Origin: Armatimonadota bacterium
Lineage (GTDB): Bacteria > Sysuimicrobiota > Sysuimicrobiia > Sysuimicrobiales > Sysuimicrobiaceae
Direction of reading: 5' to 3'
Length of the DNA: 64,000 nucleotides
Assembly (NCBI GenBank): GCA_031460175.1
Contig: JAVKGW010000001.1
Span: 1 to 64,000, forward strand
Shown: one piece after another, positions 1 to 64,000 of the stretch
How positions within the stretch are numbered: the stretch's first letter is position 1
Layout of the letters: each line of letters opens with the position of its first letter
Notes under the pieces: model-generated
Database searches by the model: none
Told to the model about the DNA's origin: nothing
Seen by the model: only the letters and a program-made list of their open reading frames with translations
Translations under genes and position numbers: made by a program

Positions 1-171
1 TCTCCGGTATGGGCGGCCAGAATGGCCTCCTTCTGGCGGGGGCTGGCTTTGCTGTCCACGAACGCCACGACCTTCCACCCGCCCTTGAGCACGTTGCCGG
101 GGATGTGGACCGCCAGGGCCAGGGTCAGGCCGGACACGTCGACCCCGTCGATCTCTCCCCGCTCATAGTGA
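1..171 (-). pseudogene. Truncated second copy of the DUF1326 gene (window edge)
   Basis: Positions 1-171 match 4123-4293 inside the intact DUF1326 gene with one difference (G at 128, A at 4250). The first 127 bases are identical. The copy covers about residues 42-98 of the protein; at 172 the sequence becomes unrelated, so the N-terminal part with the Cys-rich motif is missing. The rest would lie left of the window. No in-frame start codon is visible at the break. The near identity means a recent duplication, gene conversion, or an assembly boundary at a repeat. Confidence 0.75.
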
Positions 172-323
172 AGGGAGCCGGGAGTCTCAGAACCCTGGCC
201 GCCCTTCCGCGCCACGTCCGCACCTCCCCGGCGGAGTCTCCCCTACGGCTCACGGGCCGTGAACATCACCCACCGGCCTACAAGCCTGCCGCAGAACCCC
301 CTCACGAGCGACGCCCCACGAAC
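172..323. other. Intergenic gap, no gene seen
   Basis: This stretch separates the truncated DUF1326 copy from the first cupin gene. I see no conserved coding frame, terminator or promoter I would defend. It contains the breakpoint of the DUF1326 duplication at 171/172. Confidence 0.5.
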
Positions 324-695
324 TCACTCAGGACCCGCCCGTCGCACCGCGTCGGCCAGTTCGATGAGCACGTTGGGCTCGCTTCCCACCACCCAGGCGT
401 CGTGGCCCGGCGCTATGATGGCCACGTCCCCGGGCCCGAACTCCATCTCCGTGCCATCCCGCATCCGAATCCGCTGACGGCCCGAAAGGAAAATCTTCAC
501 ATGAAACCGCTCGCAGAACTCCCCGCCTACCACGGGCCTGACATGCTCGGACCACTTCCAGCCCGGTTCCAGCGTCTCCCGGTAGAAGGTCAGCCCGCCC
601 ACGGTGACGACGTCAATGCGCCCCTTCTCGAACGGCCGGCGTGTTTCGTCGGCAGTATCAAAACGCTCGCACCTCCCATGCGGAACCTCACTCAC
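324..695 (-). CDS. Small cupin-domain protein A
   Basis: A 123-residue single-domain cupin (beta-barrel) protein, last complete gene of the sigma/methyltransferase operon. It shares blocks with the next cupin upstream: PGWKWSEHVRPVVG, a central LSG turn, RMRDGTE and GPGDVAIIAPGHDAW. The two look like an old tandem duplication. I chose GTG at 695, 14 nt after the preceding stop at 710; the frame is open further upstream but would overlap the neighbour heavily, and no clear ribosome binding site supports either start. Small cupins commonly bind a metal or small ligand; the substrate here is unknown. The neighbourhood suggests a role in metal, metalloid or oxidant stress, which is inference only. 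Confidence 0.75.
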   Translation of the reverse strand: MSEVPHGRCERFDTADETRRPFEKGRIDVVTVGGLTFYRETLEPGWKWSEHVRPVVGGEFCERFHVKIFLSGRQRIRMRDGTEMEFGPGDVAIIAPGHDAWVVGSEPNVLIELADAVRRAGPE

Positions 696-709
696 ACGGT
701 ATGCGGGGT

Positions 710-1045
710 TCAGTGCAGGATCTCGATATACACCAGAGGCTCGCTTCCCGCGTTCCAACCATCATGACCGGCAGGTATGGCCACCACATCGCCCGCTCCA
801 AAGCTCACTTCCGTTCCGTCGTTCATCCGGGCACGACCCTTCCCCGAAAGGATGTACATGAGGTGGTCCTTCTCGCAGCTTTCAGTTCCCACCACAGGCT
901 TCAGGTGTTTCGACCATTGCCAGCCGGGCTCGACCGTGATCCGCTGGATCTTCAGTCCCCGGACCGTCACACTCTGAACCTTCGCCTTTTCAGGCGTCTG
1001 CGTCTCGTCTGGCTGGTCCAGACTCTTCTTCTCCACCGCCGCCAT
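710..1045 (-). CDS. Small cupin-domain protein B
   Basis: A 111-residue cupin protein starting at ATG 1045 behind a strong GGGAGGTG ribosome binding site. The barrel motifs are visible: PGWQWSKHLKPVVG, then DHLMYILSGKGRARM, then FGAGDVVAIPAGHDGW. It is the closer of two tandem cupins to the UGA-containing methyltransferase, whose stop lies 44 nt upstream. It is paralogous to the downstream cupin (324-695), which carries a longer N-terminal part. Function is unknown; position in an ECF-sigma operon with a methyltransferase suggests ligand sensing or sequestration in the same stress response. Confidence 0.85.
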   Translation of the reverse strand: MAAVEKKSLDQPDETQTPEKAKVQSVTVRGLKIQRITVEPGWQWSKHLKPVVGTESCEKDHLMYILSGKGRARMNDGTEVSFGAGDVVAIPAGHDGWNAGSEPLVYIEILH

Positions 1046-1089
1046 CCCGTTCACCTCCCTCTGGGCACCTGGAACAGCCATTCCTCCTC

Positions 1090-1911
1090 TCAAGGCTTCC
1101 GTGCGGAGAAGATCACGGACCGGGCCACCGTCGCCTGCCGTTCCGGCGGAATGAGCCGGCGCATCAGGGCAATCAGCTCCGGCGTGAACAGCGGGTACTG
1201 TTCGCACTCGTCCACCCCGAAGGGCAGCTCCTCTCCCCGCTGGATGTCCACAAACCCGACCTTCTGCACTTTGCTGGCGAAGACACGCTCCGCCAAAGCC
1301 CCCGAGAGTCAACCGGCCCAGGCAGCGGCGCTCATCAGGATCTCCGGGGGGAGGTCCTCGTCCACCACAATGTCCGCCACCACCATGCGCCCGCCCGGCC
1401 GCAGGACCCGGTAGATCTCCGCGAAGGCCCGGGACTTGCGGGGCGAGAGGTTGATCACCCCGTTGCTGAGGACCACGTCCACGCTCGCCTCGGGCAGGGG
1501 GATGGCCTCCATCTCCCCCAGCATCCACTCGACGTTGGCCACGCCGGCCTCCGCGGCGTGGCGCGCCGCCACCTCCAGCATCTCCGGCAGCATGTCCAGG
1601 CCGATGCTCCTGCCGCCGGGCGCCACCGCATGGGCCGCCAGGATGGTGTCGATGCCCCCACCGCACCCCAGGTCCAGGACCACCTCTCCTGGCTGCAGGC
1701 CTGCGGCGCGTACCGGGTTCCCCACCCCGAGGGCCTGCTCCACCGCGCCGCGGGGCAGCCGGGCCAGCTGCTCCGGGTCGTACAGCCGCTCGGCCACGCC
1801 CGTGGTCGTCCCGACTACCGCCCGGTAAGCCTCGCGCACCAGCCCCTTGATCGTCTCCTGGCCCAGCAGGTCCTCGGGCGGTTGTGCACCCGCGTGTGCG
1901 TGCTCCCTCAT
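1090..1911 (-). CDS. ArsM/UbiE-like SAM methyltransferase, probable selenoprotein (in-frame UGA)
   Basis: Reads as 273 residues if the TGA at 1311-1309 (codon 201) is selenocysteine. N-terminal part: Rossmann SAM-binding motif VLDLGCGGGIDT near residue 79, then NGVINLSPRKS and a VLRPGGRMVVADIV strand, as in arsenite methyltransferase relatives. The frame reaches WAG, then UGA, then continues LSGAL without other damage for 72 codons to GVDECEQYPLFTPE and a normal C-terminus. Relatives typically carry Cys in this WAG-C-GAL position. A hairpin of SECIS shape starts 14 nt after the UGA. The usual SNC motif is SNG here and N-terminal Cys residues are missing, so arsenite need not be the substrate. 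The start ATG 1911 overlaps the anti-sigma stop (ATGA). The alternative is a nonsense-mutated pseudogene. Confidence 0.8.
1276..1294 (-). promoter_or_regulatory. Candidate bacterial SECIS hairpin after the in-frame UGA
   Basis: Fourteen nt after the UGA, GGCGGAG pairs with CTTCGCC (7 bp, one G-U) around a CGTGT loop. The loop begins 21 nt from the UGA and has a G in its first two bases, which fits the described bacterial SECIS geometry (short upper stem, loop about 16-37 nt from UGA, G at the loop start). An outer CTTT/AAAG pairing can extend it with a bulge. Found by eye, not by folding software. Confidence 0.6.
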
Positions 1912-2147
1912 GCCCCCCCTCCCAACTGGCGGATGAAGTCCTCCAGCTTCGCCCGGGTCTCTGTGGGCAGCTCCACAGCCGCGCCCGGCCGCTGCAACAG
2001 CGCCCGCACGTGACGCGCGAACTCCAGCTCCCCGCAACAGTGCCTGCACAACCCCAGGTGCTCCTCCAGCTCCTGTTCCTGCAAACGCTCCAGGTTGCGG
2101 TCCAGGTACGCCCACAGGCGCGCCACGGCTTCCCGGCAACTGATCAT
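1908..2147 (-). CDS. Zinc-binding anti-sigma factor (zf-HC2 type)
   Basis: A 79-residue protein with the putative-zinc-finger anti-sigma pattern: an early Cys (MISCREAVARLWAYLD) followed by HLGLCRHC, giving the H-x3-C-x2-C ligands. Such proteins hold a cognate ECF sigma inactive and release it on oxidation or metal stress. It is coupled at both ends by ATGA overlaps: its start overlaps the ECF sigma stop at 2144-2147, and its stop overlaps the methyltransferase start at 1908-1911. There is no membrane segment, so it should be a soluble cytoplasmic sensor. Partner assignment is from position and is very likely. Confidence 0.88.
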   Translation of the reverse strand: MISCREAVARLWAYLDRNLERLQEQELEEHLGLCRHCCGELEFARHVRALLQRPGAAVELPTETRAKLEDFIRQLGGGA

Positions 2148-2728
2148 CTCCCGACTGCCCCCCGGTCAATGAGGTGGTGGCTCACTGCGTGCTCCCACAG
2201 CTCCCGTTCCAGCTGCTTCCGTCCCCGGTGCAGCCAGCTGAGTACCGTCCCCACAGGCCGGCCTGTGAATTCGCCGATCTCCCGCGCCGTGAAGCCGTAC
2301 ACATACGCCAGGATGACCGCGACCCGGTGCTGCGGGGCCAGACCCTGCAGGACCTCCAGGATCCGCGCGTCGTCGAACAGCTCCAGGAAGTCCAGGTGCA
2401 CCCGGTCGGAGTAGGGGAACGGGTCTTCCTCGGCGATCTTGTCAAACAGGTCGAAGTCTTCCTCCACCGAACGGTGCAGGGCGTCGTTCAGCTCCATCCG
2501 AACCCGGTCGTAGAAGGCGCTGGTGAGCACCCGGGTGAGCCACCGGCGGGGGTGCTCCCGGTCCCTCAGGCTCCTGAACGCACGGAAGGCCCGAAGTAGG
2601 GCGTCCTGAAGGAGGTCTTCAGCAGCGGTGCGGTTCCCGCACAACCGGAGGGCTACCCCGTAGAGGTAGTCCAGGTGGGGCCGGACGCACTCCTCGTAGC
2701 CCAAGCCCGGTCCTGCCGCCTCCGCCAT
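2144..2728 (-). CDS. ECF-type RNA polymerase sigma factor
   Basis: A 194-residue sigma-70 family ECF factor. Region 2 is visible as YLYGVALRLCGNRTAAEDLLQ followed by DALLRAFRAFRSL, and region 4 as LAPQHRVAVILAYVYGF then TAREIGEFTGRPVGTVLSWL with the helix-turn-helix. The start is ATG 2728; upstream frame is open but has the remnant of an OsmC gene, not sigma sequence. The next gene is its presumed zinc anti-sigma (ATGA overlap), followed by the UGA-containing methyltransferase and two cupins. It probably activates its own operon; a clear ECF promoter was not identified by eye. Confidence 0.92.
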   Translation of the reverse strand: MAEAAGPGLGYEECVRPHLDYLYGVALRLCGNRTAAEDLLQDALLRAFRAFRSLRDREHPRRWLTRVLTSAFYDRVRMELNDALHRSVEEDFDLFDKIAEEDPFPYSDRVHLDFLELFDDARILEVLQGLAPQHRVAVILAYVYGFTAREIGEFTGRPVGTVLSWLHRGRKQLERELWEHAVSHHLIDRGAVGR

Positions 2729-2884
2729 CCCGGCTCCCGGTCGTCCGACGTCTACCAACAAAGACGATACGGCGCACCCGTCCGATTGCAAAACGGGAGG
2801 GGCTCGGGCTCCAACCGGCTCCCGTCCCTCGACGGGGAGAGCGGTCGTCCTGCTCGAGCCGGGGTGCGAACGGGATTCAGGAAA

Positions 2885-3009
2885 GCGCCGTCCACCCAGA
2901 TGGCCCCGGGCGGCCGCGTTGTCGGCGAACCTCACTGCCTCAAGTGTTGGGGCCGCATTCGTCCCCACCAACCCGGCTGGCCCGTCACCCTCCAGTACGC
3001 AAGGTTCCT
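2885..3009 (-). pseudogene. Decayed OsmC gene fragment
   Basis: The minus strand encodes VLEGDGPAGLVGTNAAP and then FADNAAARG, clearly related to VLEGDEPPVLLGTNAAP and VYNAAARG of the intact OsmC gene at 5140-5700. About 11 codons containing the catalytic SC motif are deleted and a frameshift follows NAAARG. The fragment lies immediately after the DUF2182 stop. It is a remnant of a second osmC copy and cannot be functional. Confidence 0.8.
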
Positions 3010-3807
3010 CTACAATTCCAGAAGTCGCACGCTGGGCGTGCCGGCCAGAAGGGCGATGGCCCACACCATCAGGACCAAGCCCACAGGCCTGCTCACCCGC
3101 CGCCCCCAGGGGGTGGCCCGCTCGGCCGCCATCACCGCTCCCAGGGCCAGCATCCACCCCAGGTGGCCGACTCCCGCAGCGAACATCACCAGCATGAGGA
3201 CCCAGCAACACCCGACACACCACTCCCCGTGGCGGACTCCCAGGGCCATCGCCTCGCGCATCGGCCGGAAGCCCCGCCAGTGGCTGGCGATCTGGGTGTA
3301 GGGCGACCGACACTGCGTCAGGCACCGGTCCTTCAGGGAAGTGAACTGGTACGCGCCCGCCGTGAGCAACACGGCGGGATACACGAACCCTCCCATCCCA
3401 GGGACGCGATCGATCAGGGCGTGGACCAGAAGGTCACCGACGAAAGCGGCCACACCGAACCCCGCCCACACGAGCAGGTACCCTGCGACCAGGCCGGCCA
3501 CGAGGCGCCCATGTCCGGCTCGCTCCCGGACGAGGATCCCAAACAGGCGCACCAGCGGCAGGCTCCCGGGAAGCATCATCGCGACCGTCATGAGCGTCCA
3601 GGCGACAACGAAGATCCCCAGGTGGATCAACAGCTGCACCGAGGCTTCGCCGCCCCCTCGGTGGCCCAGCCAGGCCGCGTGGGGCGACGCGCCCCAGACC
3701 CCGAGGATCCCCCACGCCGACGCGATCAGAGCGGCCACGGCACCGCCGTACCAGAGGCGATCTTGCGAGGTCCGAGGCGTGGCCAGCATCGGCGGTTGCT
3801 CTCTCAC
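3010..3807 (-). CDS. DUF2182 predicted metal-binding membrane protein
   Basis: About 265 residues with roughly seven hydrophobic segments, among them WTLMTVAMMLPGSLPLVRLF and WCVGCCWVLMLVMFAAGVGH. The pattern TVAMMLPG, SLKDRCLTQCRSP and GxxxGxWCVGCC is characteristic of the DUF2182 family. Cys and His/Met residues in these motifs suggest metal handling at the membrane, but no activity is known to me. A GTG start at 3807 overlaps the DUF1326 stop (GTGA); ATG 3789 is an alternative giving 259 residues. DUF1326 and DUF2182 proteins are often neighbours, so they probably act together. Confidence 0.88.
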   Translation of the reverse strand: MREQPPMLATPRTSQDRLWYGGAVAALIASAWGILGVWGASPHAAWLGHRGGGEASVQLLIHLGIFVVAWTLMTVAMMLPGSLPLVRLFGILVRERAGHGRLVAGLVAGYLLVWAGFGVAAFVGDLLVHALIDRVPGMGGFVYPAVLLTAGAYQFTSLKDRCLTQCRSPYTQIASHWRGFRPMREAMALGVRHGEWCVGCCWVLMLVMFAAGVGHLGWMLALGAVMAAERATPWGRRVSRPVGLVLMVWAIALLAGTPSVRLLEL

Positions 3808-4415
3808 GCGGTGAACCGGAAGCTTCCCAGGATGGCGTTGCGTCCGCTGAACTCCCACCCGATGCGGTGCTGCGGAATGCGGGCCCTCAGCATTGGAGCC
3901 TTGCCCACAATGGCCGGCGAGCCCGGAATGGTGCTGAAGACGCTGTCCACCAGCGAGGTGGGTCGGCCCTGGAGGTCGGTGAGGGGCTGCATCTCCCCGG
4001 CTACCGCGTCGCCCACCCGGATGTGCCCGCGTCCCTCGGTCATGGCGAACTCGATGGGCACGTCATACACGCCGAGCACCTCGCCCACCAACGTCGCCAG
4101 GTCCGCGAGGGGGCCACCCAGCTCTCCGGTATGGGCGGCCAGAATGGCCTCCTTCTGGCGGGGGCTGGCTTTGCTGTCCACGAACGCCACGACCTTCCAC
4201 CCGCCCTTGAGCACGTTGCCGGGGATGTGGACCGCCAGGGCCAGGGTCAAGCCGGACACGTCGACCCCGTCGATCTCTCCCCGCTCATAGTGATAGGCCA
4301 CCAATCCGTCGCACTCGCCCCCGTCCGGATCCTCGCCCACCCAGCACGGGCACACCGCCGCGCAGGAACAGGCCTCCAGCAACTTGCCCTCGATCGCGTA
4401 CCCCACTTCCCTCAC
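3804..4415 (-). CDS. DUF1326 domain protein
   Basis: A 203-residue protein beginning with a Cys-rich motif (LEACSCAAVCPCWVG, residues 13-27), typical of DUF1326, followed by a beta-rich domain ending SGRNAILGSFRFTA. The short CxxxCxC motif looks like a metal or thiol site; the family has no established biochemical function that I know. It starts at GTG 4415 and is coupled to DUF2182 by a GTGA overlap. A nearly identical middle segment (residues 42-98) recurs at 1-171. It is probably part of the metal/oxidant island together with OsmC and the copper ATPase. Confidence 0.88.
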   Translation of the reverse strand: MREVGYAIEGKLLEACSCAAVCPCWVGEDPDGGECDGLVAYHYERGEIDGVDVSGLTLALAVHIPGNVLKGGWKVVAFVDSKASPRQKEAILAAHTGELGGPLADLATLVGEVLGVYDVPIEFAMTEGRGHIRVGDAVAGEMQPLTDLQGRPTSLVDSVFSTIPGSPAIVGKAPMLRARIPQHRIGWEFSGRNAILGSFRFTA

Positions 4416-4536
4416 CCCCTACGTCCAATTTGAGGTACGACCTGCGCCGTCCCAGCTAGTTTCCCTGCCGAATCGGGGAACTGCCAGCCCAACGCCCTTC
4501 AGAAGTACCGTCCCGACGAGGTTAGTTGCCCTCGAT

Positions 4537-4939
4537 TTACCCGAGCGACTCCGCCAGCTGGAAGACGGTCAATCCGGTCCCGCCCGGCAGGATCTGGCGG
4601 AACGGGCCGGGTGTTCCCCCCGCCGAGAAGTCCGTGCCGGGGATGCTGAGCGTGTAGCCTTCGATCTCCCCGGTCTGCAGTCCGGCCGGAGGCAGGTTGC
4701 AGTAGATGGTCAGCACGCCCCGCGGAAGACTGCCGGAGATGGACGAAGCCGATGGATGTCGATGACGAACTCCCCAATCCCGGCCGCCGCACCACCGTAG
4801 GTGCCGATCTCCCGGTAGCTCGACAGCAGCCTGGCCTTCCACGTCCCGGACGCCACGACAGGGAACGGCGCGCTGGCAGCCGGCTGAAAGTGGAAGAAGC
4901 TCCCGCCGCCTTCCTCAGAAACTCCCGTCGATCCATCAT
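4537..4939 (-). pseudogene. Frameshifted Tat-signal exported protein gene
   Basis: ATG 4939 begins a twin-arginine-like leader MMDRREFLRKAAGAS. Sequence resembling a beta-rich exported protein then continues in a second frame (FFHFQPAASAPFPVV to GGAAAGIGEFVIDI) and later in a third (GVLTIYCNLPPAGLQTGEIE to GTGLTVFQLAESLG, stop at 4537). At least two frameshifts are needed to join the parts, so the gene is broken in this sequence. I do not recognise the family. It lies between osmC and DUF1326 in the metal island, whose other broken genes fit local decay. Confidence 0.6.
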
Positions 4940-5139
4940 CCCCCTCACCCCCATCCGGGCCATCGAGGTCGGCGTGTCGCCAGGCCCCTTCCCCGAGCGG
5001 TGCATCAACGCACGCGCATCCGGCCCAGCCTCACGAAGCTTGCGTCGTCCCAGGGCCTTCGCAAACGCCGCGACCTTCACGCTCGAGGCCACTCGGTCGT
5101 AATCAGCCGCCACCTCCGCCTCCCGGGCTCCCTCGGCGC
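4940..5139 (-). other. Open frame of unknown status after osmC
   Basis: A GTG at 5143 overlaps the osmC stop (GTGA) and opens a frame that runs, without a stop, into the MMDRREF leader of the broken gene. Its product would be hydrophilic and basic (for example VKVAAFAKALGRRKL). It could be an N-terminal extension, a separate small gene whose end was lost, or non-coding. I do not recognise it. Confidence 0.3.
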
Positions 5140-5700
5140 TCACGGCTCCAGCCTTACCGTCACCGGAACCGCATTCCGGAGGATGTCCAGCACCGGCGAG
5201 GTCTTCTGGACGTACTCGCACAGCGCCACGATCTCGTCCCGGGGCGCGTCCGCCTTCACGCGGTACGCCACCCGGATTCCCTGGTACCCGGGCCGCACTT
5301 GGTCCGATAGCCCCAGGAAGCCGTGGAGGTCCACGTCTCCGTCCAGCGTGAACTCCAGGCTGTCCACCCGGATGCCTCGGGCGGCCGCGTTGTAGACGAA
5401 CCCCACCGCAAGGCAGGACGCCAGGGCGTGCAGCACGGCTTCCACCGCGTTGGGCGCCGCGTTCGTGCCGAGCAGCACGGGCGGTTCATCCCCTTCCAGG
5501 ACGAAGGGCTCGGTACGCGAGGTGTCCTCCTGCCCGGCCCCGTAGAACCCCTGGACCTTGGTCCGGGATCGGCCGCCGCCCACCCACTCGCTGGTCGCGC
5601 GGAACGTGAACCGTGCAAGGCCCGGGTTCGCCTTGATGGCCTCCACGGTCTCCACCAGCTGGCCCACATCGACCCCGTTCAGGCTCTTCTTGCCCTCCAC
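5140..5700 (-). CDS. OsmC family peroxiredoxin-like protein
   Basis: About 186 residues. OsmC/Ohr proteins are thiol peroxidases that reduce organic hydroperoxides using two Cys. Visible motifs are LLGTNAAPNAVEAVLHALASC, with the first catalytic Cys in the ASC turn, and EIVALCEYVQKTSPVLDIL with the second Cys. The GTG at 5700 is preferred because GGGGAGG lies just upstream; GTG 5709 is possible. It follows the MerR regulator in the copper ATPase operon, so it probably protects against metal-driven oxidation. A decayed paralogue lies at 2885-3009. Confidence 0.9.
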   Translation of the reverse strand: MEGKKSLNGVDVGQLVETVEAIKANPGLARFTFRATSEWVGGGRSRTKVQGFYGAGQEDTSRTEPFVLEGDEPPVLLGTNAAPNAVEAVLHALASCLAVGFVYNAAARGIRVDSLEFTLDGDVDLHGFLGLSDQVRPGYQGIRVAYRVKADAPRDEIVALCEYVQKTSPVLDILRNAVPVTVRLEP

Positions 5701-5735
5701 GACCCCCACCTCCCCTTTCCTCTCGTATCCGGCTC

Positions 5736-6242
5736 CTACGGGAAAGGACGACCTCCGCTCCCCGCTTTATTGCGGCCAGCGGGAACGTGGGGCCTCCGCG
5801 GCTCTACCCGGTCCCGCGGTCCCTCAAGGATCGGGCAGACGCACGGGATGCCGCTCGTCCGACGCCCGGCCCGCCGCCGCAGGCGCCGGAGCTCGTCCTG
5901 CAACGCCTGCAGCGCCTGTAGCCGGGCTTCCACCTCTCGCAGCTTCCGCTCGACCTGGCGGCGGACGTGCTCGCAGGGGACCTGCCCTCGGTCCTTCAGC
6001 TCCACGACTTCCCGCATCTCGCGCAGCGTGAACCCTGCCCGTTTTGCGCGCAGCACGAACCGCAACCGCTCCCGGTCCGTCTCTACGTACACCCGGTACC
6101 CGGAGGGCGTCCTATGGGGTCGAAGCAGGCCCACCGCCTCGTAGTACCGCAGGGTCCTCGGGTTGAGCCCGAACTCCCGGGCCAGCTCGCCGATGCGCAC
6201 TCCGCTCTCCGCCTGGGGAACCCCGACTTCCTTCTGGTTCAT
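5736..6242 (-). CDS. MerR family heavy-metal-responsive regulator
   Basis: A 168-residue MerR-type activator. The N-terminal winged helix reads [20 protein letters not shown], then [16 protein letters not shown]. The dimerisation helix runs from about residue 85, and likely metal ligands are Cys in GQVPCEHV and the C-terminal [11 protein letters not shown], as in metal-sensing members. The start ATG 6242 overlaps the ATPase stop (ATGA) and has GGAGGG upstream. A CueR-like operator sits in the promoter at 8487-8518 that drives this operon, so it probably autoregulates and responds to copper or a related ion. Which metal is not provable from sequence. Confidence 0.9.
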
Positions 6243-8473
6243 CCCGCCCCTCCTGCCCCGACATCCGACGTCCCCACCGCTGCGACGCGTGGAGTCACCC
6301 TCCCCGCCAGGGATCGGACCAGCACCAGGCTCACGCTCGTCGCCATGGCCAGCATCGCCCACACCGGCCTGACGAGCCCGGACACCGACGCCAACACGCC
6401 CACTCCGTTGAACGCCAGGGCCAGGACCACGTTCTGCACGGTCAGGTGGTAGCTGCGCCCCGCGAGCTCTAGCGCTTCCACCACAGCTCCCAGCCGGTCC
6501 CCCACCAGCACCACGTCCGCGCTCTCCACCGCCACGTCGGCTCCCGCGCCGACGGCGATCCCCACGTCCGCCTGCATGAGGGCCGGGGCGTCGTTGATCC
6601 CGTCGCCCACCATGGCGACCCGCCGGCCTGCCCGCTGCAGCGCCCGGACGACCCCCGCCTTCTGCCCCGGGAGCACCTCGCTCAACACCTCCGGGATGCC
6701 CGCCTCCTGTGCCACGGCCCGCGCGGTGCGGTGGTCATCGCCGGTGAGGAGGACCACCCGCAGGCCCCTCCTGCGCAGATCCGCGACGGTGCCCACGGCG
6801 TCGGGCTTGAGCCGGTCCGCGACCCCCAGTACCGCGACCGCCTGGCCGTCGACGGCCAGGAGCACCGCGGTCCAGCCCACCTCCCGAAACTCGGCGGCCG
6901 CGGCCCGAAGCGGGGAAGGATCGACCCCGCCTTCCACGAGGAACTGCTCGGTGCCCACCAGCACCCGATGTCCCCTGACCTTCGCCGCCACCCCGCGGCC
7001 GGGGTGGGCGGTGAACTCCTCCGGCTCCAGCAACGGGATCCCCCGCACCTGGGCGCCGGCCACGATGGCCCTGCCCAGCGGGTGCTCGGAGGGCCGCTCC
7101 GCGCTCGCGGCAAGCTGCAACGCATCCTCTTCCGGGATCCCGCGCGTCCAGCATCCCACCAGGTGTGGCCTTCCCTCCGTGAGGGTTCCCGTCTTGTCGA
7201 AGACGAAGGTGTCCACGCGACCGAGGAGCTGAAAGGCTTCCCCGGATCGCATGAGGATCCCGCGTCGGGCCGCCTCCCCGGAGGCCCGCACGATGCCGAG
7301 CGGGGTGGCCATGCCCAGGGCGCACGGGTATCCCATCACGAGCACGGTGAGAGCCGCCAGCACCGCTCGCGCGGCGTCCGGCCTGCCGCCCGCCACGGCC
7401 GCGCCGGCTGTCCACAGCACGAACCCCGCCGCCGCCGCGGCGAACACCCCGGGCACGAACCACAGCAGGACCCGGTCCACGACCCGCAGGACGCCGGGCT
7501 TGAGGGCCCGCGCCTCGGCCACGTGACGCACCACGGACTGCAGGAAGCTCTCCGGCCCAACCCGGGCCACGCGGATCACGAGGCTACCCCACCGGTTCAA
7601 CGACCCGCCCACCACCTCGTCTCCCGGAAGCTTGTCCACGGGGATGGGCTCGCCCGTGAGCAGGCTCTCGTCGACCGCGGAACTGCCTACCACCACCACG
7701 CCGTCGGCGGGGATGCGTTCCCCCGGCCGCACCCGCAGCAAGTCCCCCGGTCGCAGCTGGTCCACGGGCACTTCCTCCTCGGCTCCGTCCGGGCGCAGCC
7801 TCCACGCGGTCTTGGGCGCCAGGCTCAACAGCGCCCGCACGGACTGCGACGCCCGCACGTGGACCAGCACGGACAGGTACCCTCCCACCAGGTGGAACGC
7901 CAGCACGTACACCGTGGCGCCGAAGAACTCGCCCGCAGGGAAGCCCGGGGCGACGAGGCCGGCGGCTCCGCCCACCAGTCCGGCGAGCGCGGCGGATGCG
8001 GCCAGCACGTCCTGGTTGAGGATGCCCCGGCGCAGGGACTGCCAGGCGTTGCGCAGGACCCACCGGGCCGGCCCCAAGGCGGCGAAGCCGGCCAGAACAC
8101 CCATGGCCAGGGCCCGTGCCCGGCTCGGCCCCCACCAGGCGGACGTCAGCATGAGCGCGGAGGCGACCACGAACAGCCCGGCCGCGGTCCATGCGAGGCG
8201 TCGTGCGTGCGCAAGCTCCCGTTCCTCTTCCGCGGATCGGCCCGCCTCGTCGGGTGGGTGGACGGTGAACCCGACCGCCTGAAGGGTGGCGGTGACCGCC
8301 TCCGGGGTCAGGCGGGCGGGGTCGTACTCCACCAGGGCCTCCTGGTGCGCGATGGAGACGTGCACGGACTCGACCCCGGGAAGCTTCAACACCGCCCGGC
8401 GGACGGACTCCACGCACAGGGAACAGTGCATGCCACCCAGCTTCAGGTGCAGCCTGGCCGCGGCCACCGTCAT
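6239..8473 (-). CDS. P1B-type heavy-metal transporting ATPase (copper-type)
   Basis: A 744-residue metal-exporting ATPase. An N-terminal heavy-metal-associated domain has GMHCSLC (Cys17 and Cys20). TGEPIPVDK in the actuator domain, DKTGTLTEG near residue 426, SEHPLGRA and [14 protein letters not shown] are the ATPase signatures. The membrane metal site that is usually CPC reads YPCALG (Tyr382-Cys384), so one of the two usual Cys ligands is replaced. The start ATG 8473 has GAGGAGGTG directly upstream. A MerR-type promoter precedes it and the MerR gene follows with an ATGA overlap. Cu(I) export is likely, with altered selectivity possible. Confidence 0.93.
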
Positions 8474-8486
8474 CACCTCCTCGACC

Positions 8487-8518
8487 AACCTACAACTTCC
8501 AGCGGACTGGAAGGTCAA
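8487..8518 (-). promoter_or_regulatory. CueR/MerR-type promoter-operator of the metal ATPase operon
   Basis: Minus strand: -35 TTGACC (8518-8513), 20-bp spacer with the dyad CTTCCAG-TCCG-CTGGAAG, -10 TAGGTT (8492-8487). A long 19-20 bp spacer filled by a dyad is the hallmark of MerR-family activated promoters, and TTGACCTTCC with GCTGGAAG closely resembles CueR sites at copA promoters. The transcript leader would be very short, with the ribosome binding site almost at the 5' end. Confidence 0.8.
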
Positions 8519-8533
8519 GCCGATCCGCCTCGC

Positions 8534-8554
8534 CGAACGGCCACGGGCCGTTCG
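8534..8554. repeat. Perfect inverted repeat between divergent genes
   Basis: CGAACGGCC, ACG, GGCCGTTCG: a 9-bp perfect palindrome with a 3-nt centre, just upstream of the copA-type promoter and 158 nt before the MFS gene. There is no T-run, so it is not a typical terminator; it may be an operator. The rest of 8519-8711 shows nothing I can support. Confidence 0.45.
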
Positions 8555-8711
8555 CAGCAGCCCCCGGCGCCTTCCCTGCTCCACCTGTGGCATCCTAAGG
8601 GGTGGGCCACGGCATCGCTTGGAAGACTGCCAGCGTCGGTAGGGGCTTTTCGTTCTGAACCATGCGGACGGTTACGTTCACGCTTGCGGGCCAGGACCTG
8701 GCGGAAGGCGT

Positions 8712-9902
8712 ATGCCACGACCTGGCCGACCAGCGATGACTTCGCCCGTCCCGCCGAGCCGCACCCAGCCGGTCCGGTTCGTGGTCCTCCTCGGCGTGGT
8801 GAGTCTGCTGGCGGACGCCACGTACGAAGGGGCGCGGAGCATTCTGGGGCCGTACCTGCTGGCCCTGGGGGCGACCGCCACGGCGGTGGGGTTCGTCAGC
8901 GGCCTCGGGGAGCTGGTGGGCTATGTCCTACGGCTCGTCTCCGGAAAGGTGGCGGACCGCACGCGCCGCTACTGGGCCCTCACCGCGGGCGGCTACACAG
9001 TCAACCTGCTGTCGGTACCGCTTCTGGCCGTGGTGGGCCGCTGGGAGATGGCCGGGCTGCTGGTTCTCACCGAGCGCGCGGGGAAGGCCCTCCGCACACC
9101 TCCTCGGGATGCCATGCTGTCGTACGCGGCCAGCCGCCTGGGAGCCGGCTGGGCGTTCGGGCTGCACGAGGCCCTGGATCAGGCCGGTGCCGTGGCGGGG
9201 CCTCTTCTGGTGAGCGGGGTCCTGGCTGCGGGGTGGGGTCACCGGGACGCGTTCGCGGCGCTCGCGCTGCCCGCGGTCCTGTGTCTGGCCGCGCTCGCCC
9301 GGGCGTACCGGGAGTTCCCCGAACCCTCCCGCTTGCAGGAGGCCGCCGCGCCCGCGGACGGGGGTCTGGCGCGTGCTCTCCGGCCGTACCTCGTGGGCGT
9401 GGCCCTGGTGGCGGCGGGCTTTGTCGATTTCCCGCTCCTCGCCTACCACTTCAGCCGCACCTCCGCGCTGCCGCCGGCCGCGGTACCCGTGGTGTACGCC
9501 CTGGCCATGGCCGCGGACGCCGCGGCCGCGGTGATCCTGGGCCGGTGGTTCGACCGGTGGGGGATGCCCGTGCTTGCCGTGGGCAGCGCAGCCTCCGCCG
9601 CCTTCGCCCCTCTGGCAATCTTCGGGGGCCCGGGGGGCGCGGTGGTGGGTGCCGCCGTGTGGGGCGCGGGCGTGGGGCTCCAGGAGTCGGTGCTGCGGGC
9701 CGCGGTGGCCCGCCTGGCTCCGCCGGACCGCCGCGCCTTTGCCTTCGGCCTGTTCCAGACGGTGTACGGGGTCGCGTGGTTCGGTGGAAGCGCCCTTTTG
9801 GGCCTGCTGTACGACCTGCACCCCGGGGCCCTGGTTGCCTTCGCGGTGGCCACACAGGTTGCGGCCGCGCTCCGGTTCGCCTGGCTGCCGAGGCGAAGGT
9901 AA
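8712..9902 (+). CDS. Major facilitator superfamily transporter
   Basis: A 396-residue MFS permease with about 11-12 hydrophobic helices. The loop-2/3 signature appears as SGKVADRTRRY and the second half repeats it as LGRWFDRWGMP. ATG 8712 has GGAAGG upstream; ATG 8736 (MTSPVPP) is an alternative. It is divergent from the metal ATPase and followed 54 nt later by a DUF190 gene on the same strand. The substrate cannot be read from sequence; its place beside metal and fluoride resistance genes suggests an efflux function. Confidence 0.88.
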   Translation: MPRPGRPAMTSPVPPSRTQPVRFVVLLGVVSLLADATYEGARSILGPYLLALGATATAVGFVSGLGELVGYVLRLVSGKVADRTRRYWALTAGGYTVNLLSVPLLAVVGRWEMAGLLVLTERAGKALRTPPRDAMLSYAASRLGAGWAFGLHEALDQAGAVAGPLLVSGVLAAGWGHRDAFAALALPAVLCLAALARAYREFPEPSRLQEAAAPADGGLARALRPYLVGVALVAAGFVDFPLLAYHFSRTSALPPAAVPVVYALAMAADAAAAVILGRWFDRWGMPVLAVGSAASAAFAPLAIFGGPGGAVVGAAVWGAGVGLQESVLRAAVARLAPPDRRAFAFGLFQTVYGVAWFGGSALLGLLYDLHPGALVAFAVATQVAAALRFAWLPRRR

Positions 9903-9956
9903 GTTGCCGAAAGGACCGGACGCAGGCGCGGCGAATTCCTCCACCGGGAGGCAGCC

Positions 9957-10307
9957 GTGAAGCTGAGCGAGGAAGGCCTGCTGCTGCGGATCTACGTGGG
10001 GGAGTCCGACCGCTGGCACGACCGGCCGCTGTACGAGGCCATCGTGCTCCGGGCCCGGGAGATGGGGCTGGCGGGGGCCACGGTCCTGCGCGGACTGGCA
10101 GGCTTCGGGGCCAGCAGCCGGATCCACACCGCAAAGCTCCTGCGCCTCTCGGAGGACCTGCCGGTGGTCATCGAGATCGCGGACGAGGCCGAGCGCATCG
10201 AGCGGTTCCTGCCGGTCCTGGACGAGATGATCGGTGAAGGTCTGGTCACCCTCGAGAAAGTCCGCGTGATCCTGTACCGGCACCGGCCGCAGCCTGCGAA
10301 GCGCTGA
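9957..10307 (+). CDS. DUF190 (PII-like) protein
   Basis: A 116-residue DUF190 protein: LRIYVGESDRWHDRPLYEAI, then GLAGATVLRGLAGFGASS and LSEDLPVVIEIADE, which are the family's diagnostic blocks. The fold resembles PII signalling proteins, and DUF190 genes commonly accompany crcB fluoride channels. It starts at GTG 9957 behind GGGAGG. Here it faces crcB convergently with only 3 bases between the stops, instead of sharing crcB's riboswitch-controlled transcript. It probably modulates fluoride or cation handling; the molecular role is not established. Confidence 0.9.
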   Translation: MKLSEEGLLLRIYVGESDRWHDRPLYEAIVLRAREMGLAGATVLRGLAGFGASSRIHTAKLLRLSEDLPVVIEIADEAERIERFLPVLDEMIGEGLVTLEKVRVILYRHRPQPAKR

Positions 10308-10310
10308 GCT

Positions 10311-10688
10311 TCACAGAACTCGGCCCACGAGGACGCCCAGAACCAGCGCCGCGAAGCCCGCCACCGCGCTGCCGAACAGGTTCACCAACCCCGCGCCCCA
10401 CTGTCCCGCCTCCAGCAGCCGGAAGGTTTCGTACTGCCAGGTGGAGAAGGTCGTGTACGCGCCCAAAAACCCGATGCCCAGCAACACCCGCCATTCTCCG
10501 GGCAGAAGCAGCCGCTCCACGGTGACCACCGACAGCACACCCAGAAGGAAGCTGCCCGACAGGTTCACCACCAGGGTCCCGAAGGGGAACCCCGTGTCCA
10601 GGCGGCTCACGACCCACCCGTCCACCACGTAACGGGCGAGCGCTCCGAGTGCGCCGCCGAACAGGACGAGAACGTAGCGCATCCTCAC
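10311..10688 (-). CDS. crcB: Fluoride ion channel CrcB/Fluc
   Basis: A 125-residue four-helix membrane protein that exports fluoride as a dual-topology dimer. Family motifs are GGALGALARYVVDG, FPFGTLVVNLSGSFLLG and GFLGAYTTFSTWQYET, with the phenylalanines and sodium-site glycines expected. The GTG 10688 start lies 8 nt from TAGGGG, which forms the 3' arm of the upstream terminator hairpin; ATG 10682 is in frame but has almost no spacing. The gene is controlled by the fluoride riboswitch immediately upstream. Confidence 0.95.
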   Translation of the reverse strand: MRMRYVLVLFGGALGALARYVVDGWVVSRLDTGFPFGTLVVNLSGSFLLGVLSVVTVERLLLPGEWRVLLGIGFLGAYTTFSTWQYETFRLLEAGQWGAGLVNLFGSAVAGFAALVLGVLVGRVL

Positions 10689-10690
10689 AC

Positions 10691-10716
10691 AAAAAACCCC
10701 TACCGGTTCCGGTAGG
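10691..10716 (-). terminator. Riboswitch-controlled intrinsic terminator before crcB
   Basis: CCTACCGG-AA-CCGGTAGG (8 bp, 10716-10699) is followed by GGTTTTTT on the minus strand. The 5' arm overlaps the end of the fluoride aptamer (CTCCTAC), so ligand binding and terminator formation exclude each other. The 3' arm also supplies the likely crcB Shine-Dalgarno. Confidence 0.85.
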
Positions 10717-10765
10717 AGCCATCAGCCGCAGGTCGCGGCGGTTATGGGCGAGCCCCATCGCCGCG
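10711..10765 (-). ncRNA. Fluoride riboswitch (crcB motif)
   Basis: The minus strand reads GGCGATGGGGCTCGCCC, then ATAACCGCC, then GGCTGATGGCTCCTAC, matching the conserved core of the fluoride aptamer (GGCGAUGG, pseudoknot segment, GAUGGCUCCUAC). It lies directly upstream of crcB and runs into a terminator hairpin, giving an ON switch by antitermination when fluoride binds. Confidence 0.93.
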
Positions 10766-10849
10766 TAGATTTTGCCGAAGAGGATTCTAGCAGGTCGCAC
10801 ACACCGCGGGCAACCGCGGCGTCCGGACCTCCGAGGATTCCAGGGCGTG

Positions 10850-12235
10850 TTAATCCTCCCCCGCGCCCGGGTGCCTTCCGCTCCTTTCCAGAAGCGGCGT
10901 ATGCGCAGTGTGGAGAACGCCCTCAGGCAGCACCAGGGTGAACCGGGCCCCGCCCTCGGGGAGGTTACTGGCCTCCACCCGGCCCCCATGCGCGAGGGCG
11001 ATGTGCTTGGTGATGGCAAGGCCTAAGCCCGCCCCGCCGGACTGCCGCGCGCGGGAGGGTTCCGCGCGGTAGAACCGCTCGAAGATGCGGGGGAGGTGCT
11101 CTGGAGGGATCCCCGGACCCGTGTCCTCCACCACGAAGGCCACCTCCCCTGTCCGACCCTCCGCGCGCAGCCGGACGCTCCCCCCTTCAGGCGTGAACTT
11201 CAGGGCGTTGTCCACGAGGTTGGCGAGGGCCTGCAGCACGCGCTCCCGGTCAGCCGTGAGCCGGACGTCCCCGCCTTCCACCAGAAGGCGGATGCGCTTC
11301 CGGTCCGCGGCCGGCCCGAACCGCTCGACCACCTCCTTCAGCAGGTCGCAGGCCCTCAAAGATTCCCGGCGCAACCGGACGGCCCCGGACTCCAGCACGG
11401 AGAGGTCCAGGAGTTCCTCCGCGAGCCGGCTCAACCGATCCACTTCCTGCACCATCTGTGCCAAGAACCTTCGCGCGAGCTCGGGATCCTCCAATCCTCC
11501 ATCCTGCAGCGCCTCCGCCATGGCCCGCAGGGACGCGAGAGGCGTGCGCAGCTCGTGGGAGATGTTGGCCACGAAATCCCGCCGGAGCGCCTCCACGCGC
11601 CGGAGGTCGGTGAGATCCTGCGTGACCACCACCACGCCTTCTTCCGGTCCCAGAGGCACCGCGGTCACCCGCACCACCTTCCGGTCCGGGACCGCGAGCT
11701 CGATCTCCGACCGCTGGCTCACGCCTTCCTCCACACACCGGCGCAGCAGGGCATCCACCTCATGTCGCCGGAACACCGCCATGGGGGAGGCGCCACGGGA
11801 GCTCTCGAACCGGAATCCCAGCAGCCGCTCCGCGGCTCCGTTGGCGAGCACGAGCCGCCGGTTCCGGTCAAACACCAGAACGCCCTCCTCCATGGTGTCC
11901 AGCACCTTCCGCAGCCGCTCGAACTCCTTCCACGCCCGGGAAAGGGTCTCGGAGAAGTGCCGCGCGGTGGCGTCCACAGCTGCGGCGAGCTCCTCGAGCA
12001 CGTCCCCGGTGGCGGGTTCCAGGGCCTCCGGCACCGGAGGCAGGGATCGGAGGTACCGGGCGAGCCGTGCACACGCATCTCGTAGCCGCCGCTCCCGAAC
12101 GCCGGCAAGGAGGAGTCCTGCTCCGCCCCCCAGCCCGAGGAGGGCCAGCAGCCACCCCGGGACCCGGTCCGCCACCAGTGCCCACAGCCCCACCCCCACC
12201 AGGGATGCACCCAGAAGAACGAAGAGCGTCCGCAC
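10850..12235 (-). CDS. phoR: PhoR-type sensor histidine kinase
   Basis: A 461-residue membrane kinase: two transmembrane helices (about residues 3-22 and 27-45), a PAS domain (about 110-215), the phosphoacceptor motif FVANISHELRTPLAS with His227, then NLVDNALKFTPEGG, VEDTGPGIPP and GGAGLGLAI for ATP binding. The short periplasmic loop fits PhoR, which senses phosphate through the Pst transporter rather than directly. It starts 7 nt after the response-regulator stop and closes the pst operon. Confidence 0.9.
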   Translation of the reverse strand: MRTLFVLLGASLVGVGLWALVADRVPGWLLALLGLGGGAGLLLAGVRERRLRDACARLARYLRSLPPVPEALEPATGDVLEELAAAVDATARHFSETLSRAWKEFERLRKVLDTMEEGVLVFDRNRRLVLANGAAERLLGFRFESSRGASPMAVFRRHEVDALLRRCVEEGVSQRSEIELAVPDRKVVRVTAVPLGPEEGVVVVTQDLTDLRRVEALRRDFVANISHELRTPLASLRAMAEALQDGGLEDPELARRFLAQMVQEVDRLSRLAEELLDLSVLESGAVRLRRESLRACDLLKEVVERFGPAADRKRIRLLVEGGDVRLTADRERVLQALANLVDNALKFTPEGGSVRLRAEGRTGEVAFVVEDTGPGIPPEHLPRIFERFYRAEPSRARQSGGAGLGLAITKHIALAHGGRVEASNLPEGGARFTLVLPEGVLHTAHTPLLERSGRHPGAGED

Positions 12236-12242
12236 GACTCCC

Positions 12243-12935
12243 CTATGCCTCCAGCCGATACCCCACGCCCCGCACCGCCACGAGCCGCACCCCAGAACCC
12301 GCTTCCCGCAGCTTGCGCCGCAGCCAGGAGACGTGCACGTCCACGGTGCGCTCGTCTCCCGTGTAGTCGTAGCCCCACACCCGCTCGATGAGCTGGTCGC
12401 GGGAGAGGACCGCGCCGGCGTTCCGCATGAAAAGCGCCAACAGCTCGTACTCCTTCGGCGCGAGAGGGAGCATCCGATCCCCGCACCGGATCTCGTGCCG
12501 TCGGGGATCCAACACGAGATCTCCCACCTGCACGGACTCCGAGGAAGCCCGGCGGTAGCGCCGCAGGGCCGCCCGTACCCGCGCCAGGAGCTCCCGCATG
12601 GAGAAGGGCTTGGGGATGTAGTCGTCCGCCCCCAGGTCCAACCCCACCACGCGGTCCGTCTCGTCCGTGCGGGCGGTCAGCAGGAGGATGGGGATGTCCC
12701 GCTCCCGCCGGAGCAGGCGGCACACCTCGAACCCGCTCATCTCCGGCAGCATCACGTCCAGGATCACGAGGTCCAGGGGCTCCTGGAGGCCCCGTTCAAG
12801 GGCCGAGGCCCCGTCATACGCCTCGATGACCCGGTAACCCTCCCGCTCCAGGGCGAACCGGAGGGCTTCCACCAAGGGCCGCTCGTCGTCCACCACCAGG
12901 ATCCGGGCGGGCTCGGAGTCCGTCCGCGACTGCAT
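12243..12935 (-). CDS. phoB: PhoB/PhoP-type response regulator
   Basis: A 230-residue OmpR/PhoB-family regulator. The receiver has the acidic pair Asp16-Asp17, the phosphorylation site Asp60 in DLVILDVMLPEMSG, and the Lys in GADDYIPKPFS. The C-terminal winged helix shows LAPKEYELLALFMRNAG and RTVDVHVSWLRRKL. Encoded between arsC and phoR in the pst cluster, it should bind the Pho boxes proposed before pstS and pstC and activate them in low phosphate. Confidence 0.92.
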   Translation of the reverse strand: MQSRTDSEPARILVVDDERPLVEALRFALEREGYRVIEAYDGASALERGLQEPLDLVILDVMLPEMSGFEVCRLLRRERDIPILLLTARTDETDRVVGLDLGADDYIPKPFSMRELLARVRAALRRYRRASSESVQVGDLVLDPRRHEIRCGDRMLPLAPKEYELLALFMRNAGAVLSRDQLIERVWGYDYTGDERTVDVHVSWLRRKLREAGSGVRLVAVRGVGYRLEA

Positions 12936-12947
12936 CCCTCCTCGAGC

Positions 12948-13364
12948 CTACTCCATAGCCTCCACCTCGTCCAGGAACCTCCGGACGCGCCGTCGGAGCG
13001 CTTCCCGAACCGCCCGGAAGGCGGCGAGGATCTCTTCTTCCGATCCTTCTGCGGCAGCGGGGTCTGGAATGGACCAGTGCAGGGTCCGGGCGCCGGGGAA
13101 GACGGGGCAGCGCTCCCGGACCCGGTCGCACACGGTGATCACCCAGTCGAAGCGCTGGCCGACAAATCCTTCCACGGACTTGCTGGTGTGGTGGGAGAGG
13201 TCAATCCCGACCTCCGCCATGACCTGAACCGCGTAAGGGTGCACCCCGCGGGGCTCCGTGCCCGCGCTCGCCACCTCCACCCGTCCCCCTCCCAAGTGCC
13301 GCAGGAGCCCCTCCGCCATCTGGGACCGGGCGGAGTTTCCCGTGCACAGAACCAGGACCCGCAC
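12948..13364 (-). CDS. arsC: Arsenate reductase, thioredoxin-linked type
   Basis: A 138-residue low-molecular-weight phosphatase-fold enzyme reducing arsenate to arsenite. The active loop is [14 protein letters not shown] with Cys7, and the redox pair is Cys79 and Cys86 in [13 protein letters not shown]. The spacing 7/79/86 equals that of the staphylococcal plasmid ArsC (10/82/89), so the full three-Cys relay is present. It sits between pstB (1 nt gap) and phoB, so it is likely induced together with high-affinity phosphate uptake, which also admits arsenate. No arsenite exporter is in the window. Confidence 0.93.
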
Positions 13365-13365
13365 C

Positions 13366-14178
13366 TTACCCGAACCGTCCCGTGATGTAGTCCTCCGTGC
13401 GGCGATCCCGGGGACGGGTGAACACTTCCTCCGTAGGTCCGAACTCCACCAGCTCCCCGTCCAGCAGAAACGCGGTGAAGTCCGAGACCCGGGCCGCCTG
13501 CTGCATGTTATGGGTCACGATGACGATGGTGTAGTTCTGCTTCAGGTCCTCCATCAGATCCTCGATGCGGGCAGTCGAGATTGGGTCCAGGGCGGAGCAC
13601 GGTTCGTCCATGAGCAGCACTTCCGGCTCCACGGCCAGGGCCCGGGCGATGCACAACCGCTGCTGCTGGCCGCCCGAGAGCTCCAGGCCGCTTTTGCGGT
13701 GCAGGTCGTCCTTCACCTCGTCCCACAGGGCCGCCAGGCGTAAGGCCCGCTCTACCCGTTCATCCAGCTCCCGTCGGCTCAGCCTCCGGTGCAGCCGCAG
13801 CCCGAAGGCCACGTTCTCGTAGACAGACTTGGGGAAGGGGTTGGGCTTCTGGAACACCATGCCGATCCGGACCCGGACCTCCACGGGATCCACTCCGGGT
13901 GCGTAGATGTCTTGCCCCCGGAAGAGCACCTGGCCTTCCACCCGGGCACCCGGAATGAGGTCGTTCATGCGGTTCAGAGACCGGATGAGGGTGCTCTTGC
14001 CGCAGCCTGAAGGTCCGATGATCGCGGTGATCCGCCGCTCCGGGATGTCCAGGCTCACCCCCCGCAGGGCCACCCGATCTCCGTACCGAACCCGCAGGTC
14101 CCGGATCTGGAGGACGGGCTCCGTGACCGTCACCGCCCGGTGGGGGATCTGGGGTCGCGTGTCCAGGATCCGCTGCAT
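13366..14178 (-). CDS. pstB: Phosphate ABC transporter ATPase
   Basis: A 270-residue ATPase of the high-affinity phosphate importer. Walker A is [12 protein letters not shown], the signature is [17 protein letters not shown], and Walker B is [28 protein letters not shown] is a PstB-specific Q-loop. ATG 14178 has AGGAGG 5 nt upstream. It follows pstA by 9 nt and precedes arsC by 1 nt, so the genes form one transcript. Confidence 0.96.
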
Positions 14179-14187
14179 CCGCTCCTC

Positions 14188-15069
14188 CTACCCCTGGATG
14201 GTCGTTCGATTGCGCAGCCAGATGGCGGTGCCGTTCAGAAAGAGCAGTACGGCCAGCAACAGCAGGATTCCCGCCGCGGCCACCCGGTGGAATTCCGGGT
14301 TGGGGAGCGAGACGTAGTTGAAGATCTGGATGGGGAGCACGGTGAAGTAGTCCCAGACGCTTCGGGGCAGAAACGGTACGTACTGCAGGGCTCCCAGCAT
14401 GATGAGGGGCGCGGTCTCCCCCACGGCCCGGGACAGGCTCAGGATGATGCCCGTGAAGATTCCCGGGGCCGCATACGGGAGCACGTGGTGGCGCACCACC
14501 TGCCACCGGGTGGCCCCCAGGGCATACGCCGCCTCCCGCACGGAGAAAGGAACGGCCCGGATGGCCTCCCGGGAGGCCAAGATCACGAGAGGGAGCACCA
14601 GGAGGGCGAGGGTCAGCGCGCCCGCGAGGACGCTTTTGCCCATCCGCATCCCCTCCACGAACACTCCAAGCCCCAAGAGCCCGTACAGGATCGAGGGGAC
14701 GCTCGCAAGGTTCGCGACGTTCACCTCCAGGGCCCGGGTGAGGGGAGAGGGATGTGCGTACTCCTCCAGGTACACCGCGGCGAGCACGCCCAGCGGGAAG
14801 GCCACGAGGCTCATGATGCCCACCACGTAGAGGGTCCCCACCAGGGCGCTGGCATAGCCCGCCTGAGCAGGGAAGCGCGAGGGGAAATGGGTAAGAAGCT
14901 CCGGCCGCAGGTAAGGTGCCCCGTCCCGGGTGACGTCCACCAGCAGGATCCCCAGGAACACCAGCCCCACCAGGGTGGCCGCCTGGCAGGCCGCCACGAA
15001 CACCCGGGCCGTCTGTCTCCGCCGCTCCAGTCGCCGGCGCCCGTCGAGGTCTGCGGCCAGCACGCTCAC
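14188..15069 (-). CDS. pstA: Phosphate ABC transporter permease PstA
   Basis: A 293-residue inner-membrane permease with six hydrophobic segments and the EAA loop [20 protein letters not shown]. PstA-typical stretches include [15 protein letters not shown] and [15 protein letters not shown]. The GTG start at 15069 overlaps the pstC stop (GTGA); GTG 15063 is possible. It pairs with PstC to form the phosphate channel energised by PstB. Confidence 0.94.
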
Positions 15070-16061
15070 AGGTACCGCTCCCGGAACCGTTGGACCACCC
15101 GGAAGCTCAGCAGGTTCATGAGGAGCGTCAGAACGAACAGGAGCATACCCGCGGCAAAGAGGGTTCGGTATTCCACGGACCCGTAGGGGGTGTCCCCCAG
15201 GCTCACCTGCACGATGAAGGCGGTGATGGTCTCCACGGTCTCCAGGGGGTTGAAGGTCCAGTTGGGGGTCTGGCCCGCGGCCAGGGCCACGATCATGGTC
15301 TCCCCGATGGCGCGGGAAAGGGCCAGCACGCAGGCCGCGGCGATCCCGGAAAGGGATGCGGGGATCACCACCCGCAGGGCGACCTCCATGGGGGTGGCGC
15401 CCAGGGCGTAGGCCCCGTGCCGGAGCTCGGCCGGGACCGCCCGCATCACGTCCTCGCTGAGGGAAGACACGAGGGGCAGGATCATGATGCCCATCACCAA
15501 CCCGGCACTCAGCGCGTTCTGTCCCGCCAGGGCCTGCCCGAAGACGTGATCCTGGAGGAAGGGGGTCACGAAGGTGAGGGCGAAGTACCCGTACACGATG
15601 GTGGGAACCCCGGCGAGGAGCTCCAGGGCCGGCTTTACCCTTCGGCGCACGCCCTCCGGCGCGAACTCGCTCAGGTACACGGCGGCAAGCAGCCCGAGGG
15701 GGACCGCCACCGCGAGGGCGATGAGGCTGGTGAGCACCGTCCCCGCCAAGAGGGGCAACACCCCGAACCGTTTGGTGCTGTACAGCGGGCTCCAGGTGGT
15801 CTCCGTGAAGAACTCCCGCAAAAGCCGCCACGGATTTCCCACGAGATCCGGTCGGGCCTCCACAAACCGCTGGAGGTCCGGCCGACGGGCCGCGAGCTGC
15901 GGATCCGCCGCGTGCACGGGAAGCCGGAAGAACTCCACGGTCTCGTAGGCGAGCACCGCGGCGATGGCTACCGTGACCCCCAGGGAGAGCCAGGCACACA
16001 GGGCCAGGCCCGCTCCGATGGCGCTCTCCCGGATCCACCGATCGGTCTTGCGCTCTCCCAT
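15066..16061 (-). CDS. pstC: Phosphate ABC transporter permease PstC
   Basis: A 331-residue permease with about six to seven membrane helices. It has a periplasmic loop after the first helix, and PstC-type motifs [14 protein letters not shown], the EAA loop [20 protein letters not shown], and [18 protein letters not shown] 16061 (MGERKTDRW) is preferred; GTG 16076 is in frame but poorly supported. A candidate Pho box lies 24 nt upstream (16085-16101), suggesting a second promoter inside the pst operon in addition to that of pstS. Confidence 0.93.
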
Positions 16062-16084
16062 CCCCCTATATCCCACCCTGCCTG

Positions 16085-16101
16085 TGTTAATTCCGGGTTA
16101 A
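16085..16101 (-). promoter_or_regulatory. Candidate Pho box upstream of pstC
   Basis: TTAACC-CGGAA-TTAACA on the minus strand: two hexamers related to the Gram-positive PhoP consensus TT(A/T/C)ACA with exactly 5 nt between them. It lies 24 nt before pstC. A similar two-repeat element with the same spacing precedes pstS. Confidence 0.6.
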
Positions 16102-16126
16102 GAAGATGGGGCGGCGGGGTGGGGGT

Positions 16127-16147
16127 GCTCCCGGGGGGTACGGGAGC
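16127..16147 (-). other. Hairpin between pstS and pstC
   Basis: GCTCCCG, 7-nt loop, CGGGAGC: a perfect 7-bp stem 28 nt after the pstS stop. There is no U-run, so it is probably an RNA-stability or partial-attenuation hairpin that lets pstS be expressed above the downstream permease genes, a common arrangement in binding-protein operons. Confidence 0.4.
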
Positions 16148-16175
16148 AGGGCGAGGCCGCCGCCCCAGGGCCTCC

Positions 16176-17306
16176 TCACCGGCAGTGCGCCACGTACTCC
16201 CGGTTCACCCGTTCCAGGGTGGCGTGGCCCGCGGCCTTCCCGCCTTCCCGGAAGGCCGTCCCGGCCTTGAGGCGTGCGATGCACTGCCGGGCGGCCGCGT
16301 ACACCGCCTCGGGGAACTCCACGTACCCCACGGCCCGGACGAGGTTGGTCTTCCTATCCGGCCGCCGGGGGTCGTCCACCTGGAGGTTCACACCCGTCCT
16401 CTGGCCCACGTACCAGCTGGCGAACTGCCGCACCTCGGGCTTGGTGAGGGCGCTCGTGCGGTTCAGGTAGATGAAAAGCGGCCGGGTCAACGGGTAGCGG
16501 CCCGACTTGGTGTTGTCGAAGGTGGGTTCGATTCCCCGGCACTGGTCGTTGGACGCGAGGTCTGTCCGGTCGCTCGGGTCGATGGCCACACCCTTCACGC
16601 GCCCCAGGTTCTCCTCCAGGTACGCCAATCCGAAGTACCCCAAAGCCCCCTCGTCCCGGCTCACGAACTGCACCGTCACGTTGTCGTCCTCGGTGGCCTG
16701 GTAGTCGCCCCGGCTGGCCTTGGCGCGGCCGGTGACCATCTCCGTGAAGCTGTCGAAGGTCCCCGAGTCGGCTCCCGCACCCGCCAGCCGCAGCGGCCGG
16801 TCGGGGAAGGTCCTGCGGACCTGGCGCCAGCTGGTGATCCGCCGCTCGGCTGCGGGTTCCCAGATGCGCTTCAGCTCCCCCAGCGTGAGGCACGTGGCCC
16901 AGGTGTTGCGGGGGTGCACCACCACGCTGAGTCCGTCGATGGCCACGGGGACTTCCACGTAACTCACCTGGTTCCGTCGGCACGCCTCGTCCTCCTCGGG
17001 CCGGATGGGACGGGACGCGTCCTGGATGTCCGTGCGGGACTGAGGGCTGTCCGCGCAGAACTTCTTGAACCCCCCTCCGGTCCCGCTGATCCCCACCGTG
17101 ATCCGGATCCCCCGGCCCTGCACGGTCTTCCGGAACTCCTCCGCCACCGCGCTCGTGAGAGGGGCGACGGTGCTGGACCCGTCAATCACGATGGTCCCGG
17201 CTGGACTTGTGGTCCCCCCCGCCCGCTGCTGGGCGAGGCCGAAAGGGGCACCGCTTACGGACATCAGGAGTCCTAAACCGGCCACGAGGAGCTTCCTGAT
17301 GCTCAT
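16176..17306 (-). CDS. pstS: Phosphate-binding protein PstS
   Basis: A 376-residue exported phosphate-binding protein. A signal peptide is evident ([18 protein letters not shown], cleavage near FGLAQQ). The ligand loops are [18 protein letters not shown] and the [12 protein letters not shown] block, with [13 protein letters not shown] later. Two or more Cys pairs may be disulfides. ATG 17306 has GGAGGAGGTG upstream; the open frame upstream adds only a non-signal extension. First gene of the pst operon, with a candidate Pho box at 17362-17378. Confidence 0.95.
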
Positions 17307-17361
17307 GGGGTTTTCACCTCCTCCGGAGATTTCCGCCTTCATCCAAACGCTCGATGGGCCT

Positions 17362-17378
17362 TGTTAAGAGCCATCTAA
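17362..17378 (-). promoter_or_regulatory. Candidate Pho box upstream of pstS
   Basis: TTAGAT-GGCTC-TTAACA on the minus strand, two PhoP-like hexamers with 5-nt spacing, 56 nt upstream of the pstS start. Same architecture as the element before pstC (16085-16101), which supports both being real. The surrounding interval 17307-17485 holds no gene. Confidence 0.6.
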
Positions 17379-17485
17379 GGGCGAGTCAACGGAAGATCAA
17401 GTTCCGAACCTCCCTCCTCCCGTGCCCACAGAGCGCATGGCGGTTCAATCTGCTCGGGAGGTTAGAACCCCCGCCGCTGAGGGGT

Positions 17486-17971
17486 TCAGCCCGGAACCGG
17501 CGGGGGAACCTGGAGGGCGCTGAGGGGACCGGGGTAGTGCACCAGTTCCACCCCGGCCTCCTCCAGCAGGCGGGCCGCGGCCGGGTCCGGGTAGTCCCCC
17601 GCGTAGACCACCCGCACGAGTCCCACGTTGGCGATCATCTTCGCGCACACAAGGCACGGCTGGTGCGTGGTGTAGAGGGTGGCGCCCGCGATGGCGACCC
17701 CGTGATGGGCGGCCTGGAGGATGGCGTTCTGCTCCGCGTGGATGCACAGGCACGTGTCGTGGCCCGTGCCGGAAGGGGCCTCTCCCGCGCACCGGGGACA
17801 TCCTCCTTCTCCGCAGTTCCGCAATCCCCGTGGCGTGTCGTTGTAGCCCGTGGAGAGCACCATGCGGTCCAGCACGATCACCGCCCCTACCCGGCGGCGC
17901 AGACACGTGGAGCGGCTGCTGGCGAGCACCGCCATGCTCATGAAGTAGTCGTCCCAGCTGGGCCGCGTCAT
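17486..17971 (-). CDS. comEB: Deoxycytidylate (dCMP) deaminase, ComEB family
   Basis: A 161-residue zinc deaminase making dUMP from dCMP for thymidylate synthesis. The zinc site is visible as [10 protein letters not shown] and [12 protein letters not shown]; a further Cys-rich loop [14 protein letters not shown] is usual in this family. The ATG 17971 start overlaps the upp stop (ATGA). The upp-comEB pairing is typical of Gram-positive-like genomes. ComEB was named for a competence locus, but the enzyme is metabolic. Confidence 0.93.
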
Positions 17972-18597
17972 CTTGTCCCGAAGAGCCGATCTCCTGCGTC
18001 CCCCAGCCCCGGGAGGATGTACCCGTGCGCGTCCAGACCCTCGTCCACCGCCGCGGCGTAGATCTCCACCTCGGGATGGTCTGTGTGAAGCCGGGCGATC
18101 CCCTCGGGGGCCGCGATGAGGCACAGGAACTTGAACCGCCTTGCCCCCTGCTCCTTGAGGAGGTGCACGCACGCGGAGGCAGACCCTCCCGTGGCCAGCA
18201 TGGGATCCAGGATCAGCGCCTCCCGCTGGGCCATGTCCTCCGGGAGCTTCACGTAGTACACCCCGGGGAGCAAAGTCTCCGGATCCCGCTCGATGCCCAC
18301 GTGGCCCACGCGCGCGGTGGGCAGGAGCTTCACGATCCCGGGCTCCATCCCCAGTCCTGCCCGGAGGATGGAGACGACGGCAAGCCCTGAACCCGCAATG
18401 CTCCTCCCCCGCGTGCGCATGAGGGGGGTCTCGACCTCGACCTCCCGCGTGTGCAGGTCCCGGGTGGCCTCGAAGGCCAAAAGCATGCTGATCTCCTCCA
18501 CCAGCTCCCGGAACTCCTTCGGAGGAGTGCGCCGGTCCCGCAGGAGGGACAGCTTGTGCTGGATGAGCGGATGATCCACCACGCGGACGCTGGACAC
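17968..18597 (-). CDS. upp: Uracil phosphoribosyltransferase
   Basis: A 209-residue enzyme salvaging uracil to UMP with PRPP. Typical blocks are [14 protein letters not shown] at the N-terminus, [12 protein letters not shown], the PRPP loop [13 protein letters not shown] and the uracil-binding C-terminus [20 protein letters not shown]. Start is GTG 18597. It lies 8 nt after glyA and overlaps comEB by 4 nt, within a nucleotide/one-carbon housekeeping operon. Confidence 0.96.
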
Positions 18598-18605
18598 CGC
18601 GCCTC

Positions 18606-19889
18606 CTACTTCCCCGGGAGGGCCAGGGCCTGGGTCGCCTCCGGCACGTCCTCTGGGTAGACGGGGAAGGTGGAACAGAGCTCATGCACCTCGGCCCGTA
18701 CGCGGCCTGCCACTTCCGGATCCCCGGGGGCGCAGAGCACCGCGTGGATCCAGGCGGCGATCTGTCGCATCTCGTCCTCCTTCATGCCCCGGGTGGTCAC
18801 CGCAGGCGTTCCGATGCGGATGCCGCTCGTGACCGTGGGTTTCTGGGGATCACCGGGCACCATGTTCTTGTTCACGATGATGTGGGCCTCCCCCAGGGCT
18901 GTCTCGGCCGTTTTCCCCGTGAGGTTGCGGTCGCGCAGGTCCACCAGGAGCAGGTGGTTGTCGGTTCCGCCGCTCGTGATGTGCCACCCGCGCCGCAAGA
19001 GCTCCTCCGCCAGGACCTGTGCGTTGCGCACCACCTGGGCGGCATAAGCCCGGAAGGCAGGCTGAGCAGCCTCATGGAAGCACACGGCCTTGGCCGCGAT
19101 CACGTGCATGAGGGGCCCTCCCTGGGAGAAGGGGAACACCGCACGGTCCACCTCCCGGGCGAGCTCCGCCCGGCAGAGGATGAGCCCTCCGCGGGGTCCG
19201 CGCAGGGTCTTGTGGGTGGTGGAGGTGACGAGGTCCGCGTACGGCACGGGGTTGGGGTGCACGCCGCCCGCCACGAGCCCCGCGAAGTGGGCCATGTCCA
19301 CCATCAGGTACGCCCCAACCTCGTCCGCGATCTCCCGCAATCGGGGGAAATCGTAGGCCCGGGGATACGCGGTGGCACCCGCCACGATCATCCGGGGGCG
19401 GTGTTCCCGGGCGAGCCTTGCGATCTGATCGTAGTCGATCCGCTCCGTGCGGGGATCCACCCCGTAGGGGATGATGTGGAACAGCTGCCCGCTGAAGTTC
19501 ACGGGGCTTCCGTGAGTGAGATGCCCGCCGTGCGCGAGGTCCATGGCCAGGATCCGATCGCCGGGCCGCAGCACCGCGAAGTACGCGGCGAAGTTGGCCT
19601 GGGTGCCGGAGTGCGGCTGGACGTTGGCGTGCTCCGCTCCGAAGAGGCGCTTCGCCCGCTCCTGGGCCAGCCGCTCTGCCCGGTCCACGTGCGTGCACCC
19701 TCCGTAGTACCGCCGGCCGGGGTAGCCCTCCGCGTACTTGTTGGTGAGCACGCTCCCCTGGGCTTCCAGCACCGCCCGGCTCGTGTAGTTCTCCGAGGCG
19801 ATGAGGTTCAGCTGCAGCCGTTGCCGCTCCAGGTCGTGCAGGATGGCGTCCGCCACTTCCGGATCGCTGCGCCGCAGGTACCGAAGCAC
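18606..19889 (-). CDS. glyA: Serine hydroxymethyltransferase
   Basis: A 427-residue PLP enzyme interconverting serine and glycine and charging tetrahydrofolate with one-carbon units. Motifs: [47 protein letters not shown] and the PLP lysine in [17 protein letters not shown] 19889 is chosen because GGAGGGG lies 6 nt upstream and it starts just after the rpiB stop. Full length for the family. Confidence 0.96.
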
Positions 19890-19890
19890 C

Positions 19891-20346
19891 TCAACCCCTC
19901 CGCATGTACTTCTCTTCCAACCGCCGGATCTTCTCCAGTCGCGGCACGTGACGGCCCCCCTCGAACTCCGTGCGAAGCCACGTCTGCACGATTTCCCGCG
20001 CCAGCTCCACCCCCACGACCCGGGCGCCCAGGGAGAGCACGTTGGCATCGTTGTGGGCCCGGCTCATGCGGGCGGTGTACGCTTCCCAGCACAGGGCGCA
20101 TCGGATGCCGGGCACCTTGTTGGCGGCCATGGCCTCCCCGTTGCCGCTCCCGCCGATGACGATGCCCCGGTCGCACTCCCCCCGGGCCACCGCCTCCGCG
20201 GCGGGCACCACGAAGTCCGGGTAATCCACGGGGTCCTCTCCGAACGCCCCGAAGTCCACCACCTCGTGGCCCAGGGCGGTGAGGTCCGCCTTCAGGATCT
20301 CCTTCAGGGCGTATCCCGCGTGGTCGCTGGCGATGGCGATCCGCAT
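19891..20346 (-). CDS. rpiB: Ribose-5-phosphate isomerase B, Glu-type
   Basis: A 151-residue RpiB/LacAB sugar isomerase interconverting ribose and ribulose 5-phosphate. It begins [16 protein letters not shown]. The catalytic segment is [17 protein letters not shown], with Gly-Ser where many RpiB proteins have the catalytic Cys, and Glu71 following; this is the actinobacterial pattern in which Glu acts as base. The upstream frame is open but only ATG 20346 gives the family start. It supplies PRPP precursors near the upp and pyr genes. Confidence 0.93.
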
Positions 20347-20371
20347 CCTGTCCGCTCCTTCGCCGCGGCGT

Positions 20372-21268
20372 CTAGGGGTTCCTGCGCCCGCCGGGCCACC
20401 ATCCCGCCACCACCCGCTCCAGTCCCGCGAGGTCTCGCTCCACCCGGACCCCCTCAAAGCCCGCCTCGCCCATCATGCGGGCCACACGGCCGGGCTGATC
20501 CCACTTCGGACTCACCTCCAGGGCCAGGAACCCTCCCGGGTACAGAACCCGCGGGGCCTGCGCAAGGATGCGGGCGTGCACCTCGGTTCCCGTGGGCCCC
20601 GGCGCGAAGAGGGCGATGGGGGGCTCCGCGAGCACCTCCCGGGGAAGCTCCGCCCGGGCCTGTGGGGGGACGTAGGGAGGGTTGCTGACCACCGCGTGCG
20701 CCCGCACCCCCCGTTCCTCCGCGGGCGCCAGCGCATCCCCCAACAGGAACCGCACGCGCCCCTCTACCCCGTGGCGTCGGGCGTTCCCCTGGGCCACCTC
20801 GAGGGCTCCGGGGGAGATCTCCGTGGCGTACACCACCGCTTCCCTGCGGTGGACCGCGATGGCGACCGCCACCGCCCCGCTTCCCGTCCCCACCTCCACC
20901 ACCACGGGTTCGGGGACCCCACGGATCGCTTCCAGGGCGAGGTCCACCAGCAACTCCGTCTCGGGTCGGGGGATGAGGACCCGTTCGTCCACGAGGAACG
21001 GAAGCCCGTAGAACTCCCGCTCCCCGAGCAGGTAGGCGGTCGGTCTTCCCGCGCCCCTCGCTTCCAGGAGCCGCACGTACCGGGCCCAGACTTCCGGAGC
21101 GGGCGGCCGCGTCCACCGGACGTAGAGGCATGCCCGGTCGAGTCCGGCCGCGTGACGCAGCAGCACCTCCGCTTCCAGCTCCGGGTTCTCTACTCCACAG
21201 GACGCCAGGTGCTCCCGACCCAGGAGGTAGGCCTCGCGGAGGCTCGCGGGAACGGGGATCACCGCCAT
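20372..21268 (-). CDS. prmC: Release factor glutamine methyltransferase
   Basis: A 298-residue N5-glutamine methyltransferase that modifies the GGQ Gln of peptide release factors. The SAM site is VVVEVGTGSGAVAVAIA and the diagnostic catalytic motif is VVSNPPYVP. The helical N-terminal release-factor-binding domain is present (residues 1-90), including RPTAYLLGEREFYGLPF. Start ATG 21268, 13 nt after the prfA stop; prfA-prmC adjacency is very widely conserved. Confidence 0.95.
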   Translation of the reverse strand: MAVIPVPASLREAYLLGREHLASCGVENPELEAEVLLRHAAGLDRACLYVRWTRPPAPEVWARYVRLLEARGAGRPTAYLLGEREFYGLPFLVDERVLIPRPETELLVDLALEAIRGVPEPVVVEVGTGSGAVAVAIAVHRREAVVYATEISPGALEVAQGNARRHGVEGRVRFLLGDALAPAEERGVRAHAVVSNPPYVPPQARAELPREVLAEPPIALFAPGPTGTEVHARILAQAPRVLYPGGFLALEVSPKWDQPGRVARMMGEAGFEGVRVERDLAGLERVVAGWWPGGRRNP

Positions 21269-21281
21269 GGCGCTGCCCCGC

Positions 21282-22370
21282 TCACGGGGCGCCCGCGGCC
21301 GCCCGGGCCTCCGCCAGCTTCGCGGCCCGCTCGCGGGCCAGAAGGGCCTCCACGAGCTCATCGAGATCTCCGTCCAGGACTTCCTCCAGCCGGTACAGGG
21401 TGAGGCCGATGCGGTGGTCCGTGACCCGGTTCTGCGGGAAGTTGTACGTGCGGATCTTCTCGCTGCGCTCGCCGGTGCCCACCTGCTGGCGCCGCTGGGC
21501 CGCGATCTGCTCCTGCTGCTCCCGCTGGCGGCGTTCCAGCAGGTGCGACCGGAGGATGCGCAGGGCCTTCTCCCGGTTCTGGTACTGGCTGCGTTCGTCC
21601 TGGCAGGTGACCACGATCCCCGTGGGCAGGTGGCGCACCCGGACCGCGGTCTCCACCTTGTTCACGTGCTGCCCGCCTGCCCCGCCCGCCCGGAAGGTCT
21701 CGAGCTCGATCTCCTCCGGCCGGATCTCCACCTCCACCTCCTCCGCCTCCGGGAGCACCGCCACCGTGGCCGTGGAGGTGTGGATGCGGCCTGAGGCCTC
21801 CGTGACCGGCACCCGCTGTACCCGGTGCACCCCGCTTTCGTGCTTGAGCCGGCTGTACGCTCCCTTCCCCGCGATCCCCAGGGTGGCGGACTTCACCCCG
21901 CCCAGGTCGCTGGGTTGCAGGTCCAGGATCTCCACCTTCCACCCCTTGCGCTCCGCGTACCGGGTGTACATCCGCATCAGATCCCCCGCAAACAGGGCCG
22001 CTTCCTCCCCGCCGGTTCCGGGCCGGATCTCCAAGATCACGTTCCGGTCGTCGTACGGGTCGCGGGGCGCCAGGCGCTCTTCCAGGCGGGCCCGCACCTC
22101 CGTCTCCTCACGGCGCAGCCGCTCCAGCTCCGCCTCCGCGAGCTCCCGCACCTCCGGATCCGCATCGCGTCGCAGGGTCTCCGCTCCTTCCATCTCCCGC
22201 CGGATGCGGCGCAGCTCTCGGATGAGGGCCACGAGCTCTTCCAGCTCCGCGTGCTCCTTCGCCAGCTCCCGGTACCGGGCCGGATCGGAGAACACCGCAG
22301 GGTCGCTCAGCCGCTCGGTCAGGGCCTCGTAACGGGCTTCGTATGTCTCCAGATGTCTCCAGTCCAGCAT
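21282..22370 (-). CDS. prfA: Peptide chain release factor 1
   Basis: A 362-residue class I release factor for UAA and UAG. The peptidyl-hydrolysis motif [19 protein letters not shown] is intact, and the codon-recognition tripeptide is PVT in [14 protein letters not shown], consistent with the RF1 PxT motif rather than RF2 SPF. N-terminal coiled region rich in Glu and Arg. It starts 3 nt after the DUF1385 gene stop and is followed by prmC. Confidence 0.96.
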
Positions 22371-22373
22371 TCC

Positions 22374-23264
22374 CTACACCACCGTCCGCTCCAGCACTCC
22401 CTCCTCCCGGAGGAGGACGTTCTCCAGGGCCCGGATGGCCACCTCCACCTGGGCATCGTCCGGCTCCCGGGTGGTGAGGTGCTGTAACCAAAGTCCCGGC
22501 CAAATCAGGGGCCGGACCCACCGGGAACGGGCCCCTGCCCGGATCACCTCGTAGCTCAGCCCCGCCACGAGGGGCAGGAGCAGCACCCGGGAGGCGATCC
22601 GCTCCCACAGCGGCGGCTTGCCCAGGAGGGAGAAGACCATCACCGCCACCCCCATCACCACCAGCAGGAAGGAGGTGCCGCAGCGGGGGTGGAACCGGCT
22701 CTGCTTCTGGACCTCCGAGACCACGAGGGGCACACCGCGCTCCCATGCGTTTACCGCCTTGTGCTCCGCCCCGTGATACATGTACACCCGGCGCAGGTCC
22801 GGGAGCAGGCCCACGAGCCCGATGTACAGAACGAGGATCGCCACCCGGATGCATCCCTCCGCGAGGTTAAAGGCCACGGGGGGAAGGTCGTGGCCCACCC
22901 ACCGGACCAACACGGTGGGCGTCACGAAGAAGAGCCCCACCGCGACCCCCAGCCCTCCCGCCAGGCTCAGGGCGACCTCCCGACCGGAAAGTTCCCGGCC
23001 GGCCTGCTCGGAGACGACCTGGTTCGCGGAGTACAGGAGGGCCCGGATGCCGAGGCTGAGGGCCTCGTACAGCACCACCACCCCGCGCACCACGGGGAGC
23101 CTGGCCCAGCGGCTCCGCACCAACAGGCTCGGACGGTGGTAGACCTCCTCCACGATCCGGCCCTCCGGCGCCCGCACCGCGGTGCTCACCCAGCTGGGGC
23201 CCCGCATCATGACCCCTTCCAGCACCGCCTGCCCGCCGATCATCAGGCGCACGGATCCCCGCAT
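22374..23264 (-). CDS. DUF1385 membrane protein (YqhQ family)
   Basis: About 296 residues with four to five hydrophobic segments. The N-terminal IGGQAVLEGVMMRGPSWVS and the central YMYHGAEHKAVNAWE, then SRFHPRCGTSFLL, are diagnostic of DUF1385; the His/Glu/Cys cluster suggests a metal site. ATG 23264 is the likely start (TTG 23282 also possible). DUF1385 genes commonly lie next to prfA in Gram-positive-like genomes. No verified function is known to me. Confidence 0.9.
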   Translation of the reverse strand: MRGSVRLMIGGQAVLEGVMMRGPSWVSTAVRAPEGRIVEEVYHRPSLLVRSRWARLPVVRGVVVLYEALSLGIRALLYSANQVVSEQAGRELSGREVALSLAGGLGVAVGLFFVTPTVLVRWVGHDLPPVAFNLAEGCIRVAILVLYIGLVGLLPDLRRVYMYHGAEHKAVNAWERGVPLVVSEVQKQSRFHPRCGTSFLLVVMGVAVMVFSLLGKPPLWERIASRVLLLPLVAGLSYEVIRAGARSRWVRPLIWPGLWLQHLTTREPDDAQVEVAIRALENVLLREEGVLERTVV

Positions 23265-23306
23265 CCCGTAGCATCCTAACACCCGCGGGGCAGGCAGTGG
23301 GATCCC

Positions 23307-24155
23307 TTATCGGAGGTAGCGGAGGGGATCCACGGGTTGACCCCGGACCCGCACCTCGAAGTGCAGGTGGGACCCCGTACAGGCACCGGTGCATCCCACC
23401 GCGGCGATTCGCTGGCCCTGCTGCACCCACTGGCCCGGCCGCACGAAGAGCCGGGAGGCGTGTCCGTAGAAGGTCTCTAGACCCCCTCCATGATCCAGGA
23501 CCACCAGGAGCCCGTAGCCTCCGTACCACCCCGCATGGCGCACCCGGCCCGAGCGGGCTGCGTGAATGGGCGTTCCCCGAGGGGCCGAGATGTCAATGCC
23601 GTCGTGGTGGCGGCGCCAGCGTCTGCCGAACCGGCTCGTGATCACCCCCCGCGCGGGCCACAAAAACCCGACCCTCCGCCGCACGACGGAAATCTGCGTG
23701 GAAGTCCCGGAAGCGGGGATACGCAGGCGCTGCCCCGTCCGCAGCCGGTCGCTTCGAAGGCCGTTGGCGTCCATCAGGGCTTGAACCGTGACTCCGTAGC
23801 GCCGGGCGATGAGCCACAGGCTATCCCCGGGCCGCACGGTGTACACCCGCAAGCCCTCCTGCCCTCCCGGCGGGGCAGGGGGGTGAGAGGGGAACACGGC
23901 GGGCTGCGAAATGCCCCTCCCCGGAATCCGCAGGACCTGGCCGATCCGGAGAACCTGGGTCGGCTTCATCCCGTTCGCCGCAGCGATGGCCTCCACCGTG
24001 ACCCCGTAGCGCCGGGCAAGATCCCAAAGGGTATCCCCGGGCCTGACGATATGGACGAGTGGGGGAACCCGGCCGGGGGTCGCCCCGCGAGAGGTATCAG
24101 GGAATCCGAGGACCAGCAGGCATAGGCACAGAACCACCCACGCTCCCTTCCGCAT
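23307..24155 (-). CDS. Exported LysM/M23 peptidoglycan endopeptidase
   Basis: A 282-residue exported cell-wall hydrolase. Signal peptide: WVVLCLCLLVLGFPDTSRGA. Two LysM repeats follow (IVRPGDTLWDLARRYGV and YTVRPGDSLWLIARRYGV, about residues 35-80 and 103-148) for peptidoglycan binding. The M23 zinc domain has HHDGIDIS, FYGHASR and SHLHFEVRV, giving the expected His/Asp/His ligands. Probably first gene of the DUF1385-prfA-comEB run. Likely roles are wall remodelling at division or growth. Confidence 0.93.
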   Translation of the reverse strand: MRKGAWVVLCLCLLVLGFPDTSRGATPGRVPPLVHIVRPGDTLWDLARRYGVTVEAIAAANGMKPTQVLRIGQVLRIPGRGISQPAVFPSHPPAPPGGQEGLRVYTVRPGDSLWLIARRYGVTVQALMDANGLRSDRLRTGQRLRIPASGTSTQISVVRRRVGFLWPARGVITSRFGRRWRRHHDGIDISAPRGTPIHAARSGRVRHAGWYGGYGLLVVLDHGGGLETFYGHASRLFVRPGQWVQQGQRIAAVGCTGACTGSHLHFEVRVRGQPVDPLRYLR

Positions 24156-24274
24156 CGCCCGACCTTCGCCCGGGGAGTTTTGTCTGAACTGCGAAAGATT
24201 CTAACAAAGTCTCCGGGCCATGCATAGACCCTGGAACAAGGTCCTCCCTAGGTGTGCTGGGCAGGCGTCTATGG
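24156..24274. other. Intergenic gap upstream of the M23 peptidase
   Basis: This interval must contain the promoter for the 23307-24155 gene. A TAGAAT on the minus strand may be a -10, but no convincing -35 is at the right distance. No RNA gene seen. Confidence 0.3.
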
Positions 24275-24472
24275 TTAAGGGAGCCGGTGGGTGCGGAGGT
24301 ACTCCGCGAGGCCCACCAGACCCAAAAAGAGTCCGGCGAGGGAGGCGGCGTAGGCGGAGAGGGAGAGGAGGAGGTTTTGGGGGATCAGCCGGAGGGTGGT
24401 GAGGAAGAGCAGAGACCAGGAAGCGAGCAGGATCCCCAGGCCGAGGGCCACGAGCCGCAGGGAGCGATTCAC
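24275..24472 (-). CDS. Small two-helix membrane protein
   Basis: A 65-residue protein with two hydrophobic helices (LRLVALGLGILLASWSLLFL and LSAYAASLAGLFLGLVGLAE). The GTG 24472 start overlaps the stop of the oppF-type ATPase (GTGA), which supports translation. No family recognised. It may be an accessory of the peptide transporter or simply the last cotranscribed gene. Confidence 0.6.
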   Translation of the reverse strand: MNRSLRLVALGLGILLASWSLLFLTTLRLIPQNLLLSLSAYAASLAGLFLGLVGLAEYLRTHRLP

Positions 24473-25470
24473 GGACCGCTTCGGGAGGCGGGCTCGGGCT
24501 GCCTCTCCTCGCTCAGCAGCCAGCATTGGGCCAGGTGGCCGGGAGAGGCCTCAAACTCGGGCGGGACGAGCCGGTCGCACATCCCGGGAATCCGGGCCGG
24601 GCAGCGGGGGTGGAACCGACATCCGTTAGGGGGTCGCAGGAGGCTCGGGGGTTCCCCGGGCGGGACCGGGCGCAGCCGCTGGGCGTTTCGGGGATCCGGA
24701 TCGGGGATCGCCGCGAGGAGTGCCTGGGTGTAGGGGTGCCGGGGGTTGCGCAGGAGTTCCTCTACCGGGGCCTGCTCCACGATCCGGCCCGCGTACATCA
24801 CGAAGACCCGGTCGCAGAAGTACCGCACCGTGGAGAGGTCATGGGTGATGTAGAGGATGGTGAGCTGGTGGACCCGCTGCAGGGCCCGCAACAGCTGCAG
24901 GATCTCCACCCGCACGGAGGCGTCCAGCATGGAGACGGGCTCGTCCGCGATCAGGAGTCTGGGATTGAGGATCTGGGCCCGGGCGATCACCAGCCGCTGC
25001 TGCTGCCCGCCGCTCAGCATGTGGGGATACCGGGGCAAGAACTCCTCTACGGGCACAAGCCCGACTTCTTCCAGCACCGACCGGATTCTGTGGATCCGCT
25101 CCCGAGCGGGAACGCCGTGGATGCGGAGGGGTTCTTCCAGGATGCGCCGCACGGTCAAGAAGGGGGCCAGGGCTCCGTAGGGATCCTGCTGCACGTATCC
25201 CATGCGCGAACGTGCCCAGCGGAGATGCCGGCGCAGGGGTCTTCCCTCGAAGAGGATCTCTCCCCGGGTGGGAGGCACGAGCCCCAGCAGGGTCTTCGCG
25301 AGGGTGCTCTTCCCGCACCCGCTCTCCCCCACCACCGCCACCGCCTCCCCCCGCCGCAGCGCGAAGGTCACCCCATCCACGGCCCGCACCCACCCCACGT
25401 GCACGAATCCCCATCGCCGCAGCTCGAACCAGGTATGCAGGTCCCGCACCTGGAGGACGTCATCCCCCAC
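24469..25470 (-). CDS. Oligopeptide-type ABC transporter ATPase (OppF-like)
   Basis: A 333-residue ATPase. Walker [20 protein letters not shown], signature [15 protein letters not shown], Walker B LLIADEPVSMLDASVR. The C-terminal oligopeptide/dipeptide extension has CRFHPRCPARIPGMCDR, the Cys cluster often linked to an iron-sulfur site in OppD/F and DppD/F. GTG start 25470 overlaps the preceding ATPase gene by 11 nt. Works as heterodimer with the 25460-26422 protein to power import of peptides or a similar solute. Confidence 0.93.
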   Translation of the reverse strand: MGDDVLQVRDLHTWFELRRWGFVHVGWVRAVDGVTFALRRGEAVAVVGESGCGKSTLAKTLLGLVPPTRGEILFEGRPLRRHLRWARSRMGYVQQDPYGALAPFLTVRRILEEPLRIHGVPARERIHRIRSVLEEVGLVPVEEFLPRYPHMLSGGQQQRLVIARAQILNPRLLIADEPVSMLDASVRVEILQLLRALQRVHQLTILYITHDLSTVRYFCDRVFVMYAGRIVEQAPVEELLRNPRHPYTQALLAAIPDPDPRNAQRLRPVPPGEPPSLLRPPNGCRFHPRCPARIPGMCDRLVPPEFEASPGHLAQCWLLSEERQPEPASRSGP

Positions 25471-26422
25471 GACTCCCCTCCCACAGCCAACACTTTACCC
25501 ACCGGTCCCCGTCCACCCAAAACCCGGGAGGGTCCACCGCGCACCGGTCAAAGCGGGCTGGGCAACGGTCCGCGAACCGGCAGCCCGCGGGCGGCCGGAT
25601 GAGGCTCGGCGGCCGGCCCGGGATGGGTGCGAGAGGCCGATCTCCCCGGAGAGTGGGCACGCTCCCCAGCAGCGCCCGGGCGTAGGGGTGGAGGGGTGCG
25701 GTGAAGAACTGCGAGGCGGAGCACCGCTCCACCACCTGTCCCGCGTACATCAGCACCACCTCGTCCGCGAGCTCGCTCGCGGTGGCAAGGTCGTGGGTGA
25801 TGAAGAGGAAACTCGTTCCCAGCTCCCACTTGATGGTTTTCAGGACGTTCAGGAGTGCCGCCTGGGTGAGCACGTCCAGAGCACTCGTGGGCTCGTCGAG
25901 GATCACCAGATCCGGCCGGAGCACCAGAGCCTGGGCTAGGGCGACCCGTTGTCGCATGCCGCCGCTGAGCTCGAAGGGATAGCGGTCCACGAAGTCCAGG
26001 GGCAAGCCCACCAGCCGGAACGCCTCCTCCACCAGAGGCCGCGCCTCCGTGGCCTTCCCCGCGAGCCCGTGCAGGAGAAGGGGCTCCGCCACCTGGTCCC
26101 CCACCCGGAGTACGGGGTTGAGGGCGTTCTGGGCCGCCTGCGGCACCAGGCTCACCCGACGCCAACGCACCTCCCGGCGAAACCGCTCCTCCGGCATCTG
26201 CAGCAGCTCCAGCCCGTCCAGGTACACCCGGCCGGAGTAGGTGTGCACGTTGCGGGGCAGCAGCCGCAGGATGGCCCGGGCAAGGGAGCTCTTCCCGCAC
26301 CCGCTCTCCCCCGCCACCACCAGGGTCCGACCGCGCCGGAGCTCGAAGCACACCCCATCCACGGCCTGCACGGGTCCCTGGGAGGTGCGGAAGTAAAGGC
26401 GCAGGTCCTCCACCCGCAGCAC
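25460..26422 (-). CDS. Oligopeptide-type ABC transporter ATPase (OppD-like)
   Basis: A 320-residue ATPase with Walker A VAGESGCGKSSLARAILRL, signature PFELSGGMRQRVALAQAL and Walker B LVILDEPTSALDVL. The C-terminal domain carries CRFADRCPARFDRC, the OppD-type Cys cluster. It starts 1 nt after the oppC-type permease and overlaps the second ATPase by 11 nt. The full set (two ATPases, two permeases, large binding protein) defines an intact importer on one transcript. Confidence 0.93.
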   Translation of the reverse strand: MLRVEDLRLYFRTSQGPVQAVDGVCFELRRGRTLVVAGESGCGKSSLARAILRLLPRNVHTYSGRVYLDGLELLQMPEERFRREVRWRRVSLVPQAAQNALNPVLRVGDQVAEPLLLHGLAGKATEARPLVEEAFRLVGLPLDFVDRYPFELSGGMRQRVALAQALVLRPDLVILDEPTSALDVLTQAALLNVLKTIKWELGTSFLFITHDLATASELADEVVLMYAGQVVERCSASQFFTAPLHPYARALLGSVPTLRGDRPLAPIPGRPPSLIRPPAGCRFADRCPARFDRCAVDPPGFWVDGDRWVKCWLWEGSRGG

Positions 26423-26423
26423 G

Positions 26424-27746
26424 CTACAGCTCCCGCAGACGCGGGTTGAAGATGCGATCCAGGGCGAACCCGAGCAGGGTGAACCCCAAGCCGGCGAGCA
26501 TCAGGAGGGACGCGGGCTCCAGCACCCAGTAGTACTGCCCCACGTAGAGGGCCCCGGCCCGGTACGCGTCCTCGATCACCTTCCCCCAGGTGGGCAGGAG
26601 CGGATCTCCGAGTCCCAGGACGCTCAAGGTGGCCTCCAGGAACACGAAGCCCGGAATGAGCGTGACGAACTGCGGCACCAGGATGGGAACCGCTCGGGGC
26701 ACCATGTAGAGGAACACGATGCGCAGTCCGCTCGCCCCGTATGCTCGGGCCGCCTCGATGTACGGGGATTCCTTCACCTGCAGGAACAGGGCCCGGTAGG
26801 TCTTGATCCCACCTCCGAAGATCCCCAGCAGGATCACCACGCCCACCATGACCGGGAGACTCCGGGAGTACAGGGTGGCGATCATGATGAGGATGGGGAG
26901 GCCCGGCAGGATGAGGTTCACCTCCGTGATGCGCTGGATGAGCCCGTCCACCCACCCCCCGTACCACGCGCCCAGGGCCGCGATCACCAAGGTGCTCACG
27001 CTGCTCCCCACCGATGCCACCAGCCCGAACGCCATGGCCACGGGCGTCCCCCAGAGAAGCGCCAGGCTGAGGTCACGCCGCAGGTGGTCCGTGCCCGCGA
27101 GGCCGTGCACCTCCCCATACACCACCAGCCGCACCCGCACCTCCGAGTCCGGCTCGAAGAGGTACGCCCGCACCCGCAGCGCGTACTGCCCCTGCACCGC
27201 CTCCTCCGGACGGTCTGGAGGGGAGAACAGGACCACCTCCGGACGCCCTCCCAGCTCCTGCTGGAGCCGCGGATCAGAACTCAGGCGGTAGACTTCCCGC
27301 CTGCGGACGGCGAACTCCGCGATCCGGACCTCCGGCCCACCCGGGGCGACCCAGCTCAGCTCCACCTGGGGCATCCGCTCCCGGTAGTCGGCCTCCAGGA
27401 AGACCCCCAGCTCGCTGGGAGGGCGCCGGTAGGGGTACGCGAACGAAAGCACACCCATCGCCTCCCGGACCTCCCCACCCAACGGCCGTGCGGACCAGAC
27501 CTCACTGGTCCCTTCCACCACCAGGGTGCGGGGGAGATCCTCCCGCAAAAACCAGTTCACCCACTCGGGCCGGGCCGCCCGAGGGTTGTACTGCCACAGC
27601 TCCTCCCCACCCCGCCACAGGCGGATGGCTTCCGGATAGGGGACCGCGATCACCGCGTACACGGAGAGGGCCGTGAAAAACCCGATGATGACGAGGCCGC
27701 TCACCGCAGACCGGTATCGCACGAGCTCCCCGAGCACCCGCCGCAT
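26424..27746 (-). CDS. ABC transporter permease (OppC-like) with large extracytoplasmic insert
   Basis: A 440-residue permease. After the first helix (VSGLVIIGFFTALSVYAVIA) there is a polar, beta-rich stretch of roughly 200 residues before the usual DppC core, which starts near LAGTDHLRRDLSLALLWGT and has the EAA loop EAARAYGASGLRIVFLYMVP. Ordinary OppC proteins are about 300 residues, so the excess is this insertion, probably outside the membrane where it could contact the unusually large binding protein. Three nt separate it from oppB. Confidence 0.9.
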   Translation of the reverse strand: MRRVLGELVRYRSAVSGLVIIGFFTALSVYAVIAVPYPEAIRLWRGGEELWQYNPRAARPEWVNWFLREDLPRTLVVEGTSEVWSARPLGGEVREAMGVLSFAYPYRRPPSELGVFLEADYRERMPQVELSWVAPGGPEVRIAEFAVRRREVYRLSSDPRLQQELGGRPEVVLFSPPDRPEEAVQGQYALRVRAYLFEPDSEVRVRLVVYGEVHGLAGTDHLRRDLSLALLWGTPVAMAFGLVASVGSSVSTLVIAALGAWYGGWVDGLIQRITEVNLILPGLPILIMIATLYSRSLPVMVGVVILLGIFGGGIKTYRALFLQVKESPYIEAARAYGASGLRIVFLYMVPRAVPILVPQFVTLIPGFVFLEATLSVLGLGDPLLPTWGKVIEDAYRAGALYVGQYYWVLEPASLLMLAGLGFTLLGFALDRIFNPRLREL

Positions 27747-27749
27747 CCT

Positions 27750-28856
27750 CTATCCCCCCACCCGCACCCGGGGATCCACGATGGCGTACGCCACGTCCAA
27801 CAGGAACACGGTGATGGCCAACAGGTACGCGTAGAGGATGGTGGCGCCCACGATCACGGGTGTGTCCGCGAGTCCCACCGCCTGGTAGAGGGTGCGGCCC
27901 AGGCCCGGCCAGTTGAACACCGTCTCCAGCACGATGGCCCCCGTCCACGTACCGATGAGTCCCAGGGCAAAGTTGGTGAGGAGGGTGGGAAGGGCCGGAC
28001 GGAGGATGTACCGGCGCTCCAACAGCGGCCCCGGGAGTCCTTTTGCCCGGGCCAGATCCACGTAGTCCTCGCTGCTGAACAGCAGGAAGAAGGTGCGCCA
28101 GGAATAGACGGCCAGGGGGAGGGAGGTGAGGACGATGGCCCCCGCGGGCAGGATCATGTGCTTGAGGACGCTCGCCGCGTACGCCCACCTCCCCTCCGGA
28201 GGAGGGGCGTCCACCATGCCGCCGAAGGGCAGCCAGCGCAGCCACGCGGCAAAGATCAGGATTAGAAAGATCCCGTAGAACCAGGCGGGTGGGGTGGAGA
28301 GGGGGGCCAGGGCCACCACCAGGCGGTCCAGGGGGCTCCCGTACCTCCGGGAGAGACGCAGGGCCATCGCCACGGAGACGAAGAAGAGGAAGATTGAGGT
28401 GGTGGCGAACAGCAGGAGGGTGGGGCCCAGGCGGTCCAGAAGGATCTGGCGCACCAGCCGAGAGCCGACATCGCTGGTCATGCGCTCCGCGAACCCCAAC
28501 CGCAGCAGGAGCGCATCCCGCAGGTAGATCAGGGATCGGACAAGGAAGGGGCGGTCAAGGCCCAGACGCCGCTCCTCCACCCGGATCATCTCCGCCACCA
28601 CCCGCTCCCGCACCTCCGGCGGGAGCCGCCGGATCTGTTCGTTCAGGGAGGCCGCGAGGGCCACCTGCTCCCGGATCTCCGCCCGCTTGATCTGATCCAC
28701 ATACCCCCCCATGTTGGCCACCAGGATGGTGAGGTAGATGCCCACCACGGTGGTGAAGAACAGGGCCATCCCCCGGGTCGCGGTGTAGATGGCCACCCGG
28801 GCCAGGGTGGAGGTCGCCCGGGGACGGGGCAGATCGGGGGAGGCGATCTGGGACAC
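27750..28856 (-). CDS. ABC transporter permease (OppB-like)
   Basis: A 368-residue permease of the DppB/OppB family. N-terminal helix GMALFFTTVVGIYLTILVAN, then an extracytoplasmic helical loop (about residues 55-115), then five helices with the EAA loop DLARAKGLPGPLLERRYILR and the C-terminal GLGRTLYQAVGLADTPVI. GTG 28856 starts 5 nt after the binding-protein stop; no strong ribosome site is visible. Pairs with the OppC-like subunit. Confidence 0.9.
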   Translation of the reverse strand: MSQIASPDLPRPRATSTLARVAIYTATRGMALFFTTVVGIYLTILVANMGGYVDQIKRAEIREQVALAASLNEQIRRLPPEVRERVVAEMIRVEERRLGLDRPFLVRSLIYLRDALLLRLGFAERMTSDVGSRLVRQILLDRLGPTLLLFATTSIFLFFVSVAMALRLSRRYGSPLDRLVVALAPLSTPPAWFYGIFLILIFAAWLRWLPFGGMVDAPPPEGRWAYAASVLKHMILPAGAIVLTSLPLAVYSWRTFFLLFSSEDYVDLARAKGLPGPLLERRYILRPALPTLLTNFALGLIGTWTGAIVLETVFNWPGLGRTLYQAVGLADTPVIVGATILYAYLLAITVFLLDVAYAIVDPRVRVGG

Positions 28857-28861
28857 GGCGG

Positions 28862-31339
28862 CTACTGCGGGGGCAAGGCCGTAAAGGTCAAGGAGGCGAA
28901 TCCGGGAATGCTCACCACGCGGGAGATCACGATGACCTCCAGCCGCGAGGCGCCGGGTCTCAGACGGGAAGTCGCCTGCGGGGAGAGGACCACCCGCCAG
29001 CTCTCCCCGGCACGCTGCGCCCGACCCGTGTGGGCGAGCTCGTTGCGGGCATCGAACAGGAGGTAGCGCACCGCCTCGATGTCCCCGGGCGGATAGGGCC
29101 TCCCGCGGTGGGTGATGCGTACCTCGTACGTGGCCTCCTGCCCGGCCCGCACGGTGCGGGGGCCACTCAGGGAGGCGGTAGGGATTCGAGGTTCTCCGAA
29201 CCGCAACCACTTGGTGGAGGGATCCGGAAACCGGCCGAACCGCCGCAGCTCCACGATCTTCTCCACGGGCGAGACCCGCTGCAGCAGGAATGGCCCCATG
29301 CCCACCCAGTAGTGCCCGCGGCCCGCCCGCCACGCCGCAAGCAGCCGCCATCGCTGCCGCGCCTCCTCCGGGGAGATCCACCGGCGCAGGGCCCGCTCGA
29401 AGGGGATGTAGTTCTCCCGTTGGGCGGCCCGGAGTTCCTCGTCCAGGATGGCGAGGGTGGGGCCCGCCACATAGTTGAGCCGCTCCACCCTCTTCTCCGT
29501 GGCCTTCGCGGCCGTGAAGGCCGCCCGTCCACTCGTCTCTGCCCGAATGCCCAACGCCACGGTATGCCAGGGCCCGGGTCCGAACCCGTACACCGGCCAG
29601 AAGGCCCCTGCCGAGGTCATGAGCTCCGCCTCCAGGGTCCAGTCCGTGCTGTAGTACTCCGCCACCAGGGGATCCTCCCGGACGATGCGGAACCCCCGGA
29701 AGGTCTCCACGAAGGATCGGAAGGCGGGAAGGTAAGAGCGGTCGAAGAGGGGGCTATGTTCCTCCGCCCGCTCGAAGGTGAGGATCCAGGCGAGCAGGAT
29801 GTCGCCCAGGCTCAGGCGGTTCCCGTCGTGCCACTGCACCTTCCGGAAGAGGTCCCGGTCAAAGTAGACCACGCTCTTCCGGATCGCGGTGAGGCCCTGG
29901 GGATACCGCTCCCGCACCGTCACGAACCGCTGGGCCCGGGAATCCCACCCGATGATGGCGTCCTCCGGCACCCGGATCTGGGGCGCGAACTTCAACTCCA
30001 CCCAGTCCGCGCTCTTGGTGACCGGTAGCCCCTGCTGGACCGTGACCTCCACCTTCTCGACCCGCTGCGGGATCGGCAGCCCCGTGTAGGGATCCGGAAG
30101 GAGCGGGTAGTCCTGGGTGGCGCGGATCAGGGTGGTGTCGAAGATCCAGTTGGAGCCGCCCACGGGGTTCCACGGCTCCGCGAGGATGCTCCGCAGGCCG
30201 ATGCGCACCACGCCGCCCGTCCGACCTCGGTACCGGAGGGTGTAGGGCCAGAGGAACGACCCCGCAAGCCCCCCCGCGAGATCGCTCACCACCTCCACCT
30301 CCGACCGCCAGGCCAGGACGGGGAGCCGGTCCACCAGCCACACCCGCACGGAGTCCTGCAGGGCGAGCTCCAGGGCCCGCGCGAGCAAGCGGTTGCGCTC
30401 CTGCACGGAACGGAACCGGCGCTGCGCGAGCCGCTCTGCGAGCCGGTCGAACTCGGGGCTCGGCCGGTACGCCTGCCAGAGCGGACTCGGGAGGCCGCGC
30501 TTGGTGTAGAAGAAATCGAAGACGTCCACCTGGTCCCGGTCAATGACCGTGCTGATCCACCCCCCCGTGTAGAGGTGCCAGCGCCCCAGGGCGGGATCGC
30601 CTGTGCTCCAGATGGGGCTCAGCTCCGGGGCCCGACCGTACCGCCGCTCCACGGTGAACCCCACCTGCTCCAGGAGCCCCGCCACGTAATCCCCGATCTG
30701 CCGGCGCTCGTCCTCGATGCGGATCAGGAAGGTGAGCACCACGGGAGTCCCCCGGAAGTGCCACTTCCCGTCCACCAGGGTGGCCCCCAGCTTCCGCATC
30801 TCCTCCGTGAGGACCGCCCGGGCCCGCTCGGGGTTGTGCGCGTAGCGGATCTCCAGCCGCCTCGCCACCTCCGCGATGCGGGCGTAATCGGGGAACGCCC
30901 GGCTGATGGGAAGGTAGCGGGGCTCTCCGAGCCCCCCCATGAGCTCCTGGGCGATGTACCGCCGGTCCACGAGCCAGTTCACCGCCTCCCGGATGCGGGG
31001 GACCGCGAAGGGGTTGAGACGGTTCGTGCCGGGGAAGACGGGACCCACGGGGTTGAAGGTGAGCTCGTGATAGAGACCGTAGCTCGTGGTGGAGACGAGG
31101 GTCCGGCTCTGGCGGATGCGGTTGGCCACCTCCGGGATGGCCGTCTCGCTGAACCAGGCATGCAGGTCTCCGGCCTCCATCCGGCGCACCGCCGCCGCCT
31201 CGCTGGGTTCCTCCACCGCCACCACCGCGTCCACCCACGCGCCGACCCGCGGCCCCTGGGCTGCGGCCGCGGACACGCCCAGGAGGGCCAGCACCAGCAC
31301 GCCCGCAAGGACTCTGCCCTGATGTACGCCTCGCCGCAT
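28862..31339 (-). CDS. Large, apparently circularly permuted family-5 solute-binding protein
   Basis: An 825-residue exported protein; signal peptide RVLAGVLVLALLGVSAAAAQ. Segments of SBP_bac_5 appear in rotated order. The usual C-terminal half comes first (YGLYHELTFNPVGPVFPGT, VPRIREAVNWLVDRRYIAQE, YAHNPERARAVLTEEM). The usual N-terminal half follows (PLLPDPYTGLPIPQRVEKVE, KVQWHDGNRLSLGDILLAW, then VGMGPFLLQRVSP near residue 690). A beta-sandwich-like tail (VRAGQEATYEVRI) ends the protein. It heads the transporter operon and should capture a peptide, opine or sugar-like ligand; specificity is unknown. Confidence 0.85.
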   Translation of the reverse strand: MRRGVHQGRVLAGVLVLALLGVSAAAAQGPRVGAWVDAVVAVEEPSEAAAVRRMEAGDLHAWFSETAIPEVANRIRQSRTLVSTTSYGLYHELTFNPVGPVFPGTNRLNPFAVPRIREAVNWLVDRRYIAQELMGGLGEPRYLPISRAFPDYARIAEVARRLEIRYAHNPERARAVLTEEMRKLGATLVDGKWHFRGTPVVLTFLIRIEDERRQIGDYVAGLLEQVGFTVERRYGRAPELSPIWSTGDPALGRWHLYTGGWISTVIDRDQVDVFDFFYTKRGLPSPLWQAYRPSPEFDRLAERLAQRRFRSVQERNRLLARALELALQDSVRVWLVDRLPVLAWRSEVEVVSDLAGGLAGSFLWPYTLRYRGRTGGVVRIGLRSILAEPWNPVGGSNWIFDTTLIRATQDYPLLPDPYTGLPIPQRVEKVEVTVQQGLPVTKSADWVELKFAPQIRVPEDAIIGWDSRAQRFVTVRERYPQGLTAIRKSVVYFDRDLFRKVQWHDGNRLSLGDILLAWILTFERAEEHSPLFDRSYLPAFRSFVETFRGFRIVREDPLVAEYYSTDWTLEAELMTSAGAFWPVYGFGPGPWHTVALGIRAETSGRAAFTAAKATEKRVERLNYVAGPTLAILDEELRAAQRENYIPFERALRRWISPEEARQRWRLLAAWRAGRGHYWVGMGPFLLQRVSPVEKIVELRRFGRFPDPSTKWLRFGEPRIPTASLSGPRTVRAGQEATYEVRITHRGRPYPPGDIEAVRYLLFDARNELAHTGRAQRAGESWRVVLSPQATSRLRPGASRLEVIVISRVVSIPGFASLTFTALPPQ

Positions 31340-31397
31340 GGATCTCCACCCCCCTGATCACGCGCGTGGGGCGACCGCGGTTCTCATCCTCCTCATT

Positions 31398-33548
31398 CTA
31401 GTCCGTGGCCTTCTCCAGGGGCGCATATCCCAGCGCGAGACGCTTCGTGCCCACGCCCGGGAACCGCACGGTGGCCACCGCCCGGCTGCCCTCTCCCTCG
31501 ATCCCCACCACCTGGCCCAGGCCGAAGTGGCGGTGCCGCACCCATTCTCCTGCCCGGAGTTCCGGCACCTCCCGGTTCGGGAGATCCGGCCAATCCCCCG
31601 CCTCCGTGCGGGGAGTGCGCAGCTCCCGCAGGCACGCCCGGGGGAGCTCCTCCAGGAACCGGCTGGGCACGCTCGCGAAGGTACGCCCGAAGAGGGTGCG
31701 CTGCTGGGCATAGGTGAGGTACACCCGTTCCCTCGCCCGGGTGATGCCCACGTAGGCGAGCCGCCGTTCCTCCTCCAGCCGCCGGGGATCCTCCACGGAG
31801 CGGCTGTGGGGGAAGAGTCCCTCTTCCAGCCCGCACAGGAACACCACGGAGAACTCCAGTCCCTTCGCCGCGTGGAGGGTCAGGAGTGCCACCCGGTCCT
31901 GCGTCTCGTCGTAGACGTCCACGTCCGTCATGAGGGCCACGTGCTCCAAAAAGGCCTCCACGGAAGTCTCCCCGCTGGCCCGCTCGAATTCCTGCGCCAC
32001 GGTTACCAGTTCCCGCAGGTTCTCCAGGCGCGCCGCGGCCTCCTCCGTGCCCTCCGCTTCCAGGGCTGCCCGGTACCCCGTCCTCTCGATGGCAAGGGCG
32101 ATGAGCTCGGAGACCGTGGATTGGGACATGGCCTCCTGAAGCGCCTCCAGGACCGCCCCGAACCCCTCCACCGCCCGCCGGCTCTGCGGGGGAAGGCTCC
32201 CGAGCACCTCCGGGCATCGCATGGCCTGTACCGGCGGGATTCCGAGGCGCTCCGCGGCCGCCTCGATCCGTGCCAGGGTCCCCTCTCCGATGCCCCGGCG
32301 GGGGACGTTGACGATCCGGCGCAGGCTCAGCACATCCCGGGGATTCGCGAGCACCCGCAGGTACGCCAGGAGATCCTTCACCTCCCGCCGCTCGTAGAAC
32401 CGGAGAGCCCCCACCACCTGGTAGGGGATCCCCGCCCGCAGGAGGGCCTCCTCGAACTGCCGGGATTGCGCATTGATCCGGTACAGGATCGCGCACGCCC
32501 GCAGGGGATACCCGCACGCCTGCAGCCTCCGGATCTCCTCCACCACGAACCGGGCCTCGTCGTGCTCGTCCCACGCCGCGTACACGGTGAGGGGTTCCCC
32601 GGCGGGGTTTTCTGTCCACAGGCGCTTGGGGTAACGGTGGGGGTTGTGGCGGATGAGGTGTTCCGCGGCCTCCAGGATGGTCCTCGTGGACCGGTAGTTC
32701 TGCTCCAGGGGGATGACGCGGGCGTCCGGGAAGTCGCGCTCGAACTCCAGGATGTTGCGGATGTCCGCGCCCCGCCATCCGTAGATGGCCTGATCCACGT
32801 CTCCCACCACGCACAGGTTCCGGTGCCGGGCCGCGAGGGCGCTGAGGAGGCGGAACTGCACGGGGTTGGTGTCCTGGTACTCGTCCACCAGGATGTGCAG
32901 GAACCGTTCCTGGCACTCCGCCAGCACATCCGGACAGGCTGCGAAAAGCCGCAGGGTTTCCAGGAGCATGTCGTCGAAGTCCAGGGCGTCGTGCTCCGCG
33001 AGGATCCGCTGGTACTCCCGCCACACCGCCGCCACCACCTGCTCGAAGTAGGTCGTGGCGCGCCGCTCGTAATCCGGCAGGTCCGTGCCCTCGTTCTTCG
33101 CCGCGGAGATGGCGGCGAGCACCGCGCCGGGTGGAATCCGCCGTTCGTCCAGGTTCAGCCGCCGCAGGGCCTCCCGCACGGTGGCCCGCTGGTCCTCCTC
33201 GTCGTAGATCACAAAGCGCGGGGCGAGCCCGATGCGTTCCCCCCACCGCCGCAGGAGGCGGCCGCAGACCCGGTGGAAGGTACCGATCCAGACCCGCTCC
33301 GCAATCCGCCCGCCCACCAGCTGCCCGATGCGGTCCCGCATCTCGCCCGCGGCCTTGTTGGTGAACGTCACCGCGAGGATGCGGTCCGGCGGCACCCCAC
33401 GCCCTCCGATGAGGTGGGCCACCCGGTAGGCCAGGACCCGGGTCTTGCCGCTGCCCGCGCCCGCCAGGATCAACAGCGGCCCGCCCTCGTACAGGACCGC
33501 CTCCCGCTGCGCGGGGTTCAGGTCCGCGAGGAGGTCCGGGGAACGCAT
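31398..33548 (-). CDS. pcrA: UvrD/PcrA superfamily 1A DNA helicase
   Basis: About 716 residues, full length. Q-motif and Walker A: LNPAQREAVLYEGGPLLIL then AGAGSGKTRVLAYRVA; motif Ia TFTNKAAGEMRDR; motif II VDEYQDTNPVQF; motif III VVGDVDQAIYGWRGAD; motif IV LEQNYRST; motif V LTLHAAKGLEFSVVFL; motif VI RRLAYVGITRARERVYL. The C-terminal tail (VRHRHFGLGQVVGIEGEG) is the PcrA/UvrD RNA-polymerase-binding Tudor-like region. Acts in nucleotide excision repair and replication-conflict resolution. ATG 33548 chosen; GTG 33560 is in frame. Confidence 0.95.
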   Translation of the reverse strand: MRSPDLLADLNPAQREAVLYEGGPLLILAGAGSGKTRVLAYRVAHLIGGRGVPPDRILAVTFTNKAAGEMRDRIGQLVGGRIAERVWIGTFHRVCGRLLRRWGERIGLAPRFVIYDEEDQRATVREALRRLNLDERRIPPGAVLAAISAAKNEGTDLPDYERRATTYFEQVVAAVWREYQRILAEHDALDFDDMLLETLRLFAACPDVLAECQERFLHILVDEYQDTNPVQFRLLSALAARHRNLCVVGDVDQAIYGWRGADIRNILEFERDFPDARVIPLEQNYRSTRTILEAAEHLIRHNPHRYPKRLWTENPAGEPLTVYAAWDEHDEARFVVEEIRRLQACGYPLRACAILYRINAQSRQFEEALLRAGIPYQVVGALRFYERREVKDLLAYLRVLANPRDVLSLRRIVNVPRRGIGEGTLARIEAAAERLGIPPVQAMRCPEVLGSLPPQSRRAVEGFGAVLEALQEAMSQSTVSELIALAIERTGYRAALEAEGTEEAAARLENLRELVTVAQEFERASGETSVEAFLEHVALMTDVDVYDETQDRVALLTLHAAKGLEFSVVFLCGLEEGLFPHSRSVEDPRRLEEERRLAYVGITRARERVYLTYAQQRTLFGRTFASVPSRFLEELPRACLRELRTPRTEAGDWPDLPNREVPELRAGEWVRHRHFGLGQVVGIEGEGSRAVATVRFPGVGTKRLALGYAPLEKATD

Positions 33549-33622
33549 CGCGATCCGCACCGCTCCGGCACCGAGGCTCCAGTCCGTTCTAAGGGGTTCA
33601 GGATCGCCCGGGCGCTGCTACT

Positions 33623-33631
33623 ACTATACCA
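33623..33631 (-). promoter_or_regulatory. Extended -10 promoter upstream of the helicase
   Basis: TGGTATAGT on the minus strand matches the extended -10 form TGnTATAAT, 74 nt before the helicase start and just after the guaA stop. No clear -35, which extended -10 promoters do not need. Confidence 0.5.
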
Positions 33632-33666
33632 ACCCCGGCTCCCGGACCGCGGCCGGAATCGCCCTT

Positions 33667-35244
33667 CTACTCCCACTCGATGGTGGCGGGGGGCTTGGAG
33701 GTGATGTCATAGACCACCCGGGTGATCTCCGGGACCTCCCGGGTAATGCGGGCCGCGAGGGTCTCCAGCAGCTCCGGTGGCAGACGTGCCCAGTCCGCAG
33801 TCATCCCATCCTCGCTGGTCACCGCGCGGACCACGGCCACGTACCCGTACGTGCGGGAATCGCCCGCCACCCCCACGGCCCGCACGGGCAACAGCACGCA
33901 GAAGGCCTGCCAGAGGGAACGGCTCAGGCCCGCCCGCCGGATCTCCTCCGTCACGATGGCGTCCGCCTCCCGGAGGATGCGCAGCTTCTCCTCCGTGACC
34001 TCCCCCACCACCCGAATGGCGAGGCCCGGACCCGGAAAGGGATGCCGCCAGATGAGCTCGTCGGGAAGCCCCAGGGCCTTCGCCAGCTCCCGCACCTCGT
34101 CCTTGAACAGCTCCCGGAAGGGCTCCACGAGCTGAAAGCTCATGCGCTCCGGAAGGCCGCCCACGTTGTGGTGGGTCTTGATGCGGGCCGCGGTCCGGGT
34201 GCCGCTCTCGATGACGTCCGGGTACAGGGTGCCCTGCACGAGGAAGTCGATGCGCCCGAGCCGGCGCGCGTGCTCCTCGAAGACCCGCACGAACTCCTCC
34301 CCGATGCGCCGCCGCTTCTCCTCCGGATCCACCACGCCCCGCAGCCGTTCCAGGAAGCGGGCGGAGGCATCCACGTGGAGCAGGGGGATGCGGAAGTGGT
34401 CGCGGAAGGTTCGCACCACCTGATCCGCCTCACCCTTGCGCAAAAACCCGTGGTCCACGAACACGCAGCTGAGCTGCTCCCCCACCGCGCGGTGTACGAG
34501 GGCCGCGGCCGCGGAGGAATCCACCCCCCCCGAGAGGGCGCACAGCACCCTTCCCCTCCCCACCTGCTCCCGGACCCGGGCGATGGCCTGGTCCAGGAAC
34601 GAGGTCATGGTCCAGGATCCGGTGCACCCGCACACCCCGAACAGGAAGTTCCGCAGGACCTCCCGGCCCCACGGGGTGTGGGAGACCTCCGGATGGAACT
34701 GCACGCCAAAGAGCTGCCGGGCGGGATGGGCCATGGCCGCGCACACGTCCTGGTCCGTACGAGCAAGGCGGACAAAGCCGGGCGGCAGGTCCAGCACCGC
34801 ATCCCCGTGGCTCATCCAGCACAGGAGCCGTCGCTCCAGCCCCCTGAACAGCGCCCCCGGCTCCTCGATCACCAGCCGGGTGCGGCCGTACTCCCGCTGA
34901 GGGCTGGGGCCCGTGCGGCCGCCCAGCACGTGGGCCATCCACTGCATGCCGTAGCAGATCCCCAGCACGGGAATCCCGAGGGAGAGCAGGGCGGGGTCTG
35001 CCTGCGGGGCGCCGGGCTCGTAGACGCTCCGGGGTCCGCCGGACAGCACGATACCTTTGGGCCGGAGGGCCCGGATGCGGGCGAGGGACACATCGTAGGG
35101 AAGGATGAGGCTGTAGACCCGGAGCTCCCGGATCCGGCGGGCGATCAGCTGCGTGTACTGGGCGCCGAAGTCGAGGACGAGAACGATTTCCGAGGTGGGC
35201 GGGCGGAGCTCAGGAGGAGGTTCCTCGGCCTGCATCCCGATCAC
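33667..35244 (-). CDS. guaA: GMP synthase (glutamine-hydrolysing)
   Basis: A 525-residue two-domain enzyme converting XMP to GMP. Class I glutaminase: [16 protein letters not shown], nucleophile Cys in [23 protein letters not shown]-pyrophosphatase: [15 protein letters not shown], then [11 protein letters not shown] and the C-terminal dimerisation domain ending [16 protein letters not shown] 35244 overlaps the guaB stop (GTGA); ATG 35235 is an alternative start 3 codons inside. Last gene of hpt-guaB-guaA. Confidence 0.96.
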
Positions 35245-36458
35245 GTCCGGCCTTGACCCACCCGCTGGGCGAACTGCACCGCCTTGCCCTCCGTGGCGAG
35301 GGCGGGAGCCAGCACCACCTCCACCCGATGCATCTCCCGGATGGTGGCGGCCCCGCACATCCCCATGGCCGTACGCAGGGCCTCCACGAGATTTTGAGTC
35401 CCGTCGTCCACCTGCGCGGGGCCCAGAAGGATCTGCCGCAACGTCCCCGTGGTCCCCACGTGGATGCGGGTGCCCCGGGGAAGGGCGGGATGCGGGGTGG
35501 CCATGCCCCAATGGTACCCACGCCCGGGGGCTTCCTCCGCCCTCGCGAGGGCGCTCCCCAGCATCACCGCGTCCGCCCCACACGCGATGGCCTTCGCGAG
35601 ATCTCCCCCCACCGTGAGCCCGCCGTCCGCGATCACGGGGACGTAGCGGCCGGTGCGGACATAATAGTCGTCCCGCGCGGCGGCCACGTCGCACAGGGCG
35701 GTCACCTGCGGGACACCCACGCCCAGCACCCGACGGCTGGTACACGCGGCCCCCGGCCCCACGCCCACGAATACCCCCGCCACGCCGGCCTCCAACAGCC
35801 CCATGGCCTGGGCATACGAGACGCAGTTCCCCGCCATCACGGGGATCCCCATCCGATCCACCAGGTCGGGGAGGGAGACCCCTCGGCCCCGGCTGGAGCG
35901 GTGCTGCGCGGTCACCACGGTGGACTGCACCACGAGGACATCGAGCCCCGCCTCCCGGGCGATGGGCGCAAGCCGCGGAGCGTTCCCGGGCGTCACGGAG
36001 GCCATGGCAACCACGCCCGCCCGCTTGAGCTCCTGGACGCGACGGGCCACGAGCTCCTCCCGAACCGGACGCCGGTACACCTCCTGCAGGACCGCCACGC
36101 ACCGTTCCTGGGGAGCCTGGACGATGGCCTCGATGGCCTCCGTGGGATCCTCGTATCGGGTCTGAATCCCCTCCAGGTTCAGCACCGCGGCCCCGCCCAG
36201 CTCGTGCAGGAGGGCCGCCACCCGCACGTCCGTCACGCTGTCCATGGCCGCGGCGAGCACGGGGATCCGGAAGCGAAACCCGCCCACCTCCCACGAGGTG
36301 TCCACGTCCTCGGGGTCCAGGGTACTCGCGGCAGGGACCAGGGCGATGTCGTCGTACCCGTAGGCCCGGCGCGCCCACCGGCCGATCCCGAGGCTTTCTC
36401 CCGCCGGGAGCGCCCGCTCTCCCGGCAGCGGGACCCGTTCTGGGGTCTGCGTCCTCAT
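35241..36458 (-). CDS. IMP dehydrogenase-related protein without CBS domains (GuaB3-like)
   Basis: A 405-residue TIM-barrel IMPDH/GMPR-family enzyme. [20 protein letters not shown] at the N-terminus, [13 protein letters not shown], the catalytic loop [20 protein letters not shown] with the active Cys, and [17 protein letters not shown]. No CBS pair is inserted, unlike typical bacterial GuaB; this matches the GuaB3 class. Sitting between hpt and guaA, it is most simply the IMP-to-XMP step before guaA. ATG 36458 overlaps the hpt stop (ATGA). Confidence 0.88.
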
Positions 36459-36997
36459 TGGTACACCTCCGGCTTCAGCACGCACACAAACGGCAGGTTT
36501 CGGTACAGCCCCGCGTAGTCCAAACCGTATCCCACCACGAACCGGTTGGGGATCCGGAAGCCCACGTACCGCAGGGGAACCTCCCGAATGCGACGTTCCG
36601 CCTTGTCCAGGAGCACGCACACGGCCAGGCTCGCGGGATACCGGGCCTTCAGGGTGGTGAGCAGGTAGTCCATGGTGAGCCCGGTGTCCACGATGTCGTC
36701 CACGATGATCACGTGCCGTCCCTCGATGCTCTCGTTGAGATCCTTGAGGATCCGCACCACCCCCGTGCTCTCCGTGCCCCGGCCGTAGGCGCTGGTGGCC
36801 ATGAAATCCAGGTGCACGGGAATGGTGATGGACCGCATGAGATCGCACACGAAGAACACCGCACCCGTGAGGATCCCCACCAGGAGCGGCTCCTTTCCCT
36901 CGTAGTCCTCCGAGATCCGGCGGCCCAACTCCCGCACCCGGGCCTGTAGGGCCTCCTCCGGAATCAGCACCTCCGCCACGTCGTCCAGCAGCCCCAC
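36455..36997 (-). CDS. hpt: Hypoxanthine-guanine phosphoribosyltransferase
   Basis: A 180-residue purine salvage enzyme making IMP and GMP from bases plus PRPP. PRPP site [19 protein letters not shown]; flexible loop region [16 protein letters not shown]-terminal [21 protein letters not shown] 36997 is supported by AAAGGAG about 8 nt upstream; the longer open frame is not. It is not PyrR, because the C-terminal Hpt motifs are present. A strong promoter lies at 37019-37047. Confidence 0.95.
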
Positions 36998-37018
36998 GGT
37001 GCGGCTCCTTTGCGGGAG

Positions 37019-37047
37019 ATTGTAGAGGGACGGAAAACGGGAGTCAA
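37019..37047 (-). promoter_or_regulatory. Housekeeping-sigma promoter of hpt-guaB-guaA
   Basis: TTGACT (37047-37042), 17-bp spacer, TACAAT (37024-37019) on the minus strand, one of the closest matches to the sigma-70 consensus in the window. Predicted start about 37012, giving a leader of roughly 15 nt before GTG 36997. Confidence 0.85.
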
Positions 37048-37092
37048 CCACCGCGGTCGCGTCAAGTTCGGTCCCGGATTCTTCGTGGATTC

Positions 37093-37710
37093 TCAGCCTT
37101 CTGAGCCGGATCGTTCGGGTTTCGTGAACACCCTGCTTCCCGGCTTCTCTACCGGTACTCCCTGCCGACACAGGGGGCAAGCCTCTGGAGGGTAGGTCTG
37201 GAGGTCCAGGTGCAGCACGGCCGCAAACGGCACCTCGAACCCCGGGTCATGGCCCCCGGTACGGTCCACCAGGGCCGCCACGCCCACCACCTCCGCCCCC
37301 ACCGCCCGCACCAGGCCCAGCACCTCCCGCACGGACCCGCCGGTGGTCACCACGTCCTCCGCCACCAGCACCCGTTCGTTCCGGACGACGGTGAAGGACC
37401 GCCGAAGGACCAGGCGGCCATCCGCGCGTTCTGCCCAGATGGCGCGGGCCCCGAGCTGGCGCGCGAGCTCGTAGACGAGGGGGATCGCTCCCAAGGCCGG
37501 CCCCACCACCACCTCCACGCCCCCCGCGCGGAATTCCTCCGCCAGGGGGGCCACCACGCGGGCCGCGAGGTGTGGGTACTGCAGCAGCAGGGCGCACTGC
37601 ACGTAAGCGGGGCTGTGCAGGCCGCTGGTGAGCAGGAAGTGGCCCTCGAGCAGCGCCCCCACCTTCCGGAAAATTTCCAGGACCTCCTGCTCGGCGGGAC
37701 CGGAGGTCAT
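37093..37710 (-). CDS. pyrE: Orotate phosphoribosyltransferase
   Basis: A 205-residue enzyme converting orotate and PRPP to OMP. PRPP loop VLVAEDVVTTGGSVREVLGL; GHFLLTSGLHSPAYVQCALL at the N-terminus. The C-terminus has a short CPLC motif (PPEACPLCRQGVPV), seen in a subset of longer PyrE proteins and possibly a metal knuckle. ATG 37710 overlaps the pyrF stop (ATGA). Last gene of pyrBCDFE. Confidence 0.94.
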   Translation of the reverse strand: MTSGPAEQEVLEIFRKVGALLEGHFLLTSGLHSPAYVQCALLLQYPHLAARVVAPLAEEFRAGGVEVVVGPALGAIPLVYELARQLGARAIWAERADGRLVLRRSFTVVRNERVLVAEDVVTTGGSVREVLGLVRAVGAEVVGVAALVDRTGGHDPGFEVPFAAVLHLDLQTYPPEACPLCRQGVPVEKPGSRVFTKPERSGSEG

Positions 37711-38414
37711 GGTCTTCCCGAGGTCAGGGCTTCCACCAGGGTCCGGGCCGCGGCGAGGGGATCTGGAGATCGGAGCACGGGACGGCCCACCACCACGTAG
37801 TCCGCGCCCGCGGCCACCGCGCTCTCGAAATCCCCAGTGCGGGCCTGGTCGTCGCCCTCCACCGGCCGCGGCCGGACGCCCGGCACCACCGTGAGGAAGT
37901 CTGTGCCCAGGTGCTGCTTCAGGGTGGCCACCTCCTGCACCCCGCACACCGCGCCGTCCAGCCCCGCCTTCCGGGCCAGGGCTCCCAAGCGCAGGACGGC
38001 CTCCGCCAGCCCGTCCGTGATCCCTACGGACCGCACCTCCTCCTCGTCCAGGCTGGTGAGCAGGGTGACCCCGATCAGGCGCGGCGGGCTCTCCGCCTCC
38101 TCCACCACCTGCGCCGCCGCCCGGAGCATCCGCTCCCCACCCAGGATGTGGACGGTGAGCATGGAGACCCCCAACCGGGCCGCGTGGCGCACCGCCGCGG
38201 CCACCACCTGCGGGATGTCGAAGAACTTCAGGTCCAGGAACACCCGGGCGCCGTGGTGGCGGACCATACGCACCGCGTCGGGACCGCAGGCGGTGAACAA
38301 CGCCGACCCGACCTTGAAGAAATCCACCGCGGGGCGCAACAGCCGCACGAGCCGCTCCGCCTCCCGGAGCTCCGAGACGTCCAGGGCCACGATGAGTTCA
38401 GGGGCACGCGGCAT
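37707..38414 (-). CDS. pyrF: Orotidine 5'-phosphate decarboxylase
   Basis: A 235-residue TIM-barrel enzyme forming UMP from OMP. N-terminal LIVALDVSELREAERLV, catalytic motif VFLDLKFFDIPQVVAAAV (Asp-Lys-x-x-Asp with the flanking residues), and the C-terminal phosphate loops VVPGVRPRPVEGDDQAR and GADYVVVGRPVLRS. ATG 38414 starts 17 nt inside the end of pyrD. Group I type by its DLKFFDIP motif. Confidence 0.95.
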   Translation of the reverse strand: MPRAPELIVALDVSELREAERLVRLLRPAVDFFKVGSALFTACGPDAVRMVRHHGARVFLDLKFFDIPQVVAAAVRHAARLGVSMLTVHILGGERMLRAAAQVVEEAESPPRLIGVTLLTSLDEEEVRSVGITDGLAEAVLRLGALARKAGLDGAVCGVQEVATLKQHLGTDFLTVVPGVRPRPVEGDDQARTGDFESAVAAGADYVVVGRPVLRSPDPLAAARTLVEALTSGRP

Positions 38415-39327
38415 GCGGAAGCTCCAGGGCTCCCACCAGTTCCCGGATGGACCGCATCCCCTGGCTGAGGAGGTACGCCCGCAACCCTTCCACGATCTCG
38501 CGGGCAACGCCCGGATTCTTCAGGGTCGCGGAGGCGACGGCGACCGCGGACGCTCCGGCCAGGAAGAATTCCGCCGCGTGCTCCGCGGTCTCGATGCCGC
38601 CCATCCCGATGAGGGGAACGGAGATCGACCGGTGCACCTCGAACACCATGCGCACCGCCACGGGCCGGATGGCGGGCCCCGAGAGTCCCCCGGTGACCCC
38701 GCCCAGCTTGGGCCGTCGGGTGCGTACGTCAATGGCCATCCCGAGGAGGGTGTTGACGAGGCTGAGGGCGTCCGCCCCCGCTCCCACCGCGGCCCGGGCC
38801 ACAGGGACGATGTCCGTGACGTTGGGGGTGAGCTTCACGAACAGGGGCCGGGGCACGGCCTCCCGCACGGTCCGCACCAGCTCCCGGAGGAGCTCCGGAT
38901 CCGTGCCGAACACGAGCCCGCTCTCCACGTTGGGACAGCTCACGTTGAGCTCCAACGCCGCGATCCCTTCCGCCTCCCCGAGCCAGGTGGCGAGCTCCCG
39001 GAACTCCGCGATGGAGTGTCCCGCGAGGCTGGCGATGATGGGGATGCCCAGGGTGCGCAGGAACGGGAGGTCCTTGGTGAGGAAAGCGGCCAGGCCCGGG
39101 TTGCGCAGCCCCACGGAGTTCAGAAACCCGCCGTCCACCTCCACCAGATCCGGCCGCGGGTTCCCCGCCCGGGGGTGGAGGGTGATGGACTTGGTCACGA
39201 ATCCCCCGAAGGCTCGGAGATCCACCACTTGCGCGAACTCCCGGCCGTGCCCCAGAGGCCCCGCGGCGCAGAGCACGGGGTTCGCGAACCGCACCCCCGC
39301 GATCTCCACGGAGAGGTCCACGGTCAT
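38398..39327 (-). CDS. pyrD: Dihydroorotate dehydrogenase, class 1
   Basis: A 309-residue FMN enzyme oxidising dihydroorotate to orotate. Motifs: NPVLCAAGPLGHG, GGFLNSVGLRNPGL, LELNVSCPNVESG with the catalytic Cys that marks class 1, PLFVKLTPNVTDI, and IGMGGIETAEHAAEFFLAG at the FMN phosphate. It resembles class 1B catalytic subunits, which need the PyrK iron-sulfur partner; no pyrK gene is in this operon. ATG 39327 overlaps the pyrC stop (ATGA). Confidence 0.94.
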   Translation of the reverse strand: MTVDLSVEIAGVRFANPVLCAAGPLGHGREFAQVVDLRAFGGFVTKSITLHPRAGNPRPDLVEVDGGFLNSVGLRNPGLAAFLTKDLPFLRTLGIPIIASLAGHSIAEFRELATWLGEAEGIAALELNVSCPNVESGLVFGTDPELLRELVRTVREAVPRPLFVKLTPNVTDIVPVARAAVGAGADALSLVNTLLGMAIDVRTRRPKLGGVTGGLSGPAIRPVAVRMVFEVHRSISVPLIGMGGIETAEHAAEFFLAGASAVAVASATLKNPGVAREIVEGLRAYLLSQGMRSIRELVGALELPHAACP

Positions 39328-40646
39328 CCCGCACCCGCTCCCACGGGGAGCAATCGGGACCCGAGGTCCTCCTCCATCCACACAATCCGGCCCCCCACCA
39401 GGGTCGCCAGGACCTTTCCGCGCAGGGTCCATCCCGCGAAGGGCGTGTTGCGGGATTTGCTGTGGAACCGCTCCGGATCCACCACCCACTCCCGCTCGGG
39501 ATCGAGGAGCACGAGGTCCGCGGGATCACCCGGCTGCAGCCTGCCGCCGGGGAGTCCCAGGATCCGGGCGGGCCGATCCGTGACCAGGGCCAGGGCCCGG
39601 ATGAGCGGCCAACCCTCCTGCCACACGAGCCGGGTGAGCACCACGCCGAGCAGCGTCTCCAACCCGATGACCCCGAAGGGCGCCGCGTCGTACTCCACCA
39701 GTTTCTCCGCGGGTGCGTGCGGGGCATGATCTGTGGCGATGCAGTCCAGGGTTCCGTCCCACAGGCCCTCCAGCAGGGCCTCCATGTCCTCCGCGGTCCG
39801 GAGGGGCGGATTCACCTTGAAATTGGGGTCGTAGCCCTCCACGCTCTCGTCCGTGAGGGTGAGGTGATGGGGGGTGACCTCCGCGGTGACCTGTACCCCC
39901 CGTGCCTTGGCCTCCCGGATGAGGCGCACGGATCCCCGGCTGCTCACGTGCTGGATGTGCACGTGGGCCCCGGTCTCCTCTGCGAGCAGGAGATCCCGCG
40001 CCACCACCACCTCCTCCGCGCTGCGGGGGATTCCGCGCAGACCCAGCCGGGCGCTCACCGTCCCCTCGTGCATCACCCCGCCCGCGGAGAGGGAGGGGTC
40101 CTCGCAGTGCTCGAGGATGGGAAGCCCGAACATCCGGGCGTAGAGCATGGCCCGGCGCAGCAGTCCCGCGCTGGGCACGCTGCGGCCGTCGTCCGAGAGG
40201 CCCACCACCCCCACGGCTGCGAGGGCCCCGATGGGGCTCAGCTCCTTGCCCTCCAGCCCCCTCGTGACGGCGCCCACCGGGTACACCCGCACCACGCCCA
40301 CCTTCTCGGCCCGGCTGCGGATGAACTCCACCACCACGGGGTCGTCCACAGGGGGCTGGGTATTGGCCATGCACACCACGCTTGTGACCCCGCCCCGGGC
40401 CGCGGCCCGGGTGCCGGAGGCGATGTCCTCCTTGTGGGTCTGTCCGGGTTCCCGGAGGTGCACGTGGAGGTCCACGAGTCCCGGGGCCACCACCAGACCC
40501 CCCGCCTCGAGGATCCCCGCTCCCTCGGGCCGCATCCCCCGTGCCACGGCGACGACGCGGCCGCCCTCGATCAGGACGTCCGCCACCTCGTCCCGCCCGG
40601 AGGCGGGATCCAAGACGCGCCCTCCCCGGATCCACAGGCGCTCCAC
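39324..40646 (-). CDS. pyrC: Dihydroorotase
   Basis: A 440-residue class I amidohydrolase closing carbamoyl-aspartate to dihydroorotate. Zinc ligands are seen in LVDLHVHLREPGQTHKED, HCEDPSLS, HIQHVSS and IATDHAPHAPAEK (catalytic Asp). Family C-terminal LQPGDPADLVLLD is present. It lies 9 nt after pyrB and overlaps pyrD by 4 nt. PyrB and PyrC of this class commonly associate. Confidence 0.95.
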   Translation of the reverse strand: MERLWIRGGRVLDPASGRDEVADVLIEGGRVVAVARGMRPEGAGILEAGGLVVAPGLVDLHVHLREPGQTHKEDIASGTRAAARGGVTSVVCMANTQPPVDDPVVVEFIRSRAEKVGVVRVYPVGAVTRGLEGKELSPIGALAAVGVVGLSDDGRSVPSAGLLRRAMLYARMFGLPILEHCEDPSLSAGGVMHEGTVSARLGLRGIPRSAEEVVVARDLLLAEETGAHVHIQHVSSRGSVRLIREAKARGVQVTAEVTPHHLTLTDESVEGYDPNFKVNPPLRTAEDMEALLEGLWDGTLDCIATDHAPHAPAEKLVEYDAAPFGVIGLETLLGVVLTRLVWQEGWPLIRALALVTDRPARILGLPGGRLQPGDPADLVLLDPEREWVVDPERFHSKSRNTPFAGWTLRGKVLATLVGGRIVWMEEDLGSRLLPVGAGAG

Positions 40647-40655
40647 GGATCCCTC

Positions 40656-41618
40656 CTAGGTTACCCCCGCGGTCACCCGCTGCGCCACGGGCCGCAGCTC
40701 CGGATGGACGGTGGGATGCCTCAGGAGGTCATACAGGACCGCCATCCGCACCGCCACGCCGTGCGTCACCTGGCGCAGGATCACGGAACGCGGTCCGTAG
40801 GCCACCTCGGGCGTGATCTCCACCCCCAGGTTCATGGGGCCGGGGTGCATCACGATGGCGTCCGGGCGGGTGCGGCGCAGGCGCTCCGGCGTCAGGGCGT
40901 ACAGCCGTGCGAACTCGCCCAGGGAAGGCACGAAGGCCGCGGCCGCACGCTCCACCTGCATCCGCAGGGGCATCACCACATCCGCGTCCTCCAGGGCCTC
41001 CTCGACCCGCGTGGTCCAGACGGCGTTCGGGATGTCCAGGGAGGAGGGCAGCAGGGTGGCTGGACCGCACAGCACCACCCGGGCGCCCAACAGCCCCAGC
41101 CCGTACGCGGTAGACCGGGCCACCCGGCTGTGGAGGATGTCGCCCAGGATGACCACCCGTAGCCCCGCGAGGCGGCCCTTGGCCTCCCGGATGGTGAGGA
41201 GGTCCAGCAGACCCTGGGTGGGGTGCTCGTGCATCCCATCCCCCGCGTTCACCACGCTGCAGCGGACGTGCCGCGCGACGAAGTGCGGGGCCCCGGAGGC
41301 GCTGTGACGCAGCACGAGGGCATCCGCCCCCATCGCCTCCAGGGTGCGGGCCGTATCCAGCAGGGATTCCCCCTTCTGCACGGAGCTGTGGGCCACATCG
41401 AACCTCAAGACCTCCGCGCCCAGCCGACGGGCGGCCAGTTCGAAGGAGGTGCGGGTGCGGGTGCTGGGCTCGAAGAAGGCCAAGGCCACCACACGGCCCT
41501 GAAGGGCATCCGCGGGAAGCCTCCCTTGGAGCGCCACGTGGGAGAGATCGAGCAGAGACTGGACCTGCCCGGCGGTGAGGCTCCGGAGGTCGAGCAGGTC
41601 CTTGTGGAGGATCTTCAT
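40656..41618 (-). CDS. pyrB: Aspartate carbamoyltransferase catalytic subunit
   Basis: A 320-residue enzyme making carbamoyl-aspartate, the first pathway-specific pyrimidine step. Carbamoyl-phosphate loop FFEPSTRTRTSFELAARRL, SSVQKGESLLDTARTL, and GDGMHEHPTQGLLDLLTI, VMHPGPMNLGVE near the C-terminus. Start ATG 41618 with GGGAGGGGG upstream. No regulatory pyrI follows. Expression is controlled by a PyrR-type attenuator in the leader. Confidence 0.96.
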   Translation of the reverse strand: MKILHKDLLDLRSLTAGQVQSLLDLSHVALQGRLPADALQGRVVALAFFEPSTRTRTSFELAARRLGAEVLRFDVAHSSVQKGESLLDTARTLEAMGADALVLRHSASGAPHFVARHVRCSVVNAGDGMHEHPTQGLLDLLTIREAKGRLAGLRVVILGDILHSRVARSTAYGLGLLGARVVLCGPATLLPSSLDIPNAVWTTRVEEALEDADVVMPLRMQVERAAAAFVPSLGEFARLYALTPERLRRTRPDAIVMHPGPMNLGVEITPEVAYGPRSVILRQVTHGVAVRMAVLYDLLRHPTVHPELRPVAQRVTAGVT

Positions 41619-41667
41619 CCGACACCCCCTCCCTTCGTCGCGGGGCGCCGGTTCGGCGGCAAGCGAA

Positions 41668-41696
41668 ACGCCTTCTTGCCGCCGACAAGAAGGCGT
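41668..41696 (-). terminator. Attenuator terminator in the pyr leader
   Basis: ACGCCTTCTTG, 7-nt loop, CAAGAAGGCGT: an 11-bp perfect stem followed by TTTCG on the minus strand, 50 nt before pyrB. With the PyrR-binding loop upstream it forms the standard pyr attenuation pair. The U-run is short. Confidence 0.75.
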
Positions 41697-41720
41697 CTGG
41701 AACCCATCTTGTTGCGCCCC

Positions 41721-41743
41721 TTGCCGGCCTCACGGGACCGACT
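41721..41743 (-). ncRNA. PyrR-binding leader element
   Basis: The minus strand reads GGTCCCGTGAGGCCGGCAA. This fits the PyrR recognition loop consensus (ARUCCNGNGAGGYU, commonly followed by G-GCAAG) except at the first and last positions. It sits about 15 nt from the predicted transcript start and before the 41668-41696 terminator. UMP-loaded PyrR bound here would favour termination. No pyrR gene is in the window. Confidence 0.8.
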
Positions 41744-41762
41744 TAAAGGTGCTTTCTAGGCT

Positions 41763-41791
41763 AAACTATCACGTGGAAGTCCTCGGGTCAA
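41763..41791 (-). promoter_or_regulatory. Promoter of pyrBCDFE
   Basis: TTGACC (41791-41786), 17-bp spacer, TAGTTT (41768-41763) on the minus strand. Transcription would begin near 41756, giving a leader of about 138 nt that holds the PyrR site and terminator. Confidence 0.75.
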
Positions 41792-41810
41792 CGAGAGAGG
41801 AGGGAAGGGG

Positions 41811-42473
41811 ATGAAGATCACGTATCTGGGACACGCGTGCTTTCTGTTGGAGACGCAAGCGGGCAAGCGCATCCTCCTGGACCCCTACAACGACCAGGTG
41901 GGCTACCCCATGCAGCCCGTGCCCGCGGACCTCGTGCTCGTCAGCCACGAGCACTTCGACCACAACCACGTGGCCCTGGCCAGCGGATCCCCGCGGGTGA
42001 TCCGGGGTCTGCGGGACGAGGGCAGGGACTGGGCGGACGTCCGGGAGGTGGTGGACGGGATCGAGGTGTCCACGGTGCGCACCTACCACGATGAGACCCA
42101 GGGCTCCCAGCGGGGCAAGAACGCCATGTTCTGGGTGGTGGCGGACGGGCTTCGCCTCCTCCACGCGGGCGACCTCGGCCACGTCCTGGATCCGCAAGCC
42201 GCGGCGCAGGCCCAGAACCCGGACATCTTCCTGGTCCCCGTGGGAGGCTACTACACCATCGACGCGGCCGCCGCGGATCGGGTGATCGAGCAGCTCCGCC
42301 CGCGGGTGGTGATCCCCATGCACTACCGGACGGAGGTGAACCAGAACTGGCCCATCTCCCCCCTGGATCCCTTCCTGGCCAACAAGCAGAACGTGCGGCG
42401 GGTGGGCCACACGGTGGAGGTCAAGGAGCTGCCCGCCACCCAAGAGGTCTGGGTGATGGAGTGGAAGGCGTAG
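41811..42473 (+). CDS. UPF0173 metal-dependent hydrolase
   Basis: A 220-residue metallo-beta-lactamase-fold protein of the UPF0173/YtkL type. MKITYLGHACFLLET opens the fold; the metal motif is LVSHEHFDHNHV, and a later HAGDLGHVLDP and PMHYRTEVNQNWPI supply further ligands. Start ATG 41811 with GGAGGG upstream. It is divergent from pyrB and convergent with pepA (3-nt gap). The natural substrate of this family is not established. Confidence 0.92.
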   Translation: MKITYLGHACFLLETQAGKRILLDPYNDQVGYPMQPVPADLVLVSHEHFDHNHVALASGSPRVIRGLRDEGRDWADVREVVDGIEVSTVRTYHDETQGSQRGKNAMFWVVADGLRLLHAGDLGHVLDPQAAAQAQNPDIFLVPVGGYYTIDAAAADRVIEQLRPRVVIPMHYRTEVNQNWPISPLDPFLANKQNVRRVGHTVEVKELPATQEVWVMEWKA

Positions 42474-42476
42474 TCC

Positions 42477-43952
42477 TCACGCCTCCTCCGGCGGCGCGAG
42501 CCAGTTGAGGAGGGTGCGCACGCCGAACCCCGTGGCGCCCTTGGGCAGGTGCGGGGCCTGACCCTCGGACTTATCGAGGAAGGCCACCCCTGCGATGTCG
42601 AGGTGTGCCCACGGGGAGCCTGCCACGAACTCCGCGATGAAGGCCGCGCCCTTCTGGGCGCCGCCGTACCGGCCCGCGGAGTTCCGCAGGTCCGCCACCT
42701 CGCTGCGCACGGCTTCCCGGAACTCCTCGTAGAGCGGCAGCTCCCACAGCCGCTCTCCGGCCGCTTCTCCGGCCCGGATGAGCTCCCGAATGAGGGCCCG
42801 GTCGTTCCCCAGGATGGCGGCCGCGTAGTACCCCAGGGCCACGATGGCGGAGCCCGTGAGGGTGGCGAGATCCACGATGGCGTCCGGCCGGTACCGGGCC
42901 GCGTAGCTGAGGGCGTCCGCCAGGACCACCCGGCCCTCCGCGTCCGTGTTGGTGATCTCGATGGTCTTGCCGTTCATGGCCCGCACGATGTCCCCGGGCT
43001 TCATCGCGGATTCCCCGAGCAGGTTCTCCACCGCCCCCACGATTCCCACCACCCGGTGCGGCACCCGGAGATCCGGAAGGACCCGCATGGTCGCCAGCAC
43101 CGCGGCGGCTCCCGCGCAGTCGGACTTCATGGTCTCCATGCCCTCCGCGGTCTTGAGGTCAAGTCCTCCCGCATCGAAGGTGACGCCCTTCCCCGCGATC
43201 ACCACGGTGCGTCGGGCGCGGGGTGGCCGGTATTCCAGCACGATGAGCTGCGGAGGCTGCCGGCTCCCGCGGCCCACCGCGAGGATGGCGCCTGCCCCCA
43301 TGCGCCGGAGTTGCGCAGGGCCGTACACCCGGGCCTCCAGACCCCGCTCCCGGGCGATCTGCCGGGCGATGCGGGCCAGGGCCAGGGGCGTGACCTCGTT
43401 GGGCGGGGCGTTCACGAGGTCCCGGGCGAAGCAGGTGGCCTCGGCCAGCAGCTGCCCCCGGCGCAGGGCCCTTCGCCGCTCGGGATCCGTGCCGCCCAGG
43501 ATCTGCACGCCGTCGAGCTGCGGCTCCTCGAAGGTCTTGTAGGCCTCGTACCGGTAGGAGCCTAGGTACAGGCCCTCCACCACGGCCCCCAGGGCCTGCG
43601 GGGGCAGCTGCGGGACCCATACCCCGAGGCGGCGTACCCGTTGGGCACGCGCCTCCCGAACCGCCACCGCCGCGGCCCGGCGCAGGGCCTCCGCGCGTGC
43701 GTATCCGTCTCCGGGGCTCCCCATGCCCACCAGGACCACCCGGGGCGAGGGGATCTTTCCATGGGTGAACAGCCACAGGACCCGGTCCCGTTGGGCCTCG
43801 AACCCGCTCAGGCGCATGGCCTCCCCGACCCACCCTTCCAGGGCCCGGTCCAGTTCCCCGAGGGCGCCCGCGAGGTTTCCCTCGTCCAGCAGGACCGCGA
43901 GGGCATCGCACGACACCTGCTCGGGTCGGGCGTTGGAGAGCGAGACCCTCAT
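42477..43952 (-). CDS. pepA: Leucyl aminopeptidase (M17)
   Basis: A 491-residue cytosolic dizinc aminopeptidase removing N-terminal residues from peptides. The metal and catalytic motifs are VVIAGKGVTFDAGGLDLK, MKSDCAGAAAVLATM, and the M17 signature NTDAEGRVVLADAL, with MNGKTIEITNTDAEG. The less conserved N-terminal domain (residues 1-170) is complete. ATG 43952 overlaps the stop of the upstream gene (ATGA). Confidence 0.95.
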   Translation of the reverse strand: MRVSLSNARPEQVSCDALAVLLDEGNLAGALGELDRALEGWVGEAMRLSGFEAQRDRVLWLFTHGKIPSPRVVLVGMGSPGDGYARAEALRRAAAVAVREARAQRVRRLGVWVPQLPPQALGAVVEGLYLGSYRYEAYKTFEEPQLDGVQILGGTDPERRRALRRGQLLAEATCFARDLVNAPPNEVTPLALARIARQIARERGLEARVYGPAQLRRMGAGAILAVGRGSRQPPQLIVLEYRPPRARRTVVIAGKGVTFDAGGLDLKTAEGMETMKSDCAGAAAVLATMRVLPDLRVPHRVVGIVGAVENLLGESAMKPGDIVRAMNGKTIEITNTDAEGRVVLADALSYAARYRPDAIVDLATLTGSAIVALGYYAAAILGNDRALIRELIRAGEAAGERLWELPLYEEFREAVRSEVADLRNSAGRYGGAQKGAAFIAEFVAGSPWAHLDIAGVAFLDKSEGQAPHLPKGATGFGVRTLLNWLAPPEEA

Positions 43953-44926
43953 CCTCCCCTCCTGTTCTCCATCCACCCCGGAAGCGGACGGCCCATCCCC
44001 TCCGTCACGGCCCGCTCGTAGACGAGCTTCGCCACGGCCACGTCCTCGAGGGCGATCCCCTGGGAGGCGAAGAGCGTGATCTCCCGCGCGTCCCCGCGTC
44101 CGGGCAGCTTCCCCGCCACGATGTCCGCGAGCTCCACCGCCCGTTCCCACCGGAAGACCCCTTCCCGCTCCGCGCACACCAGGTCCCCGCTCTCCAGCCG
44201 GGCCTGGGCGAGATCATCCACCGCGATGCGGTGGGCCCGCCGCACCGCTTCCCCGTCCAGCTCCCTGCGGTCCGGCCAGTTCACGCCCGCGGCGTTGACG
44301 TGCACGCCGGGGCTGAGCCACCGGCCCAACAGGACCGGCTCCCGGGCCGTGGTGATGGTGCAGATCACCTCCGCGCCCTCCACCGCCTCCTCCGCGGAGG
44401 AGACGGCCCGCACGGGGATCCCCAGCTGCTCCGACATCTCCCGCGCGAAGGCCTCGCGGCGCTGGGGCGTGCGGCTGTAGACCCGGGCCTCCCGGATGGG
44501 GCGCACCGCGCACACCGCCGCCAGCTGGGTCCGAGCCTGCCAGCCGCTTCCGATCACCGCGGCCACGGAGGCCTCCGGGCGGGCCATGTACCGCGTGGCG
44601 AGCCCGCTCGCAGCGCCCGTGCGACGCTGCCCCAGCACGTTCGCTTCCATCCCCGCGAGGAACGTCCCATCCGTGGCGTACAGCAGGACCACGAACCGCG
44701 CTCCGGTCCGGGAAGTGGTGTACGCCTTCAGCCCCATCACGCCCCCGGAGGTCCAGCCCGCGGACATCACGTGCAGCACCCCCTCGGGGGTCACCACCCG
44801 GGTACGGGGCACGTTCACGGCCTCGCCTGCGGCCTTCGCCCGGAAGGCCTCCTCCAGGGCCCGGATGGCTTCCGAAAGCGGGAGCAGCCGGGCCACCTCC
44901 TCCTCAGAGAGCCACAGCGGGGTCAC
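43949..44926 (-). CDS. Ornithine cyclodeaminase / mu-crystallin family protein
   Basis: A 325-residue NAD(P)-dependent enzyme of the OCD/mu-crystallin fold. N-terminal LWLSEEEVARLLPLSEAIRA, VLHVMSAG, MGLKAYTT, the dinucleotide loop AAVIGSGWQARTQLAAVCAV, and C-terminal VNAAGVNWPDRREL. Family members act as ornithine cyclodeaminase, alanine dehydrogenase or ketimine reductase, and the exact substrate cannot be told. GTG 44926 overlaps the preceding gene stop (GTGA) and its stop overlaps pepA, so the three genes are coupled. Confidence 0.9.
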   Translation of the reverse strand: MTPLWLSEEEVARLLPLSEAIRALEEAFRAKAAGEAVNVPRTRVVTPEGVLHVMSAGWTSGGVMGLKAYTTSRTGARFVVLLYATDGTFLAGMEANVLGQRRTGAASGLATRYMARPEASVAAVIGSGWQARTQLAAVCAVRPIREARVYSRTPQRREAFAREMSEQLGIPVRAVSSAEEAVEGAEVICTITTAREPVLLGRWLSPGVHVNAAGVNWPDRRELDGEAVRRAHRIAVDDLAQARLESGDLVCAEREGVFRWERAVELADIVAGKLPGRGDAREITLFASQGIALEDVAVAKLVYERAVTEGMGRPLPGWMENRRGG

Positions 44927-45753
44927 GTCTCCAGCACCTCCAGCACGGCCTCCATGCGCCCGGGAGCGGGCCCCGGTGCCTCGCAATACGCCTCCCACCG
45001 CTCCCGCAGGACCCTCGCCTCGGAAGTCCACAGACCGAGCAGTTCCCCGTGCCAGCGGGGCAGCTCGGGGTCGAGCGCGGCCCGGTCGAGGAAGTCCAGG
45101 GAGCGGTCCACGAAGGTCTGGAGCGCCTCCGCGCTGATCCCGGGCCCGTAGAAGGGCTGTCGGGCGACCTCCTCGTAGAGGCAGGCCAGGACCCGGGTCG
45201 TGGCCATGAGGACGGCCAGCCCGCGTACATCGCGCCACCGGGCCTGGATGCTCTGCGCCTCCTCCGGCCACGTGGCGCTCAGCTCCGCCATCCACCCGTC
45301 CGCGGCCGCGGCGAGCCGTACCGCGGCTCTCCGGATCTCCTCCCCGGAAGGGTCCCGGGTAAGGGCCCAGCGGCCGAGTGCCACCACCGCGAGCTGAGCT
45401 TTCTCCACGAGGGGCGGGGGGACGATGCGAGGGAGCAACACCTCCCGGTCCCACAAGGCCTGCACGGCCAGGGGGAGGTTCTTGGGGGTGATCCGGTCCG
45501 GCAGGCTTGCCCGGTACCGCTGGCGCTGCCGGCGTCCCCTCGAACCCAGCCACTCCAGGGCGAGCCGCAGGGGGACGTACACGATTCCCCCCCACACCAT
45601 CAGGAGAAAGAACCACCGGTCCCACCCGAAGGCGACCCCGGAGAGCCCGAAGCCCAGCGCGCAGGCCACGACCAGCCACCGGTTGGCCCGGCGGCGGCCA
45701 TCGGGGGTCGCCAGTCGGTGCAGGAAAGCGGACACGGTTCCGCATCCCAGCAT
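44923..45753 (-). CDS. Unknown membrane-anchored protein
   Basis: A 276-residue protein. Two hydrophobic helices near the N-terminus (WLVVACALGFGLSGVAFGW and FFLLMVWGGIVYVPLRLALE) are followed by a long helical cytoplasmic region rich in Arg, Glu and Leu, with no motif I recognise. The ATG 45753 start is the first reasonable one; GTG codons further in are possible. Cotranscribed with the OCD-like gene and pepA through overlaps, divergent from the M20 peptidase. Confidence 0.7.
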   Translation of the reverse strand: MLGCGTVSAFLHRLATPDGRRRANRWLVVACALGFGLSGVAFGWDRWFFLLMVWGGIVYVPLRLALEWLGSRGRRQRQRYRASLPDRITPKNLPLAVQALWDREVLLPRIVPPPLVEKAQLAVVALGRWALTRDPSGEEIRRAAVRLAAAADGWMAELSATWPEEAQSIQARWRDVRGLAVLMATTRVLACLYEEVARQPFYGPGISAEALQTFVDRSLDFLDRAALDPELPRWHGELLGLWTSEARVLRERWEAYCEAPGPAPGRMEAVLEVLET

Positions 45754-45828
45754 ACCGCATGCGGCAGGGGAGAAAGGAGGAACGGCGAATAGCGGGAGGG
45801 GACACCTCTTACCCTGAGGAAGCGAACC

Positions 45829-47229
45829 GTGGACCGCGCCTTCGCGTACGCCCGCCAGCATCGCGAACGGTACCTGGAGGAGCTTGGGGAGTGGTTGCGG
45901 ATCCCCAGCGTCAGCGCCCTTCCGGAGCACGACGCGGATTGCGAGCGGGCCGCCCAGTGGCTTGGTGAGCGGTTGCGAAGGGTGGGGATGCGGGTGGAGG
46001 TGATCCCCTCTGCCCGGCACCACCCCCTCGTGTACGCGGAGTGGCTGGGCGTTCCGGACGCCCCCACCGTGCTCGTATACGGTCACTACGACGTGCAGCC
46101 CCCGGATCCCCTGGACCTTTGGGACTCCCCCCCTTTTGAGCCCACGGTGCGGGGAGACCGGCTCTACGCCCGGGGCGCCTCGGACGACAAAGGGCAGGTC
46201 TTCGCGGTGGTGGCCGCCCTGGAGGCCCTGCTCGCCACGGACGGCCTCCCCGTGAACGTGAAGCTGCTGGTGGAGGGAGAAGAGGAGAGCAGCGGTGCAG
46301 AGGTCTCCGCATACGTGCCCCGACACCGCCGAACGCTCGCCGCGGATTGCGCCCTTGTGATGGACTCCGGGTTCTTCGACCGGGGGATCCCCGCCATCAC
46401 CGTGGGGCTGCGGGGGATCCTGTACGAGGAGGTGACCTGGCAGGGGCCACAGACGGATCTCCACTCCGGCCTCTACGGCGGCGCCGCCCCCAACCCCTTC
46501 CATGAGGCCGCGCGGCTGCTGGGAGGTCTTTGGGATCGCCGGGGGCGCGTGCGCATCCCGGGCTTCTACCGCCGGGTGCGACCGCCGAGCGACGAGGAGC
46601 GCCGCGCCTGGCAGGGGCTTCCCCTGGACGAGGCGGAGTTTTCGCACCGGATCGGCGCCCGGGGCCTGGTGGGCGAGGAAGGGTTCTCGGTGCTGGAGCG
46701 GCTTTGGGTGAGGCCCACCTTCGAGATCCACGGGCTGGGCGGAGGGTTCACCGGGCCCGGAGCGAAGACCGTGCTCCCCGCCCGGTGCACCGCGAAGGTG
46801 AGCATGCGTCTGGTGCCCGACCAGGATCCCGAGCGGATCCACCGGGCTTTCGAGCGGTACATCCTGCGCAAGACCCATCCCGCTTACCGGGTCGAGATCC
46901 GGAAGCTGTACGCGGGGAGGCCCTGGGCCATCTCCCCGCACCAGCCCGCGGTGCAGGCCGCGGCCCGGGCGTGGCGGGAGGCATACGGGGCGGAGGTGCG
47001 GTTCATCCGCCAGGGCGGGTCCGTGCCCGTGGTGGAGTTGCTGGCCCGTACCTTGAAATTGCCCGTGGTGGTCACCGGCTTCGGACTCCCCGACGACAAC
47101 CTCCACGCGCCCAACGAGAAGGTGGAACTCCCCCTCCTGTGGGGTGGGGTGGAGGCGGTGATCCGGTTCCTCCACCACGCCCGGGAGGCCCTCCGGACTT
47201 CTCAGGCGGAGCCCCTGACGCCCCTGTGA
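45829..47229 (+). CDS. M20 family dizinc metallopeptidase
   Basis: A 466-residue dipeptidase/carboxypeptidase-like M20 enzyme. Metal ligands are visible in VYGHYDVQPPDP, LYARGASDDKGQVFA and LLVEGEEESSGAE, then LVMDSGFF and a C-terminal His region GLPDDNLHAPNEKVELP. The dimerisation lid lies about residues 195-330. Start GTG 45829, with weak AAGCG-type context. It likely cleaves dipeptides or N-acylated amino acids; position next to an aminopeptidase fits peptide use. Confidence 0.92.
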   Translation: MDRAFAYARQHRERYLEELGEWLRIPSVSALPEHDADCERAAQWLGERLRRVGMRVEVIPSARHHPLVYAEWLGVPDAPTVLVYGHYDVQPPDPLDLWDSPPFEPTVRGDRLYARGASDDKGQVFAVVAALEALLATDGLPVNVKLLVEGEEESSGAEVSAYVPRHRRTLAADCALVMDSGFFDRGIPAITVGLRGILYEEVTWQGPQTDLHSGLYGGAAPNPFHEAARLLGGLWDRRGRVRIPGFYRRVRPPSDEERRAWQGLPLDEAEFSHRIGARGLVGEEGFSVLERLWVRPTFEIHGLGGGFTGPGAKTVLPARCTAKVSMRLVPDQDPERIHRAFERYILRKTHPAYRVEIRKLYAGRPWAISPHQPAVQAAARAWREAYGAEVRFIRQGGSVPVVELLARTLKLPVVVTGFGLPDDNLHAPNEKVELPLLWGGVEAVIRFLHHAREALRTSQAEPLTPL

Positions 47230-47250
47230 GAGGTACCGTATCCTAGAGGC

Positions 47251-49017
47251 GTGCGAACCCTGCGGGTCGCCCTCGCGCAGATGAACCCCGTGGTGGGGGA
47301 TCTAGAGGGCAACGTCCGCCGCATGGTGGAGCGGTTGCGGCAGGCTCGGGAGCTCGGCGCGGACGTGGTGCTCTTCCCGGAGCTCGCGGTCACCGGTTAC
47401 CCTCCGGAGGATCTCGTGCTCAAGCCCGACTTCGTGGAGGGAAACCTGCGGGCGGTGGAGGAGGTTGCCGCCCACGCCACGGACCTGGTGGCGGTGGTGG
47501 GATTCGTGGACCGCGCCACCTACCTGTACAACGCGGCGGCGGTGTGCGCGGGCGGCCGGATCGCGGGGGTGTACCACAAGCGGCTGCTCCCCAATTACGG
47601 AGTCTTCGACGAGAAGCGCTACTTCGCGCCCGGGGAATCCGTCCCCATCTTCCGGCTGGGGGACCTCCCTGTGGCGGTGAACATCTGCGAGGACATCTGG
47701 TTTCCGGACGGACCCCTCGCGGTGCAGGCCCGGGCCGGAGCCCTGGTCGCCTTCAACATCAACGGCTCCCCCTACCACCGGGGGAAGTGGCGGGAGCGGG
47801 AGGAGATGCTCCGCACCCGGGCCCGGGATCACGGGGTGGTGCTGTGCTACGTGAACGTGGTGGGCGGACAGGACGAACTGGTCTTCGACGGCGGCAGCGT
47901 GGTGGTGGATCAGGAGGGCCGGGTGCTGGCCCGGGGCCCACAGTTCGAGGAGGCTCTGGTGGTGTGCGACGTAGACGTGGCGCGGGCCCGCCGCCTCCGG
48001 GCCCGCCGCACGGGGGTGGAGGAGAGCGACCGGTTTCCGCTGCAGGCCCCGCCCGTCTCCGTGGTGGAGGTGGAGCGGGTACAGGACCGTCCCCGCCCCC
48101 CCGTGGAACCCTTCCTGGCGGAGCCCCTGCCGGACCTGGAGGAGGTGTACCGGGCCCTGGTGTTGGGGACCCGGGACTACGTGCGGAAGAACGGGTTCCA
48201 GCAGGTGGTGGTGGGGCTTTCGGGCGGGATCGACTCCTCCCTCGTGGCCGTTATCGCCGCGGACGCCCTGGGCCCGGAGAACGTCTGGGGCGTGTCCATG
48301 CCCTCCCCGTACACCTCCGGGGAGAGCATGCGGTACGCGGAGGAGCTGGCCCGCAACCTGGGGATCCGCCTCGTGGTGCTCCCCATCGGGGACATCTTCC
48401 GGGGCTACCTGGAGGCCCTCGCGGGGCCTTTCGCGGGAACCCAGCCCAACGAGGCGGAGGAGAACATCCAGGCCCGCATTCGCGGTAACCTCCTCATGGC
48501 CCTCACCAACAAGTTCGGGGGCATCGTGCTCACCACGGGCAACAAGAGCGAACTCAGCGTGGGCTACGCCACCCTGTACGGGGACATGGCGGGCGGGTTC
48601 GCGGTGCTGAAGGACGTGCCGAAGACGCTGGTGTACGCCCTGGCCCGCCACCGCAACGCCAAGCACCCCGTCATCCCGGAGGGGGTGTTCCTGCGCCCGC
48701 CCACCGCGGAGCTGCGGCCGGGACAGACGGACCAGGAGAAGCTCCCGCCCTACGAGGTACTCGATCCCATCCTGGAGCTCTACGTGGAGCAGGACACGCC
48801 CCCGGAGGACATCGTACGGGCGGGATTCGATCCGGAGACCGTGGCGAAGGTGGTTCGGATGGTGGACCGCAGTGAGTACAAGCGCCGCCAAGCGCCGCCC
48901 GGCGTGAAGATCACGCCCAAGGCCTTCGGGCGGGATCGCCGGCTTCCCATCACCTCCTGGTACCGGCCGTGGAGCCCGTTGGAGGCCGCGGCCGGTTCGG
49001 CCCGGAACGCCCGTTGA
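47251..49017 (+). CDS. nadE: Glutamine-dependent NAD+ synthetase
   Basis: A 588-residue two-domain enzyme completing NAD biosynthesis. The nitrilase-type glutaminase has the Glu in VLFPELAVTGYPPEDL, the Lys in VYHKRLLPNYGVFDE and the Cys in VNICEDIWFPDG. The synthetase has VVGLSGGIDSSLVAVIAA, then TTGNKSELSVGYATLYGDMA and a C-terminal EDIVRAGFDPETV. Start GTG 47251, 21 nt after the peptidase gene. Full length for the fused type. Confidence 0.96.
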   Translation: MRTLRVALAQMNPVVGDLEGNVRRMVERLRQARELGADVVLFPELAVTGYPPEDLVLKPDFVEGNLRAVEEVAAHATDLVAVVGFVDRATYLYNAAAVCAGGRIAGVYHKRLLPNYGVFDEKRYFAPGESVPIFRLGDLPVAVNICEDIWFPDGPLAVQARAGALVAFNINGSPYHRGKWREREEMLRTRARDHGVVLCYVNVVGGQDELVFDGGSVVVDQEGRVLARGPQFEEALVVCDVDVARARRLRARRTGVEESDRFPLQAPPVSVVEVERVQDRPRPPVEPFLAEPLPDLEEVYRALVLGTRDYVRKNGFQQVVVGLSGGIDSSLVAVIAADALGPENVWGVSMPSPYTSGESMRYAEELARNLGIRLVVLPIGDIFRGYLEALAGPFAGTQPNEAEENIQARIRGNLLMALTNKFGGIVLTTGNKSELSVGYATLYGDMAGGFAVLKDVPKTLVYALARHRNAKHPVIPEGVFLRPPTAELRPGQTDQEKLPPYEVLDPILELYVEQDTPPEDIVRAGFDPETVAKVVRMVDRSEYKRRQAPPGVKITPKAFGRDRRLPITSWYRPWSPLEAAAGSARNAR

Positions 49018-49075
49018 GGCGGACGGCCACCATGGCATCACGCACACGGCGCCCGCGACGCCGGGAGCTCCGGAG

Positions 49076-49528
49076 ATGAGCCTTTGGTGGATCTCGGCCC
49101 TAAGCCTGGTTCCGTGGGTGGAGCTGCGCGGCTCCATCCCCATGGCCCTCGCCCAGGGACATCCGCCGTTCAAGACCTTCCTTTTCTGCACCCTCGCGAA
49201 TCTCCTGGCCATCGTCCCCGGATGGCTCGCCTTGGACCTCTGCTACCACCGGTTTTTCTCCCGGTTCGGATGGGTCCAGCGGCAGGTGGACCGGGTCCGT
49301 CAAAAGGGAACCCCTTACGTGCACCGGTACGAGCTCCTGGGCCTCGCCCTGTTCGTGGCCGTGCCCCTTCCCGGCACGGGCGCCTACGCGGGAACCCTCC
49401 TCGCCTGGCTTCTGGGGCTTCCCCGGGGCAAGGCCTGGGCGGCCATCGCGATCGGGGTAGCCACCGCGGGTCTTGCGGTGACCGCGGTTTCCAGCGGGGC
49501 GGTGGAGGGCCTGCGGCTCCTCCGGTAG
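49076..49528 (+). CDS. Small multi-drug export family membrane protein
   Basis: A 150-residue membrane protein with about four helices. PWVELRGSIPMALAQG at the N-terminus and LALFVAVPLPGTGAYAG followed by LLAWLLGLPRGKAWAAIAIG are the conserved blocks of the small multi-drug export family (Pfam PF06695). Despite the family name, transport of drugs is not firmly shown. ATG 49076 lies 58 nt after nadE. Confidence 0.85.
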   Translation: MSLWWISALSLVPWVELRGSIPMALAQGHPPFKTFLFCTLANLLAIVPGWLALDLCYHRFFSRFGWVQRQVDRVRQKGTPYVHRYELLGLALFVAVPLPGTGAYAGTLLAWLLGLPRGKAWAAIAIGVATAGLAVTAVSSGAVEGLRLLR

Positions 49529-49531
49529 GGC

Positions 49532-49560
49532 TTGACCCCCCTCCCCCCATCCCGTAGCAT
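49532..49560 (+). promoter_or_regulatory. Promoter upstream of speD leader
   Basis: TTGACC (49532-49537), 17-bp spacer, TAGCAT (49555-49560). Predicted transcript start about 49567, leaving a structured leader of about 150 nt before speD. Confidence 0.75.
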
Positions 49561-49566
49561 GTTCGC

Positions 49567-49720
49567 GGTGAGGGCACCCCGCGGCGCGCTGCGGGGTGCT
49601 CCGGCCGTGGATTCCCCTGGGTGCGTGGGCACCCGGGGTTCTGTGTGTTTTGGAGCCGCAAAGGCCCAGGTTAGGGGGTTGAGACCGAGACGGACCCGCA
49701 ACCGGTGAAGGAGGGAACCC
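49567..49720 (+). ncRNA. Structured speD leader with terminator-like hairpin (candidate attenuator or riboswitch)
   Basis: Two strong hairpins follow the promoter. The first pairs GCACCCCGC (49574-49582) with GCGGGGTGC (49591-49599). The second is a 10-bp stem with one bulged T (49614-49638), followed by TTCTGTGTGTTTT, which is terminator-like. About 70 nt of conserved-looking purine-rich sequence then lead to GAAGGAGG and GTG 49721. I do not recognise a known riboswitch class. The second hairpin could instead end the 49076-49528 transcript. Confidence 0.5.
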
Positions 49721-50233
49721 GTGGGCAGGGGAGGAACGCCCGTGGTGGACACCGTGGGACACCACTACATTGTGGAGGCCTCCGGCTGTGATCCCGAGGT
49801 CATCAGCCGGGTGGATCGGGTAGAACAGATCCTCACCCGGGCGGCCCAGGTGGCCCGGGTACAGATCTGGGCCATCTCCTTCCACCGGTTCACGCCCACG
49901 GGGGTCAGCGGGGTCGTGGTCATCTCGGAGTCCCATCTCTCCGTCCACACCTGGCCGGAGGTGGGATACGTGGCCCTGGACATCTTCACCTGCGGGGATA
50001 CCGCCCAGCCCGAGGAGGCGGTGAAGTACGCCCTCCGGGAGTTCGGGGCGAAGAACGTGCACATCACGGAGGTCACCCGCGGACTGGACGAGGGGGACCA
50101 CGTGTATTTCCACAGCATCGTCACCTGGGAGGAGGAACTGCCACCCCCGGGCAACGGCTCCCCCGGAGAGAAAGCCCGGGCCCGGAAGCGCAGGAAAGGC
50201 GCCCGTCCCGCGAACGCCCCGGCTTCCCCGTAG
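49721..50233 (+). CDS. speD: S-adenosylmethionine decarboxylase proenzyme
   Basis: A 170-residue prokaryotic AdoMetDC, providing aminopropyl groups for spermidine. Self-cleavage site ISE/SHLSVHTWPE: Ser71 becomes the pyruvoyl group, with His76 and Cys91 (DIFTCG) at the spacing of the Thermotoga enzyme (63/68/83). The C-terminus carries about 25 extra residues that are strongly basic (ARARKRRKGARP), not usual in the family. GTG 49721 has AAGGAGG 7 nt upstream. No spermidine synthase gene is nearby. Confidence 0.94.
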   Translation: MGRGGTPVVDTVGHHYIVEASGCDPEVISRVDRVEQILTRAAQVARVQIWAISFHRFTPTGVSGVVVISESHLSVHTWPEVGYVALDIFTCGDTAQPEEAVKYALREFGAKNVHITEVTRGLDEGDHVYFHSIVTWEEELPPPGNGSPGEKARARKRRKGARPANAPASP

Positions 50234-50241
50234 GGCGGCCC

Positions 50242-51135
50242 ATGCTCCTCCAGGTGGTCCTCCCCGTGGCCCTGCTCACGGGCCTCGGCGCCTGGCTTGG
50301 GCGGCGCCGGCCCGTGGACGTCCGATCCCTCTCCGCGGTCTCCATGTACCTCTTCAGCCCGGCCCTCGTCTTCGACTCCCTGCTGCGGTCCAGCTCCCTG
50401 GCGAGCCATGCCCTCCCCCTCTTTGTGACCGTGGTCCTCCACCTCCTCACCCTCCTCCTCGTGGGAGCTACCGCGGCCCGGCTCCTGCGGCTGGAAAGGG
50501 TGCAGAAGAGCGCGTTCCTCCTTCCCGTGGTGATGTACAACGCGGGCAACTACGGTCTCCCTCTGAACCTCCTGACCTTCGGGGAAGAAGGACTGCGTCT
50601 CGCCCTCGTGGTGTTCGTCACCACGGGCACCGTGGGGACGTTCCTGGGAGGTCTCGTGGCCGCCTGGGGGGCGAACGGGGAGATGCGCCGCGCCATCCGA
50701 AGCGTGCTGGAGCTCCCCGTGGTGTACGCGGCCACGGGAGCCCTCCTGGCCCTGCTCTTCCGATGGACCCCCCCGGAGCCCATCCAGCGCGCCGTCCGGG
50801 TGCTCGCCTCCGGCGCCATTCCCCTCCTCATCGTCACCCTCGGCATCCAGCTCGCGCAGACCCGCGCCCTCCGGTGGTCCTGGCCGCTGGGGCTCGCCGT
50901 GTTCCTGCGCCTGGTGGCCTCACCCCTCCTTGCCACGGGCCTCGCGCACGCGATGGGCCTGGAAGGCCTTGCCCGCCGGGTGGCCATCCTCCAAGCGGCC
51001 ATGCCCTCCGCGGTGAACGCGTTCCTGTACGCCTCGGAGTTCCGGTGCGACCCCGGATTCGTGGCGAGCGCGGTGGTGGTCTCCACCCTCGGGAGCTTCG
51101 CGACCCTCACCGCGCTCCTCGCCCTGTGGGCCTAG
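50242..51135 (+). CDS. AEC family (auxin efflux carrier-like) transporter
   Basis: A 297-residue permease with about ten hydrophobic helices in two repeats. The AEC pattern includes YLFSPALVFDSLL, VVMYNAGNYGLPLNLLTFG and AAMPSAVNAFLYASEF, which are the conserved crossover regions. The bacterial substrates are usually dicarboxylates such as malate, but this one is unassigned. ATG 50242 lies 8 nt after speD, so the two may be cotranscribed. It converges on the M50 gene with a 1-nt gap. Confidence 0.9.
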   Translation: MLLQVVLPVALLTGLGAWLGRRRPVDVRSLSAVSMYLFSPALVFDSLLRSSSLASHALPLFVTVVLHLLTLLLVGATAARLLRLERVQKSAFLLPVVMYNAGNYGLPLNLLTFGEEGLRLALVVFVTTGTVGTFLGGLVAAWGANGEMRRAIRSVLELPVVYAATGALLALLFRWTPPEPIQRAVRVLASGAIPLLIVTLGIQLAQTRALRWSWPLGLAVFLRLVASPLLATGLAHAMGLEGLARRVAILQAAMPSAVNAFLYASEFRCDPGFVASAVVVSTLGSFATLTALLALWA

Positions 51136-51136
51136 G

Positions 51137-51742
51137 TCATCCCCCGCCCGCGGCCCAGCGGACAAGCCACAGGACCGGCGCCCGGATCACGGGATCGAGC
51201 CATCCCAGGAGGACGAGCCCGAGGAGCACCAGCGGGCCGTAGGGCTGGAGGCGCAGATAGAGGGCTTCCCCTCCGCCGCGAAGGAACGCCCACAGGATGC
51301 GGGAGCCGTCTAGGGGTGGCACGGGAAGGAGATTGAAGACCGCCAGCACCGCGTTCACGTAGAGCAGGCGAAGCCACAGCTCCCAGATCCACCCGGGCTC
51401 CGGGGAGAGGCCCACCCGGGAGAGCGATCCCAGGGTCACCAGCAGGGTCAGGTTGGCCACAGGACCGGCCGCGGCCACGAGCAGCATCCCCCGTCTGGGA
51501 TCAGAAAAGTAGACCGGGTTTACGGGAACGGGCTTTGCCCACCCGAACCCGACCAGCAACAGGAGGAGGGTCCCCCAGGGGTCCAGGTGCGCGAGGGGAT
51601 TCAGGGTGAGGCGGCCCAGGCGTTTGGGCGTGGGGTCCCCCAACCGCACGGCCACGGAGGCATGGGCATACTCGTGCGCGGTGGCCGCCACCAGAAGGGC
51701 CACCGCCGTGGCGAGCAGCTGCGGGAGCACGGCACCCTCCAT
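51137..51742 (-). CDS. Site-2 protease family (M50) membrane metallopeptidase
   Basis: A 201-residue integral membrane protease of the short rhomboid-free S2P type. The zinc motif is [17 protein letters not shown], with the second ligand in [34 protein letters not shown] is family-typical. About six helices and no PDZ domain. ATG 51742 is the first in-family start. The physiological substrate is unknown; relatives cleave membrane-bound regulators. Confidence 0.92.
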
Positions 51743-51947
51743 CCCGTGCCTAGCAAACCACCTCCGGCCCTGCCGCGCAACCGGACCCAGAATTTCCAGC
51801 CGCGGGGATCCCCGGCCAGGGGGCCCAACCGAACCCGTGCAAACGGCGGATTGACGGAGGAGTAAGGGCCGTCCTTGGCTGGAACTGGCACGGCGGGCGC
51901 CTGGAGGTCGGTGTTTGCAGTTCTGACCGGATCCGGGAGGTGCGGGG
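51743..51947. other. Divergent intergenic region, M50 protease / ABC binding protein
   Basis: Must contain promoters for both directions. A TTGACG at about 51852 has no good -10 downstream. I saw no terminator, riboswitch or small gene. Confidence 0.3.
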
Positions 51948-53228
51948 ATGACTTGTCCTCGAGCGGGGCTCATGCTTTGGGGATTCGTCCTTGCGGTCCT
52001 GGTGGGAATCCCCTCCGCCCTGGGAGGCCCTGTGGAGCCCATCGTCCTGGGGGTCCCTACCGCCCTGGGACACTCCGACGGTGCGGATTCCCTGCGGGCG
52101 GTGCAGCTGGCCGTGGAGGAGATCAACGCCCGCGGGGGCGTGCGGGTAGCCGGCGTGCGACGTCCCCTCCAGGTGGTCTCCATCGACACCCGGGAGCACG
52201 AGCCCGGGATCCCCATCCACGATGCCCTTGCGGCCCTGGAGAAGCTCATCACGGAACGACGACCCCACGCCATCGTGGTGGGCGCCTTCCGGTCCGAGGT
52301 GCTGCTGGCGGCCATGGACGTGATCGCCCGTTACCGGATCCCCTACATCGTCACCATCGCCATGACCCCTCTCTTTGAGCAGCGCATCGCGAGCGATCCA
52401 GGGAAGTACCGGTACCTGTTCCGCATGGGCCTGCAGAGCGAGTACTTCGCGGGCAACCTGGCCCGGGTGCTGGGATTCGTCAAGTCGCGGTATGGACTTT
52501 CCCGGGTCCACTTCGCCTACCAGGACGTGCTGTGGGCCAAGGGGACCGTGAGCATCTTGGAGACCTGGGCCCGGCAATCGGGCTGGGCCGTGGTGGGCAG
52601 CGACGCGTATCCCACCGGCGCTACGGACTTCTCCGCCACCGTGGTCCGGGCACAGAGTGGCCGTGCGCAGATCATCGTGCCCGTGTTCGACATGCCTCAG
52701 GCCGGAATCCTGGTCAAGCAGGTGAAAACCACCCGACTCCCCGTCCTGATGGTGGGGTACGTGGTCCCCGTGGTCCCGGGAACTGCCTGGCAGACCTTTG
52801 AAGGGGCCGTGGACGGATTCGTGCAATTCCTGCACGAGCCGGGGGCCATTGCCGTGAAGGCCTTGCCGAAGTCCGTGCACTTCAACCGCGCGTACGGTCA
52901 GAAGTACGGGGAGGAAGCCCGCCTCCGCCTCGGTGGGCACGGCCCCGGGCCTTCGTACGACGCGGTGTACGTGGTGGCCCAAGCCATCGAGCGGGCCGGC
53001 ACCCTGGATCCGGACCGGGTGGCGGAGGAGATCCGCAGGACGGATATGGAGGGGGTGATCGGGAGGATCCGGTTCAACGATCGCCACCAGGTGGTGTACG
53101 GGGGCTTACCTCACCAGACCGCCATCAGCCTGGCCTTCCAGTGGCGAGCTCCGGGTCGACGGGTGGTGGTGTGGCCGGAGATCGCCGCGGAGGACGAAAT
53201 CCGCCTGCCGGCGGAATTGAAGCGATAG
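51948..53228 (+). CDS. Branched-chain amino-acid-type ABC binding protein
   Basis: A 426-residue exported protein of the LivJ/type I periplasmic binding fold. Signal peptide LMLWGFVLAVLVGIPSALGG. Typical blocks: IVLGVPTALGHSDGADSLRA, QLAVEEINARGGVRVAG, VVGAFRSEVLLAAMDV and GPSYDAVYVVAQAIERAG. Substrate is unclear; LivJ-like receptors bind amino acids, amides, urea, or aromatic and other carboxylates. The adjacent acyl-CoA synthetase and thiolase favour an organic acid. Confidence 0.9.
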   Translation: MTCPRAGLMLWGFVLAVLVGIPSALGGPVEPIVLGVPTALGHSDGADSLRAVQLAVEEINARGGVRVAGVRRPLQVVSIDTREHEPGIPIHDALAALEKLITERRPHAIVVGAFRSEVLLAAMDVIARYRIPYIVTIAMTPLFEQRIASDPGKYRYLFRMGLQSEYFAGNLARVLGFVKSRYGLSRVHFAYQDVLWAKGTVSILETWARQSGWAVVGSDAYPTGATDFSATVVRAQSGRAQIIVPVFDMPQAGILVKQVKTTRLPVLMVGYVVPVVPGTAWQTFEGAVDGFVQFLHEPGAIAVKALPKSVHFNRAYGQKYGEEARLRLGGHGPGPSYDAVYVVAQAIERAGTLDPDRVAEEIRRTDMEGVIGRIRFNDRHQVVYGGLPHQTAISLAFQWRAPGRRVVVWPEIAAEDEIRLPAELKR

Positions 53229-53261
53229 GCACGCTCATCGCCCGGAGGTCGCGGGCCTTCT

Positions 53262-54141
53262 ATGTTCGAAGTTTTAAGTGTGTTGCTTTACGGCCTCGTC
53301 CAGTCCGCGGTGCTCCTGCTCATCGCGCTGGGCTTCAGCGTGACCTTTGGTATTTCCGGGATCCCCAACTTCGCCCACGGGGGGATCTACATCCTCTCGG
53401 GGTTTGCCTGCTGGTACCTCCTGCGCGTAGCGGGATGGCCCTACCCGGCGGCCGTGATCGCCACCGTGATCCTCGCGGCCGCCCTCGGGGCGCTGCTGTA
53501 CTGGCTGGTGATCCGGCCGGTGCGGCGCCTGACCCTCGCGGAGGTGTTGGCGACCTTCGCGGTGGGCGTCGCGTTCCTCGAGCTCTTCCGGTGGATGGGT
53601 CTCGTCACATACGAGTTCAACCTCCCCCCCCATCCTTCCCGGATCCCTGACCATCGGTGGAGTCACCATGGATCGCCACCGGTTGGTGATCGTGGGCGCC
53701 GCGGCGGGTCTGGGCGTGTCCCTCTGGTGGTTTGGCCGCGCCACCCGCACGGGGCTCGCACTGCGGGCCCTGGCCCAGGAGGAGTACACGGCCCTGGCCA
53801 TGGGGGTGAAGGAGGACCGCATGGCGGCCATCAGCGTGGCCCTCGGGAGCGCCCTGGCCGCGGTAGCCGCGGTGTTGGTGCTCCCGCTCGGCATCATCTC
53901 CATCAACCTGGGCTATGATGCCATCCTCATCGCCCTCGCCCTCACCGTCGTGGGAGGAACGGAACGGACCGCGGGCCTGATCGTAGCCGCCCTCCTCGTG
54001 GGGATGGGGACTGTGATCGCCAGCATGGTGCTGGGACCCCACTGGAGCGAGGTGATTTACCTCCTGGCCATCGTGGTGGTCCTGGCGGTGCGGCCCTCGG
54101 GGATCCTGGGGCGGTTCAAGGAGCTGGAAGAGCGCGTATGA
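53262..54141 (+). pseudogene. LivH-type permease gene interrupted at a C8 run
   Basis: The first part (MFEVLSVLLYGLVQSAVLLL to ELFRWMGLVTYEFNLPP) is in one frame and the second (LPGSLTIGGVTMDRHRLVIV to GILGRFKELEERV) in another. The switch occurs at eight consecutive C (53624-53631); removing one C gives a normal 292-residue LivH with no other damage. Causes could be a sequencing or assembly error in the homopolymer, slippage-based on/off control, or a real recent mutation. The rest of the operon is intact, and the stop overlaps livM (ATGA), favouring error or slippage over decay. Confidence 0.85.
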
Positions 54142-55154
54142 GGCAATCGGGCTACCGTCGGGAACGACTGGATCGGGGCATCAAGGTGCGGGCCGACGAC
54201 GTCTTCGTGCTGGTGTCCGGGCGGGAGATGCTGTACCTCGCGGGCCCGCGGCTGGCGGCGACGATCGCCCTCCTTGGGTTTCCCCTGCTGGCACCCTGGA
54301 CGGGAGCGTACTGGCAGACGGTCTTCCTCATCGTGGTGGCCATGATGCTCCTGGCCATCAGCTGGGCGTTCCTGGAGCGGGTGGGGCTCGTCTCCCTGGG
54401 ACAGAGTTTTTTCTTTGGCGTGGGGGGGTATCTCACCGCCATCGGCGCGGTCTACCTCCGGCTCCCTTCCTTTTTCGCCGTCCTCTTCGGCACCGTCGCA
54501 GGCGCTGTCGCCTGTGCGTTGCTGCTGGCACCCGTTCTCCGACTGCGGGGCGTGTACTTCAGCCTCGTGACCTTCGCCCTGCCCCTCCTCTTCGCCCGGA
54601 TCATCGAGGCCACCAAGATCCTGGGGGGCACGGAGGGGTTCGCGGGAGTGCCCGGTCTGGGCGCTCTCCCCACCCGGCAATATCTGCTGGTCCTCGCCCT
54701 GCTGGGAACCGCCTTTGCCTTCCAGCGTCTCTTGGACAGCGACTACGGGCTCGTGCTCCGGGCCATCCGGGACAACGATGTGGGGGTGAGGGCCTCTGGA
54801 ATCCCCGTGGACCGGTGGAAGTTCTGGGCCGTCCTGGTGGGGACGCTGCCCGCGGCCTTCGCGGGCAGCGTCCTGGCCACGCACTACCACGTGGTGGGGA
54901 TGTCCGCCTTCTCCCTGGAGTACTCCGTCCTCCCCCTGACCGCTGCGGTCTTGGGTGGAAGTGAGATGGTCGCAGGGGCAGCGGTGGGAGCCGCGCTCAT
55001 CGTCCCCCTTTCGGAAGTGCTGCGTGCCTTCGGCACCCTGCGGGTGGTGGCGTACTGTCTTGTGCTCGTGGCGGTCCTCGTGGGAGTCCCGGAGGGGGTG
55101 TTCGCCCTGGCGCGGAGGAGGTATCACCAGTTCGAACGATGGGTGCCCATCTGA
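54138..55154 (+). CDS. LivM-type ABC permease
   Basis: A 338-residue branched-chain-type permease with about nine helices. LivM blocks: FLERVGLVSLGQSFFFGVGGY, RGVYFSLVTFALPLLFARII, GTEGFAGVPGL, and the EAA-like RAIRDNDVGVRASGIPVDRW. A 35-residue charged N-terminal extension precedes the first helix. ATG 54138 overlaps the livH stop. Partner of the LivH-type subunit. Confidence 0.92.
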   Translation: MRQSGYRRERLDRGIKVRADDVFVLVSGREMLYLAGPRLAATIALLGFPLLAPWTGAYWQTVFLIVVAMMLLAISWAFLERVGLVSLGQSFFFGVGGYLTAIGAVYLRLPSFFAVLFGTVAGAVACALLLAPVLRLRGVYFSLVTFALPLLFARIIEATKILGGTEGFAGVPGLGALPTRQYLLVLALLGTAFAFQRLLDSDYGLVLRAIRDNDVGVRASGIPVDRWKFWAVLVGTLPAAFAGSVLATHYHVVGMSAFSLEYSVLPLTAAVLGGSEMVAGAAVGAALIVPLSEVLRAFGTLRVVAYCLVLVAVLVGVPEGVFALARRRYHQFERWVPI

Positions 55155-55161
55155 AGCCTTC

Positions 55162-55920
55162 ATGGAGCCTGTGCTCGTCGTAGAGGACCTCCACAAGCGC
55201 TTCGGCGGAGTCCGGGCTCTGGATGGGGTGAGCCTGGAGGTACTACCCGGCGAAGCCGTGGGGATCATCGGCCCCAACGGGTCCGGCAAGACGACCCTCA
55301 TCAACCTCATCACCGGCTTCGGGCGGCCCGATCGCGGACGGATCCTCTACCGGGGCCGCGACATCACCCGGCTCCCTCCCGAGGCCCGCGTGCGGCTGGG
55401 GATCGCCCGCAGCTTCCAGATGCCCCGTCCTTTCTACCATCTGCCCGCCTTCAAGAACGCGGTGATCCCGCTTTGTTCGGTGAGAGCCCGGGAGCGGCTG
55501 GGGAGTGGCTACGGGCGCCGGGAGGAGGTGGCGCTGGATCTCCTGGAGGAGGTGGGGTTCGAGCGGGACGCGGCGCTGCTGTACAAACCCGCGGTGGAGC
55601 TCCCCCACGGGTACCTGAAGCGACTCGAGCTGGCGCGGTGCCTCGCATTGGACCCGGAACTCCTCTTGCTCGACGAGTTGTTTTCCGGTGTGAGTCCCGC
55701 GGAAGCCAGCAGCCTCGTCCCCGTGCTGCTCCGGCTCACGGAGGAGGGACGCTCCCTGGTCCTCGTGGAGCACCGGCTTGCGGAGCTGTTCCAGGTGGTC
55801 GGGAGGGTGGTGGTCCTCGATTTCGGCCGGAAGATCGCGGAAGGGTCTCCCGCAGAGATCATGGTGCACGAGGAGGTTCGACGGGCCTACCTGGGAAGGG
55901 AGGTGACGGCCCCTGCTTGA
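55162..55920 (+). CDS. LivG-type ABC ATPase
   Basis: A 252-residue ATPase: VEDLHKRFGGVRALDGVSLE, Walker A IIGPNGSGKTTLINLITGF, signature region ELPHGYLKRLELARCLALDP in place of LSGGQ, and Walker B LLLLDELFSGVSPAE where DEP is replaced by DEL. LivG proteins often have degenerate signatures, but Leu after the catalytic Glu is less common. ATG 55162, 7 nt after livM. Works with the LivF-type ATPase. Confidence 0.92.
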   Translation: MEPVLVVEDLHKRFGGVRALDGVSLEVLPGEAVGIIGPNGSGKTTLINLITGFGRPDRGRILYRGRDITRLPPEARVRLGIARSFQMPRPFYHLPAFKNAVIPLCSVRARERLGSGYGRREEVALDLLEEVGFERDAALLYKPAVELPHGYLKRLELARCLALDPELLLLDELFSGVSPAEASSLVPVLLRLTEEGRSLVLVEHRLAELFQVVGRVVVLDFGRKIAEGSPAEIMVHEEVRRAYLGREVTAPA

Positions 55921-55933
55921 GGTCCAGCGTCTG

Positions 55934-56668
55934 GTGGTGTTCTACGAGAACGCCCTGGGGCTCAACGAGGTGAGCCTGGAAGTCCGGCCCGGGGAGGTGG
56001 TGGGGGTTTTCGGATCCAACGGGGCGGGAAAGACCACCCTGCTGAGCACCGTGGCAGGCCTGACCCTCGTGTACGGGCGCCGGGAGCAGCGGCGGGGCGG
56101 GATTCGGGTCACGGTGGTGGGCTCAGTGCGCCTGGACGGACAGGACATCACGGAGTGGGAGGTCCCCGAGCGGGTACGAAGAGGTCTCGTCCTGTGCCGG
56201 GAACGCCACGCGGTGTTCCGGGATCTCACCGTGGGGGAGAACCTCCGGATGGGCGGGTACCTCCGGTCGGCCAGGGAGGTGGAGGAGGGGATCGCCTTCG
56301 CCTGCGAACTGATGCCCCCCCTGCGGAGGCTGTGGCGGAAGCCCGCGGGCATGCTGAGCGGGGGGGAGCAGCAGATGGTGGCGATCGGCATGGCGCTGGT
56401 GGCCCGGCCCCGCTGGCTCCTGCTGGACGAACCCCTCCTGGGTCTGAGCCCGGCCTTGCAGGGGGAGATCGTCCGGACCATCGGGGACATCCGAGGGCAG
56501 GGCGTGTCCGTGGTGGTGGCGGAGCAGTATGCCCGTGCGGTCCTCCCCGTGGTGGACCGTGGATACGTGCTGGAAAGCGGCGCCCTCGTGCTCTCCGGAA
56601 CTCGGGAGGAACTCCTCGACCGTCCTGAAGTGCTGAGCGCTTACTTCGGAGCCGGGTGGCAGCGGTGA
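55934..56668 (+). CDS. LivF-type ABC ATPase (start uncertain)
   Basis: About 244 residues from GTG 55934. Walker A VFGSNGAGKTTLLSTVAGL, signature PAGMLSGGEQQMVAIGMAL, Walker B WLLLDEPLLGLSPALQ. In-family homology continues upstream of the GTG as LLEVQRL, to about 55913, overlapping the livG stop in another frame; no ATG, GTG or TTG exists there in frame, only CTG. So either a CTG start is used or the protein is about 7 residues shorter than usual. A loop of about 15 residues (REQRRGGIRVTVVG) between Walker A and Q-loop is unusual. Confidence 0.88.
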   Translation: MVFYENALGLNEVSLEVRPGEVVGVFGSNGAGKTTLLSTVAGLTLVYGRREQRRGGIRVTVVGSVRLDGQDITEWEVPERVRRGLVLCRERHAVFRDLTVGENLRMGGYLRSAREVEEGIAFACELMPPLRRLWRKPAGMLSGGEQQMVAIGMALVARPRWLLLDEPLLGLSPALQGEIVRTIGDIRGQGVSVVVAEQYARAVLPVVDRGYVLESGALVLSGTREELLDRPEVLSAYFGAGWQR

Positions 56669-56674
56669 CGACGC

Positions 56675-58336
56675 ATGCGCGAAGGAACGTCGGTGCTGGA
56701 TGAGGCCTTCCGGAAAGCGGCCCGGGACCGGGCGGGACACCCCGCCCTCGTGTACCTGGGAGAACGCTACTCCTTCCGAGACCTGGAAGAACTGGTGGAG
56801 GGCCTAGCCCGCGGCCTGGAGCGCCTGGGAGTGGAGGCGGGGGAACGCGTCGTGCTGTACATGCCCCACTGCCCGCAATGGGTCGTGACCTGGCTTGCCC
56901 TTCGGCGGCGGGGCGCGGTAGCCGTCCCGATCTCCCCACAGTACGGGCCCCGGGACGTGGGGTATGTGGTGCGGGATGCAGGGGCATCCGTGCTGTTCTG
57001 CGCGGATACCCTGTTCGGATACGCGGCTCAGGTCCAGCAGGAGGTGGGCCTCCGGTGCATGGTAGTAACCGGAATTGGGGACCTGCTCCCGTGGTGGAAG
57101 CGGGCCGTGGCAAGAGCTCTCGACCGGCTCCCCGCGGGCCGGGTACGGCTTTCTGAGTTCGTCTTCCCCTTCCGAGAGGTCCTCGCGGGCTCCTCCCGAC
57201 CCGCAAGGCGGGGGGAATCACCCGGAAGTGCAAAGGGACCGGAGGGACTGTGCGAGCTGCTGTACACCGGAGGGACCCTGGGACCTCCCAAGGGCGTACC
57301 GATCTCCGAACCAGCGCTCCTGGAGAGCATGCGGATCCAGCGGGAGACCAGCCTCGGAGCGGTCCCCCTGGGCTCGGACGTGGTCATCCAGGGGGCCGCT
57401 CTGTACCACATCCTGGGCCAAGCGCAAGGGCTCGGGGCGATCCTGGCCGGGGAGACCCTGGTCCTGCTGCCCCGCATGAACTGGGACGCGTTCCTGGATC
57501 ACATCGGGCGGTACCGGGTCACCACCCTCTTCGGGACTCCCACCCTGTACCGGACCATTCTGGAGCACCCCCGGCTGGACGAGTATGACCTGCGCTCCCT
57601 CCGCTACTGCTTCTCCGCGGGTGACACCCTCCCCCTGGAGCTGGCTCGACGGTGGAAGGCGCGGTTCGGCCGGGAGATCCACCAGGGGTACGGGGCCACG
57701 GAGGCGTGCGGGGCCATCTCCATGACCCCCGCAGGGCAGCCGTTCCCGGATGGGACCGTAGGACGGGTGGTGCGGGGAAGGGAGGTCCGGATCGTGGATC
57801 CCGAAACCTTACGGCCGTGCGCTCCCGGTGAGCCCGGGGAGCTGCTCGTATCCGGTCCGCACCTCCCCACCGCCTACTGGAACAAGCCCGAGGAGACCCG
57901 GAGGGCCTTCGTCTGGTACGAGGGGCGCGTGTGGTACCGAACCGGAGACATCCTGCGCATGGATGCGGATGGGTGGCTCTACTTCGTGGACCGGTCCGCG
58001 GACCTCATCAAGAAGCGGGGCTACCGGGTGGCACCCGCCCGGGTGGAGTCCGTCCTGCAGGAGCACCCCGCGGTGATCGGAGCGTGCGTGGTGGGCGTGC
58101 CGGATGCGGAAGGGGGAGAACGCATCAAGGCCTTCGTGGTCCTCAAGGAGGACCTGCGTGGGGTTTCCGCGTACGAGCTCCTGCGCTGGTGCCGAGAGCG
58201 GCTGGCGCCCTACGAGGTGCCGGACTCCCTCGAGTTCCGCGACATGCTGCCGAAATCCAAGGTGGGCAAACTGCTCCGCCGGGAGCTCCGGGAGGAGGAG
58301 CGCCGGAAGTGGGCGCAGGCCGTGAAGCGGCGCTGA
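56675..58336 (+). CDS. AMP-forming acyl-CoA synthetase/ligase
   Basis: A 553-residue ANL-superfamily enzyme that activates a carboxylate to acyl-CoA via acyl-AMP. P-loop-like motif LLYTGGTLGPPKGVPIS (the usual TSGTTGxPKG is altered to YTGGTLGPPKG), QGYGATEACGAISMTP, RTGDILRMDADGWLYFVDR and the C-terminal catalytic Lys in PKSKVGKLLRREL. ATG 56675 is 7 nt after livF. Coupling with an ABC importer suggests the imported acid is its substrate; chain length or aromatic nature cannot be told. Confidence 0.92.
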   Translation: MREGTSVLDEAFRKAARDRAGHPALVYLGERYSFRDLEELVEGLARGLERLGVEAGERVVLYMPHCPQWVVTWLALRRRGAVAVPISPQYGPRDVGYVVRDAGASVLFCADTLFGYAAQVQQEVGLRCMVVTGIGDLLPWWKRAVARALDRLPAGRVRLSEFVFPFREVLAGSSRPARRGESPGSAKGPEGLCELLYTGGTLGPPKGVPISEPALLESMRIQRETSLGAVPLGSDVVIQGAALYHILGQAQGLGAILAGETLVLLPRMNWDAFLDHIGRYRVTTLFGTPTLYRTILEHPRLDEYDLRSLRYCFSAGDTLPLELARRWKARFGREIHQGYGATEACGAISMTPAGQPFPDGTVGRVVRGREVRIVDPETLRPCAPGEPGELLVSGPHLPTAYWNKPEETRRAFVWYEGRVWYRTGDILRMDADGWLYFVDRSADLIKKRGYRVAPARVESVLQEHPAVIGACVVGVPDAEGGERIKAFVVLKEDLRGVSAYELLRWCRERLAPYEVPDSLEFRDMLPKSKVGKLLRRELREEERRKWAQAVKRR

Positions 58337-58349
58337 AGGAGGGAGGAAG

Positions 58350-59552
58350 GTGCGGTTCGAGCGGGTGTTCATCCCGTACGGCGGCTACTGGTCCACGCCC
58401 TTCGTCCGGTGGCAAGGGAGCTTCGCCCACCTCCACCCCATCCCGTTCGCCGCGGAGATCGCCCGGCGGGCCCTGGGGGACCGGGGGATCCTTCCCACGG
58501 CCTTCGACGGGCTCCGCCTCGGCATGACCGTACCGGCCAAACACGCTTTCTTCGGGGCTCCGTGGCTCGCTGGGCTATTGGGGGCCGAGCGCTTAACGGG
58601 GCCCACCACCAGCCAGGCCTGCGCCACCGCCGCGCGGGTCGTGGCGGACGCGGCCGCGGAGATCGAGGTGGGCGGAGCTCAAGCCATCCTGGCCATCACC
58701 TGCGACCGGACCAGCAACGGACCCCACGTCTACTATCCGAACCCCCTGGGCCCCGGAGGGAAAGGGGAGAGCGAGGACTGGGTCTGGGACAACTTCTTTC
58801 TGGATCCCTACGCTCGCAATGCCCAGATCGAGACCGCGGAGCGGGTGGCCCGGGAGCATGGGTTCACCCGGAAGGCCCAGGAGGAGCTCACCTTGCTCCG
58901 GTACGCGCAGTATCAGGCTGCCCTCGCGGACGATGCCGCCTTCCAGCGGCGCTACATGGTAACTCCCATCGAGGTACCGGATCCTTCGGGGCGGAAGCTC
59001 CTCGCCACGGTGACGGGGGACGAGGGCATCCACCCCACCACCGCGGAAGGACTCGCCCGCCTTGCGCCCGTGCTCCCGGAAGGGACGGTGACCTACGGGA
59101 CCCAGACCCACCCCGCGGACGGGAACTGCGGCATGATGGTGGCCACCCGGGAGCGGGCCAGGGAGCTCAGCCGGGACCCTGGGATCCCGGTGCGGCTCGT
59201 GGCCTTCGCACAAGCCCGGGTACGAAAGGGGTACATGCCTGAGGCCACCGCGGAGGCGGCGAAGCGGGTCCTCGCGGTGGCCGATCTGAACGTCCGGGAC
59301 CTGCGGGCCCTCAAGACCCACAACCCCTTCGCGGTCAACGACCTCTACTTCGCGAAAGCCCTGGGGATCCCGCCGGAGCGCTTCAACAACTACGGCAGCT
59401 CCCTGGTGTACGGACACCCGCAGGCCCCTACGGGCATGCGGCTCCTCATGGAGCTCATCGAAGAGCTGGTGCTCGTGGGCGGCGGGTACGGCCTGTTCTC
59501 CGGCTGCGCGGCCGGGGATAGCGCCGCCGCCCTCCTCCTCCAGGTCGGCTGA
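58350..59552 (+). CDS. Divergent thiolase family protein
   Basis: A 400-residue thiolase-fold protein. Nucleophile Cys91 in TTSQACATAARVVADAA, a His in YGHPQAPTGMRLLMELIE aligning to the GHP motif, and a C-terminal Cys in LFSGCAAGDSAAALLLQ instead of the usual CGGGG. THNPFAVNDLYFAKALG is thiolase-like. Divergence suggests a specialised acyl transfer or ketoacyl cleavage rather than ordinary acetoacetyl-CoA thiolase. GTG 58350, 13 nt after the synthetase, same operon. Confidence 0.85.
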   Translation: MRFERVFIPYGGYWSTPFVRWQGSFAHLHPIPFAAEIARRALGDRGILPTAFDGLRLGMTVPAKHAFFGAPWLAGLLGAERLTGPTTSQACATAARVVADAAAEIEVGGAQAILAITCDRTSNGPHVYYPNPLGPGGKGESEDWVWDNFFLDPYARNAQIETAERVAREHGFTRKAQEELTLLRYAQYQAALADDAAFQRRYMVTPIEVPDPSGRKLLATVTGDEGIHPTTAEGLARLAPVLPEGTVTYGTQTHPADGNCGMMVATRERARELSRDPGIPVRLVAFAQARVRKGYMPEATAEAAKRVLAVADLNVRDLRALKTHNPFAVNDLYFAKALGIPPERFNNYGSSLVYGHPQAPTGMRLLMELIEELVLVGGGYGLFSGCAAGDSAAALLLQVG

Positions 59553-59582
59553 ACGCGCCGGCCCGCTCCGGAACGTCCCCGC

Positions 59583-59611
59583 TTGCCGGGAGACCCTTGG
59601 TGTGCCCTAAT
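59583..59611 (+). promoter_or_regulatory. Candidate promoter of chrA
   Basis: TTGCCG (59583-59588), 17-bp spacer, CCTAAT (59606-59611), 8 nt before the chrA start, which implies a near-leaderless transcript. Moderate match. Confidence 0.45.
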
Positions 59612-59619
59612 CTGAGGCC

Positions 59620-60750
59620 ATGGGTAAGCCCCAACCCCCCGGCGACCTCGGCGCACTGGTCGCCCTTTTTCTGCGCCTGGGGGCCACCGCCTTCGGCGGA
59701 CCCGCGGTGCACATCGCCCTGATGCGGGAGGAGGTGGTGCGCCGACGCAGGTGGCTCACGGACCAGGAATTCCTCGATCTCCTGGGCGCCACCAACCTCA
59801 TCCCAGGTCCCAACTCCACGGAGATGGCCATCCACATCGGGTATGTCCGGGCAGGGTACTGGGGACTCCTCGCGGCAGGCGCGAGCTTCATCTTGCCCGC
59901 TTTCCTCCTCGTGCTCGCCCTCGCCTGGGCCTACGTGCGATGGGGGTCCCTGCCGGAAGTGGGCATGGCCTTCTACGGCGCCAAGCCGGTGATGGTGGCC
60001 ATCGTAGCCCACGCCTTGTGGGGCCTGGGCCGGACCGCCTTCAAGGACCGCCCAGTAGCCCTCATCGCCCTTTTGGGTCTGGTCCTGAACTTGCTGGGCG
60101 TGCACGAACTCGTGTTGCTGCTCGCGGGAGGGATCGGCACCATGCTCGTGCGGCGCGTGGGGGCCGGCGGTACAGCGCTCGCGCTCCTGCCCGGGGTCGC
60201 GGCCTTGCCGGCCGCGGCCCCGACCTCTTTCAGCCTGGGGACCCTGTTCTGGGTCTTCCTCAAAATCGGAGCCGTACTGTTCGGAAGCGGGTACGTGCTC
60301 CTGGCGTTCCTGCGGGCAGACCTCGTGGAGCGGCTGCGATGGATGACCCTGGCGCAGCTCCTGGACGCGGTGGCCGTGGGCCAGATCACGCCCGGGCCCG
60401 TGTTCACCACCGCCACCTTCATCGGGTATCTCCTGGGCGGGCTGGCGGGGGCCGTGGTGGCCACCGTGGGGATCTTCCTCCCCGCCTTCGGGTTCGTGGC
60501 CGCCACCCATCCCTTCGTCCCGCGGCTCCGGCGCTCCGCGTGGGCCGCGGCCTTCCTGGACGGGGTGAACGCGGTCTCCTGGGCCCTCATGGCCGCGGTG
60601 ACCTGGTACCTGGCCCGCGCCTCCCTCGTGGATCTCCCCACCGCCCTCCTCGCCCTCGTCTCCGGCCTCGCCCTGTTCCGCACGAACCTCAACCCCGCGG
60701 TGCTGCTCGTGATGGGGGCCGTGGCGGGGATTCTGATCCGAAGCCTGTGA
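59620..60750 (+). CDS. chrA: Chromate transporter, long-chain ChrA
   Basis: A 376-residue two-domain CHR protein for chromate efflux. Each half has the CHR motif: FLRLGATAFGGPAVHIALMR with NLIPGPNSTEMAIHIGY, and FLKIGAVLFGSGYVLLAFLR with VGQITPGPVFTTATFIGYLL. About ten helices. ATG 59620. Chromate resistance is the demonstrated role of the family; sulfate or other oxyanion links are possible. It stands alone, away from the main metal island. Confidence 0.93.
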   Translation: MGKPQPPGDLGALVALFLRLGATAFGGPAVHIALMREEVVRRRRWLTDQEFLDLLGATNLIPGPNSTEMAIHIGYVRAGYWGLLAAGASFILPAFLLVLALAWAYVRWGSLPEVGMAFYGAKPVMVAIVAHALWGLGRTAFKDRPVALIALLGLVLNLLGVHELVLLLAGGIGTMLVRRVGAGGTALALLPGVAALPAAAPTSFSLGTLFWVFLKIGAVLFGSGYVLLAFLRADLVERLRWMTLAQLLDAVAVGQITPGPVFTTATFIGYLLGGLAGAVVATVGIFLPAFGFVAATHPFVPRLRRSAWAAAFLDGVNAVSWALMAAVTWYLARASLVDLPTALLALVSGLALFRTNLNPAVLLVMGAVAGILIRSL

Positions 60751-60810
60751 CAGATCCGTGATCCTCCCGGCCCAGGATGAGGGCAAAACCCGGAACGGGA
60801 GGTGTTGCCG

Positions 60811-61248
60811 ATGCGCTGGACGGGAGTCATCCTGCTGATCACGGGTCTCGTGACCGCGGGGTATGCCTCCTACCACGAGCAGCAGCCCGCGGGGAGCGGG
60901 GAACCGGCCTGGAAGGTCCAGGCCAGGACCGCGGCCACCCACGCGGGGTTCGCCGCGGGCGGGGACTCCCTGAGCTACGTGGAGCAGCACTTGGGGCATG
61001 CCCTGAACTGCCTCGAGGGACCCCGGGGTCGCCATTTCAACCGGGCCTGGGGTCACGTGTGCGAGGGGCAGGGACAAGGGATCCTCGTGGACCTGCAAAA
61101 CGACCGGGTGGGGAGAAGCTGGATGCTGGTGGCGGAGGCCGCGCGGGACCTCGCGGTAAAGGGCCTCCAAAGCCGGGAGTTGAGCCAGCGGAAGAACGCT
61201 GCGAGAGGCGTGGCAGAGCTTTTGCGCCTCATCGCGGAGACCCGGTAG
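60811..61248 (+). CDS. Unknown exported small protein
   Basis: A 145-residue protein with an N-terminal hydrophobic segment (WTGVILLITGLVTAGYAS) that may be a signal or anchor. The mature part is helical with YVEQHLGHALNCLEGPRGRH and HVCEGQGQG; the paired His and two Cys could bind metal or heme or form a disulfide. ATG 60811 has GGGAGG upstream. I do not recognise a named family. It lies between chrA and ccmF, so a link to cytochrome maturation is possible but unproven. Confidence 0.65.
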   Translation: MRWTGVILLITGLVTAGYASYHEQQPAGSGEPAWKVQARTAATHAGFAAGGDSLSYVEQHLGHALNCLEGPRGRHFNRAWGHVCEGQGQGILVDLQNDRVGRSWMLVAEAARDLAVKGLQSRELSQRKNAARGVAELLRLIAETR

Positions 61249-61255
61249 AGTCGTT

Positions 61256-61305
61256 CTCCCGCGCGGTCGTGCCATAATAGGGCTGAGTCCGGGACCGCGC
61301 GGGAG
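61256..61305 (+). promoter_or_regulatory. Long inverted repeat flanking a -10 box before ccmF
   Basis: CTCCCGCGCGGTC (61256-61268) and GACCGCGCGGGAG (61293-61305) are perfect 13-bp arms around CATAAT (61273-61278). The right arm includes the ccmF Shine-Dalgarno GGGAGGG. It may be an operator around the promoter, or a hairpin that blocks ribosome access on read-through transcripts from the upstream gene. Confidence 0.55.
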
Positions 61306-61311
61306 GGACGC

Positions 61312-63354
61312 ATGGAAACGATCGCGGCCGCACCGCCCTCGGGCCGGCGGTGGCCGGGGGTGGTCGCGGCCGTTTCGACGGGTGCGGGGCTGGTGGCAAT
61401 CCTCTGGAGCCTCCGGGGGGAAGGCCTTGCCCTAGTCGGATCCGCCGCGGTCTGGATCGCTCTGGGAAGCACCCTTTACGCCATTGCGGCCCTGCTCTAC
61501 GGGTTGAAGCGCTCTCTGCCGGCCTGGACCGCAAGCGGTCTCAACGCGGCTCTCACGCCCGCCCTCTTCCTCTCGGTGGCGCTCCTGGCCCTTCTCGTGG
61601 CCCTGGTCACGCACGACTTCACCCTGGTCTACGTGGTCCGCAACAGCAGCCTCGACACCCCGCTCCTGTACCGGCTGAGCGGCCTGTGGGGCGGGCAGGC
61701 GGGCTCCCTGCTGTTCTGGACCTGGATGCTGAGCGCGTTCTCGGCCCTGGCGCAGCTGCGTCACCGCCGTACGGATCCGGTCCTGCTGCCCTACGCGATC
61801 CTGGTGCTGTCCACCGTCCTGGCCTTCTTCCTGCTGCTCGTGGCCGCCTTTGAGAACCCTTTCCGTACCTTCGAGGTCCCGCCTCCCGACGGTCGCGGCC
61901 TGAATCCCCTCCTCCTGGATCCCGGGATGGTGGTGCACCCCCCCCTTCTGTACCTCGGCTTCGTGGGCTTCTCGGTCCCCTACGCCTTCGCCATGGCGGC
62001 CCTCCTCACGGGGCGCCTGGACAGGGAATGGATCGTGGCCACCCGAAGCTGGACCCTGTTTGCCTGGGCGGCCCTCAGCGCGGGGATCCTGGCCGGCGGA
62101 TGGTGGGCGTACCGGGTGCTGGGATGGGGCGGGTACTGGGGATGGGACCCTGTGGAGAACGCGTCCCTCCTGCCTTGGCTTCTGGGAACCGCCTATCTCC
62201 ACTCCGCCCTCCTCCAGGAGCGGGCGGGGATCTTCGCCGCGTGGAACATGGTCCTGGTGATCCTCACCTTTGCCATGAGCCAGCTGGGCACCTTCCTCAC
62301 CCGCACCGGGCTCGTGGCCTCCGTGCACACCTTCGCGCAGTCCGAGATCGCAACGCCGTTCCTCGTTTACCTGGGCGGGCTATTGGGCGCGTCCTCCGGG
62401 CTTGCCGCGTGGCGGTGGGACCGGCTCCGGGACCGGGCGGTGACGCTCTCCCTGGCCTCCCGGGAAGGGGCGTTCCTGTTCAACAACGTGCTGTTTTTGG
62501 GCTTCGCCTTCGCCGTCCTCCTGGGCACCCTCTTCCCCGTGCTCAGCGAAGCCGTTCAGGGCGTGCAGGTGTTCGTGGGACCGCCGTACTTCCGGCAGGT
62601 GAGCGGGCCCGTGGGGATCGCCTTGCTGACCCTCATGGGGATCGCCACCCTCCTGCCGTGGCGACGGGGAACCCGAAAGACCCTCCTGCGGTTCCGGTTC
62701 CCCCTCGCGGCCCTGCTCGCGGCGGGGATCTCGGCCGGGGTGCTGCTGCGGCGGCCTGGGGTGGTGGCGGCCCTGGCGGCGGTGGCGTTCACGGCCGCGG
62801 CCACCCTGCAGGAGTACCACCGGGGAGCCTCGGCGCGTACGGCCAGGGGAGAACCCTACCTGGCGGCTCTGTGGCGGCTGTTCCAGGGTCGACGGTACGG
62901 CGGGTATCTCGTGCACCTCGCGGTGCTGGTGATGGCGGTGGGGATCGTTGGAAGCCACGCGTACGTCCGGGAGCGGGAGGCCACGGTGAGACCCGGGGAG
63001 GAATTCCGCATCGGGCGGTACGAGATCACCTATCGGGGACTCGGGACAGAGGAAGCCCCGGGTGTGCAGCGCACCTGGGCGGAACTGGAGGTCCGGGAGG
63101 GCAAGAGGACCGCGGTGCTGCGGCCCCTCCGGCTCTACCACCCCCGGTGGGACCAGTCCACCAGCCGCCCCGCCATCCGCTCCACCTTCCGGGAGGACCT
63201 GTACGTGGTGCTGGAAGCCTTCGAGTCCACGGGGCGCGTCACCCTCCGGGCCTGGGTGAACCCCATGGTGCGGTGGATCTGGGCGGGGGGGGTGCTGTTC
63301 CTGATCGGAACCCTGATCACCGCGAGGCCGGGGATCCGGCGGAACGGGGGGTGA
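61312..63354 (+). CDS. ccmF: Cytochrome c heme lyase subunit CcmF
   Basis: A 680-residue polytopic membrane protein (about 15 helices) that attaches heme to apocytochrome c in system I. The heme-handling WWD-type motif is GWGGYWGWDPVENASLLPWL, preceded by MVVHPPLLYLGFVGFSVPYA with a conserved His, and followed by FLTRTGLVASVHTFAQSE. The C-terminal soluble domain is present (YEITYRGLGTEEAPG). ATG 61312, ribosome site in the inverted repeat. System I in a Gram-positive-like genome is worth noting. Confidence 0.96.
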   Translation: METIAAAPPSGRRWPGVVAAVSTGAGLVAILWSLRGEGLALVGSAAVWIALGSTLYAIAALLYGLKRSLPAWTASGLNAALTPALFLSVALLALLVALVTHDFTLVYVVRNSSLDTPLLYRLSGLWGGQAGSLLFWTWMLSAFSALAQLRHRRTDPVLLPYAILVLSTVLAFFLLLVAAFENPFRTFEVPPPDGRGLNPLLLDPGMVVHPPLLYLGFVGFSVPYAFAMAALLTGRLDREWIVATRSWTLFAWAALSAGILAGGWWAYRVLGWGGYWGWDPVENASLLPWLLGTAYLHSALLQERAGIFAAWNMVLVILTFAMSQLGTFLTRTGLVASVHTFAQSEIATPFLVYLGGLLGASSGLAAWRWDRLRDRAVTLSLASREGAFLFNNVLFLGFAFAVLLGTLFPVLSEAVQGVQVFVGPPYFRQVSGPVGIALLTLMGIATLLPWRRGTRKTLLRFRFPLAALLAAGISAGVLLRRPGVVAALAAVAFTAAATLQEYHRGASARTARGEPYLAALWRLFQGRRYGGYLVHLAVLVMAVGIVGSHAYVREREATVRPGEEFRIGRYEITYRGLGTEEAPGVQRTWAELEVREGKRTAVLRPLRLYHPRWDQSTSRPAIRSTFREDLYVVLEAFESTGRVTLRAWVNPMVRWIWAGGVLFLIGTLITARPGIRRNGG

Positions 63355-63358
63355 GCGG

Positions 63359-63769
63359 ATGCGCGGGTTCTGGATCGCCGCGGTGCTCGTGCTGATCCTC
63401 ACGGGAGTCGCCTCCGCGGAGGGTCTGGATGACCGGGTGCGGGAGGTGGCGAGCCGCCTGATGTGCCCCGTGTGTGCGGGCCGCACGGTGGCGGAGTCCA
63501 CCTCGGAACTGGCGGCCCAGATGCGGGCCATCATCCGGGAGAAGCTGCAGCGAGGAGAGCACCCGGAAGAGATCCTCGCGTACTTCGTGGAGCGGTACGG
63601 GGAAGGGATCCTCGCGGAACCTCCCCGCCGCGGCCTGGGATCCCTCGTCTGGCTCGCCCCCGTCCTGACCATCCTGGGCGGGGCCGCGTACGTGGTGGTG
63701 CGGTTCGGAAGGACGGGGCAGAAGGCGCCTTCCGAGGCAGAGGATCCCGACGGGGAGGACAGTGCGTAG
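63359..63769 (+). CDS. ccmH: Cytochrome c maturation protein CcmH
   Basis: A 136-residue membrane-anchored thiol protein that keeps apocytochrome Cys reduced. Signal/anchor MRGFWIAAVLVLILTGVASA; the redox motif is SRLMCPVCAGRTVAES (Cys36, Cys39); AYFVERYGEGILAEPPRRG and a second helix (SLVWLAPVLTILGGAAYVVV) complete the family architecture. ATG 63359 lies 4 nt after ccmF. Partner of CcmF in heme ligation. Confidence 0.95.
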   Translation: MRGFWIAAVLVLILTGVASAEGLDDRVREVASRLMCPVCAGRTVAESTSELAAQMRAIIREKLQRGEHPEEILAYFVERYGEGILAEPPRRGLGSLVWLAPVLTILGGAAYVVVRFGRTGQKAPSEAEDPDGEDSA

Positions 63770-64000
63770 GGCGCTCCTCCTGCTCCTCTGCGCGCCGGGG
63801 CTTCTCCTCAGCTTCTCCTACGCCTCCGAGCCCCTCCGGGTTACGGGCCGGGTGGTGCACGGGGAGACGGGCCGGTCCGTGCGCGGGGTGGAGGTGCGGG
63901 TGCTGGGGATGTCCGCGGGGCGGCAGCCGCAGGAGCAAGTGACCCACACGGACGCCGCAGGGCGGTTCGCGGTGCAGATGGACCCCTCGCTCCGGGCGTA
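63762..64000 (+). CDS. Exported protein with carboxypeptidase-regulatory-like domain (partial)
   Basis: GTG 63762 starts inside the end of ccmH (8-nt overlap) with GGGGAGG upstream. The visible 79 residues have a signal peptide (ALLLLLCAPGLLLSFSYAS) then VTGRVVHGETGRSVRGVEV and THTDAAGRFAVQ, the repeat pattern of CarboxypepD-regulatory / transthyretin-like beta-sandwich domains. The gene runs off the right edge. Location in a ccm operon suggests a periplasmic assembly or electron-transfer accessory, but this is inference. Confidence 0.75.
   Translation, partial: MRRALLLLLCAPGLLLSFSYASEPLRVTGRVVHGETGRSVRGVEVRVLGMSAGRQPQEQVTHTDAAGRFAVQMDPSLRA

Follow-up and report, generated by a model that had tools for sequence, protein, structure and literature searches.

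A predicted selenocysteine-containing, ArsM-like methyltransferase encoded behind a sigma/anti-sigma pair in a Sysuimicrobiota genome

The window, by which we mean the whole 64,000-nucleotide stretch of DNA analysed here, carries near its start a series of reverse-strand genes, among them one for an ArsM-like methyltransferase whose reading frame is crossed by a UGA codon. The features that concern us are the following.

324-695, minus strand: small cupin protein B, its start placed by comparison with homologues
710-1045, minus strand: small cupin protein A, directly downstream of the methyltransferase
1090-1911, minus strand: predicted selenocysteine (Sec)-containing ArsM-like SAM methyltransferase, 273 amino acids, assigned from its frame and from profile, PDB and fold matches
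1274-1296, minus strand: bacterial SECIS-like hairpin with a stem of 9 bp and a loop of 5 nt (CGUGU, 1287-1283)
1309-1311, minus strand: in-frame UGA, codon 201, equivalent to Cys224 of CmArsM, in the motif U-L-S-G (UxxG)
1908-2147, minus strand: zf-HC2 / RsrA-like zinc anti-sigma factor (H-x3-C-x2-C)
2144-2728, minus strand: ECF sigma-70 family factor (SigH/SigR-like), overlapping the anti-sigma start by 4 nt
3010-3789, minus strand: PpoB2 family membrane protein, also near the methyltransferase operon in loci L068 and L071
3804-4415, minus strand: DUF1326 protein, likewise close to that operon in L068 and L071
5140-5709, minus strand: OsmC-like protein in its Cys form, encoded close to the methyltransferase at five related loci

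The methyltransferase frame, read from 1911 to 1090, translates into 273 residues with a single in-frame UGA at 1311-1309, past which 72 sense codons follow before the frame closes with a UGA stop at 1092-1090; translation thus bears out the interrupted frame described in an earlier note made from the letters alone. Apart from the UGA at codon 201 the frame is intact and free of lesions, and standard annotation would miscall its product as a protein of 200 residues. Genome-wide reassignment of UGA is unlikely because the gene itself ends in UGA, and we rejected it on this ground and because the codon-201 column is otherwise one of Cys.

Pfam and NCBIfam profiles identify the product as a SAM methyltransferase with arsenite methyltransferase as the nearest type, and the Rossmann fold and the SAM motif DLGCGGG are those of a class I enzyme. 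The best NCBIfam match, NF008823 (arsenite methyltransferase), gives 230.7 bits against a cut-off of 263, which leaves the protein outside that family as defined. The best PDB matches, by sequence and by fold, are CmArsM and CrArsM. A full-length AlphaFold2 model based on a 14-row alignment has a pLDDT of 92.6, and its residues 201-273, modelled at about pLDDT 95, add helices and two strands to the domain. When aligned with the PDB sequences, U201 falls on the Cys of the GECLGGAL motif of CmArsM and CrArsM, which counts to Cys224 of CmArsM; V63 and G151 align with Cys72 and Cys174, respectively. The placement of the UGA at a conserved Cys, proposed in the earlier note, therefore holds, orthologues having Cys there as well, and so does its remark that the other metalloid-binding Cys residues of ArsM are missing. 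We considered C236 as a possible second ligand and rejected it, as the relative L028 has W there, the second of the two groups of UGA genes described below (groups i and ii) has L, and the actinobacterial orthologues have V.

A search for methyltransferase relatives in 43 genomes of the phylum returned a UGA at codon 201 in 13 genes from 12 genomes, spread over six families. Among Cys forms the nearest is L024 (80% identical), with TGC at this codon; it is the sole TGC member found in the 43 genomes, and the actinobacterial orthologues from a Saccharothrix MAG and from Jiangella asiatica (59%) have TGC and TGT. The exchange between Cys and UGA that was sought in homologues is thus present, and the column holds U or C without exception across the clade alignment. 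No relatives were found in the viral contigs searched, and the plasmid matches were all under 60% identity and, among the matches listed, mostly annotated as arsenite methyltransferase. We note two irregular entries: the stretch right after the UGA is N-masked in both collections of one genome (L027 and L055), and at the contig end G040:C34 (L072) an ECF fragment 98% identical to that of the window runs straight into residue 140 of the methyltransferase (96%), identities far above expectation for its genus that likely mark a chimera or contamination.

Downstream of the UGA, dN/dS lies between 0.06 and 0.22 against five orthologues of about 75-83% identity (L022, L023, L024, L025 and L026), not above the upstream value, and it is 0.25 between L025 and L026; the value against L028 is 0.60, diverged pairs running high with few synonymous sites. 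Judged from the closer pairs, which are the informative ones, the codons beyond the UGA are under purifying selection.

The window's genome, which is 98.9% complete, was searched for selA, selB, selC (tRNA-Sec) and selD, and all four were found: tRNA-Sec at 82 bits, with the anticodon read as tca by ARAGORN, and SelB, SelA and SelD with profile scores of 351, 570 and 373 bits. The tRNA-Sec, SelB and SelA genes adjoin on contig C3 and SelD is on C1; the SelD gene (L016, G000:C1:341633-342556) has an in-frame TGA of its own, and SelD is itself likely to be a selenoprotein. Of the 12 UGA genomes, 10 have SelB above the cut-off and 11 have tRNA-Sec; G040 has tRNA-Sec without a SelB above threshold, and G012, 72% complete, yielded neither. 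Neither was found in G037, the 72% complete genome of the Cys form L024, nor in its genus-mates G038 (95% complete) and G039 (94%). The Cys/Sec exchange would then track loss of the Sec machinery, which is the pattern expected of a change from Sec to Cys, with the proviso that G037 is incomplete.

The SECIS-shaped hairpin claimed earlier is present, with 9 bp in its stem, a G in the first part of its loop and the loop beginning 21 nt past the UGA. About 12% of the Cys codons in the long frames of the window precede a hairpin meeting the same criterion, and for this reason the hairpin counts as support only together with its conservation. Folding gave no support of its own, the energy of the UGA-to-hairpin stretches being ordinary for GC-rich sequence (z 0.04 to -0.99) and not significant alone. 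Group i has eight UGA genes, of which L027 is masked in this stretch; the other seven, and the Cys form L024, all show the consensus GGCGGAG...CUUCG[CU]C, whose 5-nt loop lies 21 nt downstream of the codon; 97% of the pairs are kept and the variation is one-sided only. Two-sided covariation was looked for in group i and none was found, so synonymous-site conservation was used as the measure instead. The five genes of group ii form a different stem, [GA]CGCUUG-CGGAG-CAAG[CU]G[CU], from the same codons; by inspection, the outer stem pair is A and U in L031 but G and C in the other genes. Over the hairpin codons, synonymous divergence comes close to the gene minimum in either group; when 9-codon windows are ordered from low to high divergence, the one at +6 takes place 4 of 262 for group i and the one at +4 place 2 of 217 for group ii.

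The complete Sec machinery, the 13 conserved UGAs, the Cys/Sec exchange, the selection on conserved coding sequence past the UGA and the conserved hairpin strongly support our main reading, to which we give a probability of about 0.95: the gene would encode a functional selenoprotein in which the UGA at 1311-1309 specifies selenocysteine. The alternative that the UGA is a true stop, either in a decaying pseudogene or in a 200-residue protein made on purpose, might appeal to the standard gene caller, which would terminate there, and to a TTG start at 1296 available for the second part alone; we consider it very improbable, since the UGA is kept in 13 genes with purifying selection past it, the frame has no further lesion, and truncation would remove the final two strands and helices from the fold. 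A one-base sequencing or assembly error, to which the closeness of the gene to the contig start might lend some color, is more improbable still and is in effect refuted by the same UGA in 12 independently assembled genomes.

While the earlier note was right to call the protein a selenoprotein, it was not right to call it a new kind. Arsenite methyltransferase with the motif UxxG is already listed among experimentally verified selenoproteins (PMC13188914 Table 1, citing Fomenko et al. 2007), where it is of PRK11873/NF008823 type with the representative WP_011987699.1; the same source catalogues several multi-Sec ArsM fusions (PMC13188914), and a Sec arsenite methyltransferase has been described in marine metagenomes (PMC2398784). 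The CSP1-3 (Sysuimicrobiota) paper does not mention selenium (PMC11604079). Like the catalogued enzymes, the window's protein is an ArsM-family methyltransferase with Sec in U-x-x-G, here U-L-S-G; what would probably set it apart from them is that its clade has no Cys72/Cys174 and falls below the NF008823 cut-off. It also shares the ArsM-like domain with UxxG of NF041537, NF041536 and NF047649 (ArsM/AhpD, ArsM/DUF2284 and methyltransferase/UXPK-star), whose profiles align over residues 36-231. In those families, however, the domain is fused to a second one and two or three Sec are present, whereas the window's protein has one domain, one Sec and no second Sec domain, and scores far below their cut-offs. 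Compared with CmArsM, CrArsM and AS3MT (PDB 6cx6, 4fr0, 5evj, 8xt7), its best fold matches, it retains only one of three substrate-binding thiol positions, and that one as a selenol.

In ArsM the equivalents of Cys72, Cys174 and Cys224 are conserved (PMC5552862). At these positions every UGA gene has V, L or M, then G, then U, with the first of the three not covered in the fragment L029, while all 31 complete canonical ArsM paralogues examined in the phylum are C-C-C and none has the UGA. In a tree whose root is not established, a branch supported at 100/97 separates the V/L/M-G sequences from the rest, and the UGA was found only within this clade. Of the 12 UGA genomes, 10 encode a separate C-C-C ArsM as well, and a fragment of one lies at a contig end in the genome of the window; the UGA gene would therefore not be the ordinary ArsM of these organisms. 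Read from these alignments, the V/L/M-G-U subfamily would be new within a kind of selenoprotein already known, and its 13 examples carry Sec-ArsM into a little-studied phylum with a natural Cys/Sec exchange.

The anti-sigma gene (1908-2147) overlaps the start of the methyltransferase gene by 4 nt, and the order ECF sigma, anti-sigma, methyltransferase is seen in the window and in nine related loci (L065-L071, L056 and L057). Throughout the window's branch, genes for an ECF sigma and an RsrA-like anti-sigma factor precede that of the methyltransferase, and OsmC, cupins, DUF1326 and PpoB2 recur near the operon; in group ii loci neither the sigma/anti-sigma genes nor the recurring neighbours were seen. 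In the actinobacterial operon of L056, a second ArsM-like methyltransferase (6862-7659) stands right behind the first, likewise with SNG and the single WAAC Cys. The anti-sigma factor keeps the HxxxCxxC motif and scores 51.4 bits with the RsrA profile (TIGR03988), under the cut-off of 62.5. The pair thus resembles SigR-RsrA and other ECF-ZAS pairs in having an ECF sigma followed by a zinc anti-sigma with this motif, and differs from them in the anti-sigma score and in being coupled to a methyltransferase; a literature search for an ECF sigma with arsenite methyltransferase found nothing. We suspect that thiol-reactive stress inactivates the RsrA-like factor, upon which the adjacent ECF sigma would most likely turn the operon on, and we regard such thiol-stress control as rather probable. 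The fixed operon suggests a screen for inducers.

How the protein might work can be pictured from its sequence as follows. The SelB/tRNA-Sec system would decode the UGA as Sec, aided by the hairpin at 1296-1274, and the 273-residue product would be a class I SAM methyltransferase with Sec201 where ArsM has its substrate-binding Cys224. As the partner positions Cys72 and Cys174 are Val and Gly, it is likely that a single selenol, placed beside SAM and serving as ligand or nucleophile, holds a soft, thiol-reactive substrate that the enzyme methylates; with the two Cys gone, it is reasonable to infer a changed substrate. Candidates would be metalloid or metal species, or species already bearing small-molecule thiols, and we put the chance that the substrate is of the soft-metalloid class at about even. 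Retention of one selenol with two Cys lost would make this a clean system for the role of Sec in methyl transfer and for one-ligand substrates.

Two accounts of the substrate deserve to be weighed. In the first, to which we give a little less than an even chance, the single selenol acts on something other than arsenic, such as Sb, Hg, Se or Te species or a small organic electrophile. The loss of two of three As-binding thiols beside an invariant U/C201 and the setting of an RsrA-like anti-sigma operon with OsmC, cupins, DUF1326 and PpoB2 nearby point this way, but no neighbour gene points to a substrate and, under a midpoint root, the clade is nested among ArsM sequences. In the second, the protein is a canonical arsenite methyltransferase acting on As(III), and Sec merely improves the chemistry of Cys224. 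The nearest folds are indeed As(III) methyltransferases, NF008823 tops the NCBIfam matches and Sec-ArsM with UxxG is a listed kind; yet the score stays under the family cut-off, every relative in the clade has V/L/M and G in place of the As-binding Cys72 and Cys174, and a separate C-C-C ArsM is encoded in most of the UGA genomes, so that we think this account unlikely. A more far-reaching reading, which we hold to be somewhat less likely than not, would be that the V/L/M-G-U proteins are a distinct selenoenzyme subfamily that methylates a non-arsenic soft substrate via one selenol, and that in one branch a thiol-stress sigma/anti-sigma pair of its own induces the enzyme; V-G-C versions occur in Actinomycetota with the same regulators.

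Lastly, a few observations on the neighbourhood may be recorded. The OsmC-like protein (5140-5709) and the HMA domain of a metal ATPase (6239-8593) match the (seleno)protein models NF041052 and NF041115 below their cut-offs, in the Cys form. Between DUF1326 and OsmC, the stretch 4499-5221 opens with what resembles a Tat signal, MDRREFLRKAAGA, and pieces of it match L066 in different frames; it is possibly a frameshifted or misread gene. A 171-nt direct repeat, 99% identical, occupies 1-171 and 4123-4293, and the contig opens within another copy of the DUF1326 gene; this contig end is therefore probably an assembly edge broken at the repeat.
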